A stretch of DNA of 63,161 nucleotides from Chloroflexota bacterium (GTDB lineage Bacteria > Chloroflexota > Anaerolineae > Anaerolineales > Villigracilaceae), in NCBI GenBank assembly GCA_024434165.1, contig QMIW01000009.1:1-63161 (forward strand), written 5' to 3'. Of the stretch, positions 1 through 63,161 are shown one piece after another. The translations under genes were made by a program, and so were the position numbers. How positions within the stretch are numbered: position 1 is the first letter of the stretch; each line of letters starts with the position of its first letter. The notes under the pieces were generated by a model. It worked only from the letters and a program-made list of their open reading frames with translations, ran no database searches and was not told where the DNA came from.

Positions 1-95
1 CCAACTAACCGACCACTCGACTACTTGACCATCCGACCACTCGACTATTCGACCATCCGACTAACCGACCACTCGACTACTCGACTAACCGACTA
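1..95. repeat. Short-word intergenic array (ACTCGACTA type)
   Basis: The first 95 bases are built almost wholly from variants of GACCACTCGACTA, GACCATCC and GACTAACC. The array runs into the 3' end of the neighbouring minus-strand gene: the CTA at 93-95, which is that gene's TAG stop, is itself part of a repeat word. A related stretch sits at 21731-21762. The true left edge lies outside the window. Confidence 0.8.
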
Positions 96-1304
96 CTTCA
101 CCATCCCCATCGCCTTGCCTGCCTGATAGATCACTTCCATGGCTTGCTCGATGTCCGACGGCTCATGCGCCGCCGTGACCGTTGCCCGCAGGCGGGACAT
201 GCCCTCCTGCACGGCAGGGGAGACCACCGGCAGGACGAACACGTCGTTTTCCTGGCAGCGTCTGGTCAGTTCGAAGGCTTTATCGTCCGTGCCGCACAGC
301 ACCGGCACGATGGCGGTCTCGGTCAGCAGGGTATCGAAGCCCATGCCCTTCAGCCCGCCGATGAATTGCTTTGTGTTCTGGTTTAGACGTTCGATGCGCT
401 CCGGTTCGTCGAGAATGACTTTGAAGGCTTCGTTTGCAGCGGCGGCTTGCGCCGGGGGCAGCGCCGCGGAGAAGATATAGGCACGGCTGCCGTGACGCAG
501 AAAATCAATCAGTTCCTTTTTGCCCGCCACATACCCGCCCACCGAAGGGATGGTCTTGCTGAGCGTGCCCATCTTGATGTCAATGACATCTTCCACGCCG
601 AAGTGCTCTTCGATGCCGCGCCCGGTCTTGCCGAGCACGCCCACCGAGTGCGCTTCGTCAATCATCAGCCAGGCGTTGTATTTCCGGCTCAATTCCACGA
701 TCCTGGGCAGGTTGATGATGTCGCCATCCATGCTGAAGACCGAATCGGCGATGACGAGTTTGGCGACATCCGACGGCGCGTTTTTGAGCAAGCCTTCGAG
801 ATGGTCCATGTCATTGTGGCGGAAGCGGCGGAACTCCGCGCCGGACATCAGACAGCCGTCCACGATGGAGGCGTGATTGATCTTGTCCGAGAAAACGTAA
901 TCGCCGCGTCCCATCAGGGTGGAGATGACGGTCAGGTTGGTGACGTATCCCGAACTGTAGGTGATGGCGGCTTCGGCGTGTTTGAAGTTTGCAATCGTCT
1001 CTTCCAGTTCGTTGTGAATGGTCAACGTCCCCGCCAGCGTTCGCACGCCGTTGGTGCCGGTGCCGAATTTGTCTATCGCTTTTTTGGCGGCTTCGTTGAT
1101 GCGCGGGTGTCCGACCAGCCCCAGGTACGAGTATGAGGCATACATTCCCATGATGCGCCCGTTCACGCGCACCTTCGCCCCTCCCAGCATCTCTTCCACA
1201 GGCTGGTTGTAAAAATAGTAGTCGTGTTCCTTGATGTACGTCACGCGCTGTTTGAGCGCAGCAATGCGCCGCGTAGTGTTGTTATCTATGCTGTGGAAAT
1301 CCAT
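93..1304 (-). CDS. Alpha-oxoamine synthase family PLP enzyme
   Basis: A 403-residue fold-type I pyridoxal-phosphate enzyme of the alpha-oxoamine synthase family (BioF, Kbl, serine palmitoyltransferase). These join an acyl thioester to an amino acid with loss of CO2. Visible marks are His144 in KINHAS, the DEAHS motif at 216-220 (Asp216 pairs with the PLP ring nitrogen), and the Schiff-base Lys250 in TLSKT. The start is supported by GGAGG about 8 bases upstream. Which amino acid and acyl donor are used cannot be read: no biotin, threonine-catabolism or sphingolipid genes are adjacent. The stop codon lies inside a short-word array. The family is secure, the substrate is open. Confidence 0.85.
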   Translation of the reverse strand: MDFHSIDNNTTRRIAALKQRVTYIKEHDYYFYNQPVEEMLGGAKVRVNGRIMGMYASYSYLGLVGHPRINEAAKKAIDKFGTGTNGVRTLAGTLTIHNELEETIANFKHAEAAITYSSGYVTNLTVISTLMGRGDYVFSDKINHASIVDGCLMSGAEFRRFRHNDMDHLEGLLKNAPSDVAKLVIADSVFSMDGDIINLPRIVELSRKYNAWLMIDEAHSVGVLGKTGRGIEEHFGVEDVIDIKMGTLSKTIPSVGGYVAGKKELIDFLRHGSRAYIFSAALPPAQAAAANEAFKVILDEPERIERLNQNTKQFIGGLKGMGFDTLLTETAIVPVLCGTDDKAFELTRRCQENDVFVLPVVSPAVQEGMSRLRATVTAAHEPSDIEQAMEVIYQAGKAMGMVK

Positions 1305-1407
1305 GAAAGTGCCTCCAAAAGGGATTGCGTAAGTTTAGCCGAGGGAGGGGGGATTGTCCAGTGAGCGGTCAACAGAATGGGCATCCCCGCCTCTACGATG
1401 GCGAAAT

Positions 1408-1601
1408 AAAGTTTGGAGTCAGCCAACGCGCTAGGTGTTTTGTGGACGTTCCTGCAAACAACGGGAGCAAGCTCCCTGGGTCCAAAGTTTGGAGTCAGCC
1501 AGCTTGCTAGGTGTTTTGTGGACGTTCCTGCAAACAACGGGAGCAAGCTCCCTGGGTCCAAAGTTACTCCTGCAAACAACGGGAGCAGGCTCCCTGGGTC
1601 C
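1408..1601. repeat. 76-bp tandem repeat, two full copies and one partial
   Basis: Copies at 1408-1483 and 1484-1559 are 76 bp each and nearly identical; a shortened third copy (1560-1601) keeps the start and the last ~35 bp. Each copy carries the inverted repeat GGGAGC-AA-GCTCCC, so a transcript would form three similar hairpins. The block sits downstream of ligA (minus strand) and upstream of the oxoamine synthase. The rest of the 309-bp gap (1305-1407) shows only the synthase ribosome-binding site. Open frames crossing the repeat have no recognisable protein. Confidence 0.85.
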
Positions 1602-1613
1602 AAAAAGACGAAA

Positions 1614-4060
<2,447 letters not shown>

Positions 4061-4088
4061 GACGCCCTGCTTCGTCGCCGCGGTCCTT

Positions 4089-4844
4089 TCAACTTTTGAG
4101 CTGGTCTACAAGGCTGCGCAGCCCCTTGGTTACCGGATGATCGGGGTAGTGCACCGAGAAAATACCCGAGCTGGCAAGGGTCATCATTTCGTCCGAGTGG
4201 GGCAGCACCGCGCCCACCGGCGCGCCGTAGGTCTGCTCCACACGGGTGCGTACGTCGTCGAAATCGAAGGTGCTGGGCGTCTTGTTGACCAGCATCAACA
4301 TCTTCGGCACGTCCAGTTTTTTGGCGACATCCACCGTCACCGCCGTGCCTTGATAGTCCTGCGAATCGGGGCGGAGGATGATGATCAGCGCGTTGGAAAT
4401 GGCGATGGAGAGCAACGTCTCCTCGTTCAAGCCGGGATGCGTATCAATCAGGAGGTAATCGAGCTTCATCTTTTCGATCACGTCGCGGAAGCCGTCGTTC
4501 AGCAAGCCGACATCATATCCCTCGCGCAAAATGCGGGCGATCTCGCCCGGTTTGATGCTGGAAGGGATGAGGAAAATCTGCCCTTTGATTTCCGCGCCGA
4601 CATGCCCGGTGACATCCTGCGCCGCCTCTTCGATGGAACACTTGCCCCACAGATAGTCGTTCAGGGAGTGCGCCATATCCGTTTCATCGAGGTTGAAGAG
4701 GACGTGAATGCCAGGCGAGTTGATATCCGTATCCACCACGCAGACCCGCGCGCCGTCCATCGCCAGAAGCGCAGCGATGTTGGCGGTTGTGTTCGATTTT
4801 CCCGTCCCGCCGCGGAACGAGTGAATTGATATGATTTTCGGCAT
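4089..4844 (-). CDS. MinD/ParA-like ATPase, first copy
   Basis: A 251-residue SIMIBI-class P-loop ATPase. The Walker A reads FRGGTGKS (residues 10-17), so the signature Lys of MinD/ParA proteins (KGGxGKS) is Arg here. Other motifs are DTDINSPG (switch I) and DTHPGLNEE (switch II). No C-terminal amphipathic membrane-targeting helix is seen, so it is unlikely to be the cell-division MinD. The start was placed at the ATG with GGAG 9 bases upstream rather than an earlier TTG. It is clearly paralogous to the ATPase at 10014-10796. Confidence 0.85.
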   Translation of the reverse strand: MPKIISIHSFRGGTGKSNTTANIAALLAMDGARVCVVDTDINSPGIHVLFNLDETDMAHSLNDYLWGKCSIEEAAQDVTGHVGAEIKGQIFLIPSSIKPGEIARILREGYDVGLLNDGFRDVIEKMKLDYLLIDTHPGLNEETLLSIAISNALIIILRPDSQDYQGTAVTVDVAKKLDVPKMLMLVNKTPSTFDFDDVRTRVEQTYGAPVGAVLPHSDEMMTLASSGIFSVHYPDHPVTKGLRSLVDQLKS

Positions 4845-5048
4845 GTGATTTTGCTCCAAATGAGATACCTGCGATCTGTTGTCGTCTCATCGGGATTATA
4901 GCCTAACTAACCTGAAAGTCAATTCCCTTTTTTTCTATGTTATATTATCGTGCGTGTCGTCCGCCGTCATCCGCAGCCGCCCGCATCGTAAGAGAAATTT
5001 TCAACCTTTCAATCCTGCAATTAACCAACCAACCCATTTCCCCCCAAA

Positions 5049-5618
5049 ATGACAACCAAATTTATGAGTGACATCCCCAGCCCGCCCTTTCAGGAACCTG
5101 CCGATGAAGTGCTCATCCAGCAGTTCAGGTCCGGCAACCCCGATGCGTTCGACATTCTCTACCAGCGCCACCTCCCCAATGTGTACAAGCGGGTGAGATA
5201 CGTGGTGCCGGAGAGCGATGTGGAGGACGTGACGCAGGAAATTTTCATTGCGGCGCTGCGGTCCCTGCCGTCATTCCGCGGAGAATCCAAATTCGGGACC
5301 TGGCTGCGTACCTTGACCAATCACAAGGTCGCCGAGTTTTACCGCAAACGCACGCGCAAGCAGGAGCCCCTGCTCGCCCCGCTCTCCGAAGCCTCCACCC
5401 GTGAGACGGGCAGCACTCCCAGGGCGTTGGAGGAAAGGGTTTTCATACAACGCGCGCTCCAGCGCCTGCCCGAAAACTACCGCGAGATCATCCTGCTCCG
5501 TTTTGCCGAGGATCTCCAGTTCAACGAAATTGCCGAGCTTACCAGCCAGAACCTGGAAGCCACCAAATCCCTGTTTCGCCGAGCCATTGCCGCGCTTCGC
5601 ACTCATTTGGATAAATGA
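5049..5618 (+). CDS. ECF RNA polymerase sigma factor
   Basis: A 189-residue extracytoplasmic-function sigma factor. Region 2 is visible around residues 30-95 (DAFDILYQRH, DVTQEIFIAALRS, FGTWLRTLTNHK) and region 4 around 130-185 (LPENYREIILLRFAEDL, then a helix-turn-helix with EATKSLFRRAIAALR). A linker of about 30 residues joins them. It begins a two- to three-gene operon: its TGA at 5616-5618 is one base before the next ATG, as with sigma/anti-sigma pairs. No clear ribosome-binding site precedes the first ATG; a second ATG five codons in is possible. Confidence 0.92.
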   Translation: MTTKFMSDIPSPPFQEPADEVLIQQFRSGNPDAFDILYQRHLPNVYKRVRYVVPESDVEDVTQEIFIAALRSLPSFRGESKFGTWLRTLTNHKVAEFYRKRTRKQEPLLAPLSEASTRETGSTPRALEERVFIQRALQRLPENYREIILLRFAEDLQFNEIAELTSQNLEATKSLFRRAIAALRTHLDK

Positions 5619-5619
5619 C

Positions 5620-6087
5620 ATGAGTCAACATAACGAACATACCGACCCCAAGAAAGACGACCGCTTGGCGGATTTCACCAACCAGGTGCTGGATGGCAGA
5701 ACCCGGCAAACCGCATCCGGCGCGGACGAAGAGCTGCTCAGCCTCGAAAAAACGGTCCTCCGTTTGAGCGACGCCTTCCCTCCCAACCCGCTGACCGAAG
5801 CCGATGCCAAGCGGATGCTGGTGCGCTTCAAGGCGCGTTTGCGCCGCGAAGAAAAGACCGTCCAACCGTCCTTTTGGAAGCGCCTGTTCGATTTTCATGC
5901 AAACCCGCAGGTGGGCATGATCCTTGCGGCGGTGGTTGTGGTGGTTTTGCTCGTCCTCGGAGTTCCCGCGCTTCAGTCTGGAGGCTCATCCCTGCCCGGT
6001 GCGGCGTCATCCAACAGCGGTCTGTGGGTTGCGCTCAGCCTGCTGGGAATTCTGCTTATCGTTTATTGGTTTTCGCGCCGGAAGTGA
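5620..6087 (+). CDS. Membrane protein, putative anti-sigma partner
   Basis: A 155-residue protein starting one base after the sigma-factor stop. Residues 1-85 are charged and cytoplasmic in character; two hydrophobic helices follow (roughly 98-113 and 134-150), ending in a short basic tail (WFSRRK). This layout fits a membrane anti-sigma factor, but the HxxxCxxC zinc motif of the ZAS family is absent. The role is inferred from position. The downstream lipoprotein at 6147 may be the regulated output. Confidence 0.7.
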   Translation: MSQHNEHTDPKKDDRLADFTNQVLDGRTRQTASGADEELLSLEKTVLRLSDAFPPNPLTEADAKRMLVRFKARLRREEKTVQPSFWKRLFDFHANPQVGMILAAVVVVVLLVLGVPALQSGGSSLPGAASSNSGLWVALSLLGILLIVYWFSRRK

Positions 6088-6146
6088 GAACGACCTCGGT
6101 GCGGTTATCACTTGAAATAGAAACCATTTAGAAAAGGAGAGAAAAA

Positions 6147-7955
6147 ATGAACAAGTTTCCCAAAAGAAACTGGGGGAAAAACCTGTTCGTGCTGATCGCA
6201 TTATTGACCATCTTATCAATGCTGTTTTCAGCATGCGCGCCTTCGCAAGGGCTGGAAGGCGGCGCAGGCGGCAATAATGGTCAAGGCGGCGGTCAGGGCG
6301 GTGGACAAGGAGGGGGTGGTGGAGGCGGCGGTGGGGGCGGCGGAAACGATGGCGGCAACGGCGGCGGTAATGGGGGCGGCAATGGCGGCGGTGGCGGCAA
6401 CGGCGGCGGTAATGGCGGCGGCAACTCCGGCGGCGGAAACGATGGCGGCAACGGCGGCGGGGGTGGTAATGGGGACGGCGGAGGCGGTAGTGGTGGCGGC
6501 GGCAACTCCGGCGGTAGCGGTGGCGGCGGTAACTCCGGCGGCGGTGGAGGCGGTAACTCCGGCGGCGGTGGAGGCGGTAACTCCGGCGGCGGATCGAGCC
6601 AGCCGGGAACCGGCGACCCGAACACCCAAAATCCGAATAACGTGGACGTACGCGGTTCCAAGAAAGATCCGTCCGATCCATGCCTCGATCAGGGACAACT
6701 CCCCTGCGGTCAGGGCGATCACGGCAAGGGCAATCCTGTAAACGGCAGTCTGCATGCCAACTGCCGCGCCGCGCAGGGTGAAGTGGACCCGGTTTGCAAG
6801 CCTGAGGATATCCTTCCTCCTCCTCCCGATAATCCTCCTTCAAACCCAACCCCTGAAACTCCGGGCAATCCGCCAAACGATCCGCCCAAGGAGCCCCCGA
6901 CAATCGAGCCTCCCGTTCTTCCTCCTCCTCCCATCACGGAAGTGGAGCCCGCGCCCGAGGTCGAGCGCGATGCGAACGGCGTGCCTGCCTGCCCGAACTG
7001 GATTTTGTTCCACTCCTTCCGCTCCGGCAACCTGGATGTCTTCCGCCTCGATGGAATCGAAGGGACGGAGGGTCTCGAAGCCATCAACCTGAGCAGCGGC
7101 AGTACGACGGATTCACGTCCCAGCCGCTCGCTCAACGATGAATGGGTCGTGTTCCAAAGCGACCGCGACGGCAACGTCGAGTTGTACCTGGCAGACAGCA
7201 TGGGCAAATCCCAGAGCCGCCTGACAAAGACCAACTCCAACAACATCAATGCGATGTTCGCTCCCAACAGCCGGAACGTGGTCTATCAGAGCGACCGCAA
7301 CGGCAACTGGGATATCTTCCTGCTCAACAAAGACACCGGCGAAGACCTGCAGTTGACCTCGGACACCGCAGACGATGTCAACCCGTTCTTCTCGCCCGAT
7401 AACAACTGGATCACCTTCCAGTCCAACCGCACCGGCTCGTGGAACGTATTCATCTTCGACATCTCCACCGGCACGGAATACCAGGTGACCTCCTTCTCGA
7501 CCGACGTGCTCTTTCCGAGCTGGTCGCCGAACGGCAAACAGTTGGCGTTCTTCATCAACATGACCGGCACATGGGACCTGTACGTCTCCGACCTGAAGGG
7601 CGAATCCTTCAGCCGGATTTCCGTCGGCGGCGACGCCGGCAACGCGACCTGGTCGCCGGAAGGGAACCGCCTCGCCTACCAGCTGACGGTTGGCGGCAAC
7701 ACCGATATCTTCACCTACGACCTGGTCACCAACACCGAATACCAACTGACCGATTTCGGCGGCGTGGACTCGGCGCCCACCTGGAACTGCGGCGGCACGG
7801 ATGTGTCCTTCACCTCCACCCGCGACGGCGACCCGAACATCTACTCCACCTGGTGGCAGGGCGGCAGCGACATCTACGGCATCACTGTTCATCCCTCCAC
7901 CGACAAGTGGTCGCAGTGGTCTCCTTCCAAGGAACCCGGCTCGCGCGGCTACTAA
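6147..7955 (+). CDS. Gly-rich lipoprotein with TolB-like beta-propeller
   Basis: A 602-residue exported lipoprotein. A signal peptide ends in the lipobox LFSAC. Residues ~36-150 are almost pure Gly with Asn, Asp, Ser and Gln (GGN, GGGNSGG units). A Cys-containing segment (~165-215) and a Pro-rich linker (~220-275) lead into PD40/TolB-type repeats from ~290 to the end, seen as recurring F-x-S-x-R-x-G-x-x-[DE]-[LIV]-[FY] blades. The probable picture is a surface propeller on a long flexible stalk, binding an unknown ligand. AGGAG precedes the ATG. The glycine tract is encoded by a GGC/GGT-biased low-complexity stretch (about 6255-6600). Confidence 0.88.
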   Translation: MNKFPKRNWGKNLFVLIALLTILSMLFSACAPSQGLEGGAGGNNGQGGGQGGGQGGGGGGGGGGGGNDGGNGGGNGGGNGGGGGNGGGNGGGNSGGGNDGGNGGGGGNGDGGGGSGGGGNSGGSGGGGNSGGGGGGNSGGGGGGNSGGGSSQPGTGDPNTQNPNNVDVRGSKKDPSDPCLDQGQLPCGQGDHGKGNPVNGSLHANCRAAQGEVDPVCKPEDILPPPPDNPPSNPTPETPGNPPNDPPKEPPTIEPPVLPPPPITEVEPAPEVERDANGVPACPNWILFHSFRSGNLDVFRLDGIEGTEGLEAINLSSGSTTDSRPSRSLNDEWVVFQSDRDGNVELYLADSMGKSQSRLTKTNSNNINAMFAPNSRNVVYQSDRNGNWDIFLLNKDTGEDLQLTSDTADDVNPFFSPDNNWITFQSNRTGSWNVFIFDISTGTEYQVTSFSTDVLFPSWSPNGKQLAFFINMTGTWDLYVSDLKGESFSRISVGGDAGNATWSPEGNRLAYQLTVGGNTDIFTYDLVTNTEYQLTDFGGVDSAPTWNCGGTDVSFTSTRDGDPNIYSTWWQGGSDIYGITVHPSTDKWSQWSPSKEPGSRGY

Positions 7956-7960
7956 CCCAC

Positions 7961-8045
7961 CTTGCGCGGTACCGCGAGATTCATCCCGCCTTTGCAGAGC
8001 GGCATGAATCCTCTGCGAGGGCAGGTCGTTGCGGTACGGGTAAAC
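7961..8045. repeat. Folded intergenic repeat, copy A
   Basis: Predicted three-way junction. The outer stem is GTACCGC (7969-7975) with GCGGTAC (8031-8037). Arm 1 is GATTCAT (7978-7984) with ATGAATC (8004-8010), extended by CCGC/GCGG. Arm 2 is CCTC-TGC-GAGG (8010-8020). Copy B at 11427-11495 keeps every stem while changing bases, and copy C at 45849-45900 is a shortened relative. It lies upstream of the PrsW-MinD operon. Confidence 0.75.
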
Positions 8046-8081
8046 CGCGTAACATGAATTACTAACCCAAACGGATAAAGG

Positions 8082-8109
8082 ACGCGGCAGCAGAATTCTG
8101 CTGCCGCGT
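8082..8109 (+). terminator. Palindromic terminator after the Gly-rich lipoprotein
   Basis: A perfect 28-bp palindrome (ACGCGGCAGCAGAA and its complement), followed by TTTCTTCC. It is well placed to end transcription of the sigma-lipoprotein operon before the next operon at 8145. Confidence 0.8.
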
Positions 8110-8144
8110 TTCTTCCTTCCTTGCCGGTCGTTTGCAGATAAGGT

Positions 8145-9266
8145 ATGATTTCGCCCATGATTCTTGCCGTCTCGATCCTCATCGCGTTGATCGTTCCCAT
8201 CGGCTTTCTGGTATTTTTGCGGACGTTCGACCTGCACAAGACCGCAAAATTTCGGAAAAATATCGTTACGCTTGTCTGTGGAATTATCGCTTATCTGCTG
8301 GCGGCGAGAATCAACCCGGCAATGGTCAACGCAGGCTGGGTGACATGGGACCAGGTGGTGCGGATCACCGCTCCCATGGTTGAAGAACTCCTGAAATCGC
8401 TGATCCTGCTCTATCTCGTCTCGCGTGCCGACTTCAACTACGTGGTGGACGGCGCGCTGTACGGCTTTGGCGCGGGAATCGGGTTTGCCGTCATCGAAAA
8501 CGTGGAGTACGTGGAAGGGAATATCGAGATTGCGCTCGTCGTCGCGCTGGCGCGTGTGTTTTCCACGAACCTGATGCACGCCACCGGCAGCGGGTTGATC
8601 GGCACGGCGCTGGCGTTCTCTCGCGGGGAAAAATCCAAATGGCGCGGCGGACTGGCGATTGTTGGCGGCTATGTGATCGCGATGGCTTTTCACGCTGCAT
8701 TCAATACCATGGTCAATGCGGGCACGTTCCTGGTCTTCGCCATCGGGTACGGCGTGGTGGGCGCGATCCTGATCTGGTTTGTCATTCGCCGCGGATTGAA
8801 TACCCAAAAGCAATGGGTGGGCGAGAAACTCGGCGCGGAGGACCGCGTCACAAAGGAAGAGACGCGCGCAGTGACGGGCATCGAAAAGGTCGTGGATACC
8901 CTGCTGCAGCCGTTTCGGGAGCGGTTCGGCGAGGAAAAGATCCCCCTGGTTCGAGACCTGCTTTACAAACAGGCGGAGATGGGCATCAAGCGAAAACTGA
9001 TGGAGACCACGCCCAGCCCCACGAAACGGAAGGAAATCGAAACCATCATTCAAACGCTTTATCGGGAAATGGAGGATTTGCGGAGGCGGATCGGCATGTA
9101 CCCGATGATGTTCGTGCGGGAGGTGTATCTCGGTCAGGATTTCCAGGTTTGGGCGATGATTCAATCCCGGGTTGCAGAATCAAGCACAGGTCAAAAAGGA
9201 GGCGGGCTCTTCGACCGGGTCAACGACCGGATCAGGGAAAAATCCATAAAGAAGGATGAGTCATGA
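8145..9266 (+). CDS. PrsW-family intramembrane protease
   Basis: A 373-residue polytopic membrane protein of the PrsW glutamic-protease family (CPBP-related). The family motifs are present: PMVEELLKS (Glu80-Glu81), FAVIENVEY (Glu118-Asn119), FSTNLMHATGSG (His145) and AMAFHAAFNT (His183). About seven membrane helices occupy residues 5-215; a soluble helical tail of ~155 residues follows, which is long for the family. PrsW of Bacillus cleaves an anti-sigma factor; here the target is unknown. The gene overlaps the next by 4 bp (ATGA), so translation is probably coupled. An ATG four codons later could be the true start. Confidence 0.87.
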   Translation: MISPMILAVSILIALIVPIGFLVFLRTFDLHKTAKFRKNIVTLVCGIIAYLLAARINPAMVNAGWVTWDQVVRITAPMVEELLKSLILLYLVSRADFNYVVDGALYGFGAGIGFAVIENVEYVEGNIEIALVVALARVFSTNLMHATGSGLIGTALAFSRGEKSKWRGGLAIVGGYVIAMAFHAAFNTMVNAGTFLVFAIGYGVVGAILIWFVIRRGLNTQKQWVGEKLGAEDRVTKEETRAVTGIEKVVDTLLQPFRERFGEEKIPLVRDLLYKQAEMGIKRKLMETTPSPTKRKEIETIIQTLYREMEDLRRRIGMYPMMFVREVYLGQDFQVWAMIQSRVAESSTGQKGGGLFDRVNDRIREKSIKKDES

Positions 9267-9997
9267 GCGAAGACGTCCTGAAACGACTTAGGAAAACCGT
9301 TTTTTTCGAGGAATTATCCGACGACGCGCTGGCGGCGGTGACCGCGGGAGCGTCGGTGCGGCGGTATGCAAAAGATGAGCCCATGCTGCGCAAGGGCGAT
9401 GCCGCCGATTCATTTTTTGTCATTCTCAACGGGCATGTCAAGATCGTCACGCAGGGCGCAAAAGGTGAGGAGATCATCATTAACATGGTGGGTCCCGGCG
9501 AGACGGTGGGGGAAATGTCGTTGATTGACGAACGCCCGCGCTCGGCGGGGGTGATTGCGCTGGAGGACGTGGAGGCGCTGGAACTGGATAAGGATGTGCT
9601 CTTCGCGCTGATGACCCAGCGCACCGATGTGACCCTCGGCATCCTGCGCGGGTATTCGACCCGCCTGCGCTTTTCCACCAAGTACATCGAAAAAGTGATT
9701 GACTGGTCGCAGAAGACCGCCGAGGGCGATTACTCATTCTTGGAGAATACCCAGCAGGTTGTGGAAAACGCCGGGTCCGACGACGACAAGGCGGCGCAGT
9801 TACTCTCCGCGTTCTTCTCGATGGTGACGAAGGTGAAGGCGCGCGAAGAGGGCTTGAAGCAGCAGTTGGAGCGGTTGACGATTCAGATTGACCAGGAACG
9901 CCGCAGGCGCGAGTTCGAGGAGATCACCGGCACGGAGTTTTATTCCCAGTTGAAGGCGCAGGCGAAGGCGCTCCGCCAGAAGCGCGAGCAGGGTTAA
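9263..9997 (+). CDS. Cyclic-nucleotide-binding protein with coiled-coil tail
   Basis: A 244-residue protein with a CAP-type cyclic-nucleotide-binding domain at about 10-125. The phosphate-binding cassette reads GEMSLIDERPRSA, with Glu84 and Arg93 in the ribose/phosphate positions, so binding looks competent. No DNA-binding helix-turn-helix follows. Instead residues ~185-244 form a charged coiled coil ending in IDQERRRREFEEITGTEF. The HAMP-GAF protein at 15177 ends with a closely similar tail. It sits between the PrsW protease (4-bp overlap) and the MinD-like ATPase, so it probably senses the product of the cyclase at 11553. Confidence 0.87.
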   Translation: MSEDVLKRLRKTVFFEELSDDALAAVTAGASVRRYAKDEPMLRKGDAADSFFVILNGHVKIVTQGAKGEEIIINMVGPGETVGEMSLIDERPRSAGVIALEDVEALELDKDVLFALMTQRTDVTLGILRGYSTRLRFSTKYIEKVIDWSQKTAEGDYSFLENTQQVVENAGSDDDKAAQLLSAFFSMVTKVKAREEGLKQQLERLTIQIDQERRRREFEEITGTEFYSQLKAQAKALRQKREQG

Positions 9998-10013
9998 TGC
10001 ACACGGAGGCATG

Positions 10014-10796
10014 ATGAAAGGAAAAATCGTATCAATCCATTCGTTTCGCGGGGGGACGGGCAAATCCAACGTCACCGCCAACCTTGCGGCGCAGGTCGCC
10101 ATGACCGGCAGGCGCGTGGGCGTGGTGGATACGGACATCCAGTCGCCCGGTATTCATGTGTTGTTCGGGCTGGATGAAGACAGGATGGGCAAGACCATGA
10201 ACGATTTCCTGCACGGCAAAGCCACCATTCGTGAGATCGGCTTTTCGGTGGGCGACCACACCGGCGGAGGCGAAGGACGCGCCAAACTGGCGGGGAAGAA
10301 TCTCTTTTTGTTTCCGTCCAGCATCAAGGGCGGCGAGATTAGTCAGATCATCCGCGAAGGGATTGATTTCAACCTGCTGAACGAAGGCTTGCAGACCACC
10401 ATCAAGGAATTCGACCTGGACTATCTTTTCATTGATACGCATCCGGGCTTGAACGAGGAGACCCTGCTTTCCATCGCCACGTCAGACGTGCTGATCATCC
10501 TCCTGCGCCCCGACAACCAGGACTTGCAGGGAACTTCTGTAACGGTGGACGTTGCCCGCAGCCTCGATGTGCCCAACCTGTTCCTGCTGGTGAACAAAGC
10601 CCTGCCCAAATACGATTTTGCCGAAATCAGGAAGGACATCGAAAACGAGTTCCAGGCGCCGGTCACGAGCGTCCTGCCGCTCACGTTCGATATGGCGGAT
10701 AACGCCAGTAAAGACCTGTTCTCGCTGCGCTTCCCTGAACACGAGTGGTCGAAAGCGTTGACGGGCGTGGTGGATTTTGTTCTCTCTGTGAAGTAG
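10014..10796 (+). CDS. MinD/ParA-like ATPase, second copy
   Basis: A 260-residue paralogue of the ATPase at 4089. Walker A is FRGGTGKS (residues 11-18), again with Arg in place of the signature Lys. DTDIQSPGIHVLFGLDED, PSSIKGGE and DTHPGLNEETLLSIA are shared almost word for word with the first copy. GGAGG at 10005-10009 leaves one base before the ATG at 10011 and four before the ATG at 10014; the second was taken. The gene is third in an operon with PrsW and the nucleotide-binding protein, suggesting that ATPase activity or localisation responds to a cyclic nucleotide. That link is inferred. Confidence 0.87.
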   Translation: MKGKIVSIHSFRGGTGKSNVTANLAAQVAMTGRRVGVVDTDIQSPGIHVLFGLDEDRMGKTMNDFLHGKATIREIGFSVGDHTGGGEGRAKLAGKNLFLFPSSIKGGEISQIIREGIDFNLLNEGLQTTIKEFDLDYLFIDTHPGLNEETLLSIATSDVLIILLRPDNQDLQGTSVTVDVARSLDVPNLFLLVNKALPKYDFAEIRKDIENEFQAPVTSVLPLTFDMADNASKDLFSLRFPEHEWSKALTGVVDFVLSVK

Positions 10797-10804
10797 AGGT
10801 TGAT

Positions 10805-11017
10805 ATGAAATGCTGGCACTGTGAAGAGGACGCGCGCGCCTCGTGCGCCTTTTGCGGGCGGTTCGTCTGCAAGGATCACGCCGCGACCATGTCCACGTTT
10901 ATTACGATGTTTGTGGGCGCGAATAACACCCCCAAGGGGCTGGCGGTGGCGAATGTCATCTGGTGCGGGGAATGCGAGCCGCAGCCCGAACCGATCAGCA
11001 TGCCTGAGTTGTACTGA
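10805..11017 (+). CDS. Small B-box-like zinc protein
   Basis: A 70-residue protein starting 8 bp after the MinD-like stop. Cys and His pairs (CWHC at residues 3-6, CAFC, CKDH, and CGEC near the end) resemble a B-box or zinc-ribbon fold binding one or two metal ions. The position between an ATPase gene and its small partner suggests a protein-protein adaptor. No further function can be read. Confidence 0.72.
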   Translation: MKCWHCEEDARASCAFCGRFVCKDHAATMSTFITMFVGANNTPKGLAVANVIWCGECEPQPEPISMPELY

Positions 11018-11030
11018 GAGCGAGGTCGCC

Positions 11031-11405
11031 ATGCCCGGAGTCTTTGATCGGCTGGATAAAGAGATAAAGGATAAGCAGAAAGAGGGCGGCATCACGCCCC
11101 TCGATCTCGCCGCCCTGCCGCCCGCCCTGCGGAAGATCATGCGCCTGATGCTGAGGGAGTTGCAGATGAACTACCCGCGCCTGTGCGAAGTGATGGATGC
11201 CATGCCCGAAGCCGAACGCCTCTCGCGGGACGAGCTGGATTCCGCCCTCGCCAACCTGACCGAACAATTCTGGCTTATCCGCATTGGGGAAGGCGCAAAA
11301 GCCGTCTACAAGGTGAACCTGCGCCGCAAGGAGGGAAGCAAACTCGCCGCGGGAATCTGGTCTGCCCTGGATGCGAAATTGAAGGGAAAACCGAAAGATA
11401 CGTGA
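11031..11405 (+). CDS. Small winged-helix-like partner, second copy
   Basis: A 124-residue soluble protein, last gene of the PrsW-MinD operon, 13 bp after the zinc protein. A charged N-terminal helix is followed by ITPLDLAALPPALRKIM, a helix-turn-helix-like centre (RLSRDELDSALANL), a strand pair (GEGAKAVYKVNLRRK) and the ending GIWSALDAKLK. It is a distant relative of the protein at 3725-4060 by motif order, and both accompany a MinD-like ATPase. Nucleic-acid binding is possible but unproven. The family is not one I can name. Confidence 0.65.
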   Translation: MPGVFDRLDKEIKDKQKEGGITPLDLAALPPALRKIMRLMLRELQMNYPRLCEVMDAMPEAERLSRDELDSALANLTEQFWLIRIGEGAKAVYKVNLRRKEGSKLAAGIWSALDAKLKGKPKDT

Positions 11406-11420
11406 TTTAATCGCTGATGT

Positions 11421-11500
11421 GACGCGGTGCCGCAAGATTTATCCTGCCCGTAAGAAGCGACATGAATCCCCTGTGGGGACAAGTTGTTGCGGTACTGCAA
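11421..11500. repeat. Folded intergenic repeat, copy B
   Basis: Same architecture and orientation as copy A. The outer stem is GTGCCGC (11427-11433) with GCGGTAC (11489-11495). Arm 1 is GATTTAT (11436-11442) with ATGAATC (11462-11468). Arm 2 is CCCC-TGT-GGGG (11468-11478), where copy A has CCTC-TGC-GAGG, so both sides of the stem changed together. It lies immediately downstream of the operon that copy A precedes. Confidence 0.75.
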
Positions 11501-11523
11501 AGTGTGTAAGGTGAGTTAATCAA

Positions 11524-11547
11524 TTACGCCGCAGTACTGCGGCGTAA
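11524..11547. terminator. Bidirectional terminator between converging genes
   Basis: A perfect 24-bp palindrome (TTACGCCGCAGT and its complement) between the plus-strand partner gene and the minus-strand cyclase. TTTTA follows on the plus side. Confidence 0.78.
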
Positions 11548-11552
11548 TGGTT

Positions 11553-13106
11553 TTATTCCTTCGGTTTTCGTCCGATCAGTTCGAACAAAGGCATGGGTTT
11601 GCTCTTGCCCTTGAGCGGGATTTCGCCGAGCGGCTTGCACTCGTATTTGGATTCAATCGCTTTTTGTATCCGTTCCGAAATGACGATCTGGTTCTTCTGC
11701 GCGAAGTTCATCAAACGCGCCGTCGTGTTGACCGTATCGCCCAGCACATTGTACTCGCGGCGTCCGCGCGGCTCGCCGATCTCCGCCACGAAGGTGGGAC
11801 CGGCGTTGATGCCGATCTGGCAGTAAATCTCCGGCTGGATGTTCCCGATGGTGGGCGGTTTCAGGTTTTGGATGATCTCGCGGATGGCAACCGCCGCCGA
11901 GGCGGCGCGCAGCTCGTCGTTCGTGTGTGCGTTCGGAACCCCGAAATAGATCACGATATCCGAGCCGGAGAGATGATACGTCACTTTTTTGAGCACGCCG
12001 CCTCGCGCTTCCACCGCCGCATTAATCAGGGAGAAGACGCGCGAAAAGTTCATGGCGAGTTTGCGCTCCTCGCCCGGCAATGCCCGGTCTGCGGATTCGG
12101 GCAGACCGATGAAGTTGACGAACATGATGGTCGGCTCAGGGAAATCCGCCGGGATTCTGCGGTCTGCCGCGCTCTCGATCAGCAGGGAGAGGACGGGGTC
12201 GGGGATGAAACTGGCGATGGGTTCGATGGCGTCGAGCAGGGTGACGATCTGGTTCAGCACCGCGGTCTTATCGCGTTCGATGACCACATTGCTTGCCATG
12301 CGCCGCCGCATCGGTGTGATCTCGTATTCGCCCAGTTGATTTTCCGTCAGGTCGTCCACCACTAGGTGGTAGCCCGGCTCCCCGTCTTCGAAGCGGAAGA
12401 GGTCCTTGACGATCTCGTACGCCTGCTCCGATAAATTGACGCGCTCGTTGCGTCCGCGGCTCTCCGTCAATTTGGCTTGCTGCACATCCCTGCCGAGCAG
12501 CACATGTTCCATGCGGCGCGGCGTGCCAATATCCGCCGTCAGAAACCTGCCGCTGTGAATGCCGATGCGCATCTTCAAATTGACGATGCCCGACGGCGTC
12601 TGGATTTCCGCAAAGTCCTTCATTGCCCGCTGCATCCGCAGCCCGGCGCGCACCGCCCGCAGGGTATCGTCGTTTCGTTCGCTTTTGGGGAAGACCACCA
12701 GCATCGCATCGCCGGTGAACTCCACCAGTTCGCCGCCCGATTTGCTGATGATGGAAATCATCGTGGAAAAGTAACGGGTCAATTCCCTGGTCAGGTTCTC
12801 TGCCCCTTCGCGTCCCTTCGATGCGTTGGCTTCCATCAATTTCGTAAACCCTGCCAGGTCGGTGAACATCATCGTCCCGTACTGCCACTCGGTCTTCACC
12901 TCCCCCGGTCTTAACTTTGCAATGTCAATCTGTCTTGAGGTGTAGTCGTGTAAAATTCGCTGCAGAGTTCGCAGGTGTTTGTGCACCTCGATCATAATGT
13001 CCACCGATGGGTTGCCCCACATGGACACATACAACTCGGCGGGGAGCAGGTATCGCAGGCGGCTTTCAATTGTGGTAAGTGGGGACTCGGGAAGCATAAG
13101 AGCCAT
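11553..13106 (-). CDS. Tandem class III nucleotide cyclase
   Basis: A 517-residue protein with two class III cyclase domains. Domain 1 (about 70-270) keeps both metal-binding Asp residues (Asp83 in MFTDLAGF, Asp133 in FTGDAML) but has Gln209 and Lys212 where Asn and Arg stabilise the transition state. Domain 2 (about 320-510) lacks the metal Asps (Asn331, Ser382) but has Asn460 and Arg464 in DTVNTTAR. The halves are complementary, as in mammalian C1/C2 cyclases, so one active site can be expected. The base-selecting residues are atypical, so ATP versus GTP is uncertain. No membrane segment is seen. The ATG at 13106 was preferred to an upstream TTG. Confidence 0.87.
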   Translation of the reverse strand: MALMLPESPLTTIESRLRYLLPAELYVSMWGNPSVDIMIEVHKHLRTLQRILHDYTSRQIDIAKLRPGEVKTEWQYGTMMFTDLAGFTKLMEANASKGREGAENLTRELTRYFSTMISIISKSGGELVEFTGDAMLVVFPKSERNDDTLRAVRAGLRMQRAMKDFAEIQTPSGIVNLKMRIGIHSGRFLTADIGTPRRMEHVLLGRDVQQAKLTESRGRNERVNLSEQAYEIVKDLFRFEDGEPGYHLVVDDLTENQLGEYEITPMRRRMASNVVIERDKTAVLNQIVTLLDAIEPIASFIPDPVLSLLIESAADRRIPADFPEPTIMFVNFIGLPESADRALPGEERKLAMNFSRVFSLINAAVEARGGVLKKVTYHLSGSDIVIYFGVPNAHTNDELRAASAAVAIREIIQNLKPPTIGNIQPEIYCQIGINAGPTFVAEIGEPRGRREYNVLGDTVNTTARLMNFAQKNQIVISERIQKAIESKYECKPLGEIPLKGKSKPMPLFELIGRKPKE

Positions 13107-13173
13107 TATACTTGAAGCGTATCCCGTTTCATGCAATCATGAAACCACAAAATATTTATCAGAGGAGAATAGT

Positions 13174-13902
13174 ATGCGATACAAAATTCGAGTTTGGCTT
13201 GGAGTGTGGCTGGCTGTTGTATTGATCCTTGCCGCGTGCGGCGGCGGGGAAAATACGACAGGAGACGGGTCCGAAGCGACGCCATCCAGCGGCGCTTCGG
13301 GCGCGGACCTCGCGCTTGATCCTGCCAACGCAAGCGGAGAGAACGCCCGGGCTGTGATCGGCTATCTTTACGAGGGGTTGTCGCGCATTCAGGACGATAT
13401 CGTCAACCTTGCTCTGGCTGAGAACGTGACCGTTTCGGAGGACGGACTGGATTACATATTCACCCTGCGCTCCGGCGTCGCCTTCCACGACGGCTCGACG
13501 CTCAACGCCGATGCGGTCGTCGCAAACTTCAACCGCTGGTTCGACCCGAACGACCCCAACCGCGGCTCCGGCGAGTTTGCCGCCTGGGTTGAAAACTTCG
13601 GCGGTTTCAAAGGCGAACTGAAGGAAGACGGCAAGCCGAAATCACATTTCGACGGCATCGAAAAAGTGGACGACCTCACCGTGCTTCTGCACCTGAACGC
13701 GCCCGACCCGGACCTGCTCAAGAAATTATCCGATCCCGCTTTTTCCATCGTCAGCCCCAGGGCTTTTGGCGGCGGCGATGGCGGGACGGGTCCGTATAAA
13801 TTCGTCTCGAGCGATGGCACGACCCTAACCCTTGAGCCGTTTGCCGGTTACTGGGACCCTGCCGCCATACCAGGCGAAGGGATGCAAATTCCCGCGCCTT
13901 AA
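13174..13902 (+). CDS. Truncated peptide-binding lipoprotein (SBP family 5)
   Basis: A 242-residue lipoprotein (lipobox LAAC) starting with a good ribosome-binding site (GAGGAG). The mature part matches the N-terminal half of oligopeptide-binding proteins such as OppA/DppA: YEGLSRI, LRSGVAFHDGSTLNADAVVANFNRW and TGPYKFVS. Full-length family members are ~500-550 residues; this one stops after GYWDP and a short unrelated tail. A strong terminator follows at once, so it is a C-terminal truncation rather than a missed frame. No permease genes are near. It may be a relic or a minimal sensor. Confidence 0.78.
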   Translation: MRYKIRVWLGVWLAVVLILAACGGGENTTGDGSEATPSSGASGADLALDPANASGENARAVIGYLYEGLSRIQDDIVNLALAENVTVSEDGLDYIFTLRSGVAFHDGSTLNADAVVANFNRWFDPNDPNRGSGEFAAWVENFGGFKGELKEDGKPKSHFDGIEKVDDLTVLLHLNAPDPDLLKKLSDPAFSIVSPRAFGGGDGGTGPYKFVSSDGTTLTLEPFAGYWDPAAIPGEGMQIPAP

Positions 13903-13916
13903 CCTTTTTGAAAATC

Positions 13917-13945
13917 AACAGGCTGCCGCACTGCGGCAGCCTGTT
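13917..13945. terminator. Bidirectional terminator
   Basis: A 14-bp perfect stem (AACAGGCTGCCGCA / TGCGGCAGCCTGTT) around a single central base, between the converging truncated binding protein and the propeller lipoprotein. No long T-run is present. Confidence 0.72.
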
Positions 13946-13950
13946 GTGAT

Positions 13951-15060
13951 TCATCTTGCCGTCCAAACCGGTTCGCCGTCGTAGCCCGGCGCGGCGGTGA
14001 TCTGCGTAAACTCGCCGGTTGGAATCAACGCTGAAAACAATTCCATATCCCCGTTGAACCGGGCTTGGAAGACGAGCCGCAGTCCATCCGGCGACCAGGA
14101 AGGCGCGCCGCGCGGTTCGATGCCCGGCGCAGAGAGCAGCAGGGTGGCGCCGTTTGTGACGTTGAAGAGTTGGATGCCGGTCTCTTCGTAGTTGGCGGCG
14201 ATCCAGTTGCCGTCTGGCGACCAGACCGGGACGCCGTAATTCGCAGGCGCAGATGTGAGACAGCGCTGATTGAGTCCGTCGCGCCCGATTACGCACACGT
14301 TGGAAAGTTCGCCGGAGAAGGTTTGGAAGGCGATCATGGCTCCGCTTGGCGACCAGCTTGGGGCGTTGTCGGGAGCGGGGCTCGTCGTCAGCGTGGAGAG
14401 AGCCCCATTGAGACCGACCAGCATCAAGTCCGAGTTGCCGAAGCGCCCTGTGACGAAGACGATCTCGTCCGCCATCGGCGACCAGACGGGGTGGCTGTCC
14501 CCTGCCTGGTCGTTCGTCAGGCGGATCGGATTGGAGCCGTCGGCATTGGCGGCGTAAATTTCAAAGTTCCCATCGCGGAAGGATTCAAACGCAATGCGCT
14601 GCCCGTCCGGCGACCAGCTTGGAGCGGCATCCTTTTCGAGCGCGTCGGTCATGCGGGTGATGACTCCCGAAGCGAGGTCGAGGATGTAAACGTCCATGTT
14701 GTTCCCGACGGTCGAGACGAACGCCGCCCGCGTTCCATCCGGCGAGAGGCGCGGCGCGGAATCCTCCGAAGCGTTCGCGGTGAGGCGGATGACTTCGATG
14801 CCGTCCGGCGCGGTCAGGTAGAGGTTCTTTGCGCCTTCGCGGTCTGAAACGAAGAGGATGTGACCGGCGGCGGGCGGAATGGGGGTGAGGGTTGGGGGTG
14901 CGGTTTCCGCTGCGCTGGTTTGAGTTTGAGCGGCTGCCGCAGTTTCCGTTTGCTGACCCGCCGCGCCTATCACGGGGATCGAATTTGTGTCGGTGCAGGC
15001 GGCAATTGCCGCTGCTGCAAGCAGGGCGGGCGCAAGGAGGAAATATATTTGTTTTTTCAA
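13951..15060 (-). CDS. TolB-like propeller lipoprotein
   Basis: A 369-residue lipoprotein: signal peptide with lipobox IAAC, a Thr/Ala/Pro-rich spacer to about 65, then six PD40-type blades. Each carries a variant of W-S-P-D-G-x-x-[IL]-[AV]-F followed by [NQ]-[IV]-[FY], for example APSWSPDGQRIAFES and APSWSPSGAMIAFQT. Such propellers bind other envelope proteins or small ligands; the partner is unknown. It resembles the propeller half of the lipoprotein at 6147 but lacks the glycine stalk. Confidence 0.87.
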   Translation of the reverse strand: MKKQIYFLLAPALLAAAAIAACTDTNSIPVIGAAGQQTETAAAAQTQTSAAETAPPTLTPIPPAAGHILFVSDREGAKNLYLTAPDGIEVIRLTANASEDSAPRLSPDGTRAAFVSTVGNNMDVYILDLASGVITRMTDALEKDAAPSWSPDGQRIAFESFRDGNFEIYAANADGSNPIRLTNDQAGDSHPVWSPMADEIVFVTGRFGNSDLMLVGLNGALSTLTTSPAPDNAPSWSPSGAMIAFQTFSGELSNVCVIGRDGLNQRCLTSAPANYGVPVWSPDGNWIAANYEETGIQLFNVTNGATLLLSAPGIEPRGAPSWSPDGLRLVFQARFNGDMELFSALIPTGEFTQITAAPGYDGEPVWTAR

Positions 15061-15176
15061 GAGATTTCTCGCAGGGTTATGAGTGGCTGATAATTGAATA
15101 CCCGTATCTTTAGTGGGGAATTCACGCCCAAAAGGGTTAGGGTTGGGTTTGCAGTTTTGAAAGATTCCCCGCGCGG

Positions 15177-16076
15177 TTATTTCTGTATCCTGGAGCGCAT
15201 ATCCTTTGCCTTGTCCTGCAGGTCCCTGAAGAACTTTGTTTCGGTGATCTCCGCCACCTGGCGTTCGCGGCGCGACTGGTCAATCACGATTTTGAGTTTG
15301 GCGATCTCCTGCCGCAGTTCCTCTTCGCGGATGTAGCCGTCCAGCGCGGCGGTGGCGAGCAGGATCAACGCTTCGAGCGCGTCGTCGTCGGTGAAGGCGA
15401 TGGTCAAGCCGTCCTTGCGGTTCTTGGCGTTGATCAATTGCAAGACGCCGATTACTTCCTCGTCCGTGTTCTTGAGCGGAATGGTCAGGAAGGATTTCGA
15501 GCGATAGCCGGTGCGCGCGTCGAAGGCTTTCGTACCGGAGAAGTCGAAGCCTTCGGCTTCGTAGGCGTCCACGATGTTGACGCGCTGTTTGGTCAATGCG
15601 GCGTATGAGACCACGTTGGCGCGGTTCTCGCTCCCGTCCTTGTTATGCAGCCGTACCGGGTAAAACTCGATTGGGTTTCCGCTCGTGCCGCCCATTCGCA
15701 GGTTCAATGACTTGTTGCGCAGGATCACGAACTTGAGCGCGTCGTTCTCCAAAAGATAGAGCGTGCCCGCATCCGCATTCGTGAAGGACTGCGCCTCGAT
15801 CACCAGCGTTTCGAGCAGGCGGTTGAAATCCTTTTCGGCGGAGAGGGAAACGCCGATGGGGATGACTCTCTTCAACAGTTTCAACTGGGTGTCGCGCAGC
15901 GAGACGGCGGTCGCAAGCGCATCCAATGTGCGCGCCAGCTGACCCAGCTCGCCCGAGTCTTTTGCCAGGTCGCTCAGCAGGTCGGAATGATATTCCCCTT
16001 TTTCGATTGCGTTGACTGCGTTCATGATTCGCTTGAGCGGCGAACCGGAACTGATGATTGTCGCGTTTGATGACAT
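15177..16076 (-). CDS. HAMP-GAF protein with shared coiled-coil tail
   Basis: A 299-residue cytoplasmic protein. Residues 10-70 look like a HAMP-type linker (PLKRIMNAVNAIEKGEY...DLLSDLAKDSGELGQLARTL). A GAF domain follows at about 80-245 (DAGTLYLLEND, SFLTIPLKNTDEEVIGVLQLIN). The last ~45 residues are a coiled coil containing IVIDQSRRERQVAEITETKF, strikingly like the end of the nucleotide-binding protein at 9263. It has no kinase, cyclase or phosphodiesterase output, so it probably acts by protein contact. The ATG at 16076 was chosen because the frame upstream is not protein-like and AGAGG abuts the ATG. Confidence 0.8.
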   Translation of the reverse strand: MSSNATIISSGSPLKRIMNAVNAIEKGEYHSDLLSDLAKDSGELGQLARTLDALATAVSLRDTQLKLLKRVIPIGVSLSAEKDFNRLLETLVIEAQSFTNADAGTLYLLENDALKFVILRNKSLNLRMGGTSGNPIEFYPVRLHNKDGSENRANVVSYAALTKQRVNIVDAYEAEGFDFSGTKAFDARTGYRSKSFLTIPLKNTDEEVIGVLQLINAKNRKDGLTIAFTDDDALEALILLATAALDGYIREEELRQEIAKLKIVIDQSRRERQVAEITETKFFRDLQDKAKDMRSRIQK

Positions 16077-16169
16077 CCTCTTATCAGTATACCAAATAAA
16101 ATTCGGCGGCGGGTCTTTGTAACTGATGTATGACATAACGTAAAAGTCTCGGTTACTCTTCGTTGAACG

Positions 16170-16226
16170 CTCCCTGCGCCGTCCCCGGCGCAGGGGGCAA
16201 ACTACTGACATGGTTCGCGTGCGCAC
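16170..16226. repeat. Partial copy of a MITE-like element
   Basis: A 9-bp perfect stem (CCCTGCGCC / GGCGCAGGG) is followed by GGCAAACTACTGACATGG and a GTGCGCAC end. The same order occurs in the right half of the element at 43818-43940. The left half is absent, so this looks like a remnant. It sits in the divergent gap between the GAF gene and nadD. Confidence 0.65.
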
Positions 16227-16277
16227 TACACTGAGCAGGGAATCCACCCCCGAAACACTTTGCGATATACTACCCTC

Positions 16278-16883
16278 ATGCCAGTCAATCGAATCGGTCT
16301 CTTTGGCGGCACCTTCGACCCCCCGCACATCGGGCACCTCATCCTTGCCGGGGAAGCCGTCTTTCAATTCCAACTTTCCCGCCTGCTCTGGGTGCTCACG
16401 CCCGACCCTCCTCACAAACAGGACAATTCCATCGCTCCGCTCGCGCACCGTCTGCCCATGCTGCAACGGATGATCAGCCATAACCCGGTCTTCGAACTTT
16501 CGCGCGTCGAGATTGACCGTCCCGGTCCACACTATACGATTGATACCGTGCGGCTGATTGCGGAACAGGAGCCGGACGCGGAACTTTATCTATTGATCGG
16601 CGGTGACTCGCTTTGGGATTTACCCACCTGGCGCCTCAGCGCGGACCTCGTGACTGCCGTTTCCAAAATTGGGGTGATGCGCCGCCCGGGGGATTTCATG
16701 GACCTCACCCCGCTCGAAGCCAAACTCCCCGGCGTGACGCGAAAGATCCGCTTCCTCGATGCGCTTGTTCAGCCCGTTTCCTCGCGCGAACTGCGTCGGC
16801 GCATCGCGGCAGGGGAGATGTACCGCTATTACCTTGCACCCGAAGTGTACGATTACATCGAAAGCAGCCGCCTTTACCGCTAA
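16278..16883 (+). CDS. nadD: Nicotinate-mononucleotide adenylyltransferase
   Basis: Converts nicotinate mononucleotide plus ATP to deamido-NAD, a step in NAD synthesis. The 201-residue protein has the nucleotidyltransferase start GLFGGTFDPPHIGHL (HxGH type) and SSRELRRRIAAGE near the end (the ISSTxIR region). RVEIDRPGPHYTIDT and LLIGGDSLWDLPTW are typical of NadD. The ATG at 16278 starts just before the core fold. pncA-like and pncB genes at 36589-38980 supply the substrate side of the same pathway. Confidence 0.95.
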   Translation: MPVNRIGLFGGTFDPPHIGHLILAGEAVFQFQLSRLLWVLTPDPPHKQDNSIAPLAHRLPMLQRMISHNPVFELSRVEIDRPGPHYTIDTVRLIAEQEPDAELYLLIGGDSLWDLPTWRLSADLVTAVSKIGVMRRPGDFMDLTPLEAKLPGVTRKIRFLDALVQPVSSRELRRRIAAGEMYRYYLAPEVYDYIESSRLYR

Positions 16884-16896
16884 CCAACCTTCCAGC

Positions 16897-16997
16897 CCAT
16901 TCCCTACCCCCTATCCCCCATTCCCTATTCCCTATTCCCTATTCCCTACCCCCTATCCCCCATTCCCCATTCCCTATCTCCCATTCCCCATTCCCCC
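16897..16997. repeat. Short-word array (CCCTATTCCCCAT type)
   Basis: About 100 bp of CCCTATTCCCTA, CCCCCTATCC and CCCATTCC variants fill the space between nadD and the transporter, reaching the ATG at 16998. No inverted half is seen, unlike the GACGATGG arrays. Confidence 0.8.
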
Positions 16998-18131
16998 ATG
17001 TCCCTCTTCCTCGACTCTCTCTTTTCCTCCATCGCCCTCAGCCATTTCATGGTGGATACCTTCAACGCCAGCCGTCCCGTCCTGCTCACCTATCTCGGCT
17101 TGACCGAATCGCAGATCGCGTTGTTTTCCACCATCTACATCTGGGCTTCGGCGTTGACCCAGCCCGTCTTCGGCTGGATCTCCGACCGCGTCGGTCCGCG
17201 CTGGCTGGCGGCGGGCGGGGTGCTGTGGATGACGGTCTTCTACTCGGCGGCGTTGTATTTCCCCGGCAACACCGGCTTGATTTGTCTCATCATTGCGGCG
17301 CTGGGCTCGTCTTCGTTTCATCCCGTGGGAGCGGTGCAAGCCTCCCTGCGCGGGCGTGACCTGCTCAAAGGGCGGGAGACCACCGCCACTTCGTTGTTCT
17401 TCATGGCGGGGCAAATCGGGCACTTCATCGGTCCAATCGTCACAGGCTTGATTCTGGCTTCCTATAAGATCCCCGGCATGTACATTTTACCGGTTGTGTC
17501 CATTCCGGTTGGCATGGCGCTGCTGGCGAAACTGCGCGAAAACCATCCGCACCCGAAACCGGCACAGGGGATGCACTCCAACCGTGCGAAGGCGGGGCTG
17601 CTTTTCATTCTGGTATTGGCGCTGGTGGCGGCGCTGCAATCCTGGGCGCAGTCGAATATGGTCAACCTCATCCCAAAATACATCAAGGACCTGGGGCAGG
17701 GCGCAACCATTTATGGCAGTATGGCGGGGTTGTTCATGGGCGGCTCTGCGCTTGGGAATGTGTTCGGCGGCTATCTCGGCGACCGGTATCCCAAACGTTT
17801 CGTAGCCGCGGGCGTTTTGTTCCTTGCGGCGATCCCGATCTACTCCGCCAGCCTCATCGGGTGGTCGTGGTGGCTGTTTGTGCTTGTCCCTCTCGCCGGG
17901 GCGTTGACCGGAGCCGTGCACAGCATCATGGTGGTGCTTGCCCAGCGCATCATTCCCGGCGGCATGGCGCTCGCCTCCGGGCTGGTGCTGGGATTCATCT
18001 TCTCATCGGGGGCATTGGGTTTGCTCTACACCGGTCACCTGGCGGAGTTGTACGGCTTCCCCTACGTGCTGACATTGACGACCGGCATGGTGTTGGTCGC
18101 TTCGCCGCTGGCGCTGCTGCTGAAGGAGTGA
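16998..18131 (+). CDS. MFS transporter, fosmidomycin-resistance type
   Basis: A 377-residue major facilitator with about 11-12 membrane helices. The motif between helices 2 and 3 reads GWISDRVGPRWLAAGG, and GSSSFHPVGAVQAS is typical of the Fsr (fosmidomycin resistance) branch. It probably exports a drug or small metabolite by proton exchange; the substrate cannot be read. The first ATG lies directly at the end of a CCCATT array and has no visible ribosome-binding site, so the start is less certain than the family. Confidence 0.85.
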   Translation: MSLFLDSLFSSIALSHFMVDTFNASRPVLLTYLGLTESQIALFSTIYIWASALTQPVFGWISDRVGPRWLAAGGVLWMTVFYSAALYFPGNTGLICLIIAALGSSSFHPVGAVQASLRGRDLLKGRETTATSLFFMAGQIGHFIGPIVTGLILASYKIPGMYILPVVSIPVGMALLAKLRENHPHPKPAQGMHSNRAKAGLLFILVLALVAALQSWAQSNMVNLIPKYIKDLGQGATIYGSMAGLFMGGSALGNVFGGYLGDRYPKRFVAAGVLFLAAIPIYSASLIGWSWWLFVLVPLAGALTGAVHSIMVVLAQRIIPGGMALASGLVLGFIFSSGALGLLYTGHLAELYGFPYVLTLTTGMVLVASPLALLLKE

Positions 18132-18179
18132 CCGTCAATGGACGGTAGACCGTATCGCCGTCCACGGTCCATCGTCCAT
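18132..18179. repeat. GACGATGG-type inverted array
   Basis: Between the converging MFS and C45 genes. GTCAATGGACGGTAGACCG is answered by CGGTCCATCGTCCAT, giving an imperfect hairpin that could stop transcription from both sides. Confidence 0.65.
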
Positions 18180-19288
18180 TACGCATCCAAATGGAACGTG
18201 TGATACGTGTTCTGGCAGGGATTGCCCCAGGTGATGTGCATCTCGCGTGAGGTCAGGTCAATCACCAATGCGCTGATGGTCTTCTCGCGGTCGAGCGGGT
18301 CTGCGCCTTCGATGTTGTGGTTGCAGATCGAGTTCGGCACGTTGACGTGATCCTTTTGAATGGCTTGCAGGCTTTTGATGGTGTGTTTTTCGTTCCGGCG
18401 AATCAAGCGCGAGGCGCGGAAGTAGCGCACGCGCGAGGAGAGCAGCTCCTCGGGGTCTTTCTCGATCTGCTTCATGTGGGGGTCGAGGTAGTGGTTGGTG
18501 TGCACCATGCAGCCGTCGTGGGCGTAGAGGATCTCAAATTTGCGCGCCGAGGCTTCCACCGAATAGATTTCTCCGCTTTCATGCACGAGCAGATGATTAT
18601 AGCCAGCCGCGCGTTGAGGGACGAGCGTTCGCCCGATCGCGCCGGAGATGCGGCGGGAAGCCAGCACGGCGCGGGCAACCACCAGTCGGGGAATCCCGAT
18701 GCGCGAATCGTTCGGGTAGACCGAGTCGATCAACTGGGCAATGCCATAGGCGTTGAATCCGACATTGGGGAGGAGTCCTCCGTAGGTCATGGCAAGGAAG
18801 GGCGGTTCCCTCTCCGGTTTGGCGGAGATGATGAGGACGTCGTCCTCATCCTCGGGAATCCAATCCTCGTTGTGGGCGGCGAGTACGTGACCGTCTGCCG
18901 TGCGCTCGTCGTTGACCGCCATGCTGGTACAGCGCGTAAGGTGCAGCGCATCCACGGTGACGGCTTCCATGGCGTTCAACACGACGATGTCGTCGAAGGC
19001 GGCGTTTGCGCCCTCGGCAATGCCGCGCATTTCATCCACATACTGAGGGTAGCGTTCTTCGGCGAAGGGCAGGTATTTGCGTGCCTGAATTCTTGCGCCC
19101 TCCCAGGTGAGTTCGAGGGTGTCGTAGGCGGCGTCTATCAGGACGTGCGCGTTTTCGATGCTGTGCTGAATCTGTCGGCGGGCGGCTTCGCCGATCTGCC
19201 TGCCCATCTCACGGTGCGACCCGGAGACTTCGATGAATAATGGGGGAGTATTGTGAACGGGGGTGTTTGGGATTTCGTGCTTGAACAT
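18179..19288 (-). CDS. C45-family autoproteolytic acyltransferase/hydrolase
   Basis: A 369-residue Ntn-hydrolase of peptidase family C45 (acyl-CoA:6-aminopenicillanic acid acyltransferase type). The N-terminal ~119 residues form the propeptide, and self-cleavage would expose Cys120 in TRCTSMAV as nucleophile. HNEDW follows about 20 residues later. The family acts on amide bonds of lipoamino acids, penicillins or spermidine-type amines; the substrate is unknown here. No signal peptide is seen. AGG precedes the ATG, and a terminator (19340-19365) isolates it from the genes upstream. Confidence 0.87.
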   Translation of the reverse strand: MFKHEIPNTPVHNTPPLFIEVSGSHREMGRQIGEAARRQIQHSIENAHVLIDAAYDTLELTWEGARIQARKYLPFAEERYPQYVDEMRGIAEGANAAFDDIVVLNAMEAVTVDALHLTRCTSMAVNDERTADGHVLAAHNEDWIPEDEDDVLIISAKPEREPPFLAMTYGGLLPNVGFNAYGIAQLIDSVYPNDSRIGIPRLVVARAVLASRRISGAIGRTLVPQRAAGYNHLLVHESGEIYSVEASARKFEILYAHDGCMVHTNHYLDPHMKQIEKDPEELLSSRVRYFRASRLIRRNEKHTIKSLQAIQKDHVNVPNSICNHNIEGADPLDREKTISALVIDLTSREMHITWGNPCQNTYHTFHLDA

Positions 19289-19339
19289 GTACTACCTCCG
19301 AACGGCTCCATACGAATCAAGCGAGCCGGAAAAATAAAA

Positions 19340-19365
19340 CCGCCCCGGGTTTGTCCCCGGGGCGG
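19340..19365 (-). terminator. Rho-independent terminator
   Basis: A 10-bp GC stem (CCGCCCCGGG / CCCGGGGCGG) with a 6-base loop. On the minus strand it is followed by TTTTATTTTT, a classic terminator for the polymer-forming protein operon ending at 19393. Confidence 0.9.
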
Positions 19366-19392
19366 GCGGATTATATCATGGTCATTTGGAGG

Positions 19393-20457
19393 CTACGATG
19401 CGGGTGGAATTTGTTCCACCGTCACGGGCGCAGACACATAGCCGGGCGGGTTGCGTGTGCCGAACCAGGTCATCGCCGCGCCGCCGATGCCGATCAGCGT
19501 CACAAGGAAGGATGGCAGCCAGCCGACGCAGGGGATCAAATCCACCAAACCGACGATCAGCATCATTAGAAAAGTGCCGAAACCGGTGGCAAGGACGGGC
19601 GCCCAACTCTGGTTGATGGCGCGCGTAAAGCGCGCGCCCACTTCCTGACCCAGCGTCACCATGCCGAATACCCATACCGCCGGCATGACCAGGAAGACAA
19701 CCAGCAGCGAAACCGGGATGAGGATCAATGTGATCGCCATGATCACTACAGCGACTGGCACGGCGATGAAGGTCAACAGCCCGTAGCCTCCCGCCAAAAA
19801 CGGCTGGCGGGTAATGGCTTCGCCTGCGCGTTCCAGTTGCGGCTGGAGGAAGAGCGCAAGCAGCATGCCGATTCCGGCGATCACAACCGCCTGCAAAATG
19901 GCGCCCATAAGTTCCCAAAACGGATTGTTCACGCGCACCGACACATCCGGGTTCGGAATGTTCGGGCTGACGGGCGGAACGTTGACTTCAGGCACGTCAA
20001 TCGAAGGAGCGGCGTTGTTCGTGATATTCCCGGTGACTTCGGCGCCAGGCTCCTGGGTGACCTGTCCGCCGATGGTGGCGATATCCCCGTCCACGACCGC
20101 CGTCGAAGTCAGCAGGACCTGCCCGCCAAAGATGACGATGTCGCCATCCACGGTGCCGTCAATCGTGATGTTGCCGCCAAACATAGCGATATCGCCGTTG
20201 ATCTCGACGCCGTCTTCGACCATCAAGTTGCCGCCAAACAGGGCAATGTCGCCGTTCACCGTGGCGTCTTCTTGAATTTCAATGTTCCCGCCGAATACTG
20301 CAATGCTCCCGTTCAGGGTTTCGCCCTCATCCAGAGTAAAGTCCTCGCCGAAACGGATGATGTCTCCGTTGGGGCTTTGGGCGTAGGCGCTGCCTGTCGG
20401 CAGGGTCAACAGCCCAAGCAGGAGGAGGATGCGGATCAAATTTATTTTTACGTTCAT
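19393..20457 (-). CDS. Exported bactofilin-like membrane protein
   Basis: A 354-residue protein: signal peptide (cleavage near SAYAQ), then about 110 residues of short repeats of the form V-x-G-D-I-A-x-F-G-G (residues 30-140), as in polymer-forming cytoskeletal proteins. A Pro/Val linker and about four to five membrane helices with a Cys/Pro loop (DLIPCVGWLP) make up the C-terminal half. Beta-helix polymer domains normally act in the cytoplasm; here the signal puts the repeats outside. It overlaps the anti-sigma gene by 4 bp (ATGA) and is probably the third gene of that operon. Confidence 0.83.
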   Translation of the reverse strand: MNVKINLIRILLLLGLLTLPTGSAYAQSPNGDIIRFGEDFTLDEGETLNGSIAVFGGNIEIQEDATVNGDIALFGGNLMVEDGVEINGDIAMFGGNITIDGTVDGDIVIFGGQVLLTSTAVVDGDIATIGGQVTQEPGAEVTGNITNNAAPSIDVPEVNVPPVSPNIPNPDVSVRVNNPFWELMGAILQAVVIAGIGMLLALFLQPQLERAGEAITRQPFLAGGYGLLTFIAVPVAVVIMAITLILIPVSLLVVFLVMPAVWVFGMVTLGQEVGARFTRAINQSWAPVLATGFGTFLMMLIVGLVDLIPCVGWLPSFLVTLIGIGGAAMTWFGTRNPPGYVSAPVTVEQIPPAS

Positions 20458-20984
20458 ACCATAACTCCTTGGGGTCTGCGCGCGAAGCGCCAGATGGACA
20501 CAATCCATAACAAGCCCACCCCCGCCAGACCGGAGAGAATGACCATCCATGCGTACGGCGGGAGGAATTTCGGCAGCATGCGCGCGAAAACGCTCACAAC
20601 TTCGCCGAACGCCTGGAGGGATGTGAATACGACTAGAAAATAGCCAAGAGCCGCCGTGAGCCATTCCACAGGCGCGGAGACAAAGGCAACCACATACGGA
20701 GCGACAAACAGACCGATCAGGGCAGCCGCGCTGACGGCGAGAACGATCAGCCCCCACAGCCTGCGGCGGCGTTCCGCCACTTTCTGGGCGGCGAGCCGCT
20801 GCTGGAAGCGCAGGGCAAACCCGGGCGCAGGCGAAACCGCGCGCGCCGAGCGCAGAGCCAGACCCGTCTCGGCAAGCGAAGAGCAGGTCTTGCACGTTCG
20901 CAGGTGCGCGTTCAGGTCGCGCTTCTCGGCGGGGGTGAGGTGTTTATCGTCCAACAGCCAGGTCTCAAAAGGCTGGTGATTCAT
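20454..20984 (-). CDS. Zinc-binding anti-sigma factor
   Basis: A 176-residue membrane protein. The N-terminal ~45 residues contain HLRTCKTC, the HxxxCxxC zinc motif of ZAS anti-sigma factors, which in family members clamps the sigma factor. Two or three membrane helices follow (about 77-100, 108-128, 145-165). GGAG lies five bases before the ATG at 20984. Its start is 20 bp inside the sigma gene, indicating coupled translation. Confidence 0.88.
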   Translation of the reverse strand: MNHQPFETWLLDDKHLTPAEKRDLNAHLRTCKTCSSLAETGLALRSARAVSPAPGFALRFQQRLAAQKVAERRRRLWGLIVLAVSAAALIGLFVAPYVVAFVSAPVEWLTAALGYFLVVFTSLQAFGEVVSVFARMLPKFLPPYAWMVILSGLAGVGLLWIVSIWRFARRPQGVMV

Positions 20985-21573
20985 GATGTCTCCTTTCCAT
21001 TTCGGCAAGCAAGTCGTCTTCTTCTTCCTGCCACATGCCTGCCAGTTCCTTGCGTGCGCGGTGCAGGCGGCTTTTCACCGCGCTCACCGTCAGGTTCAAG
21101 GACTCAGCAATTTCCTTTTCTGAATAGTCGTACCAATATCGCATGATGATTGCCGCGCGGTCGGTGGCGTCCAGCCCCCTGAGCATCGCATGGATTCGTT
21201 CCTGCGTCTGCCCTTTGATGGACTCGGCTTCCGGGTTGGGCGCGTCGAGGTCGGGCAGCTCAATCGAATTGCCTTCGTCGTCCTCGGCATCCATCGAAAA
21301 CATCGAAAACTTGCGGCGTCGAAGACGGTCAATGCAGTAATGCGCCGCAATCGAAAGCAGCCAGGTTGCGAACGGGCGTTTCCGGTCATAGCGGTGCAGG
21401 TGCTGGTAGGCGCGCAAAAAGGTTTCCTGTGCGGCATCTTCCGCCAGCTCAGGCTCGCCCAACATGCGGTAGCACAGGTTGAACACAGGGGTTTGATAGG
21501 TCTCGACGAGCCTGGTAAACGCCTCGTCACTGCCTTGTTGCGCCTGGAGGACCCAGGACTGTTCTTCGTTCAC
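20965..21573 (-). CDS. ECF RNA polymerase sigma factor
   Basis: A 202-residue ECF sigma factor. Region 2 spans about 10-80 (FTRLVETYQTPVFNLCYRM, DAAQETFLRAYQH, FATWLLSIAAHYCIDRLRRRK) and region 4 about 125-180 (LDATDRAAIIMRYWYDYSEKE, then AVKSRLHRARKEL). An acidic linker separates them. The adjacent overlapping zinc anti-sigma factor would hold it inactive until an envelope signal arrives. The PrsW-type protease at 8145 is a candidate to release it, an inference only. Confidence 0.93.
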   Translation of the reverse strand: MNEEQSWVLQAQQGSDEAFTRLVETYQTPVFNLCYRMLGEPELAEDAAQETFLRAYQHLHRYDRKRPFATWLLSIAAHYCIDRLRRRKFSMFSMDAEDDEGNSIELPDLDAPNPEAESIKGQTQERIHAMLRGLDATDRAAIIMRYWYDYSEKEIAESLNLTVSAVKSRLHRARKELAGMWQEEEDDLLAEMERRHHESPAF

Positions 21574-21730
21574 GTTTCTCCTCGGAAGGCTTTCTACCTT
21601 CTCTTACGCTTTCACAAGAGGAAAAGTTTCACAAATTTGACTGAACAAATTACGGATGCAGAATGCAAGACACCCGGGCTTTGGGCTGGAACATGCCCAC
21701 TAACAGAATACTCCCAATTTCGACGAACAG

Positions 21731-21762
21731 GTTACCCAACTACCTGACTACTCGACTAATGA
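21731..21762. repeat. Short-word array (ACTACCTGACTA type)
   Basis: GTTACCCAACTACCTGAC then TACTCGACTAATGAC: the same words as at 1-95. The CTA at 21756-21758 is the stop codon of the minus-strand gene. The remaining gap up to 21573 shows nothing clear. Confidence 0.7.
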
Positions 21763-22928
21763 CTGTGCCCGCTTCCCTCTGGACCGAGAACCTGTTCCCA
21801 CCTCCCAAGCGACCCGGCCCTTTGAGCGAAGAAGATGGCAATCGCTGTGGTGATCGGCACCGCCGCAATCAGCCCCAGCGAACCGACCAGCGTCCGCACG
21901 ATCTCTTCCGCGATGAACGAAAAATTGACGATGTAACCGTAGTCGCCGCGTCCCAGCGAGAACATCAACAGCATGGGCAGCGAGGCTCCGGCGTAGGCTA
22001 AAACCAGCGTGTTGACCGTTGCCGCTACATGGTCCTGACCGATGCGCATCGCCGCTCCGTAGAGACCGCGAAAGCCGAGGTTTGGGTTCGCGTGGTGGAG
22101 TTCGAACACCGCCGAGGCTTGAGTCGTCACCAAATCATCCAGCACGCCCAGCGCGCCGATGATCAAGCCGCCGAGAAAAAGCCCGCGCAGGCTGATGGGT
22201 GTTTCGCTCAACTGCATCAGGAACATCACGTTCTCGTCGCCCGAGCCGTTGAGTTTGGCGAAGACCACGAACAGACCCGCCAGCGCGCCGGTGATGAGCA
22301 GGACGAAAATCATGCTGATGACCGCCGCGTGCGTTTTGAGAGTCCAGCCGTAGGTGAGGTAAAGCGTGACCGCCAGCAATATGATCGAGCCGATGATGCT
22401 GGTGGTGAGCGGGTCGCCGCCTGTGAGGATGCGCGGGATGATGTAGCCGATGATGATGTAAAGGCTGAATGCCATGCTCAACATCGCGCGGACGCCCTTC
22501 CATTGGCTGATGAGCACGATGGCGACCGCAAAGAGGAGCGTCAGCCAGAGAATCGGCGCGGTGCGGACGTAATCCACGAAGTAGGCGTTGACCACGTTAT
22601 CGGGCGTCTTTGAAATCGTGACGATGATTTTATCGCCCGGCTCGAGCAGGTAATCGTCCGAGCGCACCTGCCGCCTGCCGTAATCAATTTCCATGACGAT
22701 GCCTGCATATTCGCCTTCGAGAATGTTCACGCGCGCAATCTGATACGTTTGCAGACTCCCGCCCAGATCAATTTGACCTTCTTCGATGATCTGCGTCACC
22801 TCCGCGCGGACGGTATCCGCGCCGAAGGTGGCGAAGCCGTCGCCGGGTAGTCGAACCTGGGAAAGCAAGGTGTAAACCAAAACCCCAATTAAAAGCAAAA
22901 AAGGAAAGAGCCATGATCTGTTTTTCAT
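21756..22928 (-). CDS. YibE/F family membrane protein
   Basis: A 390-residue membrane protein. One N-terminal helix (7-24) is followed by an exported domain (~30-130, with LEPGDKIIVTISK) and then seven or eight membrane helices to the end, the layout of the YibE/F family. The family has no established biochemical role; links to export or stress are only suggested elsewhere. A short-word array supplies the stop codon and another lies upstream of the start. The ATG at 22928 begins a normal membrane anchor; upstream codons are array sequence. Confidence 0.85.
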   Translation of the reverse strand: MKNRSWLFPFLLLIGVLVYTLLSQVRLPGDGFATFGADTVRAEVTQIIEEGQIDLGGSLQTYQIARVNILEGEYAGIVMEIDYGRRQVRSDDYLLEPGDKIIVTISKTPDNVVNAYFVDYVRTAPILWLTLLFAVAIVLISQWKGVRAMLSMAFSLYIIIGYIIPRILTGGDPLTTSIIGSIILLAVTLYLTYGWTLKTHAAVISMIFVLLITGALAGLFVVFAKLNGSGDENVMFLMQLSETPISLRGLFLGGLIIGALGVLDDLVTTQASAVFELHHANPNLGFRGLYGAAMRIGQDHVAATVNTLVLAYAGASLPMLLMFSLGRGDYGYIVNFSFIAEEIVRTLVGSLGLIAAVPITTAIAIFFAQRAGSLGRWEQVLGPEGSGHSH

Positions 22929-22952
22929 GGCTCTGATTATATAACGAACAAC

Positions 22953-23033
22953 TGACGATGGACGATTGACCATTTCCATCTTCCATCATCCATCGTCCAT
23001 CGTCCATCGTCTATCGTCTATCGTCTATCTTCC
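22953..23033. repeat. GACGATGG-type inverted array
   Basis: Left part GACGATGGACGATTGACC is answered by CATCGTCCATCGTCC and CTATCGTC units. The minus-strand aldehyde dehydrogenase gene ends inside it (TAG at 23027-23025, part of ACGATAG units). Confidence 0.85.
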
Positions 23034-24488
23034 ATACGGGTACCAATAATCCTTATCCTCCATATTGAAATCCCAATGCACGTGCTTCACCTCGCGGAAC
23101 TCGTCGAGACCGACTTCGCCGAGTTCGCGCGCGCCGCCGGAGTATTTCATCCCGCCGAAGGGACCGGCGTAATGGTCAGTCAGCGGGTCGTTGATCCAGA
23201 TCGTGCCTGCTTTCACATCGTCGAAGAACTGTTTGATTTTCTTTGGGTCGTTTGAAATCAGAACTGCGCCCAAGCCATATTGACAATCGTTCGTTAATCG
23301 AATGGCTTCATCGAATGTGGTGTATTCCATCAACGGCACGGCGGGACCGAAGGTCTCTTCGCGCATGATGATCATCGAGTGATCAACGTCTTTCAACACC
23401 GTCGGTTCATGGAAAAAGCCTTTGGGCAGAGCCTTCGGTCTTCCGCCGCCGACCAGGATCTTCGCGCCGCGTTCCCTCGCGTCGGCGATGTGCTTCTCGA
23501 ATTTGGCGCGGTAGGAATCTCCAATCATGGGTCCGACATCAGTCGCGGGATCAAGTCCGGGTCCGAGACGAAGCGATTTGATATGCTCCACAATGGCTTC
23601 GACGAACTTCGGTCCGCCTCTTCTTGGGATGTAAACCCGTTCGGTTGACGTGCAGACTTGTCCCGCATTGATGAGCGCCGCGTACGCCACCGCCTTTGCC
23701 GCGATCTCCGGGTCGGCATCTTCCGCAATGACGGTTGCATCCTTGCCGCCCAGTTCGAGATGCAGTTTCTTCATCATCGGCGCGGCGATGGAGGCGATTT
23801 TTTGTCCCGTTGCCAAACTGCCCGTGAAAGCGATCACCGGCACATCGGGGTGTCTGACCAGCGGCTCGCCCGTTTCAACGCCATAGCCGGTGACCACATT
23901 TACCACGCCCGGGGGCAGATGATCGAAGCAATGCTCGGCGAGATACAACGCGGTGAGCGGCGTCATCTCGGAGGGCTTGATGACCACCGTGTTTCCCGCC
24001 GCGAGCGCAGGCGCGACCTTCCATGCCATCAGCAGCAGCGGATAGTTCCACGGCACAATACAGCCCACCACGCCGTACGGTTCCTTGATGATGAAATTGA
24101 ACTGCGACGATGCCCCCGCCGCCAGCACATTGCCGCGATGATGCCGCCCCAATTCGGCATAATAGCGGAAGGTGTTCATCACCCATTCGGTTTCCTCTTC
24201 GTTTTCGGGCAGGGGCTTGCCTTCTTCCAGTGTCAACAAACGGGCGATTTCATCCCGATGGGCATGGACTTTCTCCGCCACTTCATGAAGAAGACTCGCC
24301 CGCTCGTTCGCTCCCATCTTGCGCCACGCCTCGAACGCGGACCGTGCCGCCTGCACCGCCGCCTCGACATCTTCCGCCGTCCCGCGCGGGACGCTGCCCA
24401 GAACTTCCTCGGTGGCGGGGTTTTGTACCTCGATGGCTTCTTTTGAATTTCCATTCGTAAACTTACCGTTGATGTACATCGGGCGCAT
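23025..24488 (-). CDS. Aldehyde dehydrogenase
   Basis: A 487-residue NAD(P)-dependent aldehyde dehydrogenase. Visible motifs: WNYPLLLMAWKVAPALAAGN (cofactor fold), FTGSLATGQKI, the catalytic Glu in LELGGKDA, the nucleophile Cys in NAGQVCTSTERVY, and EETFGPAVPLMEY. It is closest in feel to betaine-aldehyde, succinate-semialdehyde or aminobutyraldehyde enzymes, but the substrate is not decided by neighbours. AGGAG lies 7 bases before the ATG at 24488. Arrays flank it on both sides. Confidence 0.93.
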   Translation of the reverse strand: MRPMYINGKFTNGNSKEAIEVQNPATEEVLGSVPRGTAEDVEAAVQAARSAFEAWRKMGANERASLLHEVAEKVHAHRDEIARLLTLEEGKPLPENEEETEWVMNTFRYYAELGRHHRGNVLAAGASSQFNFIIKEPYGVVGCIVPWNYPLLLMAWKVAPALAAGNTVVIKPSEMTPLTALYLAEHCFDHLPPGVVNVVTGYGVETGEPLVRHPDVPVIAFTGSLATGQKIASIAAPMMKKLHLELGGKDATVIAEDADPEIAAKAVAYAALINAGQVCTSTERVYIPRRGGPKFVEAIVEHIKSLRLGPGLDPATDVGPMIGDSYRAKFEKHIADARERGAKILVGGGRPKALPKGFFHEPTVLKDVDHSMIIMREETFGPAVPLMEYTTFDEAIRLTNDCQYGLGAVLISNDPKKIKQFFDDVKAGTIWINDPLTDHYAGPFGGMKYSGGARELGEVGLDEFREVKHVHWDFNMEDKDYWYPYGR

Positions 24489-24522
24489 GGTGCATCTCCT
24501 GTTGATAAGGCAATTTAACCTT

Positions 24523-24602
24523 CGACCATTGACGATAGACCACAGACCATATTCTGTCATCTGTGGTCCATCTTCTATTGTCTATCGTCTATTGTCTATC
24601 GT
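24523..24602. repeat. GACGATGG-type inverted array
   Basis: GACCATTGACGATAGACC and ACAGACC on the left pair with GGTCTGT-type words and CTATCGTC units to the right. The TAG stop of the 24589 gene is one of the repeat words (CTA at 24589-24591). Confidence 0.8.
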
Positions 24603-25353
24603 CCTCTTTCGGCATCTGCGATTCTTCGATCAAATTCTTCGGCGTTGCCGCGCCGCAACTCGGGCAAATATAGTTATGCTCCACAGGGATGTATGATCGC
24701 GAGCAGAACGGGCAGGTGATGGGCATCGGCTCTTTCGGCACTTCCTTGATGACCTCCTTCGTCACCTCGCGGGTTTCCACGCGCGTCCTGCCTCCGCCGC
24801 CAATGAAAACCGGACCGCTGGAATAATGCCCGCCCGATGAGGATGAACCGCCGCCGGAGGAGGAATCTTTCATCATCCCGCCGAATGCGCTCCCGGATTC
24901 AGACGATAACTTTGCCGAGCCTCGTGATTTCGAAGAAGACGACCGCGACGATTTGTTGGAAGAACCCGACCCGCCCTTCATATTTCCAAGCACGAAGAAC
25001 AGGACCGCCAGAATCACCACCGCCGCCAGCGTGACGAATACAATGATCGCCGTCAGGCGGATGGCGCGCGGGAGGTTGTACAGTTCGTATCCGTAACTAA
25101 ACAGGAAAACCCCGCCCACATAGAACGGCGCGAGGATCAAGCACAGGAGCAGTCCCGTTTCCTGCGCGAGGCTTTCCTCGAACCAGGTCTGGTAGGCGAT
25201 GAAAAGAATCAGCGCCAGCGCTGCCAGCGCGATCAGCCCGCCGGGGACAAGGATGTGTAAAGGCTTGCCCGGCTTGGTATCGTCATGGTCATACTCGTAC
25301 ACTTCGTGAGTCTTCGCCCGCACCTGGCGGGCTTTGTATTCTGATGCAGCCAT
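24589..25353 (-). CDS. Membrane protein with C-terminal zinc ribbon
   Basis: A 254-residue protein with three to four membrane helices between about 35 and 125, a Ser/Gly-rich low-complexity stretch (~128-185), a charged segment (TREVTKEVIKEVPKEP), and a zinc ribbon with CPFC and CPSC near the C-terminus. The ribbon would lie in the cytoplasm or outside depending on topology, which cannot be fixed here. No family is recognised. Upstream (25354-25534) only fragments of the CCTCTCCC and CTTCGCGGT dispersed words are seen. Confidence 0.75.
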   Translation of the reverse strand: MAASEYKARQVRAKTHEVYEYDHDDTKPGKPLHILVPGGLIALAALALILFIAYQTWFEESLAQETGLLLCLILAPFYVGGVFLFSYGYELYNLPRAIRLTAIIVFVTLAAVVILAVLFFVLGNMKGGSGSSNKSSRSSSSKSRGSAKLSSESGSAFGGMMKDSSSGGGSSSSGGHYSSGPVFIGGGGRTRVETREVTKEVIKEVPKEPMPITCPFCSRSYIPVEHNYICPSCGAATPKNLIEESQMPKEDDRQ

Positions 25354-25534
25354 AACTCTCTCCTAATCTCCCCTCTCCCAGCGGGTTCAGGGACGGTCAG
25401 TTTTGAGCCTCAACTAATATTTTGAACCGCGAAGCCCGCCAAGTTCTAATTCTTTCTTCGCGCTCTTCGCGGTGGATTTTGACGTCTATCCGCCCTCAAG
25501 CCTCTTTGGAAGAGGGGCTGGGGTGAGGTCAAGT

Positions 25535-26908
25535 TCACTTGCTCAAATCCTTCGCCATCGTCTCCATCTGCGCGAGGATCGCCGCCACCTGTCCGCTTGC
25601 CACGTTGACGCGGTACATGTGCGCGAATCCGTCGCCCAGCATCACCTTAACTGTACGCCACGAACCCAGCTGCGGTTGCATCTCACCCTGCGGGATCAAG
25701 TCCACGGCTTGCTTCCAGTGTGGATGAGTCTTTTCGTAGTCGCCGAGCAGTTCCAGCGTCGAGGAGCGAAGCGGGAAGAGATGGGTCGCCTCCACCCAGC
25801 GCGCATCCTGTTCCTTTTCCAAAAGCCATTTTACAAACAGCCATGCCGCGAGTTGTTCTTCTTCGCTCGAATTCAAGATCACATACGACGAGCCATAGAC
25901 CGCGATGATGCCGCTGCCGTTGTTTGGGAAGGGCAGCACCGCCCACTCGTCGCGGTTGTTTGCGCCGGCGAATGCGCGCGTCACGCCTGGAAGGTCGCCG
26001 AGGTCAACGGTGACGAACAACGCCTCGCGGTTTGCAAACGATGCGATGGCGTCGCTCGCACCCTGCCATGCGCAGCCCGCTTCGGAAAGTTCGCGCAGGA
26101 ATTTGAAAGCGTCAATGTTCTTCGGCGCAAGGAAACGGTAATTGCCCTCCTCCAGCACGCCGCCGCCGAATGCCAGCATCCACGAGTATGCCGTCATCGG
26201 TTCAGTGCTCACCAGCCAGCCGCCCATTGCATCGTTCTCCGCAAATTCATCCCTGCGCATCGAGTCTTGCGCGCGGCACGCCTGTTGCTTGAAATCGTCG
26301 GGTGAAACGGGCGCGGAGCCGAAACCCAGCTCGTCTGCCCAGGTCTGGTTCCAAAGCAGGACCGTCGCCGTGCGCTGAGCCGGAACGCCCACGCGCGCAT
26401 TCATGGATACATCCTGGTTCCAAAACGCAAACGGAATGTCCTTCGCATCCAGACCGTATACGGGGTCTTTCACATAATCCGTCAGGTCGGTCACCACGCC
26501 TTCGGCATGCCATTCCTGCGCGTGTTCGGGCAGGGCGATCACCAAATCGGGCTGATCGGTTTTTGCCAGCGAGGCGGTTACGGTCTCGTACAGATTCGTG
26601 AAGTTGATCTGACTCTGCGCCGCGACCCTGATTCCCCATGGATTCGATGAATTGAACTCTTCGGCAAACGTCTCGAACAGGCTGGACTCAAGCCCATACC
26701 ATGGCATCCAGACGGTGACTTCCAGTCCGTTCAACGCCTCTTCATGGACCTCGAGCCTGCTCGCCGCTTCGGGAGTTGGTCCCGGCGTTGAGCCGGCTGC
26801 TCCGCTTTGTGCGGTGGGCGTCTTTGCGATAGCGGTCTCTGTTTGATTTGCCCCACAGGCGGATAAAAGAATCGAAGCGATAAAAAATAATGAGATGATT
26901 TTTTTCAT
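25535..26908 (-). CDS. ABC-type extracellular solute-binding lipoprotein, family 1
   Basis: A 457-residue lipoprotein (lipobox LLSAC) of solute-binding family 1, which usually delivers sugars or glycerol phosphates to ABC importers. Motifs include LEVTVWMPWYG after a Pro/Ala spacer, EEFNSSNPWGIRV, and WVEATHLFPLRSSTLELL near the end. No permease or ATPase gene lies beside it, so an orphan binding protein or a distant transporter is likely. It starts 6 bp after the site-2 protease stop and is probably co-transcribed. Confidence 0.87.
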   Translation of the reverse strand: MKKIISLFFIASILLSACGANQTETAIAKTPTAQSGAAGSTPGPTPEAASRLEVHEEALNGLEVTVWMPWYGLESSLFETFAEEFNSSNPWGIRVAAQSQINFTNLYETVTASLAKTDQPDLVIALPEHAQEWHAEGVVTDLTDYVKDPVYGLDAKDIPFAFWNQDVSMNARVGVPAQRTATVLLWNQTWADELGFGSAPVSPDDFKQQACRAQDSMRRDEFAENDAMGGWLVSTEPMTAYSWMLAFGGGVLEEGNYRFLAPKNIDAFKFLRELSEAGCAWQGASDAIASFANREALFVTVDLGDLPGVTRAFAGANNRDEWAVLPFPNNGSGIIAVYGSSYVILNSSEEEQLAAWLFVKWLLEKEQDARWVEATHLFPLRSSTLELLGDYEKTHPHWKQAVDLIPQGEMQPQLGSWRTVKVMLGDGFAHMYRVNVASGQVAAILAQMETMAKDLSK

Positions 26909-26914
26909 TGAGTT

Positions 26915-28093
26915 TTACGGCAGCATGACGACAAAGGGAACGGGCGTAAAGACGAGAATGAACACGACGATCATGGCGTACGCGATGGCCCGCCGTGCGG
27001 GGTCGAGCGCGGTGATCTGGTCCATCGGCTGTGCGTTGACGCGCCCCAGCCAGAAGAGCAGCGCCGCCCACAGCCACCAGCCGTTCCAGAACAAACCAAG
27101 CACGACCAGCAGCCCAACGATGAACGGAAAGGCTTTCTTTGCCTTATCCCCAAACAGCGAATAGATGACGTGCCCGCCGTCGAGCGTGCCCGCAGGGATG
27201 AGGTTCAGCGCGGTGACGAGAATCCCTGCCCAGCCTGCAAACGCAACGGGATGAATGAAGACATCCAAGCCGCCGTATGGGATGGGCCCGCCTGTAAAGA
27301 AATAACGCAGCCAGTACAGTATCCCTTGTGGTTCCGCAGGTGCGGGCAATAATTGTCCGAACACAACATATTTTATGAACAGATAAAGGAGTGAGTTTCC
27401 TTCGATAAATCCGCCAGGAGCGTATTCGATGACATCTAAATTCGAGAGCGATAATCCCAAAAACAAAATAGGTATCGCCACCACAAGCCCCGCAATGGGA
27501 CCCGCCACCCCGATGTCAAACAAGATGCGCTTGTTCTTCGGCGTGCCGCGCATCAGGATTGCCGCACCCATGGTCCCCAAAGGACTGAAGGGAAAGGGGA
27601 TGAAGTATGGAAGCGTGGCGGGCGTCTTGTGATAACGGCTCATGAAGTAATGTCCGAGTTCATGCGCGAGCAGGATTCCAAGCAGGCTGAGCGCGAAGGG
27701 CCAGCCCGTCAAAATGCTCCTGAACAGGACGACTATCTGCCCCACAAAATCCTCTGGAATGGGTCCCTCCGGTTGTGCGCCTGCCAGCATCACGCTGAAC
27801 ACCGTCAGCACAAAGAGGATGACGTTGGTGGAAATTTTCTCCTTTGGCGCTTCGGCTGGTTTCGGTGCGAGGTAAATGACCTGCCGTCCCTCTTCGATGC
27901 GAAAGAGAGGCACAAGATTGAATTGCGCCAGCAGCCCGGCAAGTTGATCGTACGCCTGCGCCGAGTCTTCGCTGATTAACCGTCCGCGGTAGCGCAGGAA
28001 GAAACCCTTGCCTGGGTCCTGGCTGGTGACATCTTCGATGCGAAAGACGCGCGCCACAAGGCTTGTGCAAACTTCAGTTTCAGGGAAGGACAT
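26915..28093 (-). CDS. Site-2 protease family metallopeptidase (M50)
   Basis: A 392-residue intramembrane zinc protease. Zinc ligands are His144 and His148 in HELGHYF; the third ligand region is NLIPAGTLDGGHVIY near residue 310. About six to seven membrane helices start at ~90; the first 85 residues are a cytoplasmic domain. Relatives process sigma-regulators or other membrane proteins. The binding-protein gene follows within 6 bp, giving a two-gene operon. Confidence 0.92.
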   Translation of the reverse strand: MSFPETEVCTSLVARVFRIEDVTSQDPGKGFFLRYRGRLISEDSAQAYDQLAGLLAQFNLVPLFRIEEGRQVIYLAPKPAEAPKEKISTNVILFVLTVFSVMLAGAQPEGPIPEDFVGQIVVLFRSILTGWPFALSLLGILLAHELGHYFMSRYHKTPATLPYFIPFPFSPLGTMGAAILMRGTPKNKRILFDIGVAGPIAGLVVAIPILFLGLSLSNLDVIEYAPGGFIEGNSLLYLFIKYVVFGQLLPAPAEPQGILYWLRYFFTGGPIPYGGLDVFIHPVAFAGWAGILVTALNLIPAGTLDGGHVIYSLFGDKAKKAFPFIVGLLVVLGLFWNGWWLWAALLFWLGRVNAQPMDQITALDPARRAIAYAMIVVFILVFTPVPFVVMLP

Positions 28094-28193
28094 GGCTCTC
28101 CTAAATATACAACAGGACAGGGGCGGCCCGTCTTGAACAATCGAAAACGATGGCTCATCATGAAGGACCGCCCCTGCGTTTCAATTGCGTAGG

Positions 28194-28287
28194 CGAGAGT
28201 GGATGGGAGTCGAACCCACCGCGACCCGCAACGCGACCCGCCACAGGTTTTGAAGACCAGGAAGCCCACCGGGACTTAACCACTCCC
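28194..28287 (-). tRNA. selC: tRNA-Sec (anticodon UCA)
   Basis: Read on the minus strand this folds as a selenocysteine tRNA: an 8-bp acceptor (GGGAGTGG / CCACTCTC), a 6-bp D stem with a 4-base loop (AAGTCC-CGGT-GGGCTT), anticodon loop CTTCAAA with TCA, a long extra arm built from two GCGGGTCGC words, and a T arm (GTGGG-TTCGACT-CCCAT). The discriminator is G. CC follows but the final A is not encoded. It implies selenoprotein synthesis in this organism; none of the selA, selB or selD genes is in the window. Confidence 0.92.
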
Positions 28288-28452
28288 GCCCGCAAGGATA
28301 ACCGAGAGAAGAGAGAATTGCAAGCAAGCGAAGTCCGCCCTGCTTCGCGCGATGTTTGTCCTCCTTTACCTCCCAGGGCTCTCTTAAATAACCCGAGTTG
28401 CTGCCTTGGTTTCAAGAGGCTTCCCTCACCCCAAACAAGGTTATATATTCTG

Positions 28453-28506
28453 GGATGACTTCTCCCTCTCCCGATGGGAGAGGGCAGGGTGAGGGCTTTG
28501 GGCAGG
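28453..28506. repeat. CCCTCTCCC dispersed repeat between the tRNA genes
   Basis: CCCTCTCCCGATGGGAGAGGG is a hairpin-forming word followed by CAGGGTGAGGG. Related words occur at 34311-34430 and 35170-35287. The rest of 28288-28589 has no convincing gene; ATCCTCCCGGTGAGGAT near 28557 is a small hairpin just outside tRNA-Pro. Confidence 0.6.
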
Positions 28507-28589
28507 GAACCTAGAAAATCTATTGGAAGGTGGCAACTTGAGTTAAATAAAAACCATCCTCCCGGTGAGGATGGTTATCTTACTCTCTG

Positions 28590-28664
28590 TCGGGGCGAGA
28601 GGATTTGAACCTCCGACCCCTTGCACCCCATGCAAGTGCGCTAGCCGGGCTGCGCCACGCCCCG
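28590..28664 (-). tRNA. tRNA-Pro (anticodon GGG)
   Basis: A standard 75-nt cloverleaf on the minus strand: acceptor CGGGGCG / CGCCCCG, anticodon stem CTTGC / GCAAG with loop ATGGGGT, and T arm GGAGG-TTCAAAT-CCTCT. The discriminator is A, and CCA is not encoded. It lies about 300 bp from tRNA-Sec on the same strand. Confidence 0.95.
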
Positions 28665-28779
28665 ATTGAGCGAAGCGGATTATAGCCGCCTTTCCGGTTT
28701 CTGGCAAATCGAATTTTCAGCGCAACTCTTATCCGCATCCAACAGCCTTTATGCTAAAATAAACACATTGGAGTCCCCT

Positions 28780-29346
28780 ATGTCCGAAATGATAGAAGTG
28801 ATCATAGACAGCATCCGCGTGCATTTAATGGCGCCCCAGCGCGTGGTTGTGCTGAAACAAGCCAATGCGGAAAGGTATCTCACCATCTGGGTCGGTCCCT
28901 ACGAAGCGGAAGCGATCACCGTCGCTTTGCAGGAAGTGGAAATGATCCGCCCGCTCACGCACGACCTTATCAAAAACATCTTCAATGCCTTTGGGTCCCG
29001 AATCGTCCGCGTGGAGATCGTCAAATTGCAGGACGACATCTTCTACGGCAACATCGTTGCCGAAGCAGGCGGACGCGAAATCCACATTGACTCGCGCCCG
29101 TCCGATGCGATTGCGATTGCCGTGCGGGCGCATGTCCCCATCATGGTGCATCGCAGCGTGATGGATGCGGCGGGCATGGAACCGGACCGCGAGGTCCCTG
29201 CGGAAACGAACGCGTCTGCCCGGCGGGAACCGCCTCCGCCCCCGTCTTCCGACGACACCAGCCGTCTCTCCGTGTTCAAGGATTTCATAGACAAGCTGGA
29301 TATTGACAACCCCGATAAAGACAAACCCGATTCGCCCTCCACATAA
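28780..29346 (+). CDS. Bifunctional nuclease family protein (DUF151)
   Basis: A 188-residue protein whose first ~135 residues form a BFN/DUF151 domain (LTIWVGPYEAEAITVAL, HIDSRPSDAIAIAVR). The plant founding member degrades DNA and RNA; bacterial members are poorly characterised. A Pro-rich linker and an acidic tail (LDIDNPDKDKPDSPST) follow. TTGGAG lies before the ATG at 28780. It precedes dnaB by 14 bp and probably shares its transcript. Confidence 0.88.
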   Translation: MSEMIEVIIDSIRVHLMAPQRVVVLKQANAERYLTIWVGPYEAEAITVALQEVEMIRPLTHDLIKNIFNAFGSRIVRVEIVKLQDDIFYGNIVAEAGGREIHIDSRPSDAIAIAVRAHVPIMVHRSVMDAAGMEPDREVPAETNASARREPPPPPSSDDTSRLSVFKDFIDKLDIDNPDKDKPDSPST

Positions 29347-29360
29347 AGCCCGCTCCCCCA

Positions 29361-32018
29361 ATGACCGAACCCTTCCCCCTTGAAGAATCGACCGCCCCCG
29401 CCAGCCCAGGTGTACCGCACAGCCGAGAAGCCGAAGAAGCCGTAGTAGGGGCGGTTTTGATTAACCCCGAAGTCTATTACGACATTGCCCAATTCCTGAA
29501 CGCGGATGATTTCTACATCCACCGCAACAAATGGATTTGGGAAGCCTTTGTGCGCCTGCACGAACAGCGCATCCCCATTGACCTGTTGACTCTGTCCGAA
29601 GAATTGGAGCGGGCGGGCCAGCTGACGGAGATCGGCGGCTCGGCGTACCTTACCTCGCTTGTCAACCAGGTGCCCACCTCGCTCAACGCGGAAGCCTACG
29701 GGCGCATCGTGGAGGAAAACTCCATCCGCCGCAGGATGATTCAAGCCGCAAACCAGATCGCCTCGCTTGCCTACAAAGGCGATACGATTGACAACGTGAT
29801 GGGGGAGGCGGAAAAAGCCGTCTTCGGCGTCAGCGAACGAAGGACCAAGCACGATGTCGAGCCGATCCGCTCCGTCCTCTCGGCGTACTACGACCGCATT
29901 GACGACCTCTCCAAACGCCCGGAGGATTTCCACGGCGTGCCGACGGGCTTCTACGACCTCGACAAGATGCTCAACGGCTTGCAGCCCTCGGACCTGTTGA
30001 TCATCGCCGGGCGGCCCGGTCAGGGTAAGACGGGCTTCCTGCTTTCAATTGCCAAGAACGCCGGTTTGACCCACAAAAAGCACATCGCCATCTTCTCGCT
30101 GGAAATGTCCAACGAACAGGTGGTACAGCGCTTGATCGCGCAGGAGACGGGCATTGATTCCCAGCGCCTGCGCACCGGCAAACTCATGGAAAACGAGTGG
30201 CCCCTCTTCACCCATGCCATCGAAGTCTTCTCCGATACGCACATCTTCCTCGACGACACTCCCGCCATCACGCCTTTGCAGCTGCGGACGAAATGCCGCC
30301 GCCTCCACATGGAATACGGGCTGGACCTTGTCATCGTGGATTACCTACAGTTGATGGGCGGCGACATCCGTACCGATAACCGCGTGCAGGAAGTTTCGCA
30401 GATTTCGCGCAGCCTCAAGGTGCTGGCGCGCGAGTTGAATGTGCCCGTCCTCACCGCCGCGCAATTGAGCCGCGCTGTGGAGCAGCGCACCGACAAACGT
30501 CCCGTGCTTTCGGATTTGCGCGAGTCGGGCTGTTTGGCAGGCGACACACTGATTGCGCTGGAAAACGGTCGTCATGTGCCAATCCGTGAATTGGAGGGGA
30601 AAACGAATTTCAACATTTGGGCGCTTAATCCAGCTTCGCTCAAATTGGAACCCATGCCCGTCAGCCGCGCGTTTTGCACGGGGATCAAGCCTGTGTTCAG
30701 GATGAGGACGCGGCTCGGCAGGGAAATCCGCGCGACGGGAAACCATCAATTTCTGACCATCTCAGGTTGGAAACGACTGGATGAGTTAACAACGGACGAT
30801 TATATTGCCCTGCCGCGCGTTCTTCCCGTCAGCGCCACCGAGCAAACCATGTCTAATGCTGAGCTGGCTCTCCTCGGTCATTTAATTGGGGATGGCTGCA
30901 CTTTGCCGCGCCATGTCATCCAATACACCACTCGCGAAAAGGACCTGGCGGAAACGGTGGCGAACTTGGCTGTGGAGGTCTTTGGCGGGGAAGTGAAACC
31001 GCGCGTTTCGCCTGAACGAAAGTGGTATCAGGTTTATCTGAGTTCCACGCGCCAACATACACACAATGTTCATAGCGCGGTCACTGAGTGGCTGGAGGAG
31101 TTGAAATCGTTTGGCTTGCGTTCGTACGAAAAACGAATCCCATCGCAGGTGTTCGAGCAGCCCAACGAGGCAATTGCTCTTTTCCTGCGTCATCTTTGGG
31201 CGACGGATGGAAGTATCCAATTGGTGAAAGGGAAGAAGTTCCGCCCGATTGCTTACTACGCGACCAGCAGTCCAGGACTGGCGCAGGATGTGCAGACGCT
31301 TTTGCTCCGCCTGGGGATCAATGCTATTCTGAAACATGTCTCACAAAATGGCAGGGGACGCGATCAATATAACGTGATCGTCACGGGAAAATCCGATCTC
31401 GAAATATTTGCTGAGAAAATTGGCGCGGTCGGCGAATACAAACGAGGGCGCCTTGCTGAAATTCTGGATCACATTGACGGGCGCGTTGCCAACACAAACC
31501 GCGATGTCATCCCACACAACATCTGGCGTATGCACGTTGCCCCCGCCATGCAGCGAATTGGGATAACAAGCCGTCAAATGCAGGCCGCAATTGAAATGCA
31601 ATATTGCGGCACAGGTCTCTATAAACAAAATGTGAGCCGCGAAGGCGCAGCGCGCGTCACAAATGTGGTTAAATCCCATGAACTCGCCTTGCCTGCGGAA
31701 AGCGATGTTTATTGGGACAGCATTATTTCCATCGAGCCCGACGGCGAGGAGCAGGTCTACGATTTGACCGTGCCTGGTCATCATAATTTTGCTGCCAACA
31801 ACATCATCGTTCACAACAGCCTGGAGCAGGATGCCGACATCGTCATGTTTATCTACCGCCCCGACCAGTACGAAAAGGATACGGATAAACAAAACATCGC
31901 CCAGATCATCGTCGCCAAGCATCGTAACGGACCAGTGGGCGAAGTGGAATTGATCTTCCGCGGCGCGCTGGCGAAATTCGAGAACGCGGCGACGAAGGTG
32001 TTTCGACCGAATGAATAA
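29361..32018 (+). CDS. dnaB: Replicative DNA helicase DnaB with an intein
   Basis: An 885-residue precursor. Exteins (residues 1-390 and 820-885) join to a 456-residue DnaB: N-terminal helical domain (PHSREAEEAVVGAVL), linker, and RecA-like motor with Walker A AGRPGQGKTGF and Walker B LDLVIVDYLQLM. An intein of 429 residues interrupts the DLRESG/SLEQDAD motif, so helicase activity requires splicing. The protein unwinds DNA at the fork. The following dnaD and loader genes are its likely partners. Confidence 0.96.
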   Translation: MTEPFPLEESTAPASPGVPHSREAEEAVVGAVLINPEVYYDIAQFLNADDFYIHRNKWIWEAFVRLHEQRIPIDLLTLSEELERAGQLTEIGGSAYLTSLVNQVPTSLNAEAYGRIVEENSIRRRMIQAANQIASLAYKGDTIDNVMGEAEKAVFGVSERRTKHDVEPIRSVLSAYYDRIDDLSKRPEDFHGVPTGFYDLDKMLNGLQPSDLLIIAGRPGQGKTGFLLSIAKNAGLTHKKHIAIFSLEMSNEQVVQRLIAQETGIDSQRLRTGKLMENEWPLFTHAIEVFSDTHIFLDDTPAITPLQLRTKCRRLHMEYGLDLVIVDYLQLMGGDIRTDNRVQEVSQISRSLKVLARELNVPVLTAAQLSRAVEQRTDKRPVLSDLRESGCLAGDTLIALENGRHVPIRELEGKTNFNIWALNPASLKLEPMPVSRAFCTGIKPVFRMRTRLGREIRATGNHQFLTISGWKRLDELTTDDYIALPRVLPVSATEQTMSNAELALLGHLIGDGCTLPRHVIQYTTREKDLAETVANLAVEVFGGEVKPRVSPERKWYQVYLSSTRQHTHNVHSAVTEWLEELKSFGLRSYEKRIPSQVFEQPNEAIALFLRHLWATDGSIQLVKGKKFRPIAYYATSSPGLAQDVQTLLLRLGINAILKHVSQNGRGRDQYNVIVTGKSDLEIFAEKIGAVGEYKRGRLAEILDHIDGRVANTNRDVIPHNIWRMHVAPAMQRIGITSRQMQAAIEMQYCGTGLYKQNVSREGAARVTNVVKSHELALPAESDVYWDSIISIEPDGEEQVYDLTVPGHHNFAANNIIVHNSLEQDADIVMFIYRPDQYEKDTDKQNIAQIIVAKHRNGPVGEVELIFRGALAKFENAATKVFRPNE
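30531..31817 (+). mobile_element. DnaB intein with LAGLIDADG homing endonuclease
   Basis: Codons 391-819. It begins with Cys391 (CLAGDTLIALENG, block A), has block B TGNHQFLTISGW, and ends VYDLTVPGHHNFAANNI..VHN before Ser820. The two endonuclease dodecapeptides are LLGHLIGDG and FLRHLWATDG, so the homing enzyme looks intact. The insertion point matches that of the well-known Synechocystis DnaB intein. All splicing residues (Cys1, block B TxxH, terminal His-Asn, +1 Ser) are present. Confidence 0.95.
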
Positions 32019-32022
32019 TCTT

Positions 32023-32147
32023 GTCATTGCGAGGGAGCGACAGCGACCGCAGCAATCTCCTCCTGTGCCATGAGGTTGCTTCGTCGGGCTAGCCTCGATA
32101 CGGCGGGCGAACGCCGCCTACTCGGGCAACTCCCTCCTCGCAATGAC
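32023..32147. repeat. GTCATTGCGAG element, copy 1
   Basis: A 125-bp element with perfect 12-bp ends GTCATTGCGAGG / CCTCGCAATGAC and internal GCAATCTCC...GGTTGCTTCG. It fills the gap between dnaB and dnaD. Other copies are at 38985-39106 and 42828-42908. Confidence 0.85.
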
Positions 32148-32157
32148 ATAAAATGAC

Positions 32158-32808
32158 ATGACCTCCTTTTCCGGCTTCACCTCCTCCGAGACGTTCACCC
32201 AAATTCCTGATTCGTTCATTCAACTGTTGAATGAGATTGACGACATCGCGGAATTGAAGGTGACGCTGTTTGCCATCCATCGCATCGAGCATATCGAGGG
32301 AAACTTCCGCGCGTTGTGCGAAACGGATTTCGAACCCGAGCCGCTGGGGTTGAGTCGGGAGGAGATTCGGCGCGGGCTGGGAAAAGCCCTTGAGAGGCAG
32401 ACCCTGCTCAAGTCCGAGTATGAAGCGAGTGTTTTTTATTTCCTCAACTCCCCGCGCGGACGACTCGCCGCGGAAGCGTTCTCCAAAGGTCAGTGGCGCG
32501 AAGCGGCGCGGGCGTATGTTCCAAACAAATCAAACCTGTTCAAATTGTATGAGGAAAATATCGGTCCGCTGACGCCGCTCCTGTCTGAAATGTTGATGGA
32601 GGCTGAGAAGGAGTATCCCGCCGCGTGGATCGAAGAGGCGTTCGAGATCGCCGTGAGCCGCAACGTGCGGAATTGGAAATACATCGAGGCGATCCTGCGG
32701 CGCTGGAAGGAAAACGGGAAAGATGAGCGAAGAGATTCACAAGACTCTGTCAAAGATGCAAAACGATACACCGAAGGCGAGTTCTCCGAATTCTTCAAAC
32801 GGGATTAG
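32158..32808 (+). CDS. DnaD-domain replication protein
   Basis: A 216-residue protein. The N-terminal ~100 residues suggest a winged helix (LSREEIRRGLGKALERQTLL). The C-terminal part (about 125-195) is a DnaD domain: YEENIGPLTPLLSEML, then AWIEEAFEIAVSRNVRNWKYIEAILRRW split by the conserved N-W-K-Y-I. DnaD proteins help load helicase in Firmicutes and phages. It lies between dnaB and a DnaC/DnaI-type loader, which fits that role. The start abuts a GTCATTGCGAG element. Confidence 0.88.
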   Translation: MTSFSGFTSSETFTQIPDSFIQLLNEIDDIAELKVTLFAIHRIEHIEGNFRALCETDFEPEPLGLSREEIRRGLGKALERQTLLKSEYEASVFYFLNSPRGRLAAEAFSKGQWREAARAYVPNKSNLFKLYEENIGPLTPLLSEMLMEAEKEYPAAWIEEAFEIAVSRNVRNWKYIEAILRRWKENGKDERRDSQDSVKDAKRYTEGEFSEFFKRD

Positions 32809-34237
32809 CGCGGCGAAACCGCTGGGCGACCCGAATTGCCCGCACTGCGGGGGAGCGGGCTATATTCGCTATGACGTGCCGCTCGGTCACGAGAAGTTTG
32901 GCAAGGTGGAGACGTGCGTCTGCCGCGCGAAGGATGTGGCGGAGGCGGCACGTTTGCGTCTGTTTGCGATGAGCAATTTGAACCGTTTGAGCCACCTGAC
33001 GTTCGAGAATTTTTCCCCGACTGGAAACGAAAAAGCGAAGTTCATGACCGCGCAGGAACGCGAGAATTTGCGTTCGGCTTTCGAGCGGAGTGAAGAGTTC
33101 GCGCGTCAACCGCAGGGATGGCTGCTCCTCGAAGGCGGCTACGGCTGCGGCAAGACGCATCTCGCGGCGGCGATTGCGAACTTTGCCGTCAATCATGGAA
33201 TGCCAACGCTGTTCATCACCGTGCCAGACCTGCTTGACTCTCTGCGCTTTGCCTACGATGATCCCGAAACGACGTTCGAACAACGCTTCGAGGAAATCCG
33301 CAATGCGGGTTTGCTGATTTTGGACGACTTCGGAACGCAAAACGCCACGCCGTGGGCGCAGGAAAAATTATTCCAGATCGTCAATTACCGCTACATCAAT
33401 AAACTGCCGACGGTCATCACCACCAATTTGATGCTGGACGAAATCGAAGGGCGCATCCGCTCGCGTTTGCAGGATGAGGAATTCGTTGCGTATGTGAAGA
33501 TCGCCGCGCCCGATTACCGCCGCCCCGAAGAGACCAGCAATCCGGGTATTTCGATGCTTTCCCTGCCCGAAATGAAGGCGATGACCTTCAAGACCTTCCA
33601 GCCGCGCGATGACGAGGTTGGGACGGAAGCGGTGACCACGACCACAACCGAAAAGACCGATAAATTTGGGAACAAGGTCAAAAGTAAGGAGATCACGCGG
33701 GTCAAAATCACCAAAGACGATGTGAAGACCCTGCACGAGGCGCACAACGCCGCCGTCAGTTTTGCCGAGCATCCCGAAGGCTGGCTGGTATTTTTGGGCG
33801 ACTCCTTCAGCGGCAAGACGCATCTCGCCGCAGCCATCGGTAATTATCGCATCGGCTTGGGCGGGCAGGCTTTGCTCGTGGAAGTGACCGCCCTGCTCGA
33901 TTACCTGCGCCAGACCTTCCGCCCGAATTCGGACGTTTCGTTCGACCGCCGCTTTCACGAAATCCGCACCACGCCGCTGTTGATTTTGGATGACTTAAAA
34001 GAAAGCGGCGCAGGTTCTGCCTGGGCGGAGGACAAACTGTACAGCGTGCTGAACTACCGCTACAACGCACACCTGCCGACGGTGATCACATCCACGCTGC
34101 GCCCCGAATCGTTTGCGCTGAGTTATCCGAATCTGTGGAACAAACTGCTCGACCCCGAGAAGTGCCAGGTGCTGGTCATCAACATGCCGCCGTATCGGAG
34201 GCTGGGGAAGGGGAAGGCGGGGCATAAGAAGAAATAG
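32723..34237 (+). CDS. Fused double DnaC/DnaI-type helicase loader
   Basis: A 504-residue protein with two related AAA+ domains. An N-terminal zinc knuckle (CPHCGG...CVC, residues 39-67) precedes domain 1 (Walker A EGGYGCGKT near 137-145, Walker B LLILDDFG). Domain 2 has Walker A GDSFSGKT (359-366) and Walker B LLILDDL. LTFENFSP (92) and MTFKTFQP (287) mark the start of each repeat unit, so the gene arose by internal duplication. The normal loader has one such domain. It overlaps dnaD by 86 bp, and no later ATG leaves the zinc motif intact. Confidence 0.87.
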   Translation: MSEEIHKTLSKMQNDTPKASSPNSSNGISAAKPLGDPNCPHCGGAGYIRYDVPLGHEKFGKVETCVCRAKDVAEAARLRLFAMSNLNRLSHLTFENFSPTGNEKAKFMTAQERENLRSAFERSEEFARQPQGWLLLEGGYGCGKTHLAAAIANFAVNHGMPTLFITVPDLLDSLRFAYDDPETTFEQRFEEIRNAGLLILDDFGTQNATPWAQEKLFQIVNYRYINKLPTVITTNLMLDEIEGRIRSRLQDEEFVAYVKIAAPDYRRPEETSNPGISMLSLPEMKAMTFKTFQPRDDEVGTEAVTTTTTEKTDKFGNKVKSKEITRVKITKDDVKTLHEAHNAAVSFAEHPEGWLVFLGDSFSGKTHLAAAIGNYRIGLGGQALLVEVTALLDYLRQTFRPNSDVSFDRRFHEIRTTPLLILDDLKESGAGSAWAEDKLYSVLNYRYNAHLPTVITSTLRPESFALSYPNLWNKLLDPEKCQVLVINMPPYRRLGKGKAGHKKK

Positions 34238-34310
34238 GAAGCGGATACTTCACACCCGCTTTGTGGATATTCTCCACCTTCTCCAATTCCATTCCGCGCG
34301 GACTTGGCGT

Positions 34311-34430
34311 ATCTCATCCGCGCCGCGGCTGACCAGAGTCAGCGCGTGGAGGTGTGTCAGGATTGCCCTCACCCCCGTCCCCTCTCCCAACGAGTGGGAG
34401 AGGGGGGCTGCTGGCGAGGAGGGTATAATA
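34311..34430. repeat. Duplicated ~120-bp block, copy 1
   Basis: ATCTCATCCGCGCCGCGGC, GACCAGAGTCAGCG and CAGGATTGCCCTCAC, followed by CCCTCTCCC hairpin words. The same block is at 35170-35287; the first 78 bp differ at about six positions. This copy ends in TATAAT (34424-34429) just before hicB. Confidence 0.85.
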
Positions 34431-34455
34431 TGCCAGGAACTCGAAAGGATAAAGA

Positions 34456-34668
34456 ATGACCAAGGAATTTAACGTCATTATCGAGCGAGACGAGGACGGC
34501 TATTACGTTGCCAGCGTCCCTGAATTGCAAGGATGTCACACACAAGCCAGGTCGCTGGACAAACTCATGGTACGAATCCGTGAAGCCATCGAGTTGTGCC
34601 TGGAAGTGGAACAGGATTTGCCATCCAATGAGTTTATAGGCGTTCAACGGATTGCAGTGGAAGTATGA
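34456..34668 (+). CDS. hicB: HicB-type antitoxin
   Basis: A 70-residue protein of the HicB partial RNase-H fold: FNVIIERDEDGYYVASVPELQGCHTQARSLDKLM is the family core (read in pieces FNVIIERDEDGYY and VPELQGCHTQA). The usual C-terminal DNA-binding domain is absent, as in short HicB variants. It overlaps hicA by 4 bp and precedes it, the reverse of the classical hicA-hicB order but common in this subtype. Confidence 0.9.
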   Translation: MTKEFNVIIERDEDGYYVASVPELQGCHTQARSLDKLMVRIREAIELCLEVEQDLPSNEFIGVQRIAVEV

Positions 34669-34895
34669 TGGCAAAACTGGCGCGGCTCACGGGGCAACAG
34701 GTCATTGCCGCTTTGAAGAAGGTGGGATTTCAGGTTTTGCGCGTCAAAGGAAGTCATCACTTTTTGATTCATCCAGACGGAAGAAGAACCGTTGTTCCTG
34801 TTCACCGCGGGGAGGTTGTCGGCCCAGGGCTGATGCTGAAAATTCTGCGCGACTGCGAAATAGAACGCGATGATTTTATGAAATTGCTGAAATGA
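34665..34895 (+). CDS. hicA: HicA-type mRNA interferase toxin
   Basis: A 76-residue double-stranded RNA-binding-fold toxin. The catalytic His lies in VKGSHHFLIH, within G-F-x-V-x-R-x-K-G-S-H-H typical of HicA; VPVHRGEVVGPGLMLKILRD completes the fold. It cleaves mRNA unless bound by HicB. Its start overlaps the hicB stop (ATGA), and its stop overlaps the start of the zinc-finger pseudogene, giving a three-gene unit. Confidence 0.9.
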   Translation: MMAKLARLTGQQVIAALKKVGFQVLRVKGSHHFLIHPDGRRTVVPVHRGEVVGPGLMLKILRDCEIERDDFMKLLK

Positions 34896-35108
34896 CCTGC
34901 GATATTTGCGGCAAAAAAGAGCCGAAGTCCTTACGGCAAAGGCGCGAATTTATTGATCATCGAGAACGTGCCCGTGGTGGTCTGTCCCAGCTGCGGGGAG
35001 AGTTATCTCACTGCTGAAACATTGCACGAGATTGAGAGGATTAAGTTGCACCGAAAGAATCTGGCAAAGTTGAAAAGCGTGACCGCGGCCGAGTACGTAG
35101 ACGCATGA
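34892..35108 (+). pseudogene. Frameshifted YgiT/MqsA-type zinc-finger protein
   Basis: The first frame begins MTCDICGKKEPKSL from an ATG overlapping the hicA stop and ends early at CHC-stop. In another frame from ~34940 the expected continuation is seen: NLLIIENVPVVVCPSCGES, then LTAETLHEIERIKLHRKNLAKL. Together they make a CxxC...CxxC YgiT-type protein of ~70 residues with one indel around 34925-34942. It is either decayed or carries a sequencing error. MqsA relatives act as antitoxins and regulators. Confidence 0.8.
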
Positions 35109-35112
35109 ATTA

Positions 35113-35140
35113 AAATCCGAAGCTGCAAGGCTTCGGATTT
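35113..35140 (+). terminator. Rho-independent terminator after the HicBA unit
   Basis: An 11-bp stem (AAATCCGAAGC / GCTTCGGATTT) with loop TGCAAG, followed by TTGTTT. It closes the HicBA-zinc finger transcript. Confidence 0.88.
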
Positions 35141-35169
35141 TTGTTTCATTTTCAAGACCCGCCGAAGGC

Positions 35170-35287
35170 ATCTCATCCGCGCCGCGGCTGACCAGAGTCA
35201 GCGTGTAGAGGTGGGTCAGGATTGCCCTCACCTCTATCCCCTCTCCCCAAAATAGAGAAAAAGGAGTCTGTTGGCGGAGGTTATGTT
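35170..35287. repeat. Duplicated ~120-bp block, copy 2
   Basis: Second copy of the block at 34311-34430, about 92 percent identical over the first 78 bp, then diverging (ATAGAGAAAAAGGAGTCTG in place of the GGGAGAGGGG hairpin arm). It precedes the DUF433 gene just as copy 1 precedes hicB. Confidence 0.85.
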
Positions 35288-35316
35288 TGGCAATGGGGTA
35301 AAATAACGGGAGGAGC

Positions 35317-35553
35317 ATGATTATGAAGAACTTAAAACGAATCACCTTCGATCCCAAAGTGATGGGCGGCAAGCCTACCATTCGCGGCATGCGCGTGACG
35401 GTGGGCATGATCATCGGTCTCATCGCGGCGGGACACGATACGAAGGAAATTCTCAAAGCTTATCCATACCTGGAAGAAGAGGATATCCGCGAGGCGCTCA
35501 CGTATGCCGCCTGGCGCGTTGAGGAAATCGAGTTGCCGCTGGCCAGCGCATGA
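35317..35553 (+). CDS. DUF433 antitoxin-like protein
   Basis: A 78-residue DUF433 protein: RITFDPKVMGGKPTIRGMRV, then VGMIIGLIAAGHDTKEILKAYPYL and EEDIREALTYAAWR. The helix-turn-helix-like fold binds DNA in relatives, and the gene commonly accompanies a DUF5615 PIN-like toxin, as here. GGGAGG lies before the ATG. It overlaps the next gene by 4 bp. Confidence 0.87.
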   Translation: MIMKNLKRITFDPKVMGGKPTIRGMRVTVGMIIGLIAAGHDTKEILKAYPYLEEEDIREALTYAAWRVEEIELPLASA

Positions 35554-35915
35554 AAATTCCTGTGGACATGAACCTTTCGCCCGATTGGGTGAAGCTTCTG
35601 GAACGCGCGGGTTGGGAAGCAGTTCACTGGTCAATGGTGGGAGATATGCGCGCGCCTGACGAGGAAATCATGTCATAGGCGCGGGAAAATGGATATATCG
35701 TCTTTACCCATGATCTTGATTTCGGCATTTTGCTTGCCCTGACCCGCGCCGAAAGCCCAAGCGTGGTCCAGGTCCGCACACAGGATATATTTCCTGAAGC
35801 ACTGGGAGATAGACTAGTCAAGGTTTTACGGGAGCACGAGTCCGTTCTGGAAAAAGGCGCGTTGCTGACGGTTGATGAAAGCAAATCAAGGGTCAGGGTT
35901 TTGCCGTTTGGATAG
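35550..35915 (+). pseudogene. DUF5615 PIN-like toxin with in-frame stop
   Basis: From the ATG overlapping the DUF433 stop, 42 codons (MKIPVDMNLSPDWVKLLERA, GWEAVHWSMVGD, RAPDEEIMS) reach a TAG at 35676-35678. The same frame continues with ARENGYIVFTHDLDFGILLA and ends at 35915, matching the rest of a ~121-residue DUF5615 protein with both acidic clusters (D6, and THDLDFG). A single-base change of a Tyr codon would explain the TAG. The toxin is probably inactive. Confidence 0.85.
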
Positions 35916-36106
35916 CGAATCCTGCGTTTGGAACCAATAGGCGATTGTCACACCGCTTCCCTTCGATAAACTCAGGGCGGGTTTTCATTTCATTTGTTCG
36001 TGTGTGCTGGTAGATAAAGAGAACGTGTCCCAGCGGGAACAAGTTTGCTTTGTGATAAAAAAACATAAAGACTCTGCCCAAGGCGCTCAAAAAGCAGTAA
36101 TATTAA

Positions 36107-36137
36107 GGAGGCTGTCGCTTGCACAGTGACAGCCTCC
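36107..36137 (+). terminator. Hairpin between the pseudogene and the next gene
   Basis: A 10-bp stem (GGAGGCTGTC / GACAGCCTCC) with an 11-base loop, followed by AACTTTTAT. It may end the upstream transcript or be the leader of the gene at 36165. Between 35916 and 36106 nothing else is evident. Confidence 0.65.
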
Positions 36138-36164
36138 AACTTTTATCGGCGGAAGGAGAATTCC

Positions 36165-36587
36165 ATGAAAACCCGCTTTAGCGGTATCCTCGCAGGACAG
36201 ATCATCCTGCTTGTCATGGTCTGCGCCATTTCGGGCTTTGTCGCATTGACCACCTTCGGCGCGGTGGGCGGCGTTTCAATTGCTGCCGCTCCCGAATCAA
36301 CGTTCAAATTATTCGCCCCCATGCTGTGCGATAAAGGCACGGAGATGCAATACCGCGAAGAGCGTTACAGTTATCACCGCCCCGGCGAGTCCACGCCGTT
36401 CGTCGAGTGCGTCGCTCCCGACGGAACCGTCGTCAAGGATGTGACTGGCACAGCCATTATGGTATCGCTGGCCGGTTCTTTTCTTGCGTGTTTCCTGCCG
36501 CTGTTCGTCCCTGGCGCGCTCCTTGCGTTCATCATTCCGCCAATTCTTTTGCGCAAGAAAAACAAAACCCCAGACATAATAGGTTGA
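36165..36587 (+). CDS. Small two-helix membrane protein
   Basis: A 140-residue protein with an N-terminal helix (8-30), an extracytoplasmic loop with two Cys residues (ML-C-DKG and FVE-C-VAPDG) that could form a disulfide, and a second helix (97-127) ending in LLRKKNK. AAGGAG lies 6 bases before the ATG. It begins one base before the nicotinamidase-like gene, so they are co-transcribed, but a functional tie to NAD metabolism is not evident. The family is not recognised. Confidence 0.7.
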   Translation: MKTRFSGILAGQIILLVMVCAISGFVALTTFGAVGGVSIAAAPESTFKLFAPMLCDKGTEMQYREERYSYHRPGESTPFVECVAPDGTVVKDVTGTAIMVSLAGSFLACFLPLFVPGALLAFIIPPILLRKKNKTPDIIG

Positions 36588-36588
36588 T

Positions 36589-37596
36589 ATGACTGAAACA
36601 CCCATCCCTTCTTTTTTTGATCCTGCCCGCGTGAGCGAAGTGTGGAAAGTGGATTACGCCGCCCGCGCGGAGGACGCCCGTCAGTACGCGCTTCAACACG
36701 ACCTCAAACCTGTTTCTGCTTCGAGGGAGCGAATCTCCGTTTGGCTGGTGGACGTGCAAAACACGTTCTGCATCCCTGGCTTCGAGTTGTTCGTCGGCGG
36801 GCACAGCGGACGCGGCGCTGTCGAGGATAACATCCGCCTGTGCGAGTTCATCTATCGCAACCTCGGCAGAATTACCCACATCACCGCCACGATGGACACG
36901 CACACTGCGCACCAGATTTTCCATCCCATCTTTTTCGTGGATAAAGACGGGAATCATCCCGCTCCATACAGCGACATTCATGTCGCAGACCTGCGCGAAG
37001 GCAAATGGAAATTCAATGCCGCGCTCGCGCCACAGTTCGGCGTCGCTCCCGAATACGGTCAGCAGATGATGATTCATTACGCCGAAACGCTGGAAAAGAA
37101 GGGCAAATACGCGCTCACCATCTGGCCCTACCACGCCATGCTGGGCGGCATCGGTCACGCGCTGGTTTCGGCGGTGGAGGAAGCCGTCTTCTTCCACTCC
37201 ATTGCACGCATGGCTCCGCCCGATTTCGAGATCAAGGGAAATAAGCCGTTCACCGAAAATTATTCGGTCATCGGTCCCGAGGTGCTGACGGGTCCCATGG
37301 GCGAAACGCTCGGCGAGCGAAATCCCAGGTTCATCCAGCATTTGCACGAGGTGGATCGGTTGTATATCGCGGGGCAGGCGAAGAGTCATTGTGTAGCGTG
37401 GACCATCGCAGACCTGCTGGATGATATTCAAGCGACCGAACCCGAACTGGCAAAGAAGGTCCATCTGATCGAGGATTGCTCTTCACCCGTGGTAGTGCCT
37501 GGGGTGGTGGATCATACCCAGGCGGCGGATGAGGCGTATTCCCGTTTTGCAAAGGCAGGGATGCGCATTGTCAAATCCACAGATGAGATCGAGTAA
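36589..37596 (+). CDS. Isochorismatase-fold hydrolase, nicotinamidase-like
   Basis: A 335-residue cysteine hydrolase, longer than typical PncA (~210). Asp55 in WLVDVQNTF, the metal-site pattern DTHTAHQIFHP (103-113) and the nucleophile Cys268 in AGQAKSHCVAW are present. An inserted region (~115-225) separates the metal site from the Cys. The next gene is pncB, so conversion of nicotinamide to nicotinate is the obvious role, an inference from neighbourhood plus fold. Confidence 0.85.
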   Translation: MTETPIPSFFDPARVSEVWKVDYAARAEDARQYALQHDLKPVSASRERISVWLVDVQNTFCIPGFELFVGGHSGRGAVEDNIRLCEFIYRNLGRITHITATMDTHTAHQIFHPIFFVDKDGNHPAPYSDIHVADLREGKWKFNAALAPQFGVAPEYGQQMMIHYAETLEKKGKYALTIWPYHAMLGGIGHALVSAVEEAVFFHSIARMAPPDFEIKGNKPFTENYSVIGPEVLTGPMGETLGERNPRFIQHLHEVDRLYIAGQAKSHCVAWTIADLLDDIQATEPELAKKVHLIEDCSSPVVVPGVVDHTQAADEAYSRFAKAGMRIVKSTDEIE

Positions 37597-37636
37597 TTTC
37601 CAGTCTCCAGTCCCTAGTCTCCAGTTTCCAGCAACC

Positions 37637-38980
37637 ATGTCCATTTTTGATAACAAACGATTGACGAACGAAACCTTTAAACTCGACATCGAGCGCATGA
37701 GGCGCGGCTGGTATTCGGACAAGTATTTCGAGAACATCAACCGCATGTTGACCGCGCTGGCGAAGGAAGGCTACATTTATTCGGGCAAGCACCACAACCT
37801 GCCGCAGGGGATGTCGCCCGAAAATATTGCGGTCGGCGATATCGAGGTGGAAATGCAGTGGTTCACGCGCCGCATGGGCAAGACCACCATCGTCGGTGTG
37901 GACAAGGCGCTGGCGATGCTGCGTCACTGCACGGGGTATTTCGACGGCGGCAGGTTCGTGGACACATCGGACAAACTCGAAGTGTGGGCGGTGCATGACG
38001 GGACAATCGTGAAGTATGACGGCGACCCGATGAAGATCCAGCCCGTCATCAAAGTGCGCGGACGTTACCGCGATTTCGCAATGCTCGAAACCCCAACGCT
38101 CGGAATTTTGACCCGTTCCAGCCGCGTCGCCACAAACGTGTATGAGACGCTGGTCGCGGCGCGCGGAAAGCCTGTGCTGTTCTTCCCCGCGCGCTTCGAT
38201 GTGCATGAAGTGCAGGCGGCGGACGGCTACGCCTACAACATCGCCGTCCAGCGCTTCAACCGCGACCATGCACATGATCTCGGTCCCTTTGTTTCGACCG
38301 ATGCCCAGGGCGACTGGTGGGGCGGCGCGGGCGGCGGGACGGTGGCACACGCAGCAATCGCATCCTTCCTCGGCGATACAGCGGAGGCGATGATGCGGTT
38401 TTCGCACATCCTGCCTGCGCGCATTCCGCGCATTGCGCTGGTGGATTTCAACAATGATTCCATTCAGGATACCCTGCGCGTGCTGGATGCGATGTTTGCC
38501 AGATACCGCGAGTTGATGGATGCGGGGAATAAGGAAGAAGCGGAGAAATATAAATTGTACGGCGTGCGCCTCGACACCAGCGGGAGCCTGCGCGACGTCT
38601 CCGTGCCGCCGCTGGGCGAACCCGCGCTGGATTTGGGAGTCAACCCGCGGCTGGTGTTCAACGTCCGCTCGGCGTTGGATTCCGCCTGGGAGCGTTGGAG
38701 CCTGCCCAGGTCCTGGGAAGAGGCGGCGAGGGATTTTTGCCGCAATGTGAAGATCGTCGTCTCAGGGGGGTTCAATCCAGAGAAAATCCGCAAGTTCGAG
38801 AAGTTGAACGTCCCAGCGGATATTTATGCCGTCGGTTCGTATTTGTTCAATAACAACGGCTCGACCGTGACCGACTTCACGGCGGACGTGGTGCGCGTGA
38901 AAGTCCATGGCGAGTGGATTGATATGGCGAAGGTCGGGCGCAAGGTGGGGGAGAATGAGAATTTGGAACGGGTGTGGTGA
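37637..38980 (+). CDS. pncB: Nicotinate phosphoribosyltransferase
   Basis: A 447-residue enzyme converting nicotinate and PRPP to nicotinate mononucleotide. TNETFKLDIERMRRGWYSDKY is the family opening (read TNETFKLD, RMRRGWYSDKY). VYETLVAARGKPVLFFPARFD, VRLDTSGSLRDVS and IVVSGGFNPEKIRKF (the phosphate-binding C-terminal sheet) follow. The start lies after a CCAGTCTCCAGT word array (37602-37631). Its product feeds NadD. Confidence 0.92.
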   Translation: MSIFDNKRLTNETFKLDIERMRRGWYSDKYFENINRMLTALAKEGYIYSGKHHNLPQGMSPENIAVGDIEVEMQWFTRRMGKTTIVGVDKALAMLRHCTGYFDGGRFVDTSDKLEVWAVHDGTIVKYDGDPMKIQPVIKVRGRYRDFAMLETPTLGILTRSSRVATNVYETLVAARGKPVLFFPARFDVHEVQAADGYAYNIAVQRFNRDHAHDLGPFVSTDAQGDWWGGAGGGTVAHAAIASFLGDTAEAMMRFSHILPARIPRIALVDFNNDSIQDTLRVLDAMFARYRELMDAGNKEEAEKYKLYGVRLDTSGSLRDVSVPPLGEPALDLGVNPRLVFNVRSALDSAWERWSLPRSWEEAARDFCRNVKIVVSGGFNPEKIRKFEKLNVPADIYAVGSYLFNNNGSTVTDFTADVVRVKVHGEWIDMAKVGRKVGENENLERVW

Positions 38981-38984
38981 TTAT

Positions 38985-39106
38985 GTCATTGCGAGCGCGG
39001 CGACCTTCCGCGCGAAGCAATCTCATGATAATTTAGAGATTGCTTCGGCGCACACCTGCCCTGGCGGGCGGTGCCAGGGAAGAAAAAGAGCGCGCCTCGC
39101 AATGAC
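38985..39106. repeat. GTCATTGCGAG element, copy 2
   Basis: 122 bp with ends GTCATTGCGAGCGCG and CGCGCCTCGCAATGAC and an internal hairpin AAGCAATCTC / GAGATTGCTT. It separates the converging pncB and pstB1 genes. Confidence 0.88.
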
Positions 39107-39112
39107 ATGCTG

Positions 39113-39868
39113 TTACCCAAACCGTCCCATGATGTAATCTTCGGTTTTCTTTTCCTTCGGCGTTGTGAACAGCCTTTTCCCCTCGTCGTATTCGATCAAC
39201 TCGCCCTGCAAAAAGAAGGCGGCGTAATCGGCGGTGCGCGCGGCTTGCTGGATGGAGTGCGGCACGAGGACGATGGTGTAATTCTTTTTCAGTTCCTGCA
39301 ATGCCGCTTCGACCTTGCCTGTGGAAATGGGATCGAGCCCCGAGGTGGGTTCGTCGAGCAGGACGATTTCGGGCTGCAGAGCCAGCACGCGGGCGAGACA
39401 GATGCGCTGCTGCTGTCCGCCAGAGAGCGCCGCGGCGGGTTCATCCAAACGGTCTTTGACCTCGTCCCAGATCGCAGCGAGTTTCAAACTGCGTTCCACC
39501 GCTTCATCCAGTTTCGAGCGGCGTTTTTCGCCCGCCAGTTCCAAGCCGTAGGTGATGTTCTCGCGGATGCTCAGCGGCAGGGGGACGGGACGCGCGAAGA
39601 CCATGCCCACCTTGCGCCGCAGGGCGATGACGTCCGTTTTGGGGTCGAGGATGTTTTCGCCGTCGAGCAGGATGCGCCCCGCGCTGGCTTTTACTTCGGT
39701 GAGATCGTTCAAACGATTGAGGCATCTCAGCAGGGTGGATTTTCCGCCTCCCGCGGGACCGAAGAGCACGGTCACGGCATTCTGACGAATCACCATGCTG
39801 ACGCCGCGCAGGGACTCGGTGCCGTCGGAGTATTGCAAAGATAAGTTCTCGATAATTATTTTGTTCAT
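39113..39868 (-). CDS. pstB: Phosphate-type ABC transporter ATPase (operon 1)
   Basis: A 251-residue PstB-type ATPase: Walker A GPAGGGKST, signature [17 protein letters not shown], Walker B IVLLDEPTSGLDP, and the PstB ending EDYIMGRFG. The region usually VFQKPNPFP reads VFARPVPLPLS, so it is a divergent member. It is the last gene of operon 1 (pstS-pstC-toxin/antitoxin-pstA-S23-pstB). Confidence 0.9.
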   Translation of the reverse strand: MNKIIIENLSLQYSDGTESLRGVSMVIRQNAVTVLFGPAGGGKSTLLRCLNRLNDLTEVKASAGRILLDGENILDPKTDVIALRRKVGMVFARPVPLPLSIRENITYGLELAGEKRRSKLDEAVERSLKLAAIWDEVKDRLDEPAAALSGGQQQRICLARVLALQPEIVLLDEPTSGLDPISTGKVEAALQELKKNYTIVLVPHSIQQAARTADYAAFFLQGELIEYDEGKRLFTTPKEKKTEDYIMGRFG

Positions 39869-39891
39869 GATTGAACCATATAGACGATTGA

Positions 39892-39912
39892 CGATGGACC
39901 GTGGACGATGGA
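39892..39912. repeat. GACGATGG word array
   Basis: A short run of AGACGATTGACGATGGACC type between pstB1 and the four-helix protein gene. With 40331-40361 it flanks that inserted gene. Confidence 0.6.
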
Positions 39913-39916
39913 ATCC

Positions 39917-40324
39917 CTAGTGCAAATCGTCTTCTCCATATCGTAATTGTTCTTCCCTAACCTGGTAGGGAGAAACGGTATTGCGAAACGCTTGTAATTT
40001 TCTGGCAAGGACTTGAGAGTCTTCGTAGATTTTATCGAGCAGGGACTTATCTTGAATATATCCTCTGCGTTGGATGATATGATGGCAGGCGACGGTTTCG
40101 ATGAGGGAATGGATCGCCATGCCCAAAAATCTCGCCTGCTCTGCATCCGATTGCCCTGTCGAGCCTTCGGCAATATTCAGCGAAATGGATGTTGCCGCTC
40201 GAACGATTTGCGATTTCAAGTTGTATTCTTCACTCTTCGGCATTTTTTCAGCCAATTGATAGATCGAGTCAATGTATTCCAGCGATAGTTTCCAGACGTC
40301 CAATTGCTCAAATTTATACGGCAT
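39917..40324 (-). CDS. Four-helix bundle protein (S23/IVP family)
   Basis: A 135-residue all-helical protein of the S23 family first seen in intervening sequences of 23S rRNA genes: FEQLDVWKLSLEYIDSIYQL and SQIVRAATSISLNIAEGSTGQ are hallmarks. Its cellular role is unknown. It stands alone between pstA and pstB and is flanked by GACGATGG arrays, suggesting insertion into the operon. Confidence 0.9.
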   Translation of the reverse strand: MPYKFEQLDVWKLSLEYIDSIYQLAEKMPKSEEYNLKSQIVRAATSISLNIAEGSTGQSDAEQARFLGMAIHSLIETVACHHIIQRRGYIQDKSLLDKIYEDSQVLARKLQAFRNTVSPYQVREEQLRYGEDDLH

Positions 40325-40330
40325 GAGGCT

Positions 40331-40361
40331 TGTCCATGGTCAACCGTCTGTCGTCCATCGT
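40331..40361. repeat. GACGATGG word array
   Basis: GTCCATGGTCAACCGTCTG then TCGTCCATCGTC, next to the pstA stop. It is complementary in sense to 39892-39912, so the pair could form a long hairpin around the S23 gene. Confidence 0.6.
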
Positions 40362-40365
40362 CAAA

Positions 40366-41229
40366 TCACCATTGCCGCTTTGCACGCGCCCGCGAGCGGA
40401 TGATGGTTGCGATGACATTCATGGTCAGCACAAAGACCAAAAGAACCAGCGCCGTCCCGTATTGGATTTGAATCGGCATTTCGGGAACCTGGGTGGAGAT
40501 GACGAAGAGATGATACGGCAGCGCCATGGTCGCGTCGAAAGGGGATTGAGGCAAACGCGGGAGGAAAAACGCCGCGCCCGTGAACAGGATGGGAGCGGTC
40601 TCGCCCGCGGCGCGCTCCAAACCGAGGATGACCCCCGTGAGTATGCCGGGCAGGGCTTCCTTCAAGACGATGCGGCGGATGGTCTGCCATCTTGTCGCGC
40701 CCAGGGAGATGCTCACGGTGCGGAATGCTTGCGGCACGGAACGCAGCGCCTCCTCTGCGGTGCTGATGATGACGGGCAGGGTCATGATCGAAAGGGTCAG
40801 CGAGGCGGCGAGGATGGACGTGCCGAATTGCAGGAACAGCACGAACAATCCCAAGCCGAACAAACCGTACACCACCGAAGGGATGCCCGCCAGGTTGATG
40901 ATCGCCAGGCGGATGAGACGGGTCAACCAGTTGTCTTTGGCGTATTCGGAGAGATAGATCGCGGCGGCAATGCCAAGCGGGACGGAGAAGACCGCCGTGC
41001 CGATGGTCAGGTAGAGCGTGCCGATGATGGCGGGCAGGATGCCGCCTGCGCGCATCCCGTCGTGCGGGAAGCCTGCGAGGAATTCCCAGGAGACGGCAGG
41101 CGCGCCCTGATAGAGAATGTACAAAACCGTGCCGACAATGGGCAGCACGGTCACGACTGCCATGAGGGTGATCAGGCTGTATCCAATGCGCTGGACGGTA
41201 TGGCGGTTGCGGGCGAGGAGTTTCATCAT
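40366..41229 (-). CDS. pstA: Phosphate ABC transporter permease PstA (operon 1)
   Basis: A 287-residue inner-membrane permease with six helices. The coupling-helix region EEALRSVPQAFRTVSISLGATRWQ contacts the ATPase, and LNLERAAGETAPILFTGAAF-type sequence (GLERAAGETAPIL) is typical of PstA. Its start overlaps the PIN toxin stop by 4 bp, so its translation now depends on the inserted toxin gene. Confidence 0.93.
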   Translation of the reverse strand: MMKLLARNRHTVQRIGYSLITLMAVVTVLPIVGTVLYILYQGAPAVSWEFLAGFPHDGMRAGGILPAIIGTLYLTIGTAVFSVPLGIAAAIYLSEYAKDNWLTRLIRLAIINLAGIPSVVYGLFGLGLFVLFLQFGTSILAASLTLSIMTLPVIISTAEEALRSVPQAFRTVSISLGATRWQTIRRIVLKEALPGILTGVILGLERAAGETAPILFTGAAFFLPRLPQSPFDATMALPYHLFVISTQVPEMPIQIQYGTALVLLVFVLTMNVIATIIRSRARAKRQW

Positions 41230-41633
41230 AGTTGAATGAATAAGTTCTTAAACGTGGAAACGGAAATAATGGTTGTGGTCATGATCTTTTTTGCCTCGCC
41301 GAAATCCTTATCCCCAGTAATGAAATAATCGGCTTTGGAGATCAGCGCGCAGGCAAGAAATTTCGCATCTTTTTGGTCGCGCGGGAATTCGATGTCAACA
41401 TTTATATCAACAAGGGTGGTGAGCCTGGAAATAATGAATTCCCAGCGTTCCAGTATTTCCGACGCCATCCCGAATTTTTCGCGGCGCAGAACTTCGCGGT
41501 ATTCGGAGAGGATCGCTTCCGAAACCACCCATTCCCAGTCCTCCTGCGTGGCAATCCAAAGAACGACTTCTTCAGGGGTTTTATTCTTCCATGCTGCGGA
41601 AAGCAGTACATTGGTGTCTATGATTGCCTTCAT
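41226..41633 (-). CDS. PIN-domain toxin-like ribonuclease
   Basis: A 135-residue PIN domain: MKAIIDTNVLLSA (Asp6), EAILSEYREVL, DAKFLACALISKADYFITGDKDF with acidic residues D and TGDKD. It belongs to the COG1569-like putative toxin group, which cuts RNA. The gene sits between antitoxin and pstA with 4-bp overlaps on both sides, embedded in the phosphate operon. Confidence 0.87.
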   Translation of the reverse strand: MKAIIDTNVLLSAAWKNKTPEEVVLWIATQEDWEWVVSEAILSEYREVLRREKFGMASEILERWEFIISRLTTLVDINVDIEFPRDQKDAKFLACALISKADYFITGDKDFGEAKKIMTTTIISVSTFKNLFIQL

Positions 41634-41875
41634 TTTTCTTTGGAAGCCCGATAAGCGGCAATTTCAGCAGCAATTTCCTCTTCGGTGATGGTCTGTGCTT
41701 GCGGCAGGGCTTGCATTTCCTTGAACAATGCCTTCAAGTCATTTGCCAGCGCCTGGCGATCCTGCTGCTCTGCCCGCACAGTTACTTCCACTTCCGCACC
41801 TGCGCGGAAGGGAAGCCCTGTAATTGAGAGTTGCCCGTCTTTTGAAACTTTGGTTCTAACACGATACGTATCCAT
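41630..41875 (-). CDS. Putative antitoxin of the PIN toxin
   Basis: An 81-residue protein overlapping the PIN gene by 4 bp. The N-terminal half (YRVRTKVSKDGQLSITGLPF, AGAEVEVTV) has the strand pattern of AbrB/MazE-like DNA-binding antitoxins; the C-terminal half is helical and acidic (ITEEEIAAEIAAYRASKEK), suited to wrapping a toxin. Its role is inferred from position and shape. Confidence 0.75.
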   Translation of the reverse strand: MDTYRVRTKVSKDGQLSITGLPFRAGAEVEVTVRAEQQDRQALANDLKALFKEMQALPQAQTITEEEIAAEIAAYRASKEK

Positions 41876-41919
41876 GGATCACGCTCCAGAATCTTTATTT
41901 GTGAAAACACTTTTGACTT

Positions 41920-42816
41920 TTACGATAATATCCTCTCCGCTCTCTTTTTCGCGCGGAAGACGACCGACGAGGCGATGACGTTCACGGTCAGGGAGATTAG
42001 GAACAGGATGATGCCGATGAAGAACAGCGTGTGGTAATGGACGCTTCCATTGGCGACCTCGCCCATTTCGGCGGCGATGGTGGCGGTCATGGTGCGGACG
42101 GGGGAGAAGAGGCTGCCCAGGCTGGTCGCCAGCACGGGCGCGTTGCCCGTCACCATCATCACGGTCATTGTCTCACCGATGGCGCGGCCCACACCGAGCA
42201 TGATGGCGGTCAGCACGCCTGAACGCGCGGCAGGCAGCGTCACACGCCAGATGGTCTGCCATTGAGTGGCGCCCAGCGCCCATGCGCCTTCGCGGTACGA
42301 GCGCGGCACGGCATCGAGCGCATCTTCCGCGACGGAGACGACGGTGGGGACGGCGATCCCGCCCAGGAGCAAGGACCCTGTAAAGGCGGTCAGACCAGTT
42401 GGCAGGTCCAGAAGGATGCGAAGGTTGGGAGAGACAACCAGGATTCCGAGAAATCCCAGCACCACCGAAGGGAGTCCGCCAAGCAGTTCCACGAGGGGTT
42501 TCAAAATTTCACGCATCCAGCGTGGAGCGATCTCGGAGATGTACACGGCAGCGCCGATCCCAAACGGGACGGCGATCAGCGTTGCTCCGAGCGTGACGAT
42601 GAGCGAACCCGTGATGAGCGGCAGGATGCCGAACATCTCTTCGATGGGATACCAGCGAATGCTGAGCAGGTTGCCCGCCTCCACTTCGCCAAGCGCGGGC
42701 AAGCCTTCGCGCATGAGAAAGAAAAAGATGAGCAGGACGAAAACGATGGCGGAATATCCGCTCGCTTTGATCGCCCGTGTGATGATAAATTCGCGCCAGT
42801 TTAAGGACTTTTCCAT
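41920..42816 (-). CDS. pstC: Phosphate ABC transporter permease PstC (operon 1)
   Basis: A 298-residue permease with six helices. AEDALDAVPRSYREGAWALGATQWQTIW is the coupling region (read EDALDAVPRSYREGA, ALGATQWQT), and GRAIGETMTVMMVTGNAP is typical of PstC. It follows pstS, from which a GTCATTGCGAG element separates it. Confidence 0.93.
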   Translation of the reverse strand: MEKSLNWREFIITRAIKASGYSAIVFVLLIFFFLMREGLPALGEVEAGNLLSIRWYPIEEMFGILPLITGSLIVTLGATLIAVPFGIGAAVYISEIAPRWMREILKPLVELLGGLPSVVLGFLGILVVSPNLRILLDLPTGLTAFTGSLLLGGIAVPTVVSVAEDALDAVPRSYREGAWALGATQWQTIWRVTLPAARSGVLTAIMLGVGRAIGETMTVMMVTGNAPVLATSLGSLFSPVRTMTATIAAEMGEVANGSVHYHTLFFIGIILFLISLTVNVIASSVVFRAKKRAERILS

Positions 42817-42827
42817 ACGTCTCCACA

Positions 42828-42908
42828 GTCATTGCGAGACCCCGATAGGGGTCGAAGCAATCTCCAGATTGGCAAGTAGATTGCTTCGGGCTCCGCCCTC
42901 GCAATGAC
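42828..42908. repeat. GTCATTGCGAG element, copy 3
   Basis: A compact 81-bp copy with ends GTCATTGCGAG / CTCGCAATGAC, internal CCCGATAGGGG, and GAAGCAATCTCC...GATTGCTTCG. It lies between pstS1 and pstC1 inside the operon. Confidence 0.85.
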
Positions 42909-42909
42909 G

Positions 42910-43782
42910 TTAATGCACAGGCACAAAACCCAACTCCGCCACGATCTGCTGCGCTTCGGCGGAGAGAATCCAATCGAGATATTCCTTCACGATGCCCGTC
43001 GGTTCGCCGTCGGTATACATGTACAGGTCGCGCGCGATGGGATAACTTTTGTCGTTCACGGTTTCGATGGAAGGCAATACGTACGCGCCGCCATCCTCTT
43101 CGGCAATGGCAATCATCTTCAAATCGTCTGGCACGTAACCGAGACCGTCGTAGCCGATGGCGTTCGGGTTCTGGCGCACTTCGGCGATGATGCCTTCCGA
43201 AGACGGGAGCAGGAGCGTATCCATGGAGAACAAGGTTTTATTTTCCTTTTCCCCAAGCCTCAGAACGGTTTCCAAAAAATACACGTGCGTGCCAGAGTTC
43301 GTCTCGCGCGAGAGTTTGACAATCGGGCGGTCTTCGCCGCCGACCTCGCTCCAGTTGGTGACCTTGCCGCTGTAAATATCCGAAATTTGTTGCAGCGTCA
43401 ATTCGCTGACGGGATTTTCGGGATGCACGATCACCGCAATCGCATCGCGCGCGATGATGTGTTCCATCGGGTTCACGTCTTTGGATTGCGCCTCGGCGAT
43501 TTCCTCTTCCTTGATCTGCCGTGAAGCATTGGCAATATCCACCGTGCCGTTGATGAGCGCGGCAATGCCCGTGCCAGAGCCGCCGCCCGTGACGGAGATT
43601 CTCACATCGGGATGCATCGCTTGATAACGCTCCGCCCACGCCAGCGCGAGGTTGACGATGGTATCGGAGCCTTTGTTTTCGATGTATTGAGCGGGGGAAT
43701 CGGAACTGGCGTTTGCTGTATTGGATGTACAGGAGGCGATCAGGAAAGCGGAAAGAAGAAAGAGAATCAGCGCGCGTTTCAT
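42910..43782 (-). CDS. pstS: Phosphate-binding lipoprotein PstS (operon 1)
   Basis: A 290-residue lipoprotein (lipobox LIASC). Phosphate-site segments are visible: ENKGSDTIVNLALAWAE, VTGGGSGTGIAALINGTVDIANASRQIKEEE (in pieces GGGSGTGIAAL, DIANASRQ), and SRETNSGTHVYF. It captures phosphate outside the membrane for PstCAB. First gene of operon 1. No TTAACA-type Pho box is seen upstream; a MITE-like element lies there instead. Confidence 0.93.
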   Translation of the reverse strand: MKRALILFLLSAFLIASCTSNTANASSDSPAQYIENKGSDTIVNLALAWAERYQAMHPDVRISVTGGGSGTGIAALINGTVDIANASRQIKEEEIAEAQSKDVNPMEHIIARDAIAVIVHPENPVSELTLQQISDIYSGKVTNWSEVGGEDRPIVKLSRETNSGTHVYFLETVLRLGEKENKTLFSMDTLLLPSSEGIIAEVRQNPNAIGYDGLGYVPDDLKMIAIAEEDGGAYVLPSIETVNDKSYPIARDLYMYTDGEPTGIVKEYLDWILSAEAQQIVAELGFVPVH

Positions 43783-43817
43783 CGGGACGAATTATACCGC
43801 CTCAACCTGGACTGGGG

Positions 43818-43940
43818 TGTGCATGCAAAGGTTGTCAACGGCACGCTCCAGCCGCCGTCCCCGGCGGCGTTTTGCGAGGGGATCCTGCGCCGAGGACGGC
43901 GCAGGGAGCAAACTGCCTGACATGTTTTCCGTGCACACTG
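43818..43940. mobile_element. MITE-like element with flanking direct repeats
   Basis: About 123 bp bounded by imperfect inverted ends (TGTGCATGCAAAGGTTGTCA on the left; TGACATGTTTTCCGTGCACA on the right, matching at about 15 of 20). Inside are two GC hairpins (CCGCC-GTCC-CCGGCGG area; CCTGCGCC-GAGGAC-GGCGCAGG). ACTGGGG at 43811-43817 and 43941-43947 forms a 7-bp direct repeat, as left by target-site duplication. No coding capacity. It occupies the divergent gap between pstS1 and pstB3. Confidence 0.72.
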
Positions 43941-44010
43941 ACTGGGGCTTGATTCTGCTGCGGTGGAATTTCTTTCCTCTTTCATCTTTCTTTTTGATAC
44001 AATCACAGCC

Positions 44011-44772
44011 ATGAACGCAACACACCCCGTCTTCACCGTCCAGAACATGGACTTTTACTACAACAATACGAAGAAAACCCTTTCGAACATCAACCTCGAA
44101 ATCCAGCCGCAAAAAGTAACCGCGCTCATCGGTCCGTCGGGATGCGGCAAGTCCACGTTTCTGCGTTGTCTCAACCGTATGAACGACACCATCCCAGGCA
44201 CCCGCGTGGACGGGAGGATTCTCCTCAACGGCGAGGATATTTACGACCCAGGCATGGACGTGGTCACGCTCCGTCAGCGGGTGGGCATGGTGTTCCAGAA
44301 GCCGAACCCGTTCCCGCAGTCCATCTTCGATAATGTGGCGTTCGGTCCGCGCGTGATGGGCTTGGACGTGAACCTGAACGAAGTGGTGGAAAAATCGCTC
44401 CGCGCCGCCGCGCTTTGGGACGAGGTGAAGGACGATCTCAAGTCCGATGCGATGGGCTTGTCGCTGGGGCAGCAGCAAAGACTATGCATCGCCCGCGTCA
44501 TTGCCGTCCAGCCCGAAGTCATCCTCATGGACGAGTCCACGTCCGCGCTCGATCCCATCGCCACGCTGCGGGTCGAAGAATTGATCGCGGATTTGAAAAA
44601 GGATTACACCATCGTCATCGTCACGCACAACATGCAGCAAGCCGCGCGCGTTTCCGATTACACGGGCTTCTTCTGGCTTGGCGAACTGGTCGAATTCTCG
44701 CCTACAAAGGAATTGTTCACCGTCCCCAGGCAGGAATTGACCGAGGCGTATATCACGGGTAGGATGGGGTAA
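44011..44772 (+). CDS. pstB: Phosphate-type ABC transporter ATPase, stand-alone
   Basis: A 253-residue PstB: Walker [22 protein letters not shown], Walker [13 protein letters not shown] and ending EAYITGRMG. Two departures stand out: the ABC signature is LSLGQQQR instead of LSGGQQQR, and the residue after the catalytic Glu is Ser rather than Pro. It is divergent from operon 1 and is followed by the AbiEii-like genes. It may serve operon 1 or be a regulatory third copy. Confidence 0.92.
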
Positions 44773-44817
44773 TGCCTGGTTGGAAAGTTTATAATATGAT
44801 TCGGAAAAGTAACTGAG

Positions 44818-45519
44818 ATGAAAACCATTCAGCCCCAACAGCCGTCTCACATTTCGCCGTTCGCGCGGGCTTGTTTGAACGCATTGGTAAATGCAAACCT
44901 TGCAGATTGCATCTCATTGGGCGGCGGGCTGGGATTGTTTCACTATCTTGATTATCGTCCGACCCACGATGTGGATGCGTGGTGGTCGGATTCCGTAACG
45001 GAAGCGCAAAAGGAGATGGTCGTCCAAACGCTTGTAAATGCGCTCTCTGTTTTTGGAGTTGTGCGAACCCGCAAATGGGGGGAGGTGATCAGCGTTGAAT
45101 TGTCCGAGGAAGGGAAAACGGTTTTCAGTTTTCAAATTGCAGCGCGCACAGTGCGGCTTGAAGGATCTGTTTCGGCTGGATGGATCAACGTTCCCCTGGA
45201 CAGTTTGGCGGACTTGTCGGCAAGCAAGATGACAGCCCTGGTGGAGCGCGGCGCACCGCGTGATTTTTTGGATATCTTTAATCTTTGCCAATCGGGGTTG
45301 TTGACCGTCTCGGAATGTTGGGAGTTGTGGCGTAAACGACAAACACTCGCGGGCAGTGATGCGGATTTTTTCCGCGCGCGGCTTGCCATCGAAACGCATC
45401 TCGAACGTATTTCCACGCACCGTCCGCTGGAAAAAATTGCGGATGGCCAACAGCAGGAACGGGCGAGGCAGTTGCGCGATTGGTTTTTACATGTTTTCCT
45501 TGAGGGTACAAATGAATAA
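44818..45519 (+). CDS. AbiEii-type nucleotidyltransferase toxin-like protein
   Basis: A 233-residue protein with the AbiEii/AbiGii nucleotidyltransferase features: GGGLGLFHYL and RPTHDVDAWW (Gly-Gly-Gly, then Asp51 and Asp53), and later LADLSASKMTALVERGAPRDFLDIFNL (in pieces SASKMTALVERGAPRDF, LDIF). AbiEii toxins add pyrimidines to tRNA acceptor ends in phage-defence systems. Usual partner AbiEi (a winged-helix antitoxin) is not present; an unrelated small gene overlaps its end. Confidence 0.83.
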   Translation: MKTIQPQQPSHISPFARACLNALVNANLADCISLGGGLGLFHYLDYRPTHDVDAWWSDSVTEAQKEMVVQTLVNALSVFGVVRTRKWGEVISVELSEEGKTVFSFQIAARTVRLEGSVSAGWINVPLDSLADLSASKMTALVERGAPRDFLDIFNLCQSGLLTVSECWELWRKRQTLAGSDADFFRARLAIETHLERISTHRPLEKIADGQQQERARQLRDWFLHVFLEGTNE

Positions 45520-45823
45520 TCCCCTCTGGCTTGACGGTTCTTTGTATCCCGACATGGAAGCTCCCAGCGGGTTGGACAGCCTATCGGAGCAGGTGGATTT
45601 CATTGCGCGTTTATGCGCTGCATGGGATTTTGGATTCCTCCCGAATACCGACACGGTCGCGGAAGTACGCAAGAGCGAGTGGAAAAATGCAATTGACGCT
45701 TGCCGCCTCCTGACATCCCCCGCTTACCACCTGCTGCGCCGCTGGCAGGGACTTCCGCGCCTTGAATATTTGGGACAGCAGCTTGCCTATATTCGTGACG
45801 ATCCGTGTTTGAATCATGTGTGA
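45512..45823 (+). CDS. Small protein overlapping the AbiEii-like gene
   Basis: A 103-residue protein whose ATG lies 8 bp inside the AbiEii-like gene, so both are translated together. The sequence is helical (LSEQVDFIARLCAAWDFGFL, WKNAIDACRLLTSPAYHLLRR) with no known motif. It is placed as a possible antitoxin or cofactor. Unknown family. Confidence 0.7.
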   Translation: MNNPLWLDGSLYPDMEAPSGLDSLSEQVDFIARLCAAWDFGFLPNTDTVAEVRKSEWKNAIDACRLLTSPAYHLLRRWQGLPRLEYLGQQLAYIRDDPCLNHV

Positions 45824-45848
45824 ACGACCGCTAAGCGGCATGAGGGCG

Positions 45849-45900
45849 GTACGGCAAGGTTTATATTGCATTGAAGGATGCGAAATGAATTTCGCGGTAT
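45849..45900. repeat. Folded intergenic repeat, copy C (short form)
   Basis: GTACGGC (45849-45855) pairs with GCGGTAT (45894-45900) with one mismatch; GGTTTAT (45858-45864) pairs with ATGAATT (45885-45891). The second arm of copies A and B is missing. A preceding CCGCTAAGCGGCATGA resembles the right half of copy A. Confidence 0.6.
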
Positions 45901-45907
45901 ATAAACG

Positions 45908-45943
45908 AACGAGTGGATGGTTTCAACCTCATCCACTCGTTTT
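45908..45943 (+). terminator. Rho-independent terminator
   Basis: A 12-bp perfect stem (AACGAGTGGATG / CATCCACTCGTT) with a 10-base loop, ending in TTTT. It closes the pstB3-AbiEii transcript before the converging phoU. Confidence 0.88.
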
Positions 45944-45946
45944 CAT

Positions 45947-45990
45947 CACTGACCACTGGTTACTGATCACTGGTTACTGATCACTACTCA
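45947..45990. repeat. Short-word array (ACTGGTTACTGATC type)
   Basis: CACTGACCACTGGTTACTG and ATCACTGGTTACTGATCAC repeat about two and a half times, ending at the phoU stop codon. Confidence 0.75.
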
Positions 45991-46677
45991 TTGCTTCTGA
46001 CTCTTCCAAAATTCATCGTCGCTGTTTTTGATCTCGCCGAGATCGCCCGTGGCGATGAAGATCGTCCGTTCGCAAATATTGGTCACGCGGTCTGCGACCC
46101 GTTCCAGGTTGTGCGCCACCCACAACAGCCAGTTGGCGCGTTCGATGTTCTTGGGGTCTTCGATGATGAACACCATCAACTCGCGGTAGATCTGATTGTA
46201 GAGCGCATCCACCTCGTCGTCTTCCATCGGGATGGTCTTTGCCGCCTCCACATCCTCGTTGACGAAGGCGGTCAGCGCGCGGTGGAGCATGTCCGCGCCT
46301 TTTTGCGCCATGCGCGGGATGTCAATCAACGGTTTGAGCAGTTTCTCGTCGCCCATGCGGACGTTGATGTTGGCGATGCCCTTGGCGTAATCGCCCATGC
46401 GCTCCAGTTCGGAGATGATCTCCATCGTGGAGGCGAGCAGGCGCAGGTCGTGCGCCATCGGCTGCTGGGTGGCGATCAGAATCATCAACTGGTTTTCGAT
46501 GGCGAACCGTTTCTTGTTGATCTCCTTGTCCTCGGCGATGATTTTTTCGGCGGCTTTGATGTCGCGTTTCTTCAACGCCTCCACCGAACCGATGATGGCA
46601 TGTTCCACCATGCTGCCGAGCAAAAGCACTTCGTCCTTCACCTGTTGAATGTCGCTCTCAAAAGTTTTTCGAATCAT
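45988..46677 (-). CDS. phoU: Phosphate transport regulator PhoU
   Basis: A 229-residue all-helical protein of two three-helix bundles. The repeated metal-binding motif appears as E-x-x-x-D in ISELERMGDYAKGIAN and HNLERVADRVTNICE. PhoU damps PhoR signalling and Pst uptake when phosphate is plentiful. It is the last gene of operon 2 (pstS-C-A-B-arsC-phoU). Confidence 0.95.
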   Translation of the reverse strand: MIRKTFESDIQQVKDEVLLLGSMVEHAIIGSVEALKKRDIKAAEKIIAEDKEINKKRFAIENQLMILIATQQPMAHDLRLLASTMEIISELERMGDYAKGIANINVRMGDEKLLKPLIDIPRMAQKGADMLHRALTAFVNEDVEAAKTIPMEDDEVDALYNQIYRELMVFIIEDPKNIERANWLLWVAHNLERVADRVTNICERTIFIATGDLGEIKNSDDEFWKSQKQ

Positions 46678-46719
46678 AAGACCTCTTGGCGTTGGTTGCG
46701 TTCATTTTACTACCTTCAA

Positions 46720-47169
46720 TCACATCTGACGATGGTCGCGCGGCGTGATGCCCTGTTCGGTCAGCCACAGGCGCAGGCGCCGCTCGATTTGGTCGCGCAC
46801 CTCTCGGGTCAGTGCGGGGCGGCGCTCGTCATCCGCTTTGGCGGGGTCGTCGAATCCCCAATGCTCGTGAGTCCCCATGTTCAAAAACACGGCGGGACAA
46901 TTCTCCTCGGCGTCGGCGCATACGGTGATGACGTGCGCGAAGACGGCTTTGCCGAGGTACTCCATGACGGATTTCGACCATTGACCTGAGATATCAATCC
47001 CGATCTCGCGCATCGCTTCCTGGACCTCGGGCAGGATTCTGCCCTTCGGTTCGGTGCCTGCGCTGAAAACGTCGAAGCGCTCTCCCGCCATCGCGCGGAG
47101 CAGTCCTTCCGCCATCTGGCTGCGCGCGGAGTTGCCCGTGCAAAGGAACAGGACTTTGGGTTTGTTCAT
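46720..47169 (-). CDS. arsC: Arsenate reductase, low-molecular-weight phosphatase type
   Basis: A 149-residue thioredoxin-coupled ArsC: the P-loop CTGNSARSQ (Cys10), VCADAEENCP with the second redox Cys, and the FDDPAK segment with the general-acid Asp. It reduces arsenate, which enters through Pst, to arsenite. Its place between pstB and phoU fits detoxification of co-imported arsenate. AAGGAG lies 6 bases before the ATG. No arsenite pump is in the window. Confidence 0.9.
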   Translation of the reverse strand: MNKPKVLFLCTGNSARSQMAEGLLRAMAGERFDVFSAGTEPKGRILPEVQEAMREIGIDISGQWSKSVMEYLGKAVFAHVITVCADAEENCPAVFLNMGTHEHWGFDDPAKADDERRPALTREVRDQIERRLRLWLTEQGITPRDHRQM

Positions 47170-47226
47170 GGTTGCTCCTTGGGTGACGTGTGTACTTGTC
47201 TACGTGCCTATGTGTATACATGTTAT

Positions 47227-48009
47227 TTACCCAAACCTCCCCGTCACATAATCTTCGGTGCGCCTGTCTTTGGGACGGGTGAAGATGGTCTTGGTTTCAT
47301 CGAATTCGATGACGCCGCCTGCGCGCGCATCGTCAATCATCATCATGGCAGTATAGTCGGAGGCGCGCGCCGCCTGCTGCATGTTGTGCGTGACGATGAT
47401 GATCGTGTAATTCCTCTTGAGTTCCTGCATCAATTCCTCGATGCGCAGGGTGGAGATGGGATCGAGCGCCGAGGCGGGTTCGTCCATCAAAATGATCTCA
47501 GGCTGGATGGCGATGGCGCGCGCGATGCACAGGCGCTGCTGCTGCCCGCCCGAAAGGGCGTACGCGCTTTGATGAAGTTTATCTTTCACTTCATCCCACA
47601 ACGCCGCGCCGCGCAGGGATTGTTCGACGAGTTCATCCATATCCCCTTTGAAGCCATTGATGCGCGCGCCCCAGGCGATGTTTTCATAAATGGACTTGGG
47701 AAAGGGATTCGGCTTTTGAAACACCATGCCGATCTTGCGGCGCACTTCCACGGGATCAATGTTTTTGCCGTAGAGGTTTTCCCCGTGCAGAAGCAAATCG
47801 CCTGTGATGCGGCAGTTCGGCACGAAGTCGTTCATGCGGTTGAAGGCGCGCAGGAGCGTGGATTTGCCGCACCCCGAAGGACCGATGATGGCGGTGATTT
47901 TTTGTTTTTCGATCTTCATGTTCACGCCTTTGACCGCCGTGAAATTGCCGTAATGGATCGAGAGGTTGTTTGATTCGATGGAGTAGGAGGGAGTTTGTGA
48001 GTTTGTCAT
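47227..48009 (-). CDS. pstB: Phosphate ABC transporter ATPase PstB (operon 2)
   Basis: A 260-residue, fully canonical Pst[49 protein letters not shown] and [12 protein letters not shown], ending [18 protein letters not shown] array separates it from pstA2; a TGTACTTGTCTACGTG word run (47189-47222) lies between it and arsC. Confidence 0.96.
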
Positions 48010-48022
48010 ATTCAATTTCCTG

Positions 48023-48100
48023 TGACGACGATGGACGATTGACGATGGACCATTGACGATCTTTTGCCGTCCATCGTCTGTGGTCAATGGTCTATCGTCT
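48023..48100. repeat. GACGATGG-type inverted array
   Basis: GACGATGGACGATTGACG and ATGGACCATTGACGAT pair with GTCCATCGTC, TCAATGGTC and TATCGTC further right. The TAG stop of pstA2 is within it. Confidence 0.85.
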
Positions 48101-49327
48101 AACCTGATGGCGATTGCGCAGCAGGATTGCCGAAGCGTTCAAGGTGAGCAGCAAGATCAAAAGCACAATAATTGCCGCCGCCGCAATGGCGTGAAATTCG
48201 GATTGCGCGCGCGTCGTCCACTGGTAGATTTGAATCGGCAGGGCGGTGAATTTCGAGAAGGGTCCCTCTGGGTCAAGACTGATGAAAGTGGACGCGCCCA
48301 CCACGATGAGCGGGGCGGTCTCGCCGAGCGCGCGCGAGATGGCGAGGATGCTTCCCGTCAGAATGCCTGGGAGCGCATTCGGCAGAACGTGATGCCAAAC
48401 GGTCTGCCAGCGCGTCGCGCCCACGCCGAAGGCTGCCAGCCGAAGCGAATCTGGCACTGCCTTGATGGCTTCCTGTGCGTTGATGATGATGAGCGGCAGG
48501 ACGAGGATGCCCATCGTCAAGCCCGCCGAGAGGATGGTGCGCCCGTTGGAATCGGTCACGCCGAACATCGCGCCGCTGGTGAGCGGCTCCAGCGTGCGGA
48601 CGAAAACCGCCAGACCCAGCATTCCATACACAATGCTCGGCACGCCCGCCAGGTTGTTGATATTGGTTTGAATCAGGCTGGTGAGCCAGTTTTTCGGCGC
48701 ATATTCCTGAAGGTAGATCGCCGCGCCCGTGCCGATGGGCAGGGCGAAGAAGATGGCGATTCCCACCAGCCACAGCGACCCCAGAACCGCCGTGCGGACT
48801 CCCGCAAACTCCGCCCGCGAAGACATGGGAGCGACCAAAAACTGCGGCGTGAGCCAGGAACGGAATTCCAAAATGGCGTTTGGATATTTCTCCGCCGCCT
48901 CCGCGCGAATCTCCGCGCCGCGCAGCATGGACTCGGTCAGGCTCCACGTGCCTTTGGTGTCAATCCGCACGAGGCGTTCGAGGAAGAGATTCATCAGGTC
49001 GGCTTGGGAGCGTTTCTCCATTGGCTGTTCATTATCGAGTTTGTTATATGCGCCCGAAGAAAGATTCGTTTTGAGGATGATGAGCAATTCTTCTTTCGTC
49101 AGTTCGTCCACAGGTGTGGATGTAAATTCAGCGGGGTTGTCTTTGTATTCGTAGGCGATGTAGCCGAACGCCCCATCCACCACGTTGTAGAGCAGGGCGG
49201 TGAGGGCAAGGATGGCGGTCAACAAAGCCGAAAGGAAGAGAAACTGCCAGATGGCGGCAGTACGGTATCGGGTCCGCAAAGAGGCGTGGAAGTCAGAGCC
49301 TTCGGGGAAGTGGTCGTGTGGGTTCAT
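48092..49327 (-). CDS. pstA: Phosphate ABC transporter permease PstA (operon 2)
   Basis: A 411-residue PstA, about 125 residues longer than the copy in operon 1. The extra part lies between helix 1 (about 28-50) and the core (from ~165) and includes [20 protein letters not shown] and [16 protein letters not shown], probably an extracytoplasmic domain. The core has the usual [25 protein letters not shown] coupling region and [16 protein letters not shown]. Confidence 0.94.
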
Positions 49328-49338
49328 GGTGTTTGGTA

Positions 49339-49457
49339 ATAGGTAAACACGTAGACACGTAAACAGGTAAACACGTAAGCATGTAAACTGGTAGATACGT
49401 AGACTTGTGTACCTGTGTACCTGCCTACTTGTATACCTGTATACCTGCCTGCCTACT
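49339..49457. repeat. Short-word inverted array (GTAAACACGTAGACAC type)
   Basis: The left half repeats GTAAACACGTAGACACG, AAACAGGTAAACACG; the right half repeats GTGTACCTGTGTACCTG, CCTACTTGTATACCTG, so the halves pair imperfectly. It fills the gap between pstC2 and pstA2, and the pstC2 TAG stop lies at its edge. A small relative is at 47189-47222. Confidence 0.82.
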
Positions 49458-50358
49458 CATACCTCTCCCTAAATCTATTTACAACCCATTGACTCACCAA
49501 ATTCAACGCCAGCGTCACGAGGAACAGCATCAGCGCGATGGCAAACAGGCTGGTGTAGTCAATGGAATTGTAGGAGAGGTCGCCGCCGCTGATGCGTGCA
49601 ATGTGACCCGTCATCGTTTCGGCGGCTTGCAGCGGGTTGAAGGTGAAGTTGGGTCCCGCGCCCGAAGCGACGGCAACGATCATCGTCTCGCCGACGGCGC
49701 GCGAAATGCCAACGATGACCGCCGCGCCAATGCCAGACAGGGCGGCTGGGACGACGATCTGCAAACTGGTCTCCAATTTGGTGGCGCCCATGGCGTAGGC
49801 GGCTTCGCGCAGGGAACGCGGCACGGCGCTGAGCGCGTCTTCGCTCATCGAAGAGATGAGCGGCAGAATCATGACGCCCATCACCATCCCTGCCGAGAGC
49901 ATGTTGTAAACTTGAATGTTATCGCCAAAGATATTCTTCAAAATCGGCGTGACAAACAGCAGCGCGAAGTAACCGTACACCACCGTGGGAATGCCAGCAA
50001 GGATTTCGAGAATCGGTTTGAGGATTCCGCGCGCTTTGGGAGAGGCGTATTCGCTCAGGTAAACGGCGGATGCCAGCCCAAGCGGAAGGGCGATGGAGAT
50101 GGCGATGGCGCTCGTGGTCAGCGTGGCAGAGACCAGCGCCCAAATGCCAAATTCGCCGATGCCTGGCTGCCATTTGGCGGTTCCCAGAAATTTCGCCAGC
50201 GTCACATCGGGATTGTTGAAGAACAACATCGCTTCCTTGCCCAGTTCGTACACAATGGCAATCGTGGTGAAAATGGACAAAATCCCTGCGAGAAACAGCA
50301 GGGCTTGGATGATGCTTTCACCGACGCGCGATTTTTTTCTGAGGTTGATCTGATTCAT
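49453..50358 (-). CDS. pstC: Phosphate ABC transporter permease PstC (operon 2)
   Basis: A 301-residue permease with six helices; [26 protein letters not shown] is the coupling region (read [24 protein letters not shown]), and [18 protein letters not shown] is typical of PstC. The ATG at 50358 follows the GACGATGG array; upstream codons in frame are array sequence. Confidence 0.95.
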
Positions 50359-50371
50359 ACTTAACAATGTT

Positions 50372-50461
50372 TGACCACAGACGATGGACGACAGACCATT
50401 GAAGATCCACACTTGCACCTGGCGCAAGTGCATCGTCCATTGTCTGTGGTCTATCGTCTAT
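50372..50461. repeat. GACGATGG-type inverted array
   Basis: GACCACAGACGATGGACG on the left pairs with CGTCCATTGTCTGTGGTC on the right, around an inner CACTTGCACC-TGGC-GCAAGTG hairpin. The TAG stop of pstS2 is inside (50460-50458). It separates pstS2 from pstC2 and could adjust their expression ratio. Confidence 0.87.
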
Positions 50462-51477
50462 TTGCCAGTGGCTGTCTTCCAGGCTTCCAGCGCGGCATCG
50501 AGGTCCGCGGCGGGGGCGGGGAAGTAGCCCACGTCGGTGATGTTGTCGTTAACGTTCGTGAGGTAGAAGTAGATGAACGCGGCGACCTGCGGCTTCTCCT
50601 GCATGATCTTCGCATCGGAGTAGATGAAGAGCGGGCGGGCGAGCGGGTAGGTGCCGTTATCAACATCTTCCTGGTTGGGCGCGACGCCTTCGATGTTGAG
50701 CGCCTTCAACGCGCCCTGATTCTCCATGTAGTAGGCGTAACCGAAGTAGCCAATGGCATACGGGCTGCCTTCCACACCCTGCACGAGGACGTTGTCATCT
50801 TCGGAGAACTGTGCGCCTTCGAGCCCGAGCAGCGCCTCTTCGCCGCCGAAGTCTTCCATCACTTCTTCGACGAAGTAATCGAACGTGCCGCTGTCTGCGC
50901 CGGGGGAATAGACCTGAATCGCTTCGGCAGGGAAGGACGGGTCAACCTGATCCCAGGTCGTGACCGCGCCGGAGAAGATCTGCCCGAGCTGTACCAGCGT
51001 GAGGCTGGTGACAAAATCATTGTCCGCGCTCACCACCACAGCCAGGGCGTCCGTGCCGACGCGGAATTCAATCGGTTCGCGCCCAATGGACTGGCAGGCG
51101 GCAACTTCTTCCTCTTTGATGGGGCGGGAGGCGTTGGCAATGTCGGTCTCTCCGGCTTCGCAAAAGCGTTCAAAGCCTGCGCCGGAACCAATGCTGTCCA
51201 CGGTGATGTTGCCGGTATAACCTTCTTGTTGGAACAACTCCGCCATGCGCTCCGAGAGCGGGAAGACGGTGGATGACCCGGCGGTAATCACATCGCCGGT
51301 CACTGCATCGGGCGCGTACATTGCCATCGGGTTTTCAGGGGCGGCGGGTTCTTCGGTGGCGGTCGCGGCGGCTGGCGCTTCGGTGGCAGACACATCCGAC
51401 GGCTGGCCGCCGCAAGCGGCAAGCGTAAAACTCAGCGCCGCCAAAACGAAAACAAACGATCGAACAAATTTGGACAT
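50458..51477 (-). CDS. pstS: Phosphate-binding lipoprotein PstS (operon 2)
   Basis: A 339-residue lipoprotein (lipobox TLAAC) with an Ala/Thr/Glu-rich spacer. Phosphate-binding segments: ITAGSSTVFPLSERMAELFQ, DSIGSGAGFERFCEAGETD (as pieces IGSGAGFERF, ADIANASRP-like DIANASRPIKEEE) and SPGADSGTFDYFVEE. AGGAG lies 9 bases before the ATG. First gene of operon 2, preceded by a Pho-type box. Confidence 0.95.
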   Translation of the reverse strand: MSKFVRSFVFVLAALSFTLAACGGQPSDVSATEAPAAATATEEPAAPENPMAMYAPDAVTGDVITAGSSTVFPLSERMAELFQQEGYTGNITVDSIGSGAGFERFCEAGETDIANASRPIKEEEVAACQSIGREPIEFRVGTDALAVVVSADNDFVTSLTLVQLGQIFSGAVTTWDQVDPSFPAEAIQVYSPGADSGTFDYFVEEVMEDFGGEEALLGLEGAQFSEDDNVLVQGVEGSPYAIGYFGYAYYMENQGALKALNIEGVAPNQEDVDNGTYPLARPLFIYSDAKIMQEKPQVAAFIYFYLTNVNDNITDVGYFPAPAADLDAALEAWKTATGK

Positions 51478-51550
51478 TCTCTTAATCTCCTTTGAATTTT
51501 TCTACGCCCGTGATGGTATCAAGTCGCTTTTAAAGTCAAGGGAAGGATGG

Positions 51551-51568
51551 GTTAACATCTTGTTAAGA
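51551..51568 (-). promoter_or_regulatory. Pho-type box upstream of pstS2
   Basis: On the minus strand the site reads TTAACA-AGATG-TTAACC after TCT; the halves repeat every 11 bp, as in PhoP/PhoB boxes of the TTHACA-N5-TTHACA form. TTGACT (51539-51534) and TACCAT lie closer to the gene as possible core promoter parts. Because GTTAACA is nearly palindromic, the site also reads on the plus strand toward manA. Confidence 0.68.
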
Positions 51569-51570
51569 AC

Positions 51571-51622
51571 GACGATGGACGATTGACCATTGACCATCGT
51601 CCATCGTCTATCGTCTATCGTC
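51571..51622. repeat. GACGATGG-type inverted array
   Basis: GACGATGGACGATTGACC and ATTGACC are answered by ATCGTCCATCGTC and TATCGTC. It lies between the divergent pstS2 and manA, so it cannot be only a terminator. Confidence 0.82.
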
Positions 51623-51640
51623 CTCAGTTACAATTGCTCC

Positions 51641-52588
51641 ATGAACAAATCCCCTTTCTTCCTCATTCCCGAATATCGAGATTATGTTTGGGGAGGATCG
51701 AGGCTCCGCCCGGAAGTTGTTCCCACCGCCGAGGCATGGATCATCTATGCCGGAAATCGCATCAAAACCGGACCTTATGCCGGGCGCGCCCTCTCCGACC
51801 TTTCTCTCGCATTCGGCGCGGACCTGCTTGGCGCGCGTGCATACGCTCAAACAGGGAATCGTTTTCCCGTTTTGGTGAAGATTTTGGACTGCGCGCAATG
51901 GCTGTCATTGCAGGTCCATCCCAATGACGAGCAGGCGCAGCAATTGGAGGGCGGGGGTTTCTTCGGCAAGACCGAAGCCTGGCACGTGCTGGAAGCCGAG
52001 CCAAATGCCCAATTGATCGCGGGCGTCAAGCCGAATGTTTCCCCCGAACAATTGACCGCCGCAATTCAAAGCAGGAGCGAAGCCGTTTTGGATGTGGTGC
52101 AAATGCTGGAAGTGCAGGCGGGCGACACGCTCTTCATGAATCCCGGCACCATCCACGCGCTGGGACCGGGGTTGCTTATCTACGAAATCCAGCAAACCTC
52201 CGACATCACCTACCGCGTCTATGATTGGGGACGCCCCGAAACCGAAAAGCGCAGGCTGCACATCGAAAAGGCGATTGAGGTTGTCAATCCAAACGCAGCA
52301 TCGCTGGTCGTCAAGCCGCCGCAGATGAACGATGGCGAAGTAACGACGCTGACGCAATGTCAGTATTTCAATTTGGATGCGATTCGGGTCGAGGAAAAAA
52401 CCGTCAGCCTGGATACGAGGGGAGAATCCTTTCACGGGTTGACCGTGATCGAGGGGCAGGTGCAGGTTTCGGCGGAGTCGGAGGCGTTCGTCTTGAACAA
52501 GTTCGATACGCTCCTCATGCCCGCCTGCTGCGGAGCGTATCAAATCCAGCCGTTGGTGAAAAGCCGGGTATTGAAAGCCAGCGTGTAG
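51641..52588 (+). CDS. manA: Mannose-6-phosphate isomerase, class I
   Basis: A 315-residue cupin isomerase interconverting fructose 6-phosphate and mannose 6-phosphate. Zinc-site segments are LQVHPNDEQA, TEAWHVLE and GTIHALGPG, with YEIQQTSDITYRVYDWGR following, the family hallmark. The ATG at 51641 is the first in frame outside the GACGATGG array; no ribosome-binding site is evident. It is divergent from pstS2. Confidence 0.93.
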   Translation: MNKSPFFLIPEYRDYVWGGSRLRPEVVPTAEAWIIYAGNRIKTGPYAGRALSDLSLAFGADLLGARAYAQTGNRFPVLVKILDCAQWLSLQVHPNDEQAQQLEGGGFFGKTEAWHVLEAEPNAQLIAGVKPNVSPEQLTAAIQSRSEAVLDVVQMLEVQAGDTLFMNPGTIHALGPGLLIYEIQQTSDITYRVYDWGRPETEKRRLHIEKAIEVVNPNAASLVVKPPQMNDGEVTTLTQCQYFNLDAIRVEEKTVSLDTRGESFHGLTVIEGQVQVSAESEAFVLNKFDTLLMPACCGAYQIQPLVKSRVLKASV

Positions 52589-52600
52589 CGGGCGGGATGT

Positions 52601-53311
52601 TTACGCGCGCGCCAGCCCGGTCATGCGGAGGAAAGCGCTTGCCAGATAACGAAATCCCCAACTGCCAAGCACACGCAGGGCGCTCCATTCCTTCATTTTG
52701 CGCACGCGGGTGGTGCGTTCGCGCAGGGCTTTGAGCAGTTCGGCGGCAGATGTGCCGGGGAACTCCGTCGCTCCAAAGCCGATGGTATCCACGATGTGCG
52801 CGTCGCTGCTGCCGGTTTGGGCGATGTTCAAACCGTTGGCGAAGATGCGCGCATAGTGATTGCTCAGGCGGTCAATGGCGGTGCCGTTGTAGGTTTCGAT
52901 TCCGACCAGCGCCTTTTTCGCAAGCGGGTGTTTCAAGGCTTTGAGGATCGAGCCGGGGGTGAGGCTCTTCATGCCCATGCCGCCCGCCATGGGGTGTGCG
53001 GCGATCGCCACGCCGCCCCGTTCGCGCACGCGCAAAAGGGTTTCGATGAGCGAAAGACCGGGTTCGATCTTTTCGGTGATGGACAACGCCAGCAGGTCGC
53101 CTTCGGCGGTGGTGATTTCGATTCCGGGGATCACTTCCACGTCGTAGTGAGAGGCGAGGCGCGCCGCTTCCAGCGCGCCGGCGATCTCGTCGTGGTCGGT
53201 AATGGCGATGACGTTCAATCCGATTTCGTGCGCACGCCGCAATACTTCAGAGACGGAGGCTGTGCCGTCGTAACTGTAGGCGGTGTGCAAGTGCAGGTCT
53301 GCGAGTCCCAT
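52601..53311 (-). CDS. PHP-domain phosphoesterase
   Basis: A 236-residue PHP protein of the type related to histidinol phosphatase and RNase AM/TrpH. Metal ligands sit in DLHLHTAYSYDG, ITDHDEIAG, GIEITT, AAHPMAGG and GSSDAHIVD. It probably removes phosphate from a nucleotide or sugar 5' end; the substrate is open. It converges with manA. Confidence 0.9.
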   Translation of the reverse strand: MGLADLHLHTAYSYDGTASVSEVLRRAHEIGLNVIAITDHDEIAGALEAARLASHYDVEVIPGIEITTAEGDLLALSITEKIEPGLSLIETLLRVRERGGVAIAAHPMAGGMGMKSLTPGSILKALKHPLAKKALVGIETYNGTAIDRLSNHYARIFANGLNIAQTGSSDAHIVDTIGFGATEFPGTSAAELLKALRERTTRVRKMKEWSALRVLGSWGFRYLASAFLRMTGLARA

Positions 53312-53491
53312 GAGATGCTCCGTTTCTCTCTTCGTTAGACCTTAAATACGCGAATAAGTTTCATTTTGTTTCAGTGTAGCGGATTGATGTTAAGACCGCT
53401 TGAAGGGTTTGAGTCTTTCCTGTTAACTCACCCTGTGCGGTGGGGGCGGCCCTGTGAATTGGAGAAGCAGCAGGCTCTGCAATTAAAGGTT

Positions 53492-53515
53492 CCACCCGCT
53501 GCGGTGAGCGGGTGG
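53492..53515 (-). terminator. Hairpin terminator after the small membrane gene
   Basis: A 9-bp stem (CCACCCGCT / AGCGGGTGG) with a 6-base loop. On the minus strand it follows the stop at 53550 and is trailed by AACCTTT. The rest of 53312-53549 shows no gene. Confidence 0.7.
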
Positions 53516-53549
53516 AGTAAAGAAGGAGGAGAAGGAAGAATGAAAAAAA

Positions 53550-53708
53550 TTACGCTCGTTTCGAGAGCCTTTCCGGCGTTTTGACGACCTCCGGGACGAG
53601 GCTTTCCCGCCAGAGTTTTTGGAGGAACTCGCGGCGCTTGAGCGAAGCGTCAATCCCAAAGATGGTCAGGAGGGAAAGGAATAAAACGAAGGCGGTAATC
53701 GTTTCCAT
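53550..53708 (-). CDS. Small membrane protein between PHP gene and phoR
   Basis: A 52-residue protein: one membrane helix (METITAFVLFLSLLTIFGI), then a basic and acidic tail (SLKRREFLQKLWRESLVP). The start could instead be an ATG ten codons upstream. A Pho-type box lies 44 bp before the preferred start and a terminator follows its stop, so it looks like a small Pho-regulated gene. No family is recognised. Confidence 0.55.
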   Translation of the reverse strand: METITAFVLFLSLLTIFGIDASLKRREFLQKLWRESLVPEVVKTPERLSKRA

Positions 53709-53751
53709 GCTTGTATGATACAGCAAATCGTTCCCCATGCACTTAAGAACC

Positions 53752-53769
53752 GGTTAACAACCGGTAAAC
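53752..53769 (-). promoter_or_regulatory. Pho-type box upstream of the small membrane gene
   Basis: Minus strand TTTACC-GGTTG-TTAACC with an 11-bp period. TATCAT at 53719-53714 could be the -10 hexamer. Confidence 0.55.
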
Positions 53770-53791
53770 ATGTTTGAAAGGTTTCATGAAT

Positions 53792-55015
53792 TCACGCCTG
53801 GCTTGGAACTGTAAATTGGATCGTGCTGCCGCGCCCCTCTTCGCTCTCCGCCCAAATCCGCCCGCCGTGCGCCTCAACGATGTGCTTTGAGATGGATAAT
53901 CCCAACCCCGTGCCCGAACCGCTGCGGGATGTATCCACGCGGTAAAAACGCTCGAAGATGCGGCTGAGACTCTCCGCCGGGATGCCGATTCCCGTGTCCT
54001 GAACCGCGCATCGCACCCCGCCGGAAACTGGTTCGGCAGCCAAGGTGATTTCTCCCCCGGGCTTTGTGAACTTCACCGCATTGTGAATCAGATTGACCAG
54101 CACCTGCTCCAGCCTCGCCTTGTCTGCGCGGATGTTTGGCAAGCCGTCTTCGCAGCGGACATTCAATCTCAAATCAGCGCGCTCCACCTGCGCCTTCATG
54201 CGTTCCGCCGCGGAATAAATCAGCTGGCGCGGCGAAATGGATTCAAAGTTCAACTGCACCTGTCCCGATTCGATGCGCGAGAGGTCGAGCAGTTCCTGTG
54301 CCATCTGGGTCAGTGTATCCACCTCGGTGTGGATACGGTCCAGGAAGCGGGGACCAGCCTCCGGGTCCGCGAGCGCGCCGTTTTGCAGGGTTTCAGTCAG
54401 GGCTTTGAGCGAAGCGAGCGGAGTGCGCAGTTCGTGCGAAACGTTGGAGATGAAATCCCGCCGCACGGTTTCGAGTTTGCGCACCTGGGTCAAATCCTGC
54501 GCGAGGATCAAACTTCCGCCTTCGTGTCTGTCGGGGATGACGATGATCTGCAAATATTGTTTGCGTGTGGAAAGCTCCACTGTTTCAACCTGCAGCTGGC
54601 GGGTCTGCTGGCAGCGCTTCCAGGCTTCGATGAGTTGGTGGCTGCGCACCACCTGCGCCACGCTTTGGTGGATGGGGTTGCTCGTGCCGAAGAGTTTGCA
54701 AACTGCCGGGTTGGCGAACTGCACGCGCCCGCCGGCATCGGCGATGAGGACGCCGTCGGTGAGTTGTTCCAGCACCGTGGAAAGACGCTTGTTTTCCGCT
54801 TGAAGCGCTATAACTTCCTCTTTGAAAGCCGTCGCTCGGGATTCAAAGATGCCGATGAGTTCGTCAATCTCAATTGAGTGCGAAGGAGGATTTTTATTTT
54901 CCCGCAGGAATCGCGCCGCCTGATTCATGCCGCGCTTTAATCCATAATATCGCCAGGCAAACCAGACAGCAATGAGGAAAAAAACGATGGCGAGATAGAA
55001 AAGAAATTGATCCAT
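53792..55015 (-). CDS. phoR: Sensor histidine kinase PhoR
   Basis: A 407-residue kinase: one membrane helix (4-22), a coiled linker, a PAS domain (~78-185), the dimerisation domain with His194 in NVSHELRTPLASL, and the ATPase domain (NLIHNAVKFT, DTGIGIP, FERFYRVD, GTGLGLSI). The lack of a periplasmic domain is usual for PhoR, which listens to Pst/PhoU. It follows phoB by 76 bp, with a CTATTCACTATCC array between them. Confidence 0.93.
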   Translation of the reverse strand: MDQFLFYLAIVFFLIAVWFAWRYYGLKRGMNQAARFLRENKNPPSHSIEIDELIGIFESRATAFKEEVIALQAENKRLSTVLEQLTDGVLIADAGGRVQFANPAVCKLFGTSNPIHQSVAQVVRSHQLIEAWKRCQQTRQLQVETVELSTRKQYLQIIVIPDRHEGGSLILAQDLTQVRKLETVRRDFISNVSHELRTPLASLKALTETLQNGALADPEAGPRFLDRIHTEVDTLTQMAQELLDLSRIESGQVQLNFESISPRQLIYSAAERMKAQVERADLRLNVRCEDGLPNIRADKARLEQVLVNLIHNAVKFTKPGGEITLAAEPVSGGVRCAVQDTGIGIPAESLSRIFERFYRVDTSRSGSGTGLGLSISKHIVEAHGGRIWAESEEGRGSTIQFTVPSQA

Positions 55016-55016
55016 T

Positions 55017-55096
55017 TTCCACTATCCACTATTCACTATCCACTATCCACTATTCACTATCCACTATTCACTATTTACTATTCACTGCCCACTATC
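55017..55096. repeat. Short-word array (CTATTCACTATCCA type)
   Basis: About ten repeats of CACTATCCACTATT and close variants fill the gap between phoB and phoR. No inverted half is seen. Confidence 0.85.
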
Positions 55097-55799
55097 TCTC
55101 AAACCGATACCCCCCGCCTCGCACCGTCACAATGCGTTTGGGGTCGCCCGGGTTCTCTTCGATCTTTTGTCTCAGCCAGCGCACATGTACATCCACCGTG
55201 CGGCTGTCGCCGATGTAATCCCAGCCCCACACGCGCTCCAGGATGAATTCGCGCGAGAGCATCTGCCTGCGGTGTTCGGCGAGAAAGAGCAGGAGGTCGT
55301 ATTCTTTTGGTTTGAGTTGAATGGGTTTGCCGTTCAGGGTCACTTCGCGGCGGGTGAGGTCAATGATGAGATTGTCGAACGTCAGCGTCTCGTGCGGTGC
55401 GGATTCCGTCGCCCTGCCCAGTTCCTCGCGCAGGAGGCGGGCGCGCCGCATCTGGGCTTTGATGCGCGCAATCAACTCCCGCATCGAAAATGGTTTGGTC
55501 AGGTAATCGTCTGCGCCCACCTCCAGACCGACGACCCGGTCAATTTCATCGTCGCGGGCGGTGAGCATGAGGATGGCGGTGGTCATCTCCTTGCGCAGGA
55601 TGCGCGCCACTTCGAAGCCGTCCATTTCGGGGAGCATGATGTCCAGTACGATCAGGTCGGGTTTTGTTTTTCGGGCGGTTTCGAGCGCGGAGCGTCCATC
55701 GCCGGCGGTCTCCACGATATATCCCTCTTTTTTCAAATTGTAGGCAAGGGTTTCCTGCAAGGCGGGTTCGTCTTCGACGACGAGAATTCTTTCAGGCAT
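55092..55799 (-). CDS. phoB: Phosphate response regulator PhoB/PhoP
   Basis: A 235-residue OmpR-family regulator. Receiver domain: acidic pocket EDEP, phospho-acceptor Asp in [14 protein letters not shown], and Lys in [11 protein letters not shown]. The winged-helix domain ends with [33 protein letters not shown] (pieces [15 protein letters not shown]). It binds direct-repeat boxes and should control phoBR, pst and other genes here. Confidence 0.95.
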
Positions 55800-55806
55800 G
55801 GCAGTG

Positions 55807-55851
55807 ACTATACCATAAAGGCATGGTCAATCTGTTAAGGCGATGTTAAAG
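55807..55851 (-). promoter_or_regulatory. phoBR promoter with Pho-type box
   Basis: Minus strand TTAACA-TCGCC-TTAACA (55850-55834), a perfect 11-bp-period repeat, lies 21 bp before TATAGT (55812-55807), which would be the -10; the start codon is at 55799. The spacing suits activation, so phoBR probably controls itself. Confidence 0.72.
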
Positions 55852-55877
55852 CAGCCAGCCTGCGCGGACGACCGGCG

Positions 55878-56135
55878 TTAAGCCTTGTTTCTTTTGCGGA
55901 ACAGCAGCGGGAGGATGATAATGACAGTGATGACCACGCCCATTACGAGGATGCCGTCTGTCGAGCCGATTTCAGATGCGTCGCCGCCGGGCGGGGTGGG
56001 GGTGGTTTGCTGTATCCCGGCCGCCCCCGCCACCGGCGCCGATGCCAGCGACGGGCTGAAATTCGTCAATGCCAGAATGCCGATGAGAATAACGAGTAGA
56101 ACGGTTATAATCCCAAAACTGGAAATTGCTTTCAT
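55878..56135 (-). CDS. Small two-helix membrane protein
   Basis: An 85-residue protein with helices at about 6-27 and 62-78 and a Gly/Pro/Thr linker (QQTTPTPPGGDASEIG), ending in LLFRKRNKA. Similar small proteins with a basic tail occur at 36165 in this window. No function can be assigned. It is divergent from the act operon and downstream of nothing on its strand. Confidence 0.65.
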   Translation of the reverse strand: MKAISSFGIITVLLVILIGILALTNFSPSLASAPVAGAAGIQQTTPTPPGGDASEIGSTDGILVMGVVITVIIILPLLFRKRNKA

Positions 56136-56329
56136 CGTTGTATTGATTGCAATTGTATCATGGCGGCAGCCCGGGTCCTGGACGGGAGCCTTCAAAAGTT
56201 GCAAATGAATTTGCTCCATACGCCGTCGAAACGACGGCAGGTCACCAGCAGTTTGCGTCACATTCCTCTTTGACCATCCTGCAGCGAATCGGCGGCCTGG
56301 TTGTGTCATTGGGACAATTTGGAGATTAC

Positions 56330-56359
56330 TTGTACCTTTTTGCACTTTTGTTGTATAAT
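56330..56359 (+). promoter_or_regulatory. Promoter of the act operon
   Basis: TTGTAC (56330-56335) and TATAAT (56354-56359) with an 18-bp spacer. It is the best sigma-70-type match upstream of actA and implies a leader of about 275 nt. Confidence 0.65.
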
Positions 56360-56641
56360 CCGCCGAGTTATTTGCTGACAGGGAGCAGCAAATGTGTTTA
56401 AATGGAGAGCAAAATGGAGTTGAGTCTGACGGTTGGGGTGTTTAACCTTGCCCTGTTTCGACCCGGGGCAGGTTTTCTATTTATTACAGGTATCCCGTCT
56501 GCTTCAACTTCTTCTGTTAAAGGTAAAGGAAGTCCTGCACGCTTCCATTCCTGCAAGCCAGGAATTCGCTAATTCAGTATTCGCCGTCGTTGATTCGCGT
56601 CAACGGCGGCGTTACGCTTAGAACTCATCTTAGGAGCATCC
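56360..56641 (+). other. Structured leader of the act operon
   Basis: Three folded parts are seen: TTTGCTG-ACAGGGAG-CAGCAAA (56371-56392); a TGCCC...GGGCA hairpin followed by GGTTTTCTATTT near 56450-56480, which looks like an attenuator; and a 12-bp stem at 56582-56611 (CGCCGTCGTTGA with TCAACGGCGGCG, one G-U). A possible 56-codon frame at 56402-56572 begins MESKMELSLTVG after GGAG-like bases. No known riboswitch is recognised. Confidence 0.5.
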
Positions 56642-57196
56642 ATGATCAAAAAGTTTCTTGACTGGCTGAAACAGCCTCTCGGTCTGATCGCGGTGGGGAT
56701 TGTCTTCCTTGGATTGTTCAGCGCGGCTGCGTATGGGATCTACCTGACCCAGCAGACGCCGGAACAACCGATCCAATTCCCGCACAAGACCCATGTCGCC
56801 TTCGGGATCCAGTGTTTGTATTGTCACCCGGGCGCCTCCAAGGGACCTGCCGCCGGGCTTCCTTCACAGGCAAAGTGCTGGGCATGCCACAATCAGATTG
56901 CCAAGACGCAAACCAGCGCGCTGCTTGCCCCGTTGAAGGATGCGGTAATTAACGGCGAATCCATCGAATGGGTCCCGGTCGCTATCGTGCCCGATTTTGT
57001 GCAGTTCAACCATCGCGCACACGTCGCCGCCGGAAGGAATTGCGAGGAATGTCACGGCGACATGTCCCAGGTAAACATTGCGGAAAACCCACAGGTGTTC
57101 AATATGGGGTGGTGTTTGAACTGTCACATCGAAGCCGCCGGCGACGATCAGGAAAAACTGATCAAACTCAGCGACTGCGGCACATGTCATTACTAA
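56642..57196 (+). CDS. actA: Alternative complex III pentaheme subunit ActA
   Basis: A 184-residue membrane-anchored cytochrome c with five CxxCH motifs (CLYCH, CWACH, CEECH, CLNCH, CGTCH) and additional His residues (QFPHKTHVAF, QFNHRAHVAA) for bis-His ligation. One N-terminal helix (about 15-35). As in Rhodothermus and Chloroflexus, ActA relays electrons from the Fe-S subunit to the monoheme partner. First gene of the act operon; TAGGAG precedes the ATG. Confidence 0.93.
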   Translation: MIKKFLDWLKQPLGLIAVGIVFLGLFSAAAYGIYLTQQTPEQPIQFPHKTHVAFGIQCLYCHPGASKGPAAGLPSQAKCWACHNQIAKTQTSALLAPLKDAVINGESIEWVPVAIVPDFVQFNHRAHVAAGRNCEECHGDMSQVNIAENPQVFNMGWCLNCHIEAAGDDQEKLIKLSDCGTCHY

Positions 57197-57217
57197 ACCG
57201 GGCGAAAGGAAATCAAT

Positions 57218-59380
57218 ATGAGTGAACAATTTTCCCGGCGTGATTTTCTGAAACTGGCTGGTTTGGGCGCGGCGACCACGGCGGTCCTCACGGGCTGCGG
57301 TCCCGCTTCGCGCTATGTGAAGCGTGAGCCGTATCAACAGATGCCCGAATACAACACGGTCGGTCAGAGCACGTATTACGCCACCACATGCCGCGAGTGC
57401 GCGGCTGGATGCGGTCTCATCGTCCGCACCTATCAGGGACGCGCGATCAAAACCGAGGGCAATGCCAGCCATCCGCTCAACCTCGGAAAGACCTGCGCGC
57501 GCGGACAAGCCACCCTGCACGGCTTGTACAACCCCGACCGCATTCAGGGACCTTCCAATGGAGACTGGGATGCCGCCATCCAGGTTGTGGCGGACGCCTT
57601 CACGAACTACAAACCGGATGAAGTCGCCTTTTTGATGGGCATGGCTCCCGATCACCTCTTCGACCTTGTCACCGACCTTGCCAGCGCCACCGGCATGAAT
57701 GCCCCGGTCCGTTACGGCGCGTTGGGCATGTTCGAAGCCCGCGCCACGTTGAGCAAAGCCGCCGAATCCCTTTTTGGTCAGGCTGGCTTGCCCTTCTTTG
57801 ACGTGGGCGGGGCGCAGGTCGTCCTCTCCTTTGGCGCGAACTTCCTCGAAACCTGGCTTTCGCCCGTCTCGTACACTCGCGGGTTCGCCGGTCTGCGCGA
57901 AAAGAAGACGAAAATGCGCGGCACGCTCATCCAATTCGAAGCGCGGATGTCTGCCACCGGAGCAAAAGCGGACGAGTGGGTTCCGCTTCGCCCCGGGACC
58001 GAGGCGCTGGTTGCCCTCGCCATTGGGCGGCTCGCCGCCGAGATTCGCGGCGGCGCAATGCCGCGCGCCTTTTCCGGCGTGGACCCTGTCGAAGCGGCGT
58101 CCAGGTCCGGCGTCAAGATCGAAGCGCTCGAACACATCGCGGAGATGGTTGCTCATTCCACCGGCGTACTTGCCATTCCCGGCGGCGCGGCGCTGGGTCA
58201 GAGCAATGGTCTTGCCGTTGCCGAAGCCGTGCTGGCGTTGAACGCCTTCGCCGATAACATCGGCAAGCCCGGCGGCGTGTACCTTTCCGCCCTGGCTCCC
58301 AGCCAGACCGATTATCACCGCCCCGCTTCCGCGAAAGAAATGCAGGCGTTCGTCGAGAAAATGGCGAGCGGCGCGTTCAAAGTGCTGTTTATTCACGGCG
58401 TCAATCCGGTCTTTGAACTGCCCAAGGCGATTGATTTCAAGGGTGCGCTGGGCAAAGTGGAGCAGGTCATCTCGTTTGCCACCTTCCCCGACGAAACCGC
58501 CGCCGAAGCAGATTACGTCTTCCCCGACCATCACGGCTTGGAATCGTGGGGCTACCAGCGCGTTGCCACCGGCACAGCGCAGCCGGTCCTTTCGGGCGCG
58601 CAGCCTGTGGTCGCGCCATATTACGATACCCGCGCCACCGCCGATGTGTTGATCGCCGCCGCTCAACTGGCGGGCGGAAAGTTTGCCGAAGCCCTGCCTT
58701 ACAAGGATGAGGTCGAGTTCCTGCAAACGAAGATCTCCGCCCTGATGAGCGAAGCGGACGGTTTCTTCACCGCGCCGGATGCGTTTACTTTCATGGCGTA
58801 TTTCCAGCAATACGGCGGCTGGTGGAAGAACACAGACGCCCGCCAGGCTCCCGCTTCGAGCATCCTGAACAGCAACCTCAGCAGCGCGGAAGCGGAATTT
58901 GCCGGTGAAGGCGAGTTCTTCCTCGTGCCGTTCATCTCACCGACGCTGGCGGAAGCGGGCGCGAACAAGCCCTGGCTGCAGGAACTGCCCGACCCGACCA
59001 CGACCGTCATGTGGAATACCTGGGTTGAGATCAACCCTGCAACGGCGCATGAACTCGGCTTGCACAATGACGACATGGTCAGGGTCACCAGCGAAGCGGG
59101 TGAATTGGAAGCCTACGTGTATTTGTATCCGGCGATCCGCCCCGATACGATAGCGATTCCCTTTGGTCAGGGTCATACCGCCTATGGGCGCTACGCCGAA
59201 AACCGCGGCGCGAACCCTGCCAACCTGTTCGGCGCCCACTTCAATGAAGCGGGCGACCTGGCGTTTGCCGGTATGAAAGTAAAAATCGAAAAAGTCCGCG
59301 AAGCCAAACCCGGCGTCGGACTTGCCCGTATGGAAAGCCGCATTGGCGTGTACGGCGAAGCCCTGGGTGAGGAGCATTAA
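57218..59380 (+). CDS. actB: ActB, molybdopterin-oxidoreductase-like part
   Basis: A 720-residue protein with a twin-arginine signal (SRRDFLKLAGLGAA). It has the molybdopterin oxidoreductase fold but no obvious catalytic Mo ligand. A four-Cys pattern near the start (CRECAAGC...KTCARGQ) resembles the proximal Fe-S site of that family; whether it holds a cluster cannot be told. Alternative complex III usually has this part fused to the Fe-S part; here a 2-bp gap and new start split them. Confidence 0.9.
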   Translation: MSEQFSRRDFLKLAGLGAATTAVLTGCGPASRYVKREPYQQMPEYNTVGQSTYYATTCRECAAGCGLIVRTYQGRAIKTEGNASHPLNLGKTCARGQATLHGLYNPDRIQGPSNGDWDAAIQVVADAFTNYKPDEVAFLMGMAPDHLFDLVTDLASATGMNAPVRYGALGMFEARATLSKAAESLFGQAGLPFFDVGGAQVVLSFGANFLETWLSPVSYTRGFAGLREKKTKMRGTLIQFEARMSATGAKADEWVPLRPGTEALVALAIGRLAAEIRGGAMPRAFSGVDPVEAASRSGVKIEALEHIAEMVAHSTGVLAIPGGAALGQSNGLAVAEAVLALNAFADNIGKPGGVYLSALAPSQTDYHRPASAKEMQAFVEKMASGAFKVLFIHGVNPVFELPKAIDFKGALGKVEQVISFATFPDETAAEADYVFPDHHGLESWGYQRVATGTAQPVLSGAQPVVAPYYDTRATADVLIAAAQLAGGKFAEALPYKDEVEFLQTKISALMSEADGFFTAPDAFTFMAYFQQYGGWWKNTDARQAPASSILNSNLSSAEAEFAGEGEFFLVPFISPTLAEAGANKPWLQELPDPTTTVMWNTWVEINPATAHELGLHNDDMVRVTSEAGELEAYVYLYPAIRPDTIAIPFGQGHTAYGRYAENRGANPANLFGAHFNEAGDLAFAGMKVKIEKVREAKPGVGLARMESRIGVYGEALGEEH

Positions 59381-59382
59381 TT

Positions 59383-60111
59383 ATGGATGTGAAAATCAGC
59401 GAAGTCAAAATGAGCGCAGAAGAGACCGGCAAGTGGGGCATGGTCATTGACCAGGACCTCTGCACGGGCTGTCAGGCTTGTGTCGCCGCCTGTGCGATGG
59501 AAAACAATATTTCCTTCGTCGGGGAGGAGGATGCGGGCTACGGACGCTCGATGCACTGGATCCGCATCGAACGCTTCTGGGAGGGTGAATATCCCGAAGT
59601 GAAGATGACGCCGCAGCAGCCGATGCTGTGCCAGCAGTGCGGAAGCGCCCCCTGCGAACCGGTCTGCCCGGCGTTTGCAACGGTCCATTCGCAGGCGGAG
59701 CAGTTGAACCTGCAAGTCTACAACCGCTGCGTGGGCACACGCTACTGCGCAAACAACTGCCCTTACCAGGTGCGCGCCTTCAACTGGCGCGATTATCAGC
59801 GCCCTGAACCGCTTCCCAATCAGCTTAACCCTGATGTGACCGTTCGCCGCATGGGCGTGATGGAGAAGTGCACCTTCTGTATCCAGCGCATCCACCGGGC
59901 ACAGGACAAAGCCAAAGCGGAAGGACGCGAAGTGATGGACGGCGAGTTCACCACCGCCTGCGCGCAAGCCTGTCCGGCGAATGCCATCACCTTCGGGCGC
60001 ACGGATAACCCCGAAAGCCTGGTTTCCCAGCTCATGCACCAGGGGCATGGCGTAAAACATCTTGAAGAACTGGGCACGCTTCCCAACGTGACCTACTTCA
60101 AGGGAGGTTAA
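59383..60111 (+). CDS. actB2: ActB, iron-sulfur part (separate gene)
   Basis: A 242-residue ferredoxin-like protein with four Cys clusters: CTGCQACVAAC, CQQCGSAPCEPVC, CVGTRYCANNC and CTFC...ACAQAC. These would carry three [4Fe-4S] and one [3Fe-4S] cluster in family members. It lacks a signal and presumably travels with the Tat-exported partner. In relatives both halves form one polypeptide (ActB1-ActB2). Confidence 0.92.
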   Translation: MDVKISEVKMSAEETGKWGMVIDQDLCTGCQACVAACAMENNISFVGEEDAGYGRSMHWIRIERFWEGEYPEVKMTPQQPMLCQQCGSAPCEPVCPAFATVHSQAEQLNLQVYNRCVGTRYCANNCPYQVRAFNWRDYQRPEPLPNQLNPDVTVRRMGVMEKCTFCIQRIHRAQDKAKAEGREVMDGEFTTACAQACPANAITFGRTDNPESLVSQLMHQGHGVKHLEELGTLPNVTYFKGG

Positions 60112-60113
60112 TC

Positions 60114-61538
60114 ATGGCAGATCACAAACAACACGCGGAGCATACCGAAGCGCACTTCCGCGAAAAGCACCTCATGCTCGACCCGCTCCCCCGCGGGCAG
60201 ATGAATGAAATGGTTATGGAAGCCATGACCACGCCCCCCACCTGGAAGTGGTGGGTGGTCTTCAGTATCCTCGCTTTTGTAGTCGTATACTTCCTGTTCT
60301 ATAAATGGGGTGTGCTGATCGCAAAAGGTCAGGGTGAAGCCGGCGTGATGCGCCCGGACTACTGGGGTATTTTCCTCGTCAACACCGTGTTCTGGATCGG
60401 TATCAGCCATGCCGGCACCTTCATCTCCGCGATCCTGCGCGTCTTCAAGGCGGAATTCCGCCGTCCGTTCACGCGCGCCGCAGAATTGATGACCACGTTT
60501 GGTCTGGTGCAGGCTGGTTTCTCCATTTTCATGCACATGGGTCGTGTGTGGCTCGCCTATTGGCTCATGCCGTATCCCAACCAGCGCATGTTGTGGCCCA
60601 ACCTGCACTCCCCGCTCACCTGGGACCTGCTGGCGATCACCACCTACCTGCTCTCCTCCACGATGTACCTCTTCCTGCCGCTCATCCCCGATGTGGCGAT
60701 GGCGCGCGACCGCTCCACCGGCTGGCGCAAGAATCTCTATAAGGTTCTGGCGCTCGGCTTCCGCGGCACCGAAGGCGAATGGACCCACCTGCGCAACGCA
60801 ATGAACATCTTCGCCTTCGCCATCATCCCAGTCATGTTCTCGGTGCATACCATCGTGTCCTGGGATTTCGCCGCTGCCACCCGTCCGGGCTGGTCGTCCA
60901 CCATCTTTGGTCCGTACTTCGTCATCGGCGCCCTGCACTCCGGCATGGGCGCGGTGGTCGTGGTGCTGGGCGTCATCCGCGCCACCATGAAACACATGAA
61001 GTACTTCATCCGCCCCGAACACTTCGACGCCATCGGTAAACTGATGCTCATCATCTCCATGGGCTGGGCGTACTTCTTCTTCAACGACTACATGGTGCAG
61101 TGGTACGGCGGCGACAAGTGGACGAAGCAGCTGCTTCACTTCCACGAGGCGGGCCCGCTCGGCTGGATGTGGTTCACCATGTTGTTCACCAACATCGTGA
61201 TCCCCTGGGCGATTCTGTGGAATCCGAAATGGCGCGCCAACCCGTGGATCGTCAGCTTCGTGGGCATTGCCATCAATATCGGCATGTGGTTCGAACGGTA
61301 CATCATCATCCCCGTCTCGGTCACCATCAACCGCATGCCCTTCACCTGGCGCATGTACACGCCCGGCATCGAAGTTCCCATGGGCATTGGCACGCTCGCG
61401 CTCTTCATCCTGCTTTACATGGCGGCGTCGAAATTGATTCCGCTCATTCCCGTTTGGGAGGTGCAGGAAGGACAGATGGCGCACGAGCTCAAGAAGTTCG
61501 GACGCGAGACCGTCGTAACGGTCAGCGAATTGGAATAG
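60114..61538 (+). CDS. actC: ActC, NrfD-like quinol-oxidising subunit
   Basis: A 474-residue polytopic protein of the NrfD/PsrC family with about ten helices. AGTFISAILRVFKAEFRRPF and DYMVQWYGGDK-type loops are typical of ActC. It should bind and oxidise menaquinol on the outer side and pass electrons to ActB. Starts 2 bp after ActB2, so the operon is tight. Confidence 0.95.
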   Translation: MADHKQHAEHTEAHFREKHLMLDPLPRGQMNEMVMEAMTTPPTWKWWVVFSILAFVVVYFLFYKWGVLIAKGQGEAGVMRPDYWGIFLVNTVFWIGISHAGTFISAILRVFKAEFRRPFTRAAELMTTFGLVQAGFSIFMHMGRVWLAYWLMPYPNQRMLWPNLHSPLTWDLLAITTYLLSSTMYLFLPLIPDVAMARDRSTGWRKNLYKVLALGFRGTEGEWTHLRNAMNIFAFAIIPVMFSVHTIVSWDFAAATRPGWSSTIFGPYFVIGALHSGMGAVVVVLGVIRATMKHMKYFIRPEHFDAIGKLMLIISMGWAYFFFNDYMVQWYGGDKWTKQLLHFHEAGPLGWMWFTMLFTNIVIPWAILWNPKWRANPWIVSFVGIAINIGMWFERYIIIPVSVTINRMPFTWRMYTPGIEVPMGIGTLALFILLYMAASKLIPLIPVWEVQEGQMAHELKKFGRETVVTVSELE

Positions 61539-61547
61539 GAGGACGCA

Positions 61548-62084
61548 ATGGCTGAATCCAAAGTTGTAGATATTCTCGCGGTCTTTTCGGACCTCGAGCC
61601 TGCGGCGGACGCCATCGAGCATCTCCGCACCCTGGGCGTTCACGACGACTGCATGAACATCATTTCCGGCGTTCCCGTCACCGAAGCCATGCTGGGACGT
61701 CCCAGCCAATGGACGAACGTGCCGCGCATTGCGCTCGGCGGCGCCATCCTGGGACTCGGCGCGGGTATCTTCCTCGCCTATATCTCTCCCCATCTCTACC
61801 CCTATCCCATTCAGGTCAGTTCCCAGGCGGTCATTCCTGGACCTCCCACCACCGTCGTGCTCTTCGAACTGACCATGCTTGGCATGTTACTCTCCACCTT
61901 CCTCGGCGTCTTCCTGGACAGCCTCTTCCCCAACTACCGCCCGATGAAGTACGTGCCCGAAGTGAGCGATGGCAAGATTGCCATCCTCGTCGAGTGCCCG
62001 CACGTGGAGGAAAACAGGATCACAGACGCCTTGAAGAAACTTGGCGCTGAATCCGTGAAACCTGCGGAGGCGCAACACCTATGA
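61548..62084 (+). CDS. actD: ActD (DUF3341)
   Basis: A 178-residue DUF3341 protein with an N-terminal globular part (VDILAVFSDLEPAADAIEHL) and two helices (62-85 and 100-125), ending IAILVECPHVEENRITDALKKLGAESVKPAEA (in pieces VECPHVEENRI, DALKKLGAE). A structural subunit of alternative complex III. It overlaps the next start by 4 bp. Confidence 0.93.
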   Translation: MAESKVVDILAVFSDLEPAADAIEHLRTLGVHDDCMNIISGVPVTEAMLGRPSQWTNVPRIALGGAILGLGAGIFLAYISPHLYPYPIQVSSQAVIPGPPTTVVLFELTMLGMLLSTFLGVFLDSLFPNYRPMKYVPEVSDGKIAILVECPHVEENRITDALKKLGAESVKPAEAQHL

Positions 62085-62513
62085 GACTACTGAAGCAACT
62101 TCTTGTCGTATTTGCCGCGCTCGGCGTTCTGGCTGCCGCGTTGATGGTCTTCTCCTTCGACGTCATCAAAATTGACTGGCTCGTTTCCTGCCGATGAAGT
62201 GTCCATCGCGCGCGGCGCGGAACTGTACGCCATCCACTGCCAGATGTGTCACGGCGCGGACGGACGCGGTACCGGCACGATTGCCGCCTTCCTCGTCAAA
62301 AAGAAACCCGCCGACCTGACCAGCGCAGCGGTTCAAGCCAAGTCCGATGGCAGTTGGTTCCTGACCATTTCCAACGGCATCTTTAATCCAAATAACAGCC
62401 TGTTCCCGGATGTGGAGTTCTCCGGTCAAATGCCGCCCCTGAGCGAAAACCTCACCGTTCGCGAGCGCTGGGATATTGTCAACTTCCTGCGCACGCTCAA
62501 AACCGCGGAATAG
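62081..62513 (+). pseudogene. actE: ActE monoheme cytochrome c, apparent frameshift
   Basis: From the ATG overlapping the actD stop, a membrane anchor is read (MRLLKQLLVVFAALGVLAA, MVFSFDVIKIDW) and the frame ends at TGA 62195. Another frame then gives SFPADEVSIARGAELYAIHC and the CQMCH heme site, with MPPLSE Met ligand and WDIVNFLRTL, up to 62513. An indel near 62170-62185 would join them. Either a true disruption, an assembly error, or two peptides; the continuous operon context favours an error. Confidence 0.78.
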
Positions 62514-62527
62514 GGAGGGAATTCATA

Positions 62528-63161
62528 ATGACTGACGACGTTCGAAAATATATTTACGGCGCGATCAGCGTCTTTGTGCTGGGTGTACTGGTCTGGGTGG
62601 GTTTTATCTACGTGAATGCCTGTGGTTTTACCCTGTCCTGCAATCGCGGGGACCTGCCCGTTGCCCGCACCCCCGTTCCGACTTTGATTCCCGCCACCCT
62701 GCCCGTCATGCAGCCGGAAGAAAGCATGGCCTCTGCAACGGACGTGTGCTATGTTGCCGCCGCGGATTTGATGGGCGCGTGGGTGGATTCCGGCGCTTCG
62801 GATACCGAGGTTTTCCAATTCACCGATGCGAACGGAAGGGAGTGCGAAGCGACCTTTGAAGACGTCAAGCCGCTCTTTGTGGAATCCAACCTCTGGTATT
62901 CCGGTTCGCTTTCCTGCATCTCCTGCCATTCTGTGGATTTGGCGGTCTCGCCCGCCCAGTTGGACCTGAGCAGTTACGAGGGCATCCTCGCCGGGTCACG
63001 CCGTGCTGAGGGAGCCGCTGAAGGCACGGACATCCTCGGCGGCGGGAATTGGCGTTCCTCCCTCCTTTACGAGTTCATTTCCGAAGCCAAAGCGGAGGTA
63101 CCCGGTCATACCGAGGCGCTTTCGAGCCTCATGATCTTCGCCGGTACACCCGTTCCCGTCG
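62528..63161 (+). CDS. Membrane-anchored monoheme cytochrome, cut by window end
   Basis: The frame is open to the window edge (about 211 codons). It has one helix (MTDDVRKYIYGAISVFVLGV and on), a Pro-rich segment, and one CISCH heme motif about residue 130. AGGGAGGGAATT precedes the ATG, 14 bp after the actE stop. Position after actE suggests a further electron-transfer subunit of the complex or a link to the oxidase; I do not recognise the family with certainty. Confidence 0.75.
   Translation, partial: MTDDVRKYIYGAISVFVLGVLVWVGFIYVNACGFTLSCNRGDLPVARTPVPTLIPATLPVMQPEESMASATDVCYVAAADLMGAWVDSGASDTEVFQFTDANGRECEATFEDVKPLFVESNLWYSGSLSCISCHSVDLAVSPAQLDLSSYEGILAGSRRAEGAAEGTDILGGGNWRSSLLYEFISEAKAEVPGHTEALSSLMIFAGTPVPV

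Follow-up and report, generated by a model that had tools for sequence, protein, structure and literature searches.

What would a cyclic nucleotide-binding (CNB) protein, a MinD-like ATPase, and an intramembrane protease do in one gene group? This question is raised by a locus in the 63,161-nucleotide stretch of Chloroflexota DNA analyzed here (the window), for which a preliminary description proposed that a second messenger controls the ATPase or the protease, thereby resetting a sigma factor or a surface structure. The underlying five-gene group (PrsW, CNB, MinD-like, zinc, and winged-helix proteins) was confirmed by open frames, short spacing, and Pfam matches, as were, by Pfam, a nearby nucleotide cyclase and a HAMP-GAF protein. 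The five frames are co-directional and lie within 3.3 kb; the PrsW-like and CNB genes overlap by 4 bases, and the subsequent gaps measure 13 bases (CNB to ATPase A), 8 bases (ATPase A to zinc gene), and 13 bases (zinc to winged-helix gene). The features of the locus are as follows.

3725-4060, minus strand: winged-helix partner B, of the family of partner A (profile searches from A and B converge).
4089-4844, minus strand: MinD-like ATPase B, a paralogue of ATPase A (58% identity).
5049-5618, plus strand: ECF-type sigma factor, its gene lying between those of ATPase B and PrsW (Pfam Sigma70_r2, 3e-15; r4_2, 4e-10).
5620-6087, plus strand: small membrane protein 3' of the sigma factor, possibly an anti-sigma factor (position and hydrophobic stretch; no Pfam family above its cut-off).
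8145-9266, plus strand: intramembrane protease of the PrsW type, with its C-terminal region in the cytosol (Pfam PrsW-protease, 5e-25; 88.6 bits, cut-off 23.5).
9263-9997, plus strand: sensor, CNB - HAMP-like - tail (Pfam cNMP_binding, 1e-24).
9860-9994, plus strand: C-terminal tail of the CNB protein, common to 15180-15311 and to contig C40 of the same genome.
10011-10796, plus strand: MinD-like ATPase A (HSFRGGTGKSN, DTDIQSPGIHVLF; Pfam AAA_31/ParA/CbiA, 5e-16 to 2e-12).
10805-11017, plus strand: 70-residue putative zinc protein with the Cys/His pattern CxxC...CxxCGR.VC..H...CG.C.PQPEP..MPE (no Pfam match above its cut-off).
11031-11405, plus strand: winged-helix partner A (predicted fold and family profile; no Pfam match).
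11553-13097, minus strand: class III nucleotide cyclase with two catalytic-type domains per chain, C1/C2-like (Pfam Guanylate_cyc, 4e-36, two stretches).
15177-16076, minus strand: sensor, HAMP - GAF - tail (Pfam GAF, 3e-10; HAMP, 3e-5, at 24.9 bits just under the cut-off of 25).
15180-15311, minus strand: C-terminal tail of the HAMP-GAF protein (similarity to the CNB tail).

The second ATPase, with its own winged-helix protein, had been overlooked in the preliminary description; it adjoins LigA in same-genus genomes as well.

Gene-order conservation in relatives had been set beforehand as a check on the proposed grouping, and a conserved gene set was evident. Among 52 Chloroflexota loci, located via the ATPase from the best 80 of 587 matches, a winged-helix gene (52/52), a tail gene (45/52), a PrsW gene (40/52), and a cyclase gene (35/52) were found within 2 kb of the ATPase gene, a zinc protein homologue was present in 50, and an ECF-type sigma gene lay within 5 kb in 23. 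As these neighbors recur across the loci, the five-gene grouping is not attributable to chance; the gene set, being kept in relatives, is thus regarded as a conserved signaling gene set, and a loss of gene order was not what the relatives displayed. Across 28 cyanobacterial loci, a tail gene was located within 2 kb of the ATPase gene in 15 and a winged-helix partner near it in 13, and neither PrsW near the ATPase nor a zinc protein homologue was detected in any of the 28. The cyclase, PrsW, and the zinc protein, which from its Cys/His pattern probably binds metal, are add-ons found mainly in Chloroflexota.

The feature that connects the two sensors of the window is a shared 44-residue, two-helix tail (L.IEID..KR..VAEITETDYFQ.LQ.KA..LR). 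This common element had likewise escaped notice earlier. A scan of the 1192 reading frames of the window with tail profile A2 matched the two tail proteins only, and 3940 shuffled tails, applied as a control, gave a best E value no better than 0.089. Because A2 was built from the tails of ATPase-positive genomes, it could overlook divergent tails in genomes lacking the ATPase. Among the 197 distinct tail proteins gathered, the tail stands after HAMP, CNB, Cache, GAF, CHASE2, receiver, or PAS domains and lies within 15 residues of the C terminus in 162. Pfam analysis of 90 cluster representatives identified HAMP in 46, cNMP_binding in 17, dCache_1 in 16, GAF in 15, CHASE2 in 10, and Response_reg in 7; HisKA was matched in 3, and a HisKA/HATPase output was absent from both window sensors. 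The NCBIfam families commonest among these representatives, given without ranges, were mostly sensor kinases, together with a chemoreceptor and the phosphatase SiaA. The tail occupies the place normally taken by a kinase or cyclase output. Its last 20 residues have a mean charge of +2.5, position 39 being arginine in 94%. Comparison with solved structures returned no match at E 1 or better, and there is therefore no sequence link to known ATPase-activating segments.

In the genomes sampled, this tail is found almost only with the MinD-like subfamily represented by ATPases A and B. Across 500 genomes, being the union of 251 Chloroflexota, 194 cyanobacterial-phylum, and 61 relative genomes, both were present in 90, the ATPase only in 2, the tail only in 3, and neither in 405. 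All 31 tail genomes of the Chloroflexota set (32 ATPase genomes) and all 29 of the cyanobacterial phylum (30 ATPase genomes) encode the ATPase, and the 61 relatives comprised 34 with both, 3 with the tail only, and 24 with neither. For the 445 genomes of the Chloroflexota and cyanobacterial-phylum sets, the Fisher p value for the pairing, which ignores relatedness, was ~1e-72. The exceptions were G017 (78% complete), G020 (89%), and G031 (95%; its tail lies in an open frame of 114 residues), with a tail and no ATPase, and G241 (80% complete) and G418 (a weak ATPase member, E 3e-49), with an ATPase and no detected tail.

The pairing also extends to gene arrangement. A tail gene lies directly upstream of the ATPase gene on the same strand in 81 non-redundant cases, separated by 30 bases or fewer in 51 of them, and one natural CNB-tail-MinD fusion (L100) was found. 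On a Rhizobium jaguaris plasmid the tail frame ends at the ATPase start, and a Deinococcus plasmid harbors two tail proteins inside the ATPase gene cluster. The tail was missing from three of six plasmid regions around the ATPase (Pseudanabaena L252, Streptomyces L253, and Nostoc L254; ~12.7 kb each); the ATPase of the Streptomyces plasmids (five records) is more distant (35%), and in the one region examined it lies beside STAS, anti-sigma, and SpoIIE genes, with no tail within 12.7 kb. In some genomes (e.g., G501, G301, and G119), tail genes are located on contigs other than that of the ATPase, and mere hitchhiking is, therefore, not considered to explain the pairing. No description of the tail or of the tail-ATPase pairing was found among the matches listed in the open-licence PMC literature.

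These proteins suggest that the tail may represent an output module common to many sensor types, for which the ATPase would serve as a hub. PpfA positions cytoplasmic chemoreceptor clusters and McdA positions carboxysomes, and the tail could instead be a cargo tag by which the MinD-like ATPase places or clusters sensors in the cell, a role which we consider rather unlikely. It would fit the membrane-type sensor domains (Cache and CHASE2) of many tail proteins, as polar or patch clustering, and ParA/MinD ATPases typically position cargo via diverse partner proteins (PMC10241942); the PomX paper names TlpT/PpfA and McdB/McdA (PMC7993993). However, the tail stands directly behind a HAMP domain or stalk helix, i.e., in the place of an output domain, which suggests conformational signaling, and a CNB domain is present in 17 of the 90 representatives. 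While PpfA/TlpT resembles the present case in linking a ParA/MinD-type ATPase to sensory proteins (PMC7993993), it is one positioning partner, whereas the tail is common to many sensor types. A structural model of the L100 fusion (alignment A5, 14 CNB and 3 ATPase rows), which is of moderate confidence (pLDDT 72, pTM 0.56), predicts that stalk helix 166-213 continues into the tail, followed by a kink and a second helix (216-241); no interface is visible in this model.

The ATPase that would act as this hub belongs to a subfamily with the hallmarks RGGTGKS, in the P-loop, and DTDIQSPGIH. Among 89 non-redundant members, the P-loop and Walker B residues are retained (G16 in 89/89, K17 in 87/89, D39 in 89/89, and D141 in 89/89). 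In ParA/MinD proteins a signature lysine precedes the P-loop glycines (KGGxGK); in 85 of the 89 members arginine replaces it, a conservative change with which the fold family is still matched, including MinD in PDB entry 1hyq (E 4e-25). An assignment to septum-site MinD proper was rejected, the scores being below the curated cut-offs (46.9 of 212.9 bits for minD_bact and 70.7 of 201.75 bits for minD_arch).

The partner of each ATPase is predicted to adopt a winged-helix fold. The AlphaFold model of partner A, of modest confidence (mean pLDDT 68), has the topology H-H-H-E-H-H-E-E-H, within which the winged-helix order H1-S1-H2-H3-S2-S3 can be recognized. Most of the leading Foldseek rows are winged-helix regulators, although at E 0.017 or worse, and VIA-align reached a Z score of up to 9.4 over 74 residues, its top rows again being mostly proteins known to contain winged helices. 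Profile searches from partners A and B meet on an identical 171 frames of the collected loci. At E < 1e-10, a cut-off adopted because general winged-helix matches blur the counts at E 1e-4 (44/251 Chloroflexota and 54/194 cyanobacterial-phylum genomes), the family was detected in 21 of 251 Chloroflexota genomes, all ATPase-positive (21 of 32), and in 11 of 194 cyanobacterial-phylum genomes. Nine of these 11 are ATPase-positive, the other two being G524 and G391, and in two of the nine (G501 and G343) the match is a domain inside a WD40-repeat protein, with no separate partner. The family is not universal among ATPase carriers.

Partition ATPases work with winged-helix centromere-binding proteins, and the locus might thus be read as a gene-regulatory switch in which the tail-driven ATPase controls DNA loading of the winged-helix protein. 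The modeled fold resembles DNA-binding winged helices, the centromere-binding protein AspA is among the Foldseek top matches (E 0.018, weak), and four MinD-winged-helix fusions exist (L106, L112, L124, and L132). Cullin winged helices, which bind proteins, are among the equally good structural matches. The proposal is considered less likely than not; it is compatible with the sensor-tail-ATPase model as its output step.

The role assigned to cyclic nucleotides by the preliminary description stood in part: the CNB protein would provide one input, but inputs appear to be many, the tail being carried also by GAF, Cache-HAMP, CHASE2, receiver, and PAS proteins. The CNB protein had been described as devoid of a DNA-binding domain, and indeed none was matched in Pfam or NCBIfam. 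A CRP/FNR-type regulator was rejected as an identity, as no HTH model matched and the C-terminal part is HAMP-like plus tail. The middle of the CNB protein resembles the HAMP regions that other tail proteins carry (97.8% probability in hhalign, with negative controls), a similarity seen by profile comparison only, Pfam HAMP being unmatched even at E 1. The phosphate-binding cassette of CNB domains has the motif G-E...R, and all three residues are present in every one of the 48 CNB-tail homologues counted (55 aligned rows minus 7 with weak CNB scores); the protein is a putative cyclic-nucleotide sensor with its cassette kept. In an alignment of 13 of 77 homologous frames, the cyclase has the two metal-binding aspartates of its class in domain 1 and the transition-state Asn/Arg in domain 2. 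Adenylate cyclases have Lys and Asp at the adenine-selecting positions, where, by eye, this cyclase has His and Asn.

The proximity of class III cyclase and CNB genes recalls Pycsar anti-phage systems, in which a cyclase is combined with a nucleotide-binding effector. In PADLOC, the cyclase is hit by models for PycC (1.7e-28) and the CNB protein by PycTIR/effector models (3e-14), but these matches cover general cyclase and CNB domains. WD40-repeat proteins also carry relatives of the winged-helix partner, one with a TIR domain, and conflict systems with MinD/ParA-like domains predicted to be inactive are described (PMC7159879); unlike those domains, the ATPase has its P-loop and Walker B residues intact. 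Because Pfam detected no effector domain (TM or TIR) in the CNB protein, whose PADLOC matches lie in the CNB part, and given a stable chromosomal setting with synteny kept across the genus and beyond, Pycsar-type defense was rejected, and a conflict function is regarded as highly improbable.

The preliminary description had placed PrsW and a sigma factor at the core of the pathway. This was not upheld, as PrsW was unseen in the cyanobacterial loci and the sigma gene occurs in only part of the Chloroflexota loci. By NCBIfam, the PrsW-type protein falls below the cut-off of the PrsW equivalog (39.4 of 225 bits). The sigma gene keeps its position in same-genus genomes. A dedicated cyclic-nucleotide/PrsW/sigma pathway, in which the CNB protein specifically regulates either the ATPase or the protease, would account for the fact that many Chloroflexota keep the PrsW, CNB, sigma factor, and ATPase genes together and that no more than 3 kb separates the PrsW and sigma genes in 21 of the 52 loci (from the best 80 of 587 matches). 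Such a pathway nevertheless appears improbable: the ATPase and tail occur in cyanobacterial loci without a detected PrsW (0/28), many tail sensors are not CNB proteins, and the same-genus loci L047 and L048 keep PrsW, ATPase, and winged-helix genes with no CNB gene between them. A PrsW/sigma output in the Chloroflexota branch is possible.

The locus is thus most readily interpreted as an instance of a signal transduction system composed of tail sensors, a MinD-like ATPase, and a winged-helix partner, to which we assign a probability of roughly 0.6. ParA/MinD ATPase-activating proteins are described (PMC7993993 and PMC10241942) as modular, with short basic segments that are N-terminal and disordered. 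The present system would share with ParA/MinD and MinE, ParB, PomX, or McdB a MinD-fold ATPase and a short basic segment grafted onto varied domains (PMC7993993 and PMC10241942), and the tail genes are encoded and co-inherited with the ATPase, as activating proteins are; here, in contrast, the segment is C-terminal, predicted to be helical, homologous over many sensors, and carried by input domains. HAMP-based sensors (histidine kinases, chemoreceptors, and cyclases) have the same order of input domain, HAMP or stalk helix, and output, yet here the output would be the 44-residue tail, which lacks a catalytic or DNA-binding domain and is assigned to a separate ATPase. CpaE/TadZ, in which a receiver domain is fused to a MinD-type ATPase, is a single protein for pilus placement; it likewise joins a signal-type domain to such an ATPase, whereas here many separate sensors would be joined to one ATPase type via the tail.

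From gene content, tail sharing, co-occurrence, adjacency, and fusions, we infer tail-ATPase binding, its direction and chemistry, and its output. A ligand or stimulus (in the CNB protein a cyclic nucleotide, in the GAF protein some ligand or stimulus) would alter the helix packing of the HAMP domain or stalk, which would expose or hide the C-terminal tail with its basic second half. By analogy with activating proteins, the tail would bind the ATP-bound MinD-type dimer and either stimulate or block hydrolysis, and the state of the ATPase would govern the winged-helix partner. In Chloroflexota, a nucleotide signal would come from the cyclase. One possible output there is PrsW, along with the sigma factor and the small membrane protein encoded nearby.

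The locus looks like an example of an undescribed bacterial signaling system. Our judgment leans slightly toward a broader proposal, whereby interchangeable sensors act through one homologous tail on a shared, integrating MinD-type ATPase and a winged-helix output in Chloroflexota, Cyanobacteria, and Rhizobium/Deinococcus plasmids, constituting a signaling class in addition to kinases, cyclases, chemoreceptors, and partner switching. Many ParA/MinD ATPases are referred to as "orphans" without known partners (PMC10241942). For the present subfamily, the 44-residue tail provides a predicted partner code that is readable from sequence. If the tail controls the ATPase, about two hundred seemingly output-less sensor proteins, resembling sensor kinases or chemoreceptors, would gain an output, and the role of a MinD-type ATPase as a signaling hub would become testable.

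The five-gene run that a preliminary description had interpreted as a candidate cyclic-nucleotide/MinD signalling system with a PrsW protease was borne out, its genes being separated, in order, by an overlap of 4 bases and gaps of 13, 8, and 13 bases. The flanking nucleotide cyclase and HAMP-GAF genes were likewise confirmed, both on the strand opposite to the run. A paralogous ATPase and its small partner form a pair that is separated from the run by genes for an ECF-type sigma factor and a small membrane protein.

3725-4060, small partner of ATPase B
4089-4844, paralogous MinD-like ATPase B (58% identity to ATPase A)
8145-9266, first of the five-gene run, PrsW-type protease
9263-9997, five-gene run, cyclic-nucleotide-binding (CNB) protein
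10011-10796, five-gene run, MinD-like ATPase A
10805-11017, five-gene run, cysteine-rich 70-residue protein (zinc protein)
11031-11405, five-gene run, small protein (predicted winged-helix partner A)
11553-13097, strand opposite to the run, class III cyclase
15177-16076, strand opposite to the run, HAMP-GAF protein

The lipoprotein-like product of positions 6147-7955 has a PD40/TolB-like propeller preceded by a very long Gly/Asn-rich region, and several genomes of the same genus carry a relative in the neighbourhood of PrsW. At 28192-28287, near tRNA-Pro, a gene for selenocysteine tRNA is predicted.

The C-terminal 45 residues of the CNB protein resemble the C termini of two other proteins of this genome, the HAMP-GAF protein (44% identity) and a Cache-HAMP protein encoded on a different contig (39% identity), with E values of 2e-5 and 3e-5, no further match to this segment being reported in that search at E values up to 10. 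A profile of this segment, termed the tail (profile A2), retrieved the CNB and HAMP-GAF proteins and no others from 1192 window frames, while the best of 3940 shuffled tails used as a control reached an E value of 0.089. The loci examined yielded 241 tail-bearing frames (197 distinct by C terminus; 90 clusters at 60% identity); in 162 of the 197, no more than 15 residues separate the tail from the protein C terminus, and in 15 it lies more than 90 residues inside the protein. Its column consensus comprises L6 (90%), I8 (69%), I10 (88%), D11 (97%), V19 (75%), E21 (77%), I22 (93%), T23 (70%), F28 (79%), L31 (96%), A35 (83%), and R39 (94%), and the mean charge across 159 near-complete tails located near the C terminus is -0.9 for the first 22 residues and +2.5 for the last 20.

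Pfam domains of the 90 cluster representatives were HAMP (46), cNMP_binding (17), dCache_1 (16), GAF (15), CHASE2 (10), Response_reg (7), PAS (6), Tll0287-like (5), and HisKA (3), and no Pfam or NCBIfam model described the tail itself among the 25 models listed per search. The stretch between the CNB domain and the tail, which the Pfam HAMP model did not match, aligned with HAMP segments from other tail-bearing proteins at an hhalign probability of 97.8%, against 2.8% for GAF ends and no local match for reversed HAMP, and is thus HAMP-like as judged by profile comparison. Because of the domains carried and this HAMP-like middle part, the tail proteins are predicted to be sensors in which the tail occupies the position of an output domain. 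The G, E, and R residues of the CNB cassette were present in all 48 homologues counted, 7 of the 55 rows having been left out for weak CNB scores.

The ATPase falls well short of the scores required for curated MinD families but clearly belongs to the MinD fold family, matching PDB 1hyq at an E value of 4e-25. The subfamily is characterized by the motifs HSFRGGTGKSN and DTDIQSPGIH; of 89 non-redundant members, 87 retain the P-loop lysine, all retain Walker B D141, and 85 have arginine instead of the signature lysine. Some members (L045 and L046) carry RRGxGK instead of RGGTGK, the second residue being R in 10 of the 89, and some loci (L039:10691-12254, L195, L201-L204, and L206) carry tandem ATPase genes with one divergent copy, that of L039 sharing 35 to 39% identity with the window proteins.

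Tail and ATPase were found to occur together. Among 251 evenly drawn Chloroflexota genomes (thresholds of 1e-3 for the tail and 1e-30 for the ATPase), 31 carried the tail, 32 the ATPase, 31 both, and 219 neither; the corresponding figures for 194 genomes of the cyanobacterial phylum were 29, 30, 29, and 164. Of 61 relatives, in which the ATPase was sought with a single query (E up to 1e-20), 34 carried the ATPase and 37 the tail (the centre genome G000 plus 36 of 60), with 34 carrying both, three the tail only, and 24 neither. Profile re-search of the three tail-only genomes (G017, 78% complete; G020, 89% complete; and G031, whose tail lies inside a 114-residue frame) and of five of the 24 found just ordinary MinD/ParA, most of the rest of the 24 having been searched with the single query alone. 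Since ordinary MinD/ParA in these eight genomes reached at best 1e-16 with the ATPase profile A1, compared with 1e-40 or better for subfamily members in the surveys, the subfamily is separable. Six genomes being common to both Chloroflexota samples, the union comprised 306 + 194 = 500 genomes, of which 90 had both, 2 the ATPase only, 3 the tail only, and 405 neither, with close relatives over-represented and the centre genomes G000 and G316 positive by choice. Fisher tests gave extreme values, with the caveats that they count relatives as independent observations and that profile A2 was built on tails taken from genomes with the ATPase. In the phylum sample, the window's own family includes at least five genomes that lacked both; one of these, G154, belongs to the same genus as G122, which has both. 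The tail was also present in 27 of 27 cyanobacterial genomes (two of them, G316 and G319, also among the 194), which were selected for having the ATPase and therefore provide no test of co-occurrence.

Among the best 80 of 587 loci found via the ATPase alone (52 assigned to Chloroflexota and 28 to cyanobacteria from their record titles, with many loci ending at contig boundaries), features within 2 kb of the ATPase in Chloroflexota and cyanobacterial loci, respectively, were the tail (45/52 and 15/28), the winged-helix protein (52/52 and 13/28), the cyclase (35/52 and 2/28), and PrsW (40/52 and 0/28); the zinc protein was present in 50/52 and 0/28. Across 249 ATPase frames, copies included, a tail gene lies immediately upstream of a same-strand ATPase gene in 81 non-redundant cases, 51 of them with a gap of at most 30 bases. 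Locus L100 encodes a 506-residue CNB-tail-MinD fusion, and in four loci (L106, L112, L124, and L132) a profile-A1 ATPase is followed in frame by a winged-helix domain, the ATPase part being a distant member in three (E values of 1e-42 to 1e-53). On a Rhizobium jaguaris plasmid (ATPase 50% identical), a 153-residue tail frame ends where the ATPase starts; on a Deinococcus sp. KNUC1210 plasmid (48%), the ATPase is followed in the same cluster by a winged-helix protein and two tail proteins; and Nostoc plasmid region L251 has a tail protein near the ATPase, while no tail lay within the stretches fetched for L252, L253, and L254. Three plasmid regions, L250 (Deinococcus), L253 (Streptomyces), and L254 (Nostoc), carry ATPase relatives in a cluster with genes for STAS or anti-sigma-antagonist proteins, AGE epimerase, and glycogen debranching, and, in Deinococcus and Streptomyces, SpoIIE, which may point to a link with partner switching or stress; in L251 and L252 (Nostoc and Pseudanabaena plasmids), CNB proteins and genes for NHLP/Nif11 peptides or lanthipeptides lie near the ATPase.

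In a model of the L100 fusion (pLDDT 72, with low confidence in ATPase parts 290-369), the CNB domain is followed by helices 114-146 and 150-160 and by a single long helix (166-213) that continues into the tail, kinks at 214-215 within the conserved TET, and leads through helix 216-241 to the ATPase. The small partner is, by predicted topology and structure comparison, a winged helix, with VIA-align Z scores reaching 9.4 (rmsd 2.7, 74 residues); because many different winged helices tie in this comparison, it indicates no function. Searches with partners A and B converged on one family of 171 frames. Members of this family are also fused to long WD40-repeat proteins in cyanobacteria (L255:627-3791, which has a TIR domain, and L258:3445-6546) and are present in ATPase-negative genomes (G524 and G391), settings in which the domain may act as an adaptor.

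Thirteen cyclase homologues (11 Chloroflexota and 2 cyanobacterial), aligned out of 77 homologous frames, have the two metal-binding aspartates in domain 1 and the transition-state Asn and Arg in domain 2. The same division is found between C1 and C2 of animal adenylate cyclases, although His and Asn stand where the latter have Lys and Asp. In other loci, three longer neighbouring proteins that were examined combine a cyclase with AAA_16, two of them also with TPR, and a natural CNB-(HAMP-like)-cyclase fusion (L071:10848-13217) suggests direct nucleotide feedback on the cyclase.

It is proposed that a stimulus would move the HAMP or stalk region, thereby exposing the tail, which, as an activator or an inhibitor, would change the state of the ATPase and, in turn, the winged-helix output, which may be DNA binding, positioning, or control of the protease. 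PrsW is known to cleave an anti-sigma factor, and it is therefore plausible that PrsW and the sigma factor represent a local output in the window's Chloroflexota branch. Known activators of ParA/MinD ATPases are modular proteins with a short segment rich in basic residues (PMC7993993, PMC10241942), and the tail would fit this pattern as a C-terminal, helical variant carried on sensors. The ATPase subfamily is intact, unlike the MinD/ParA-like effector domains that a conflict-system survey (PMC7159879) predicts to be inactive. No description of the tail or of its pairing with the ATPase was found in searches of the open PMC literature. In our assessment this is a new kind of system, assembled from parts of known families, with a mechanism that we infer.
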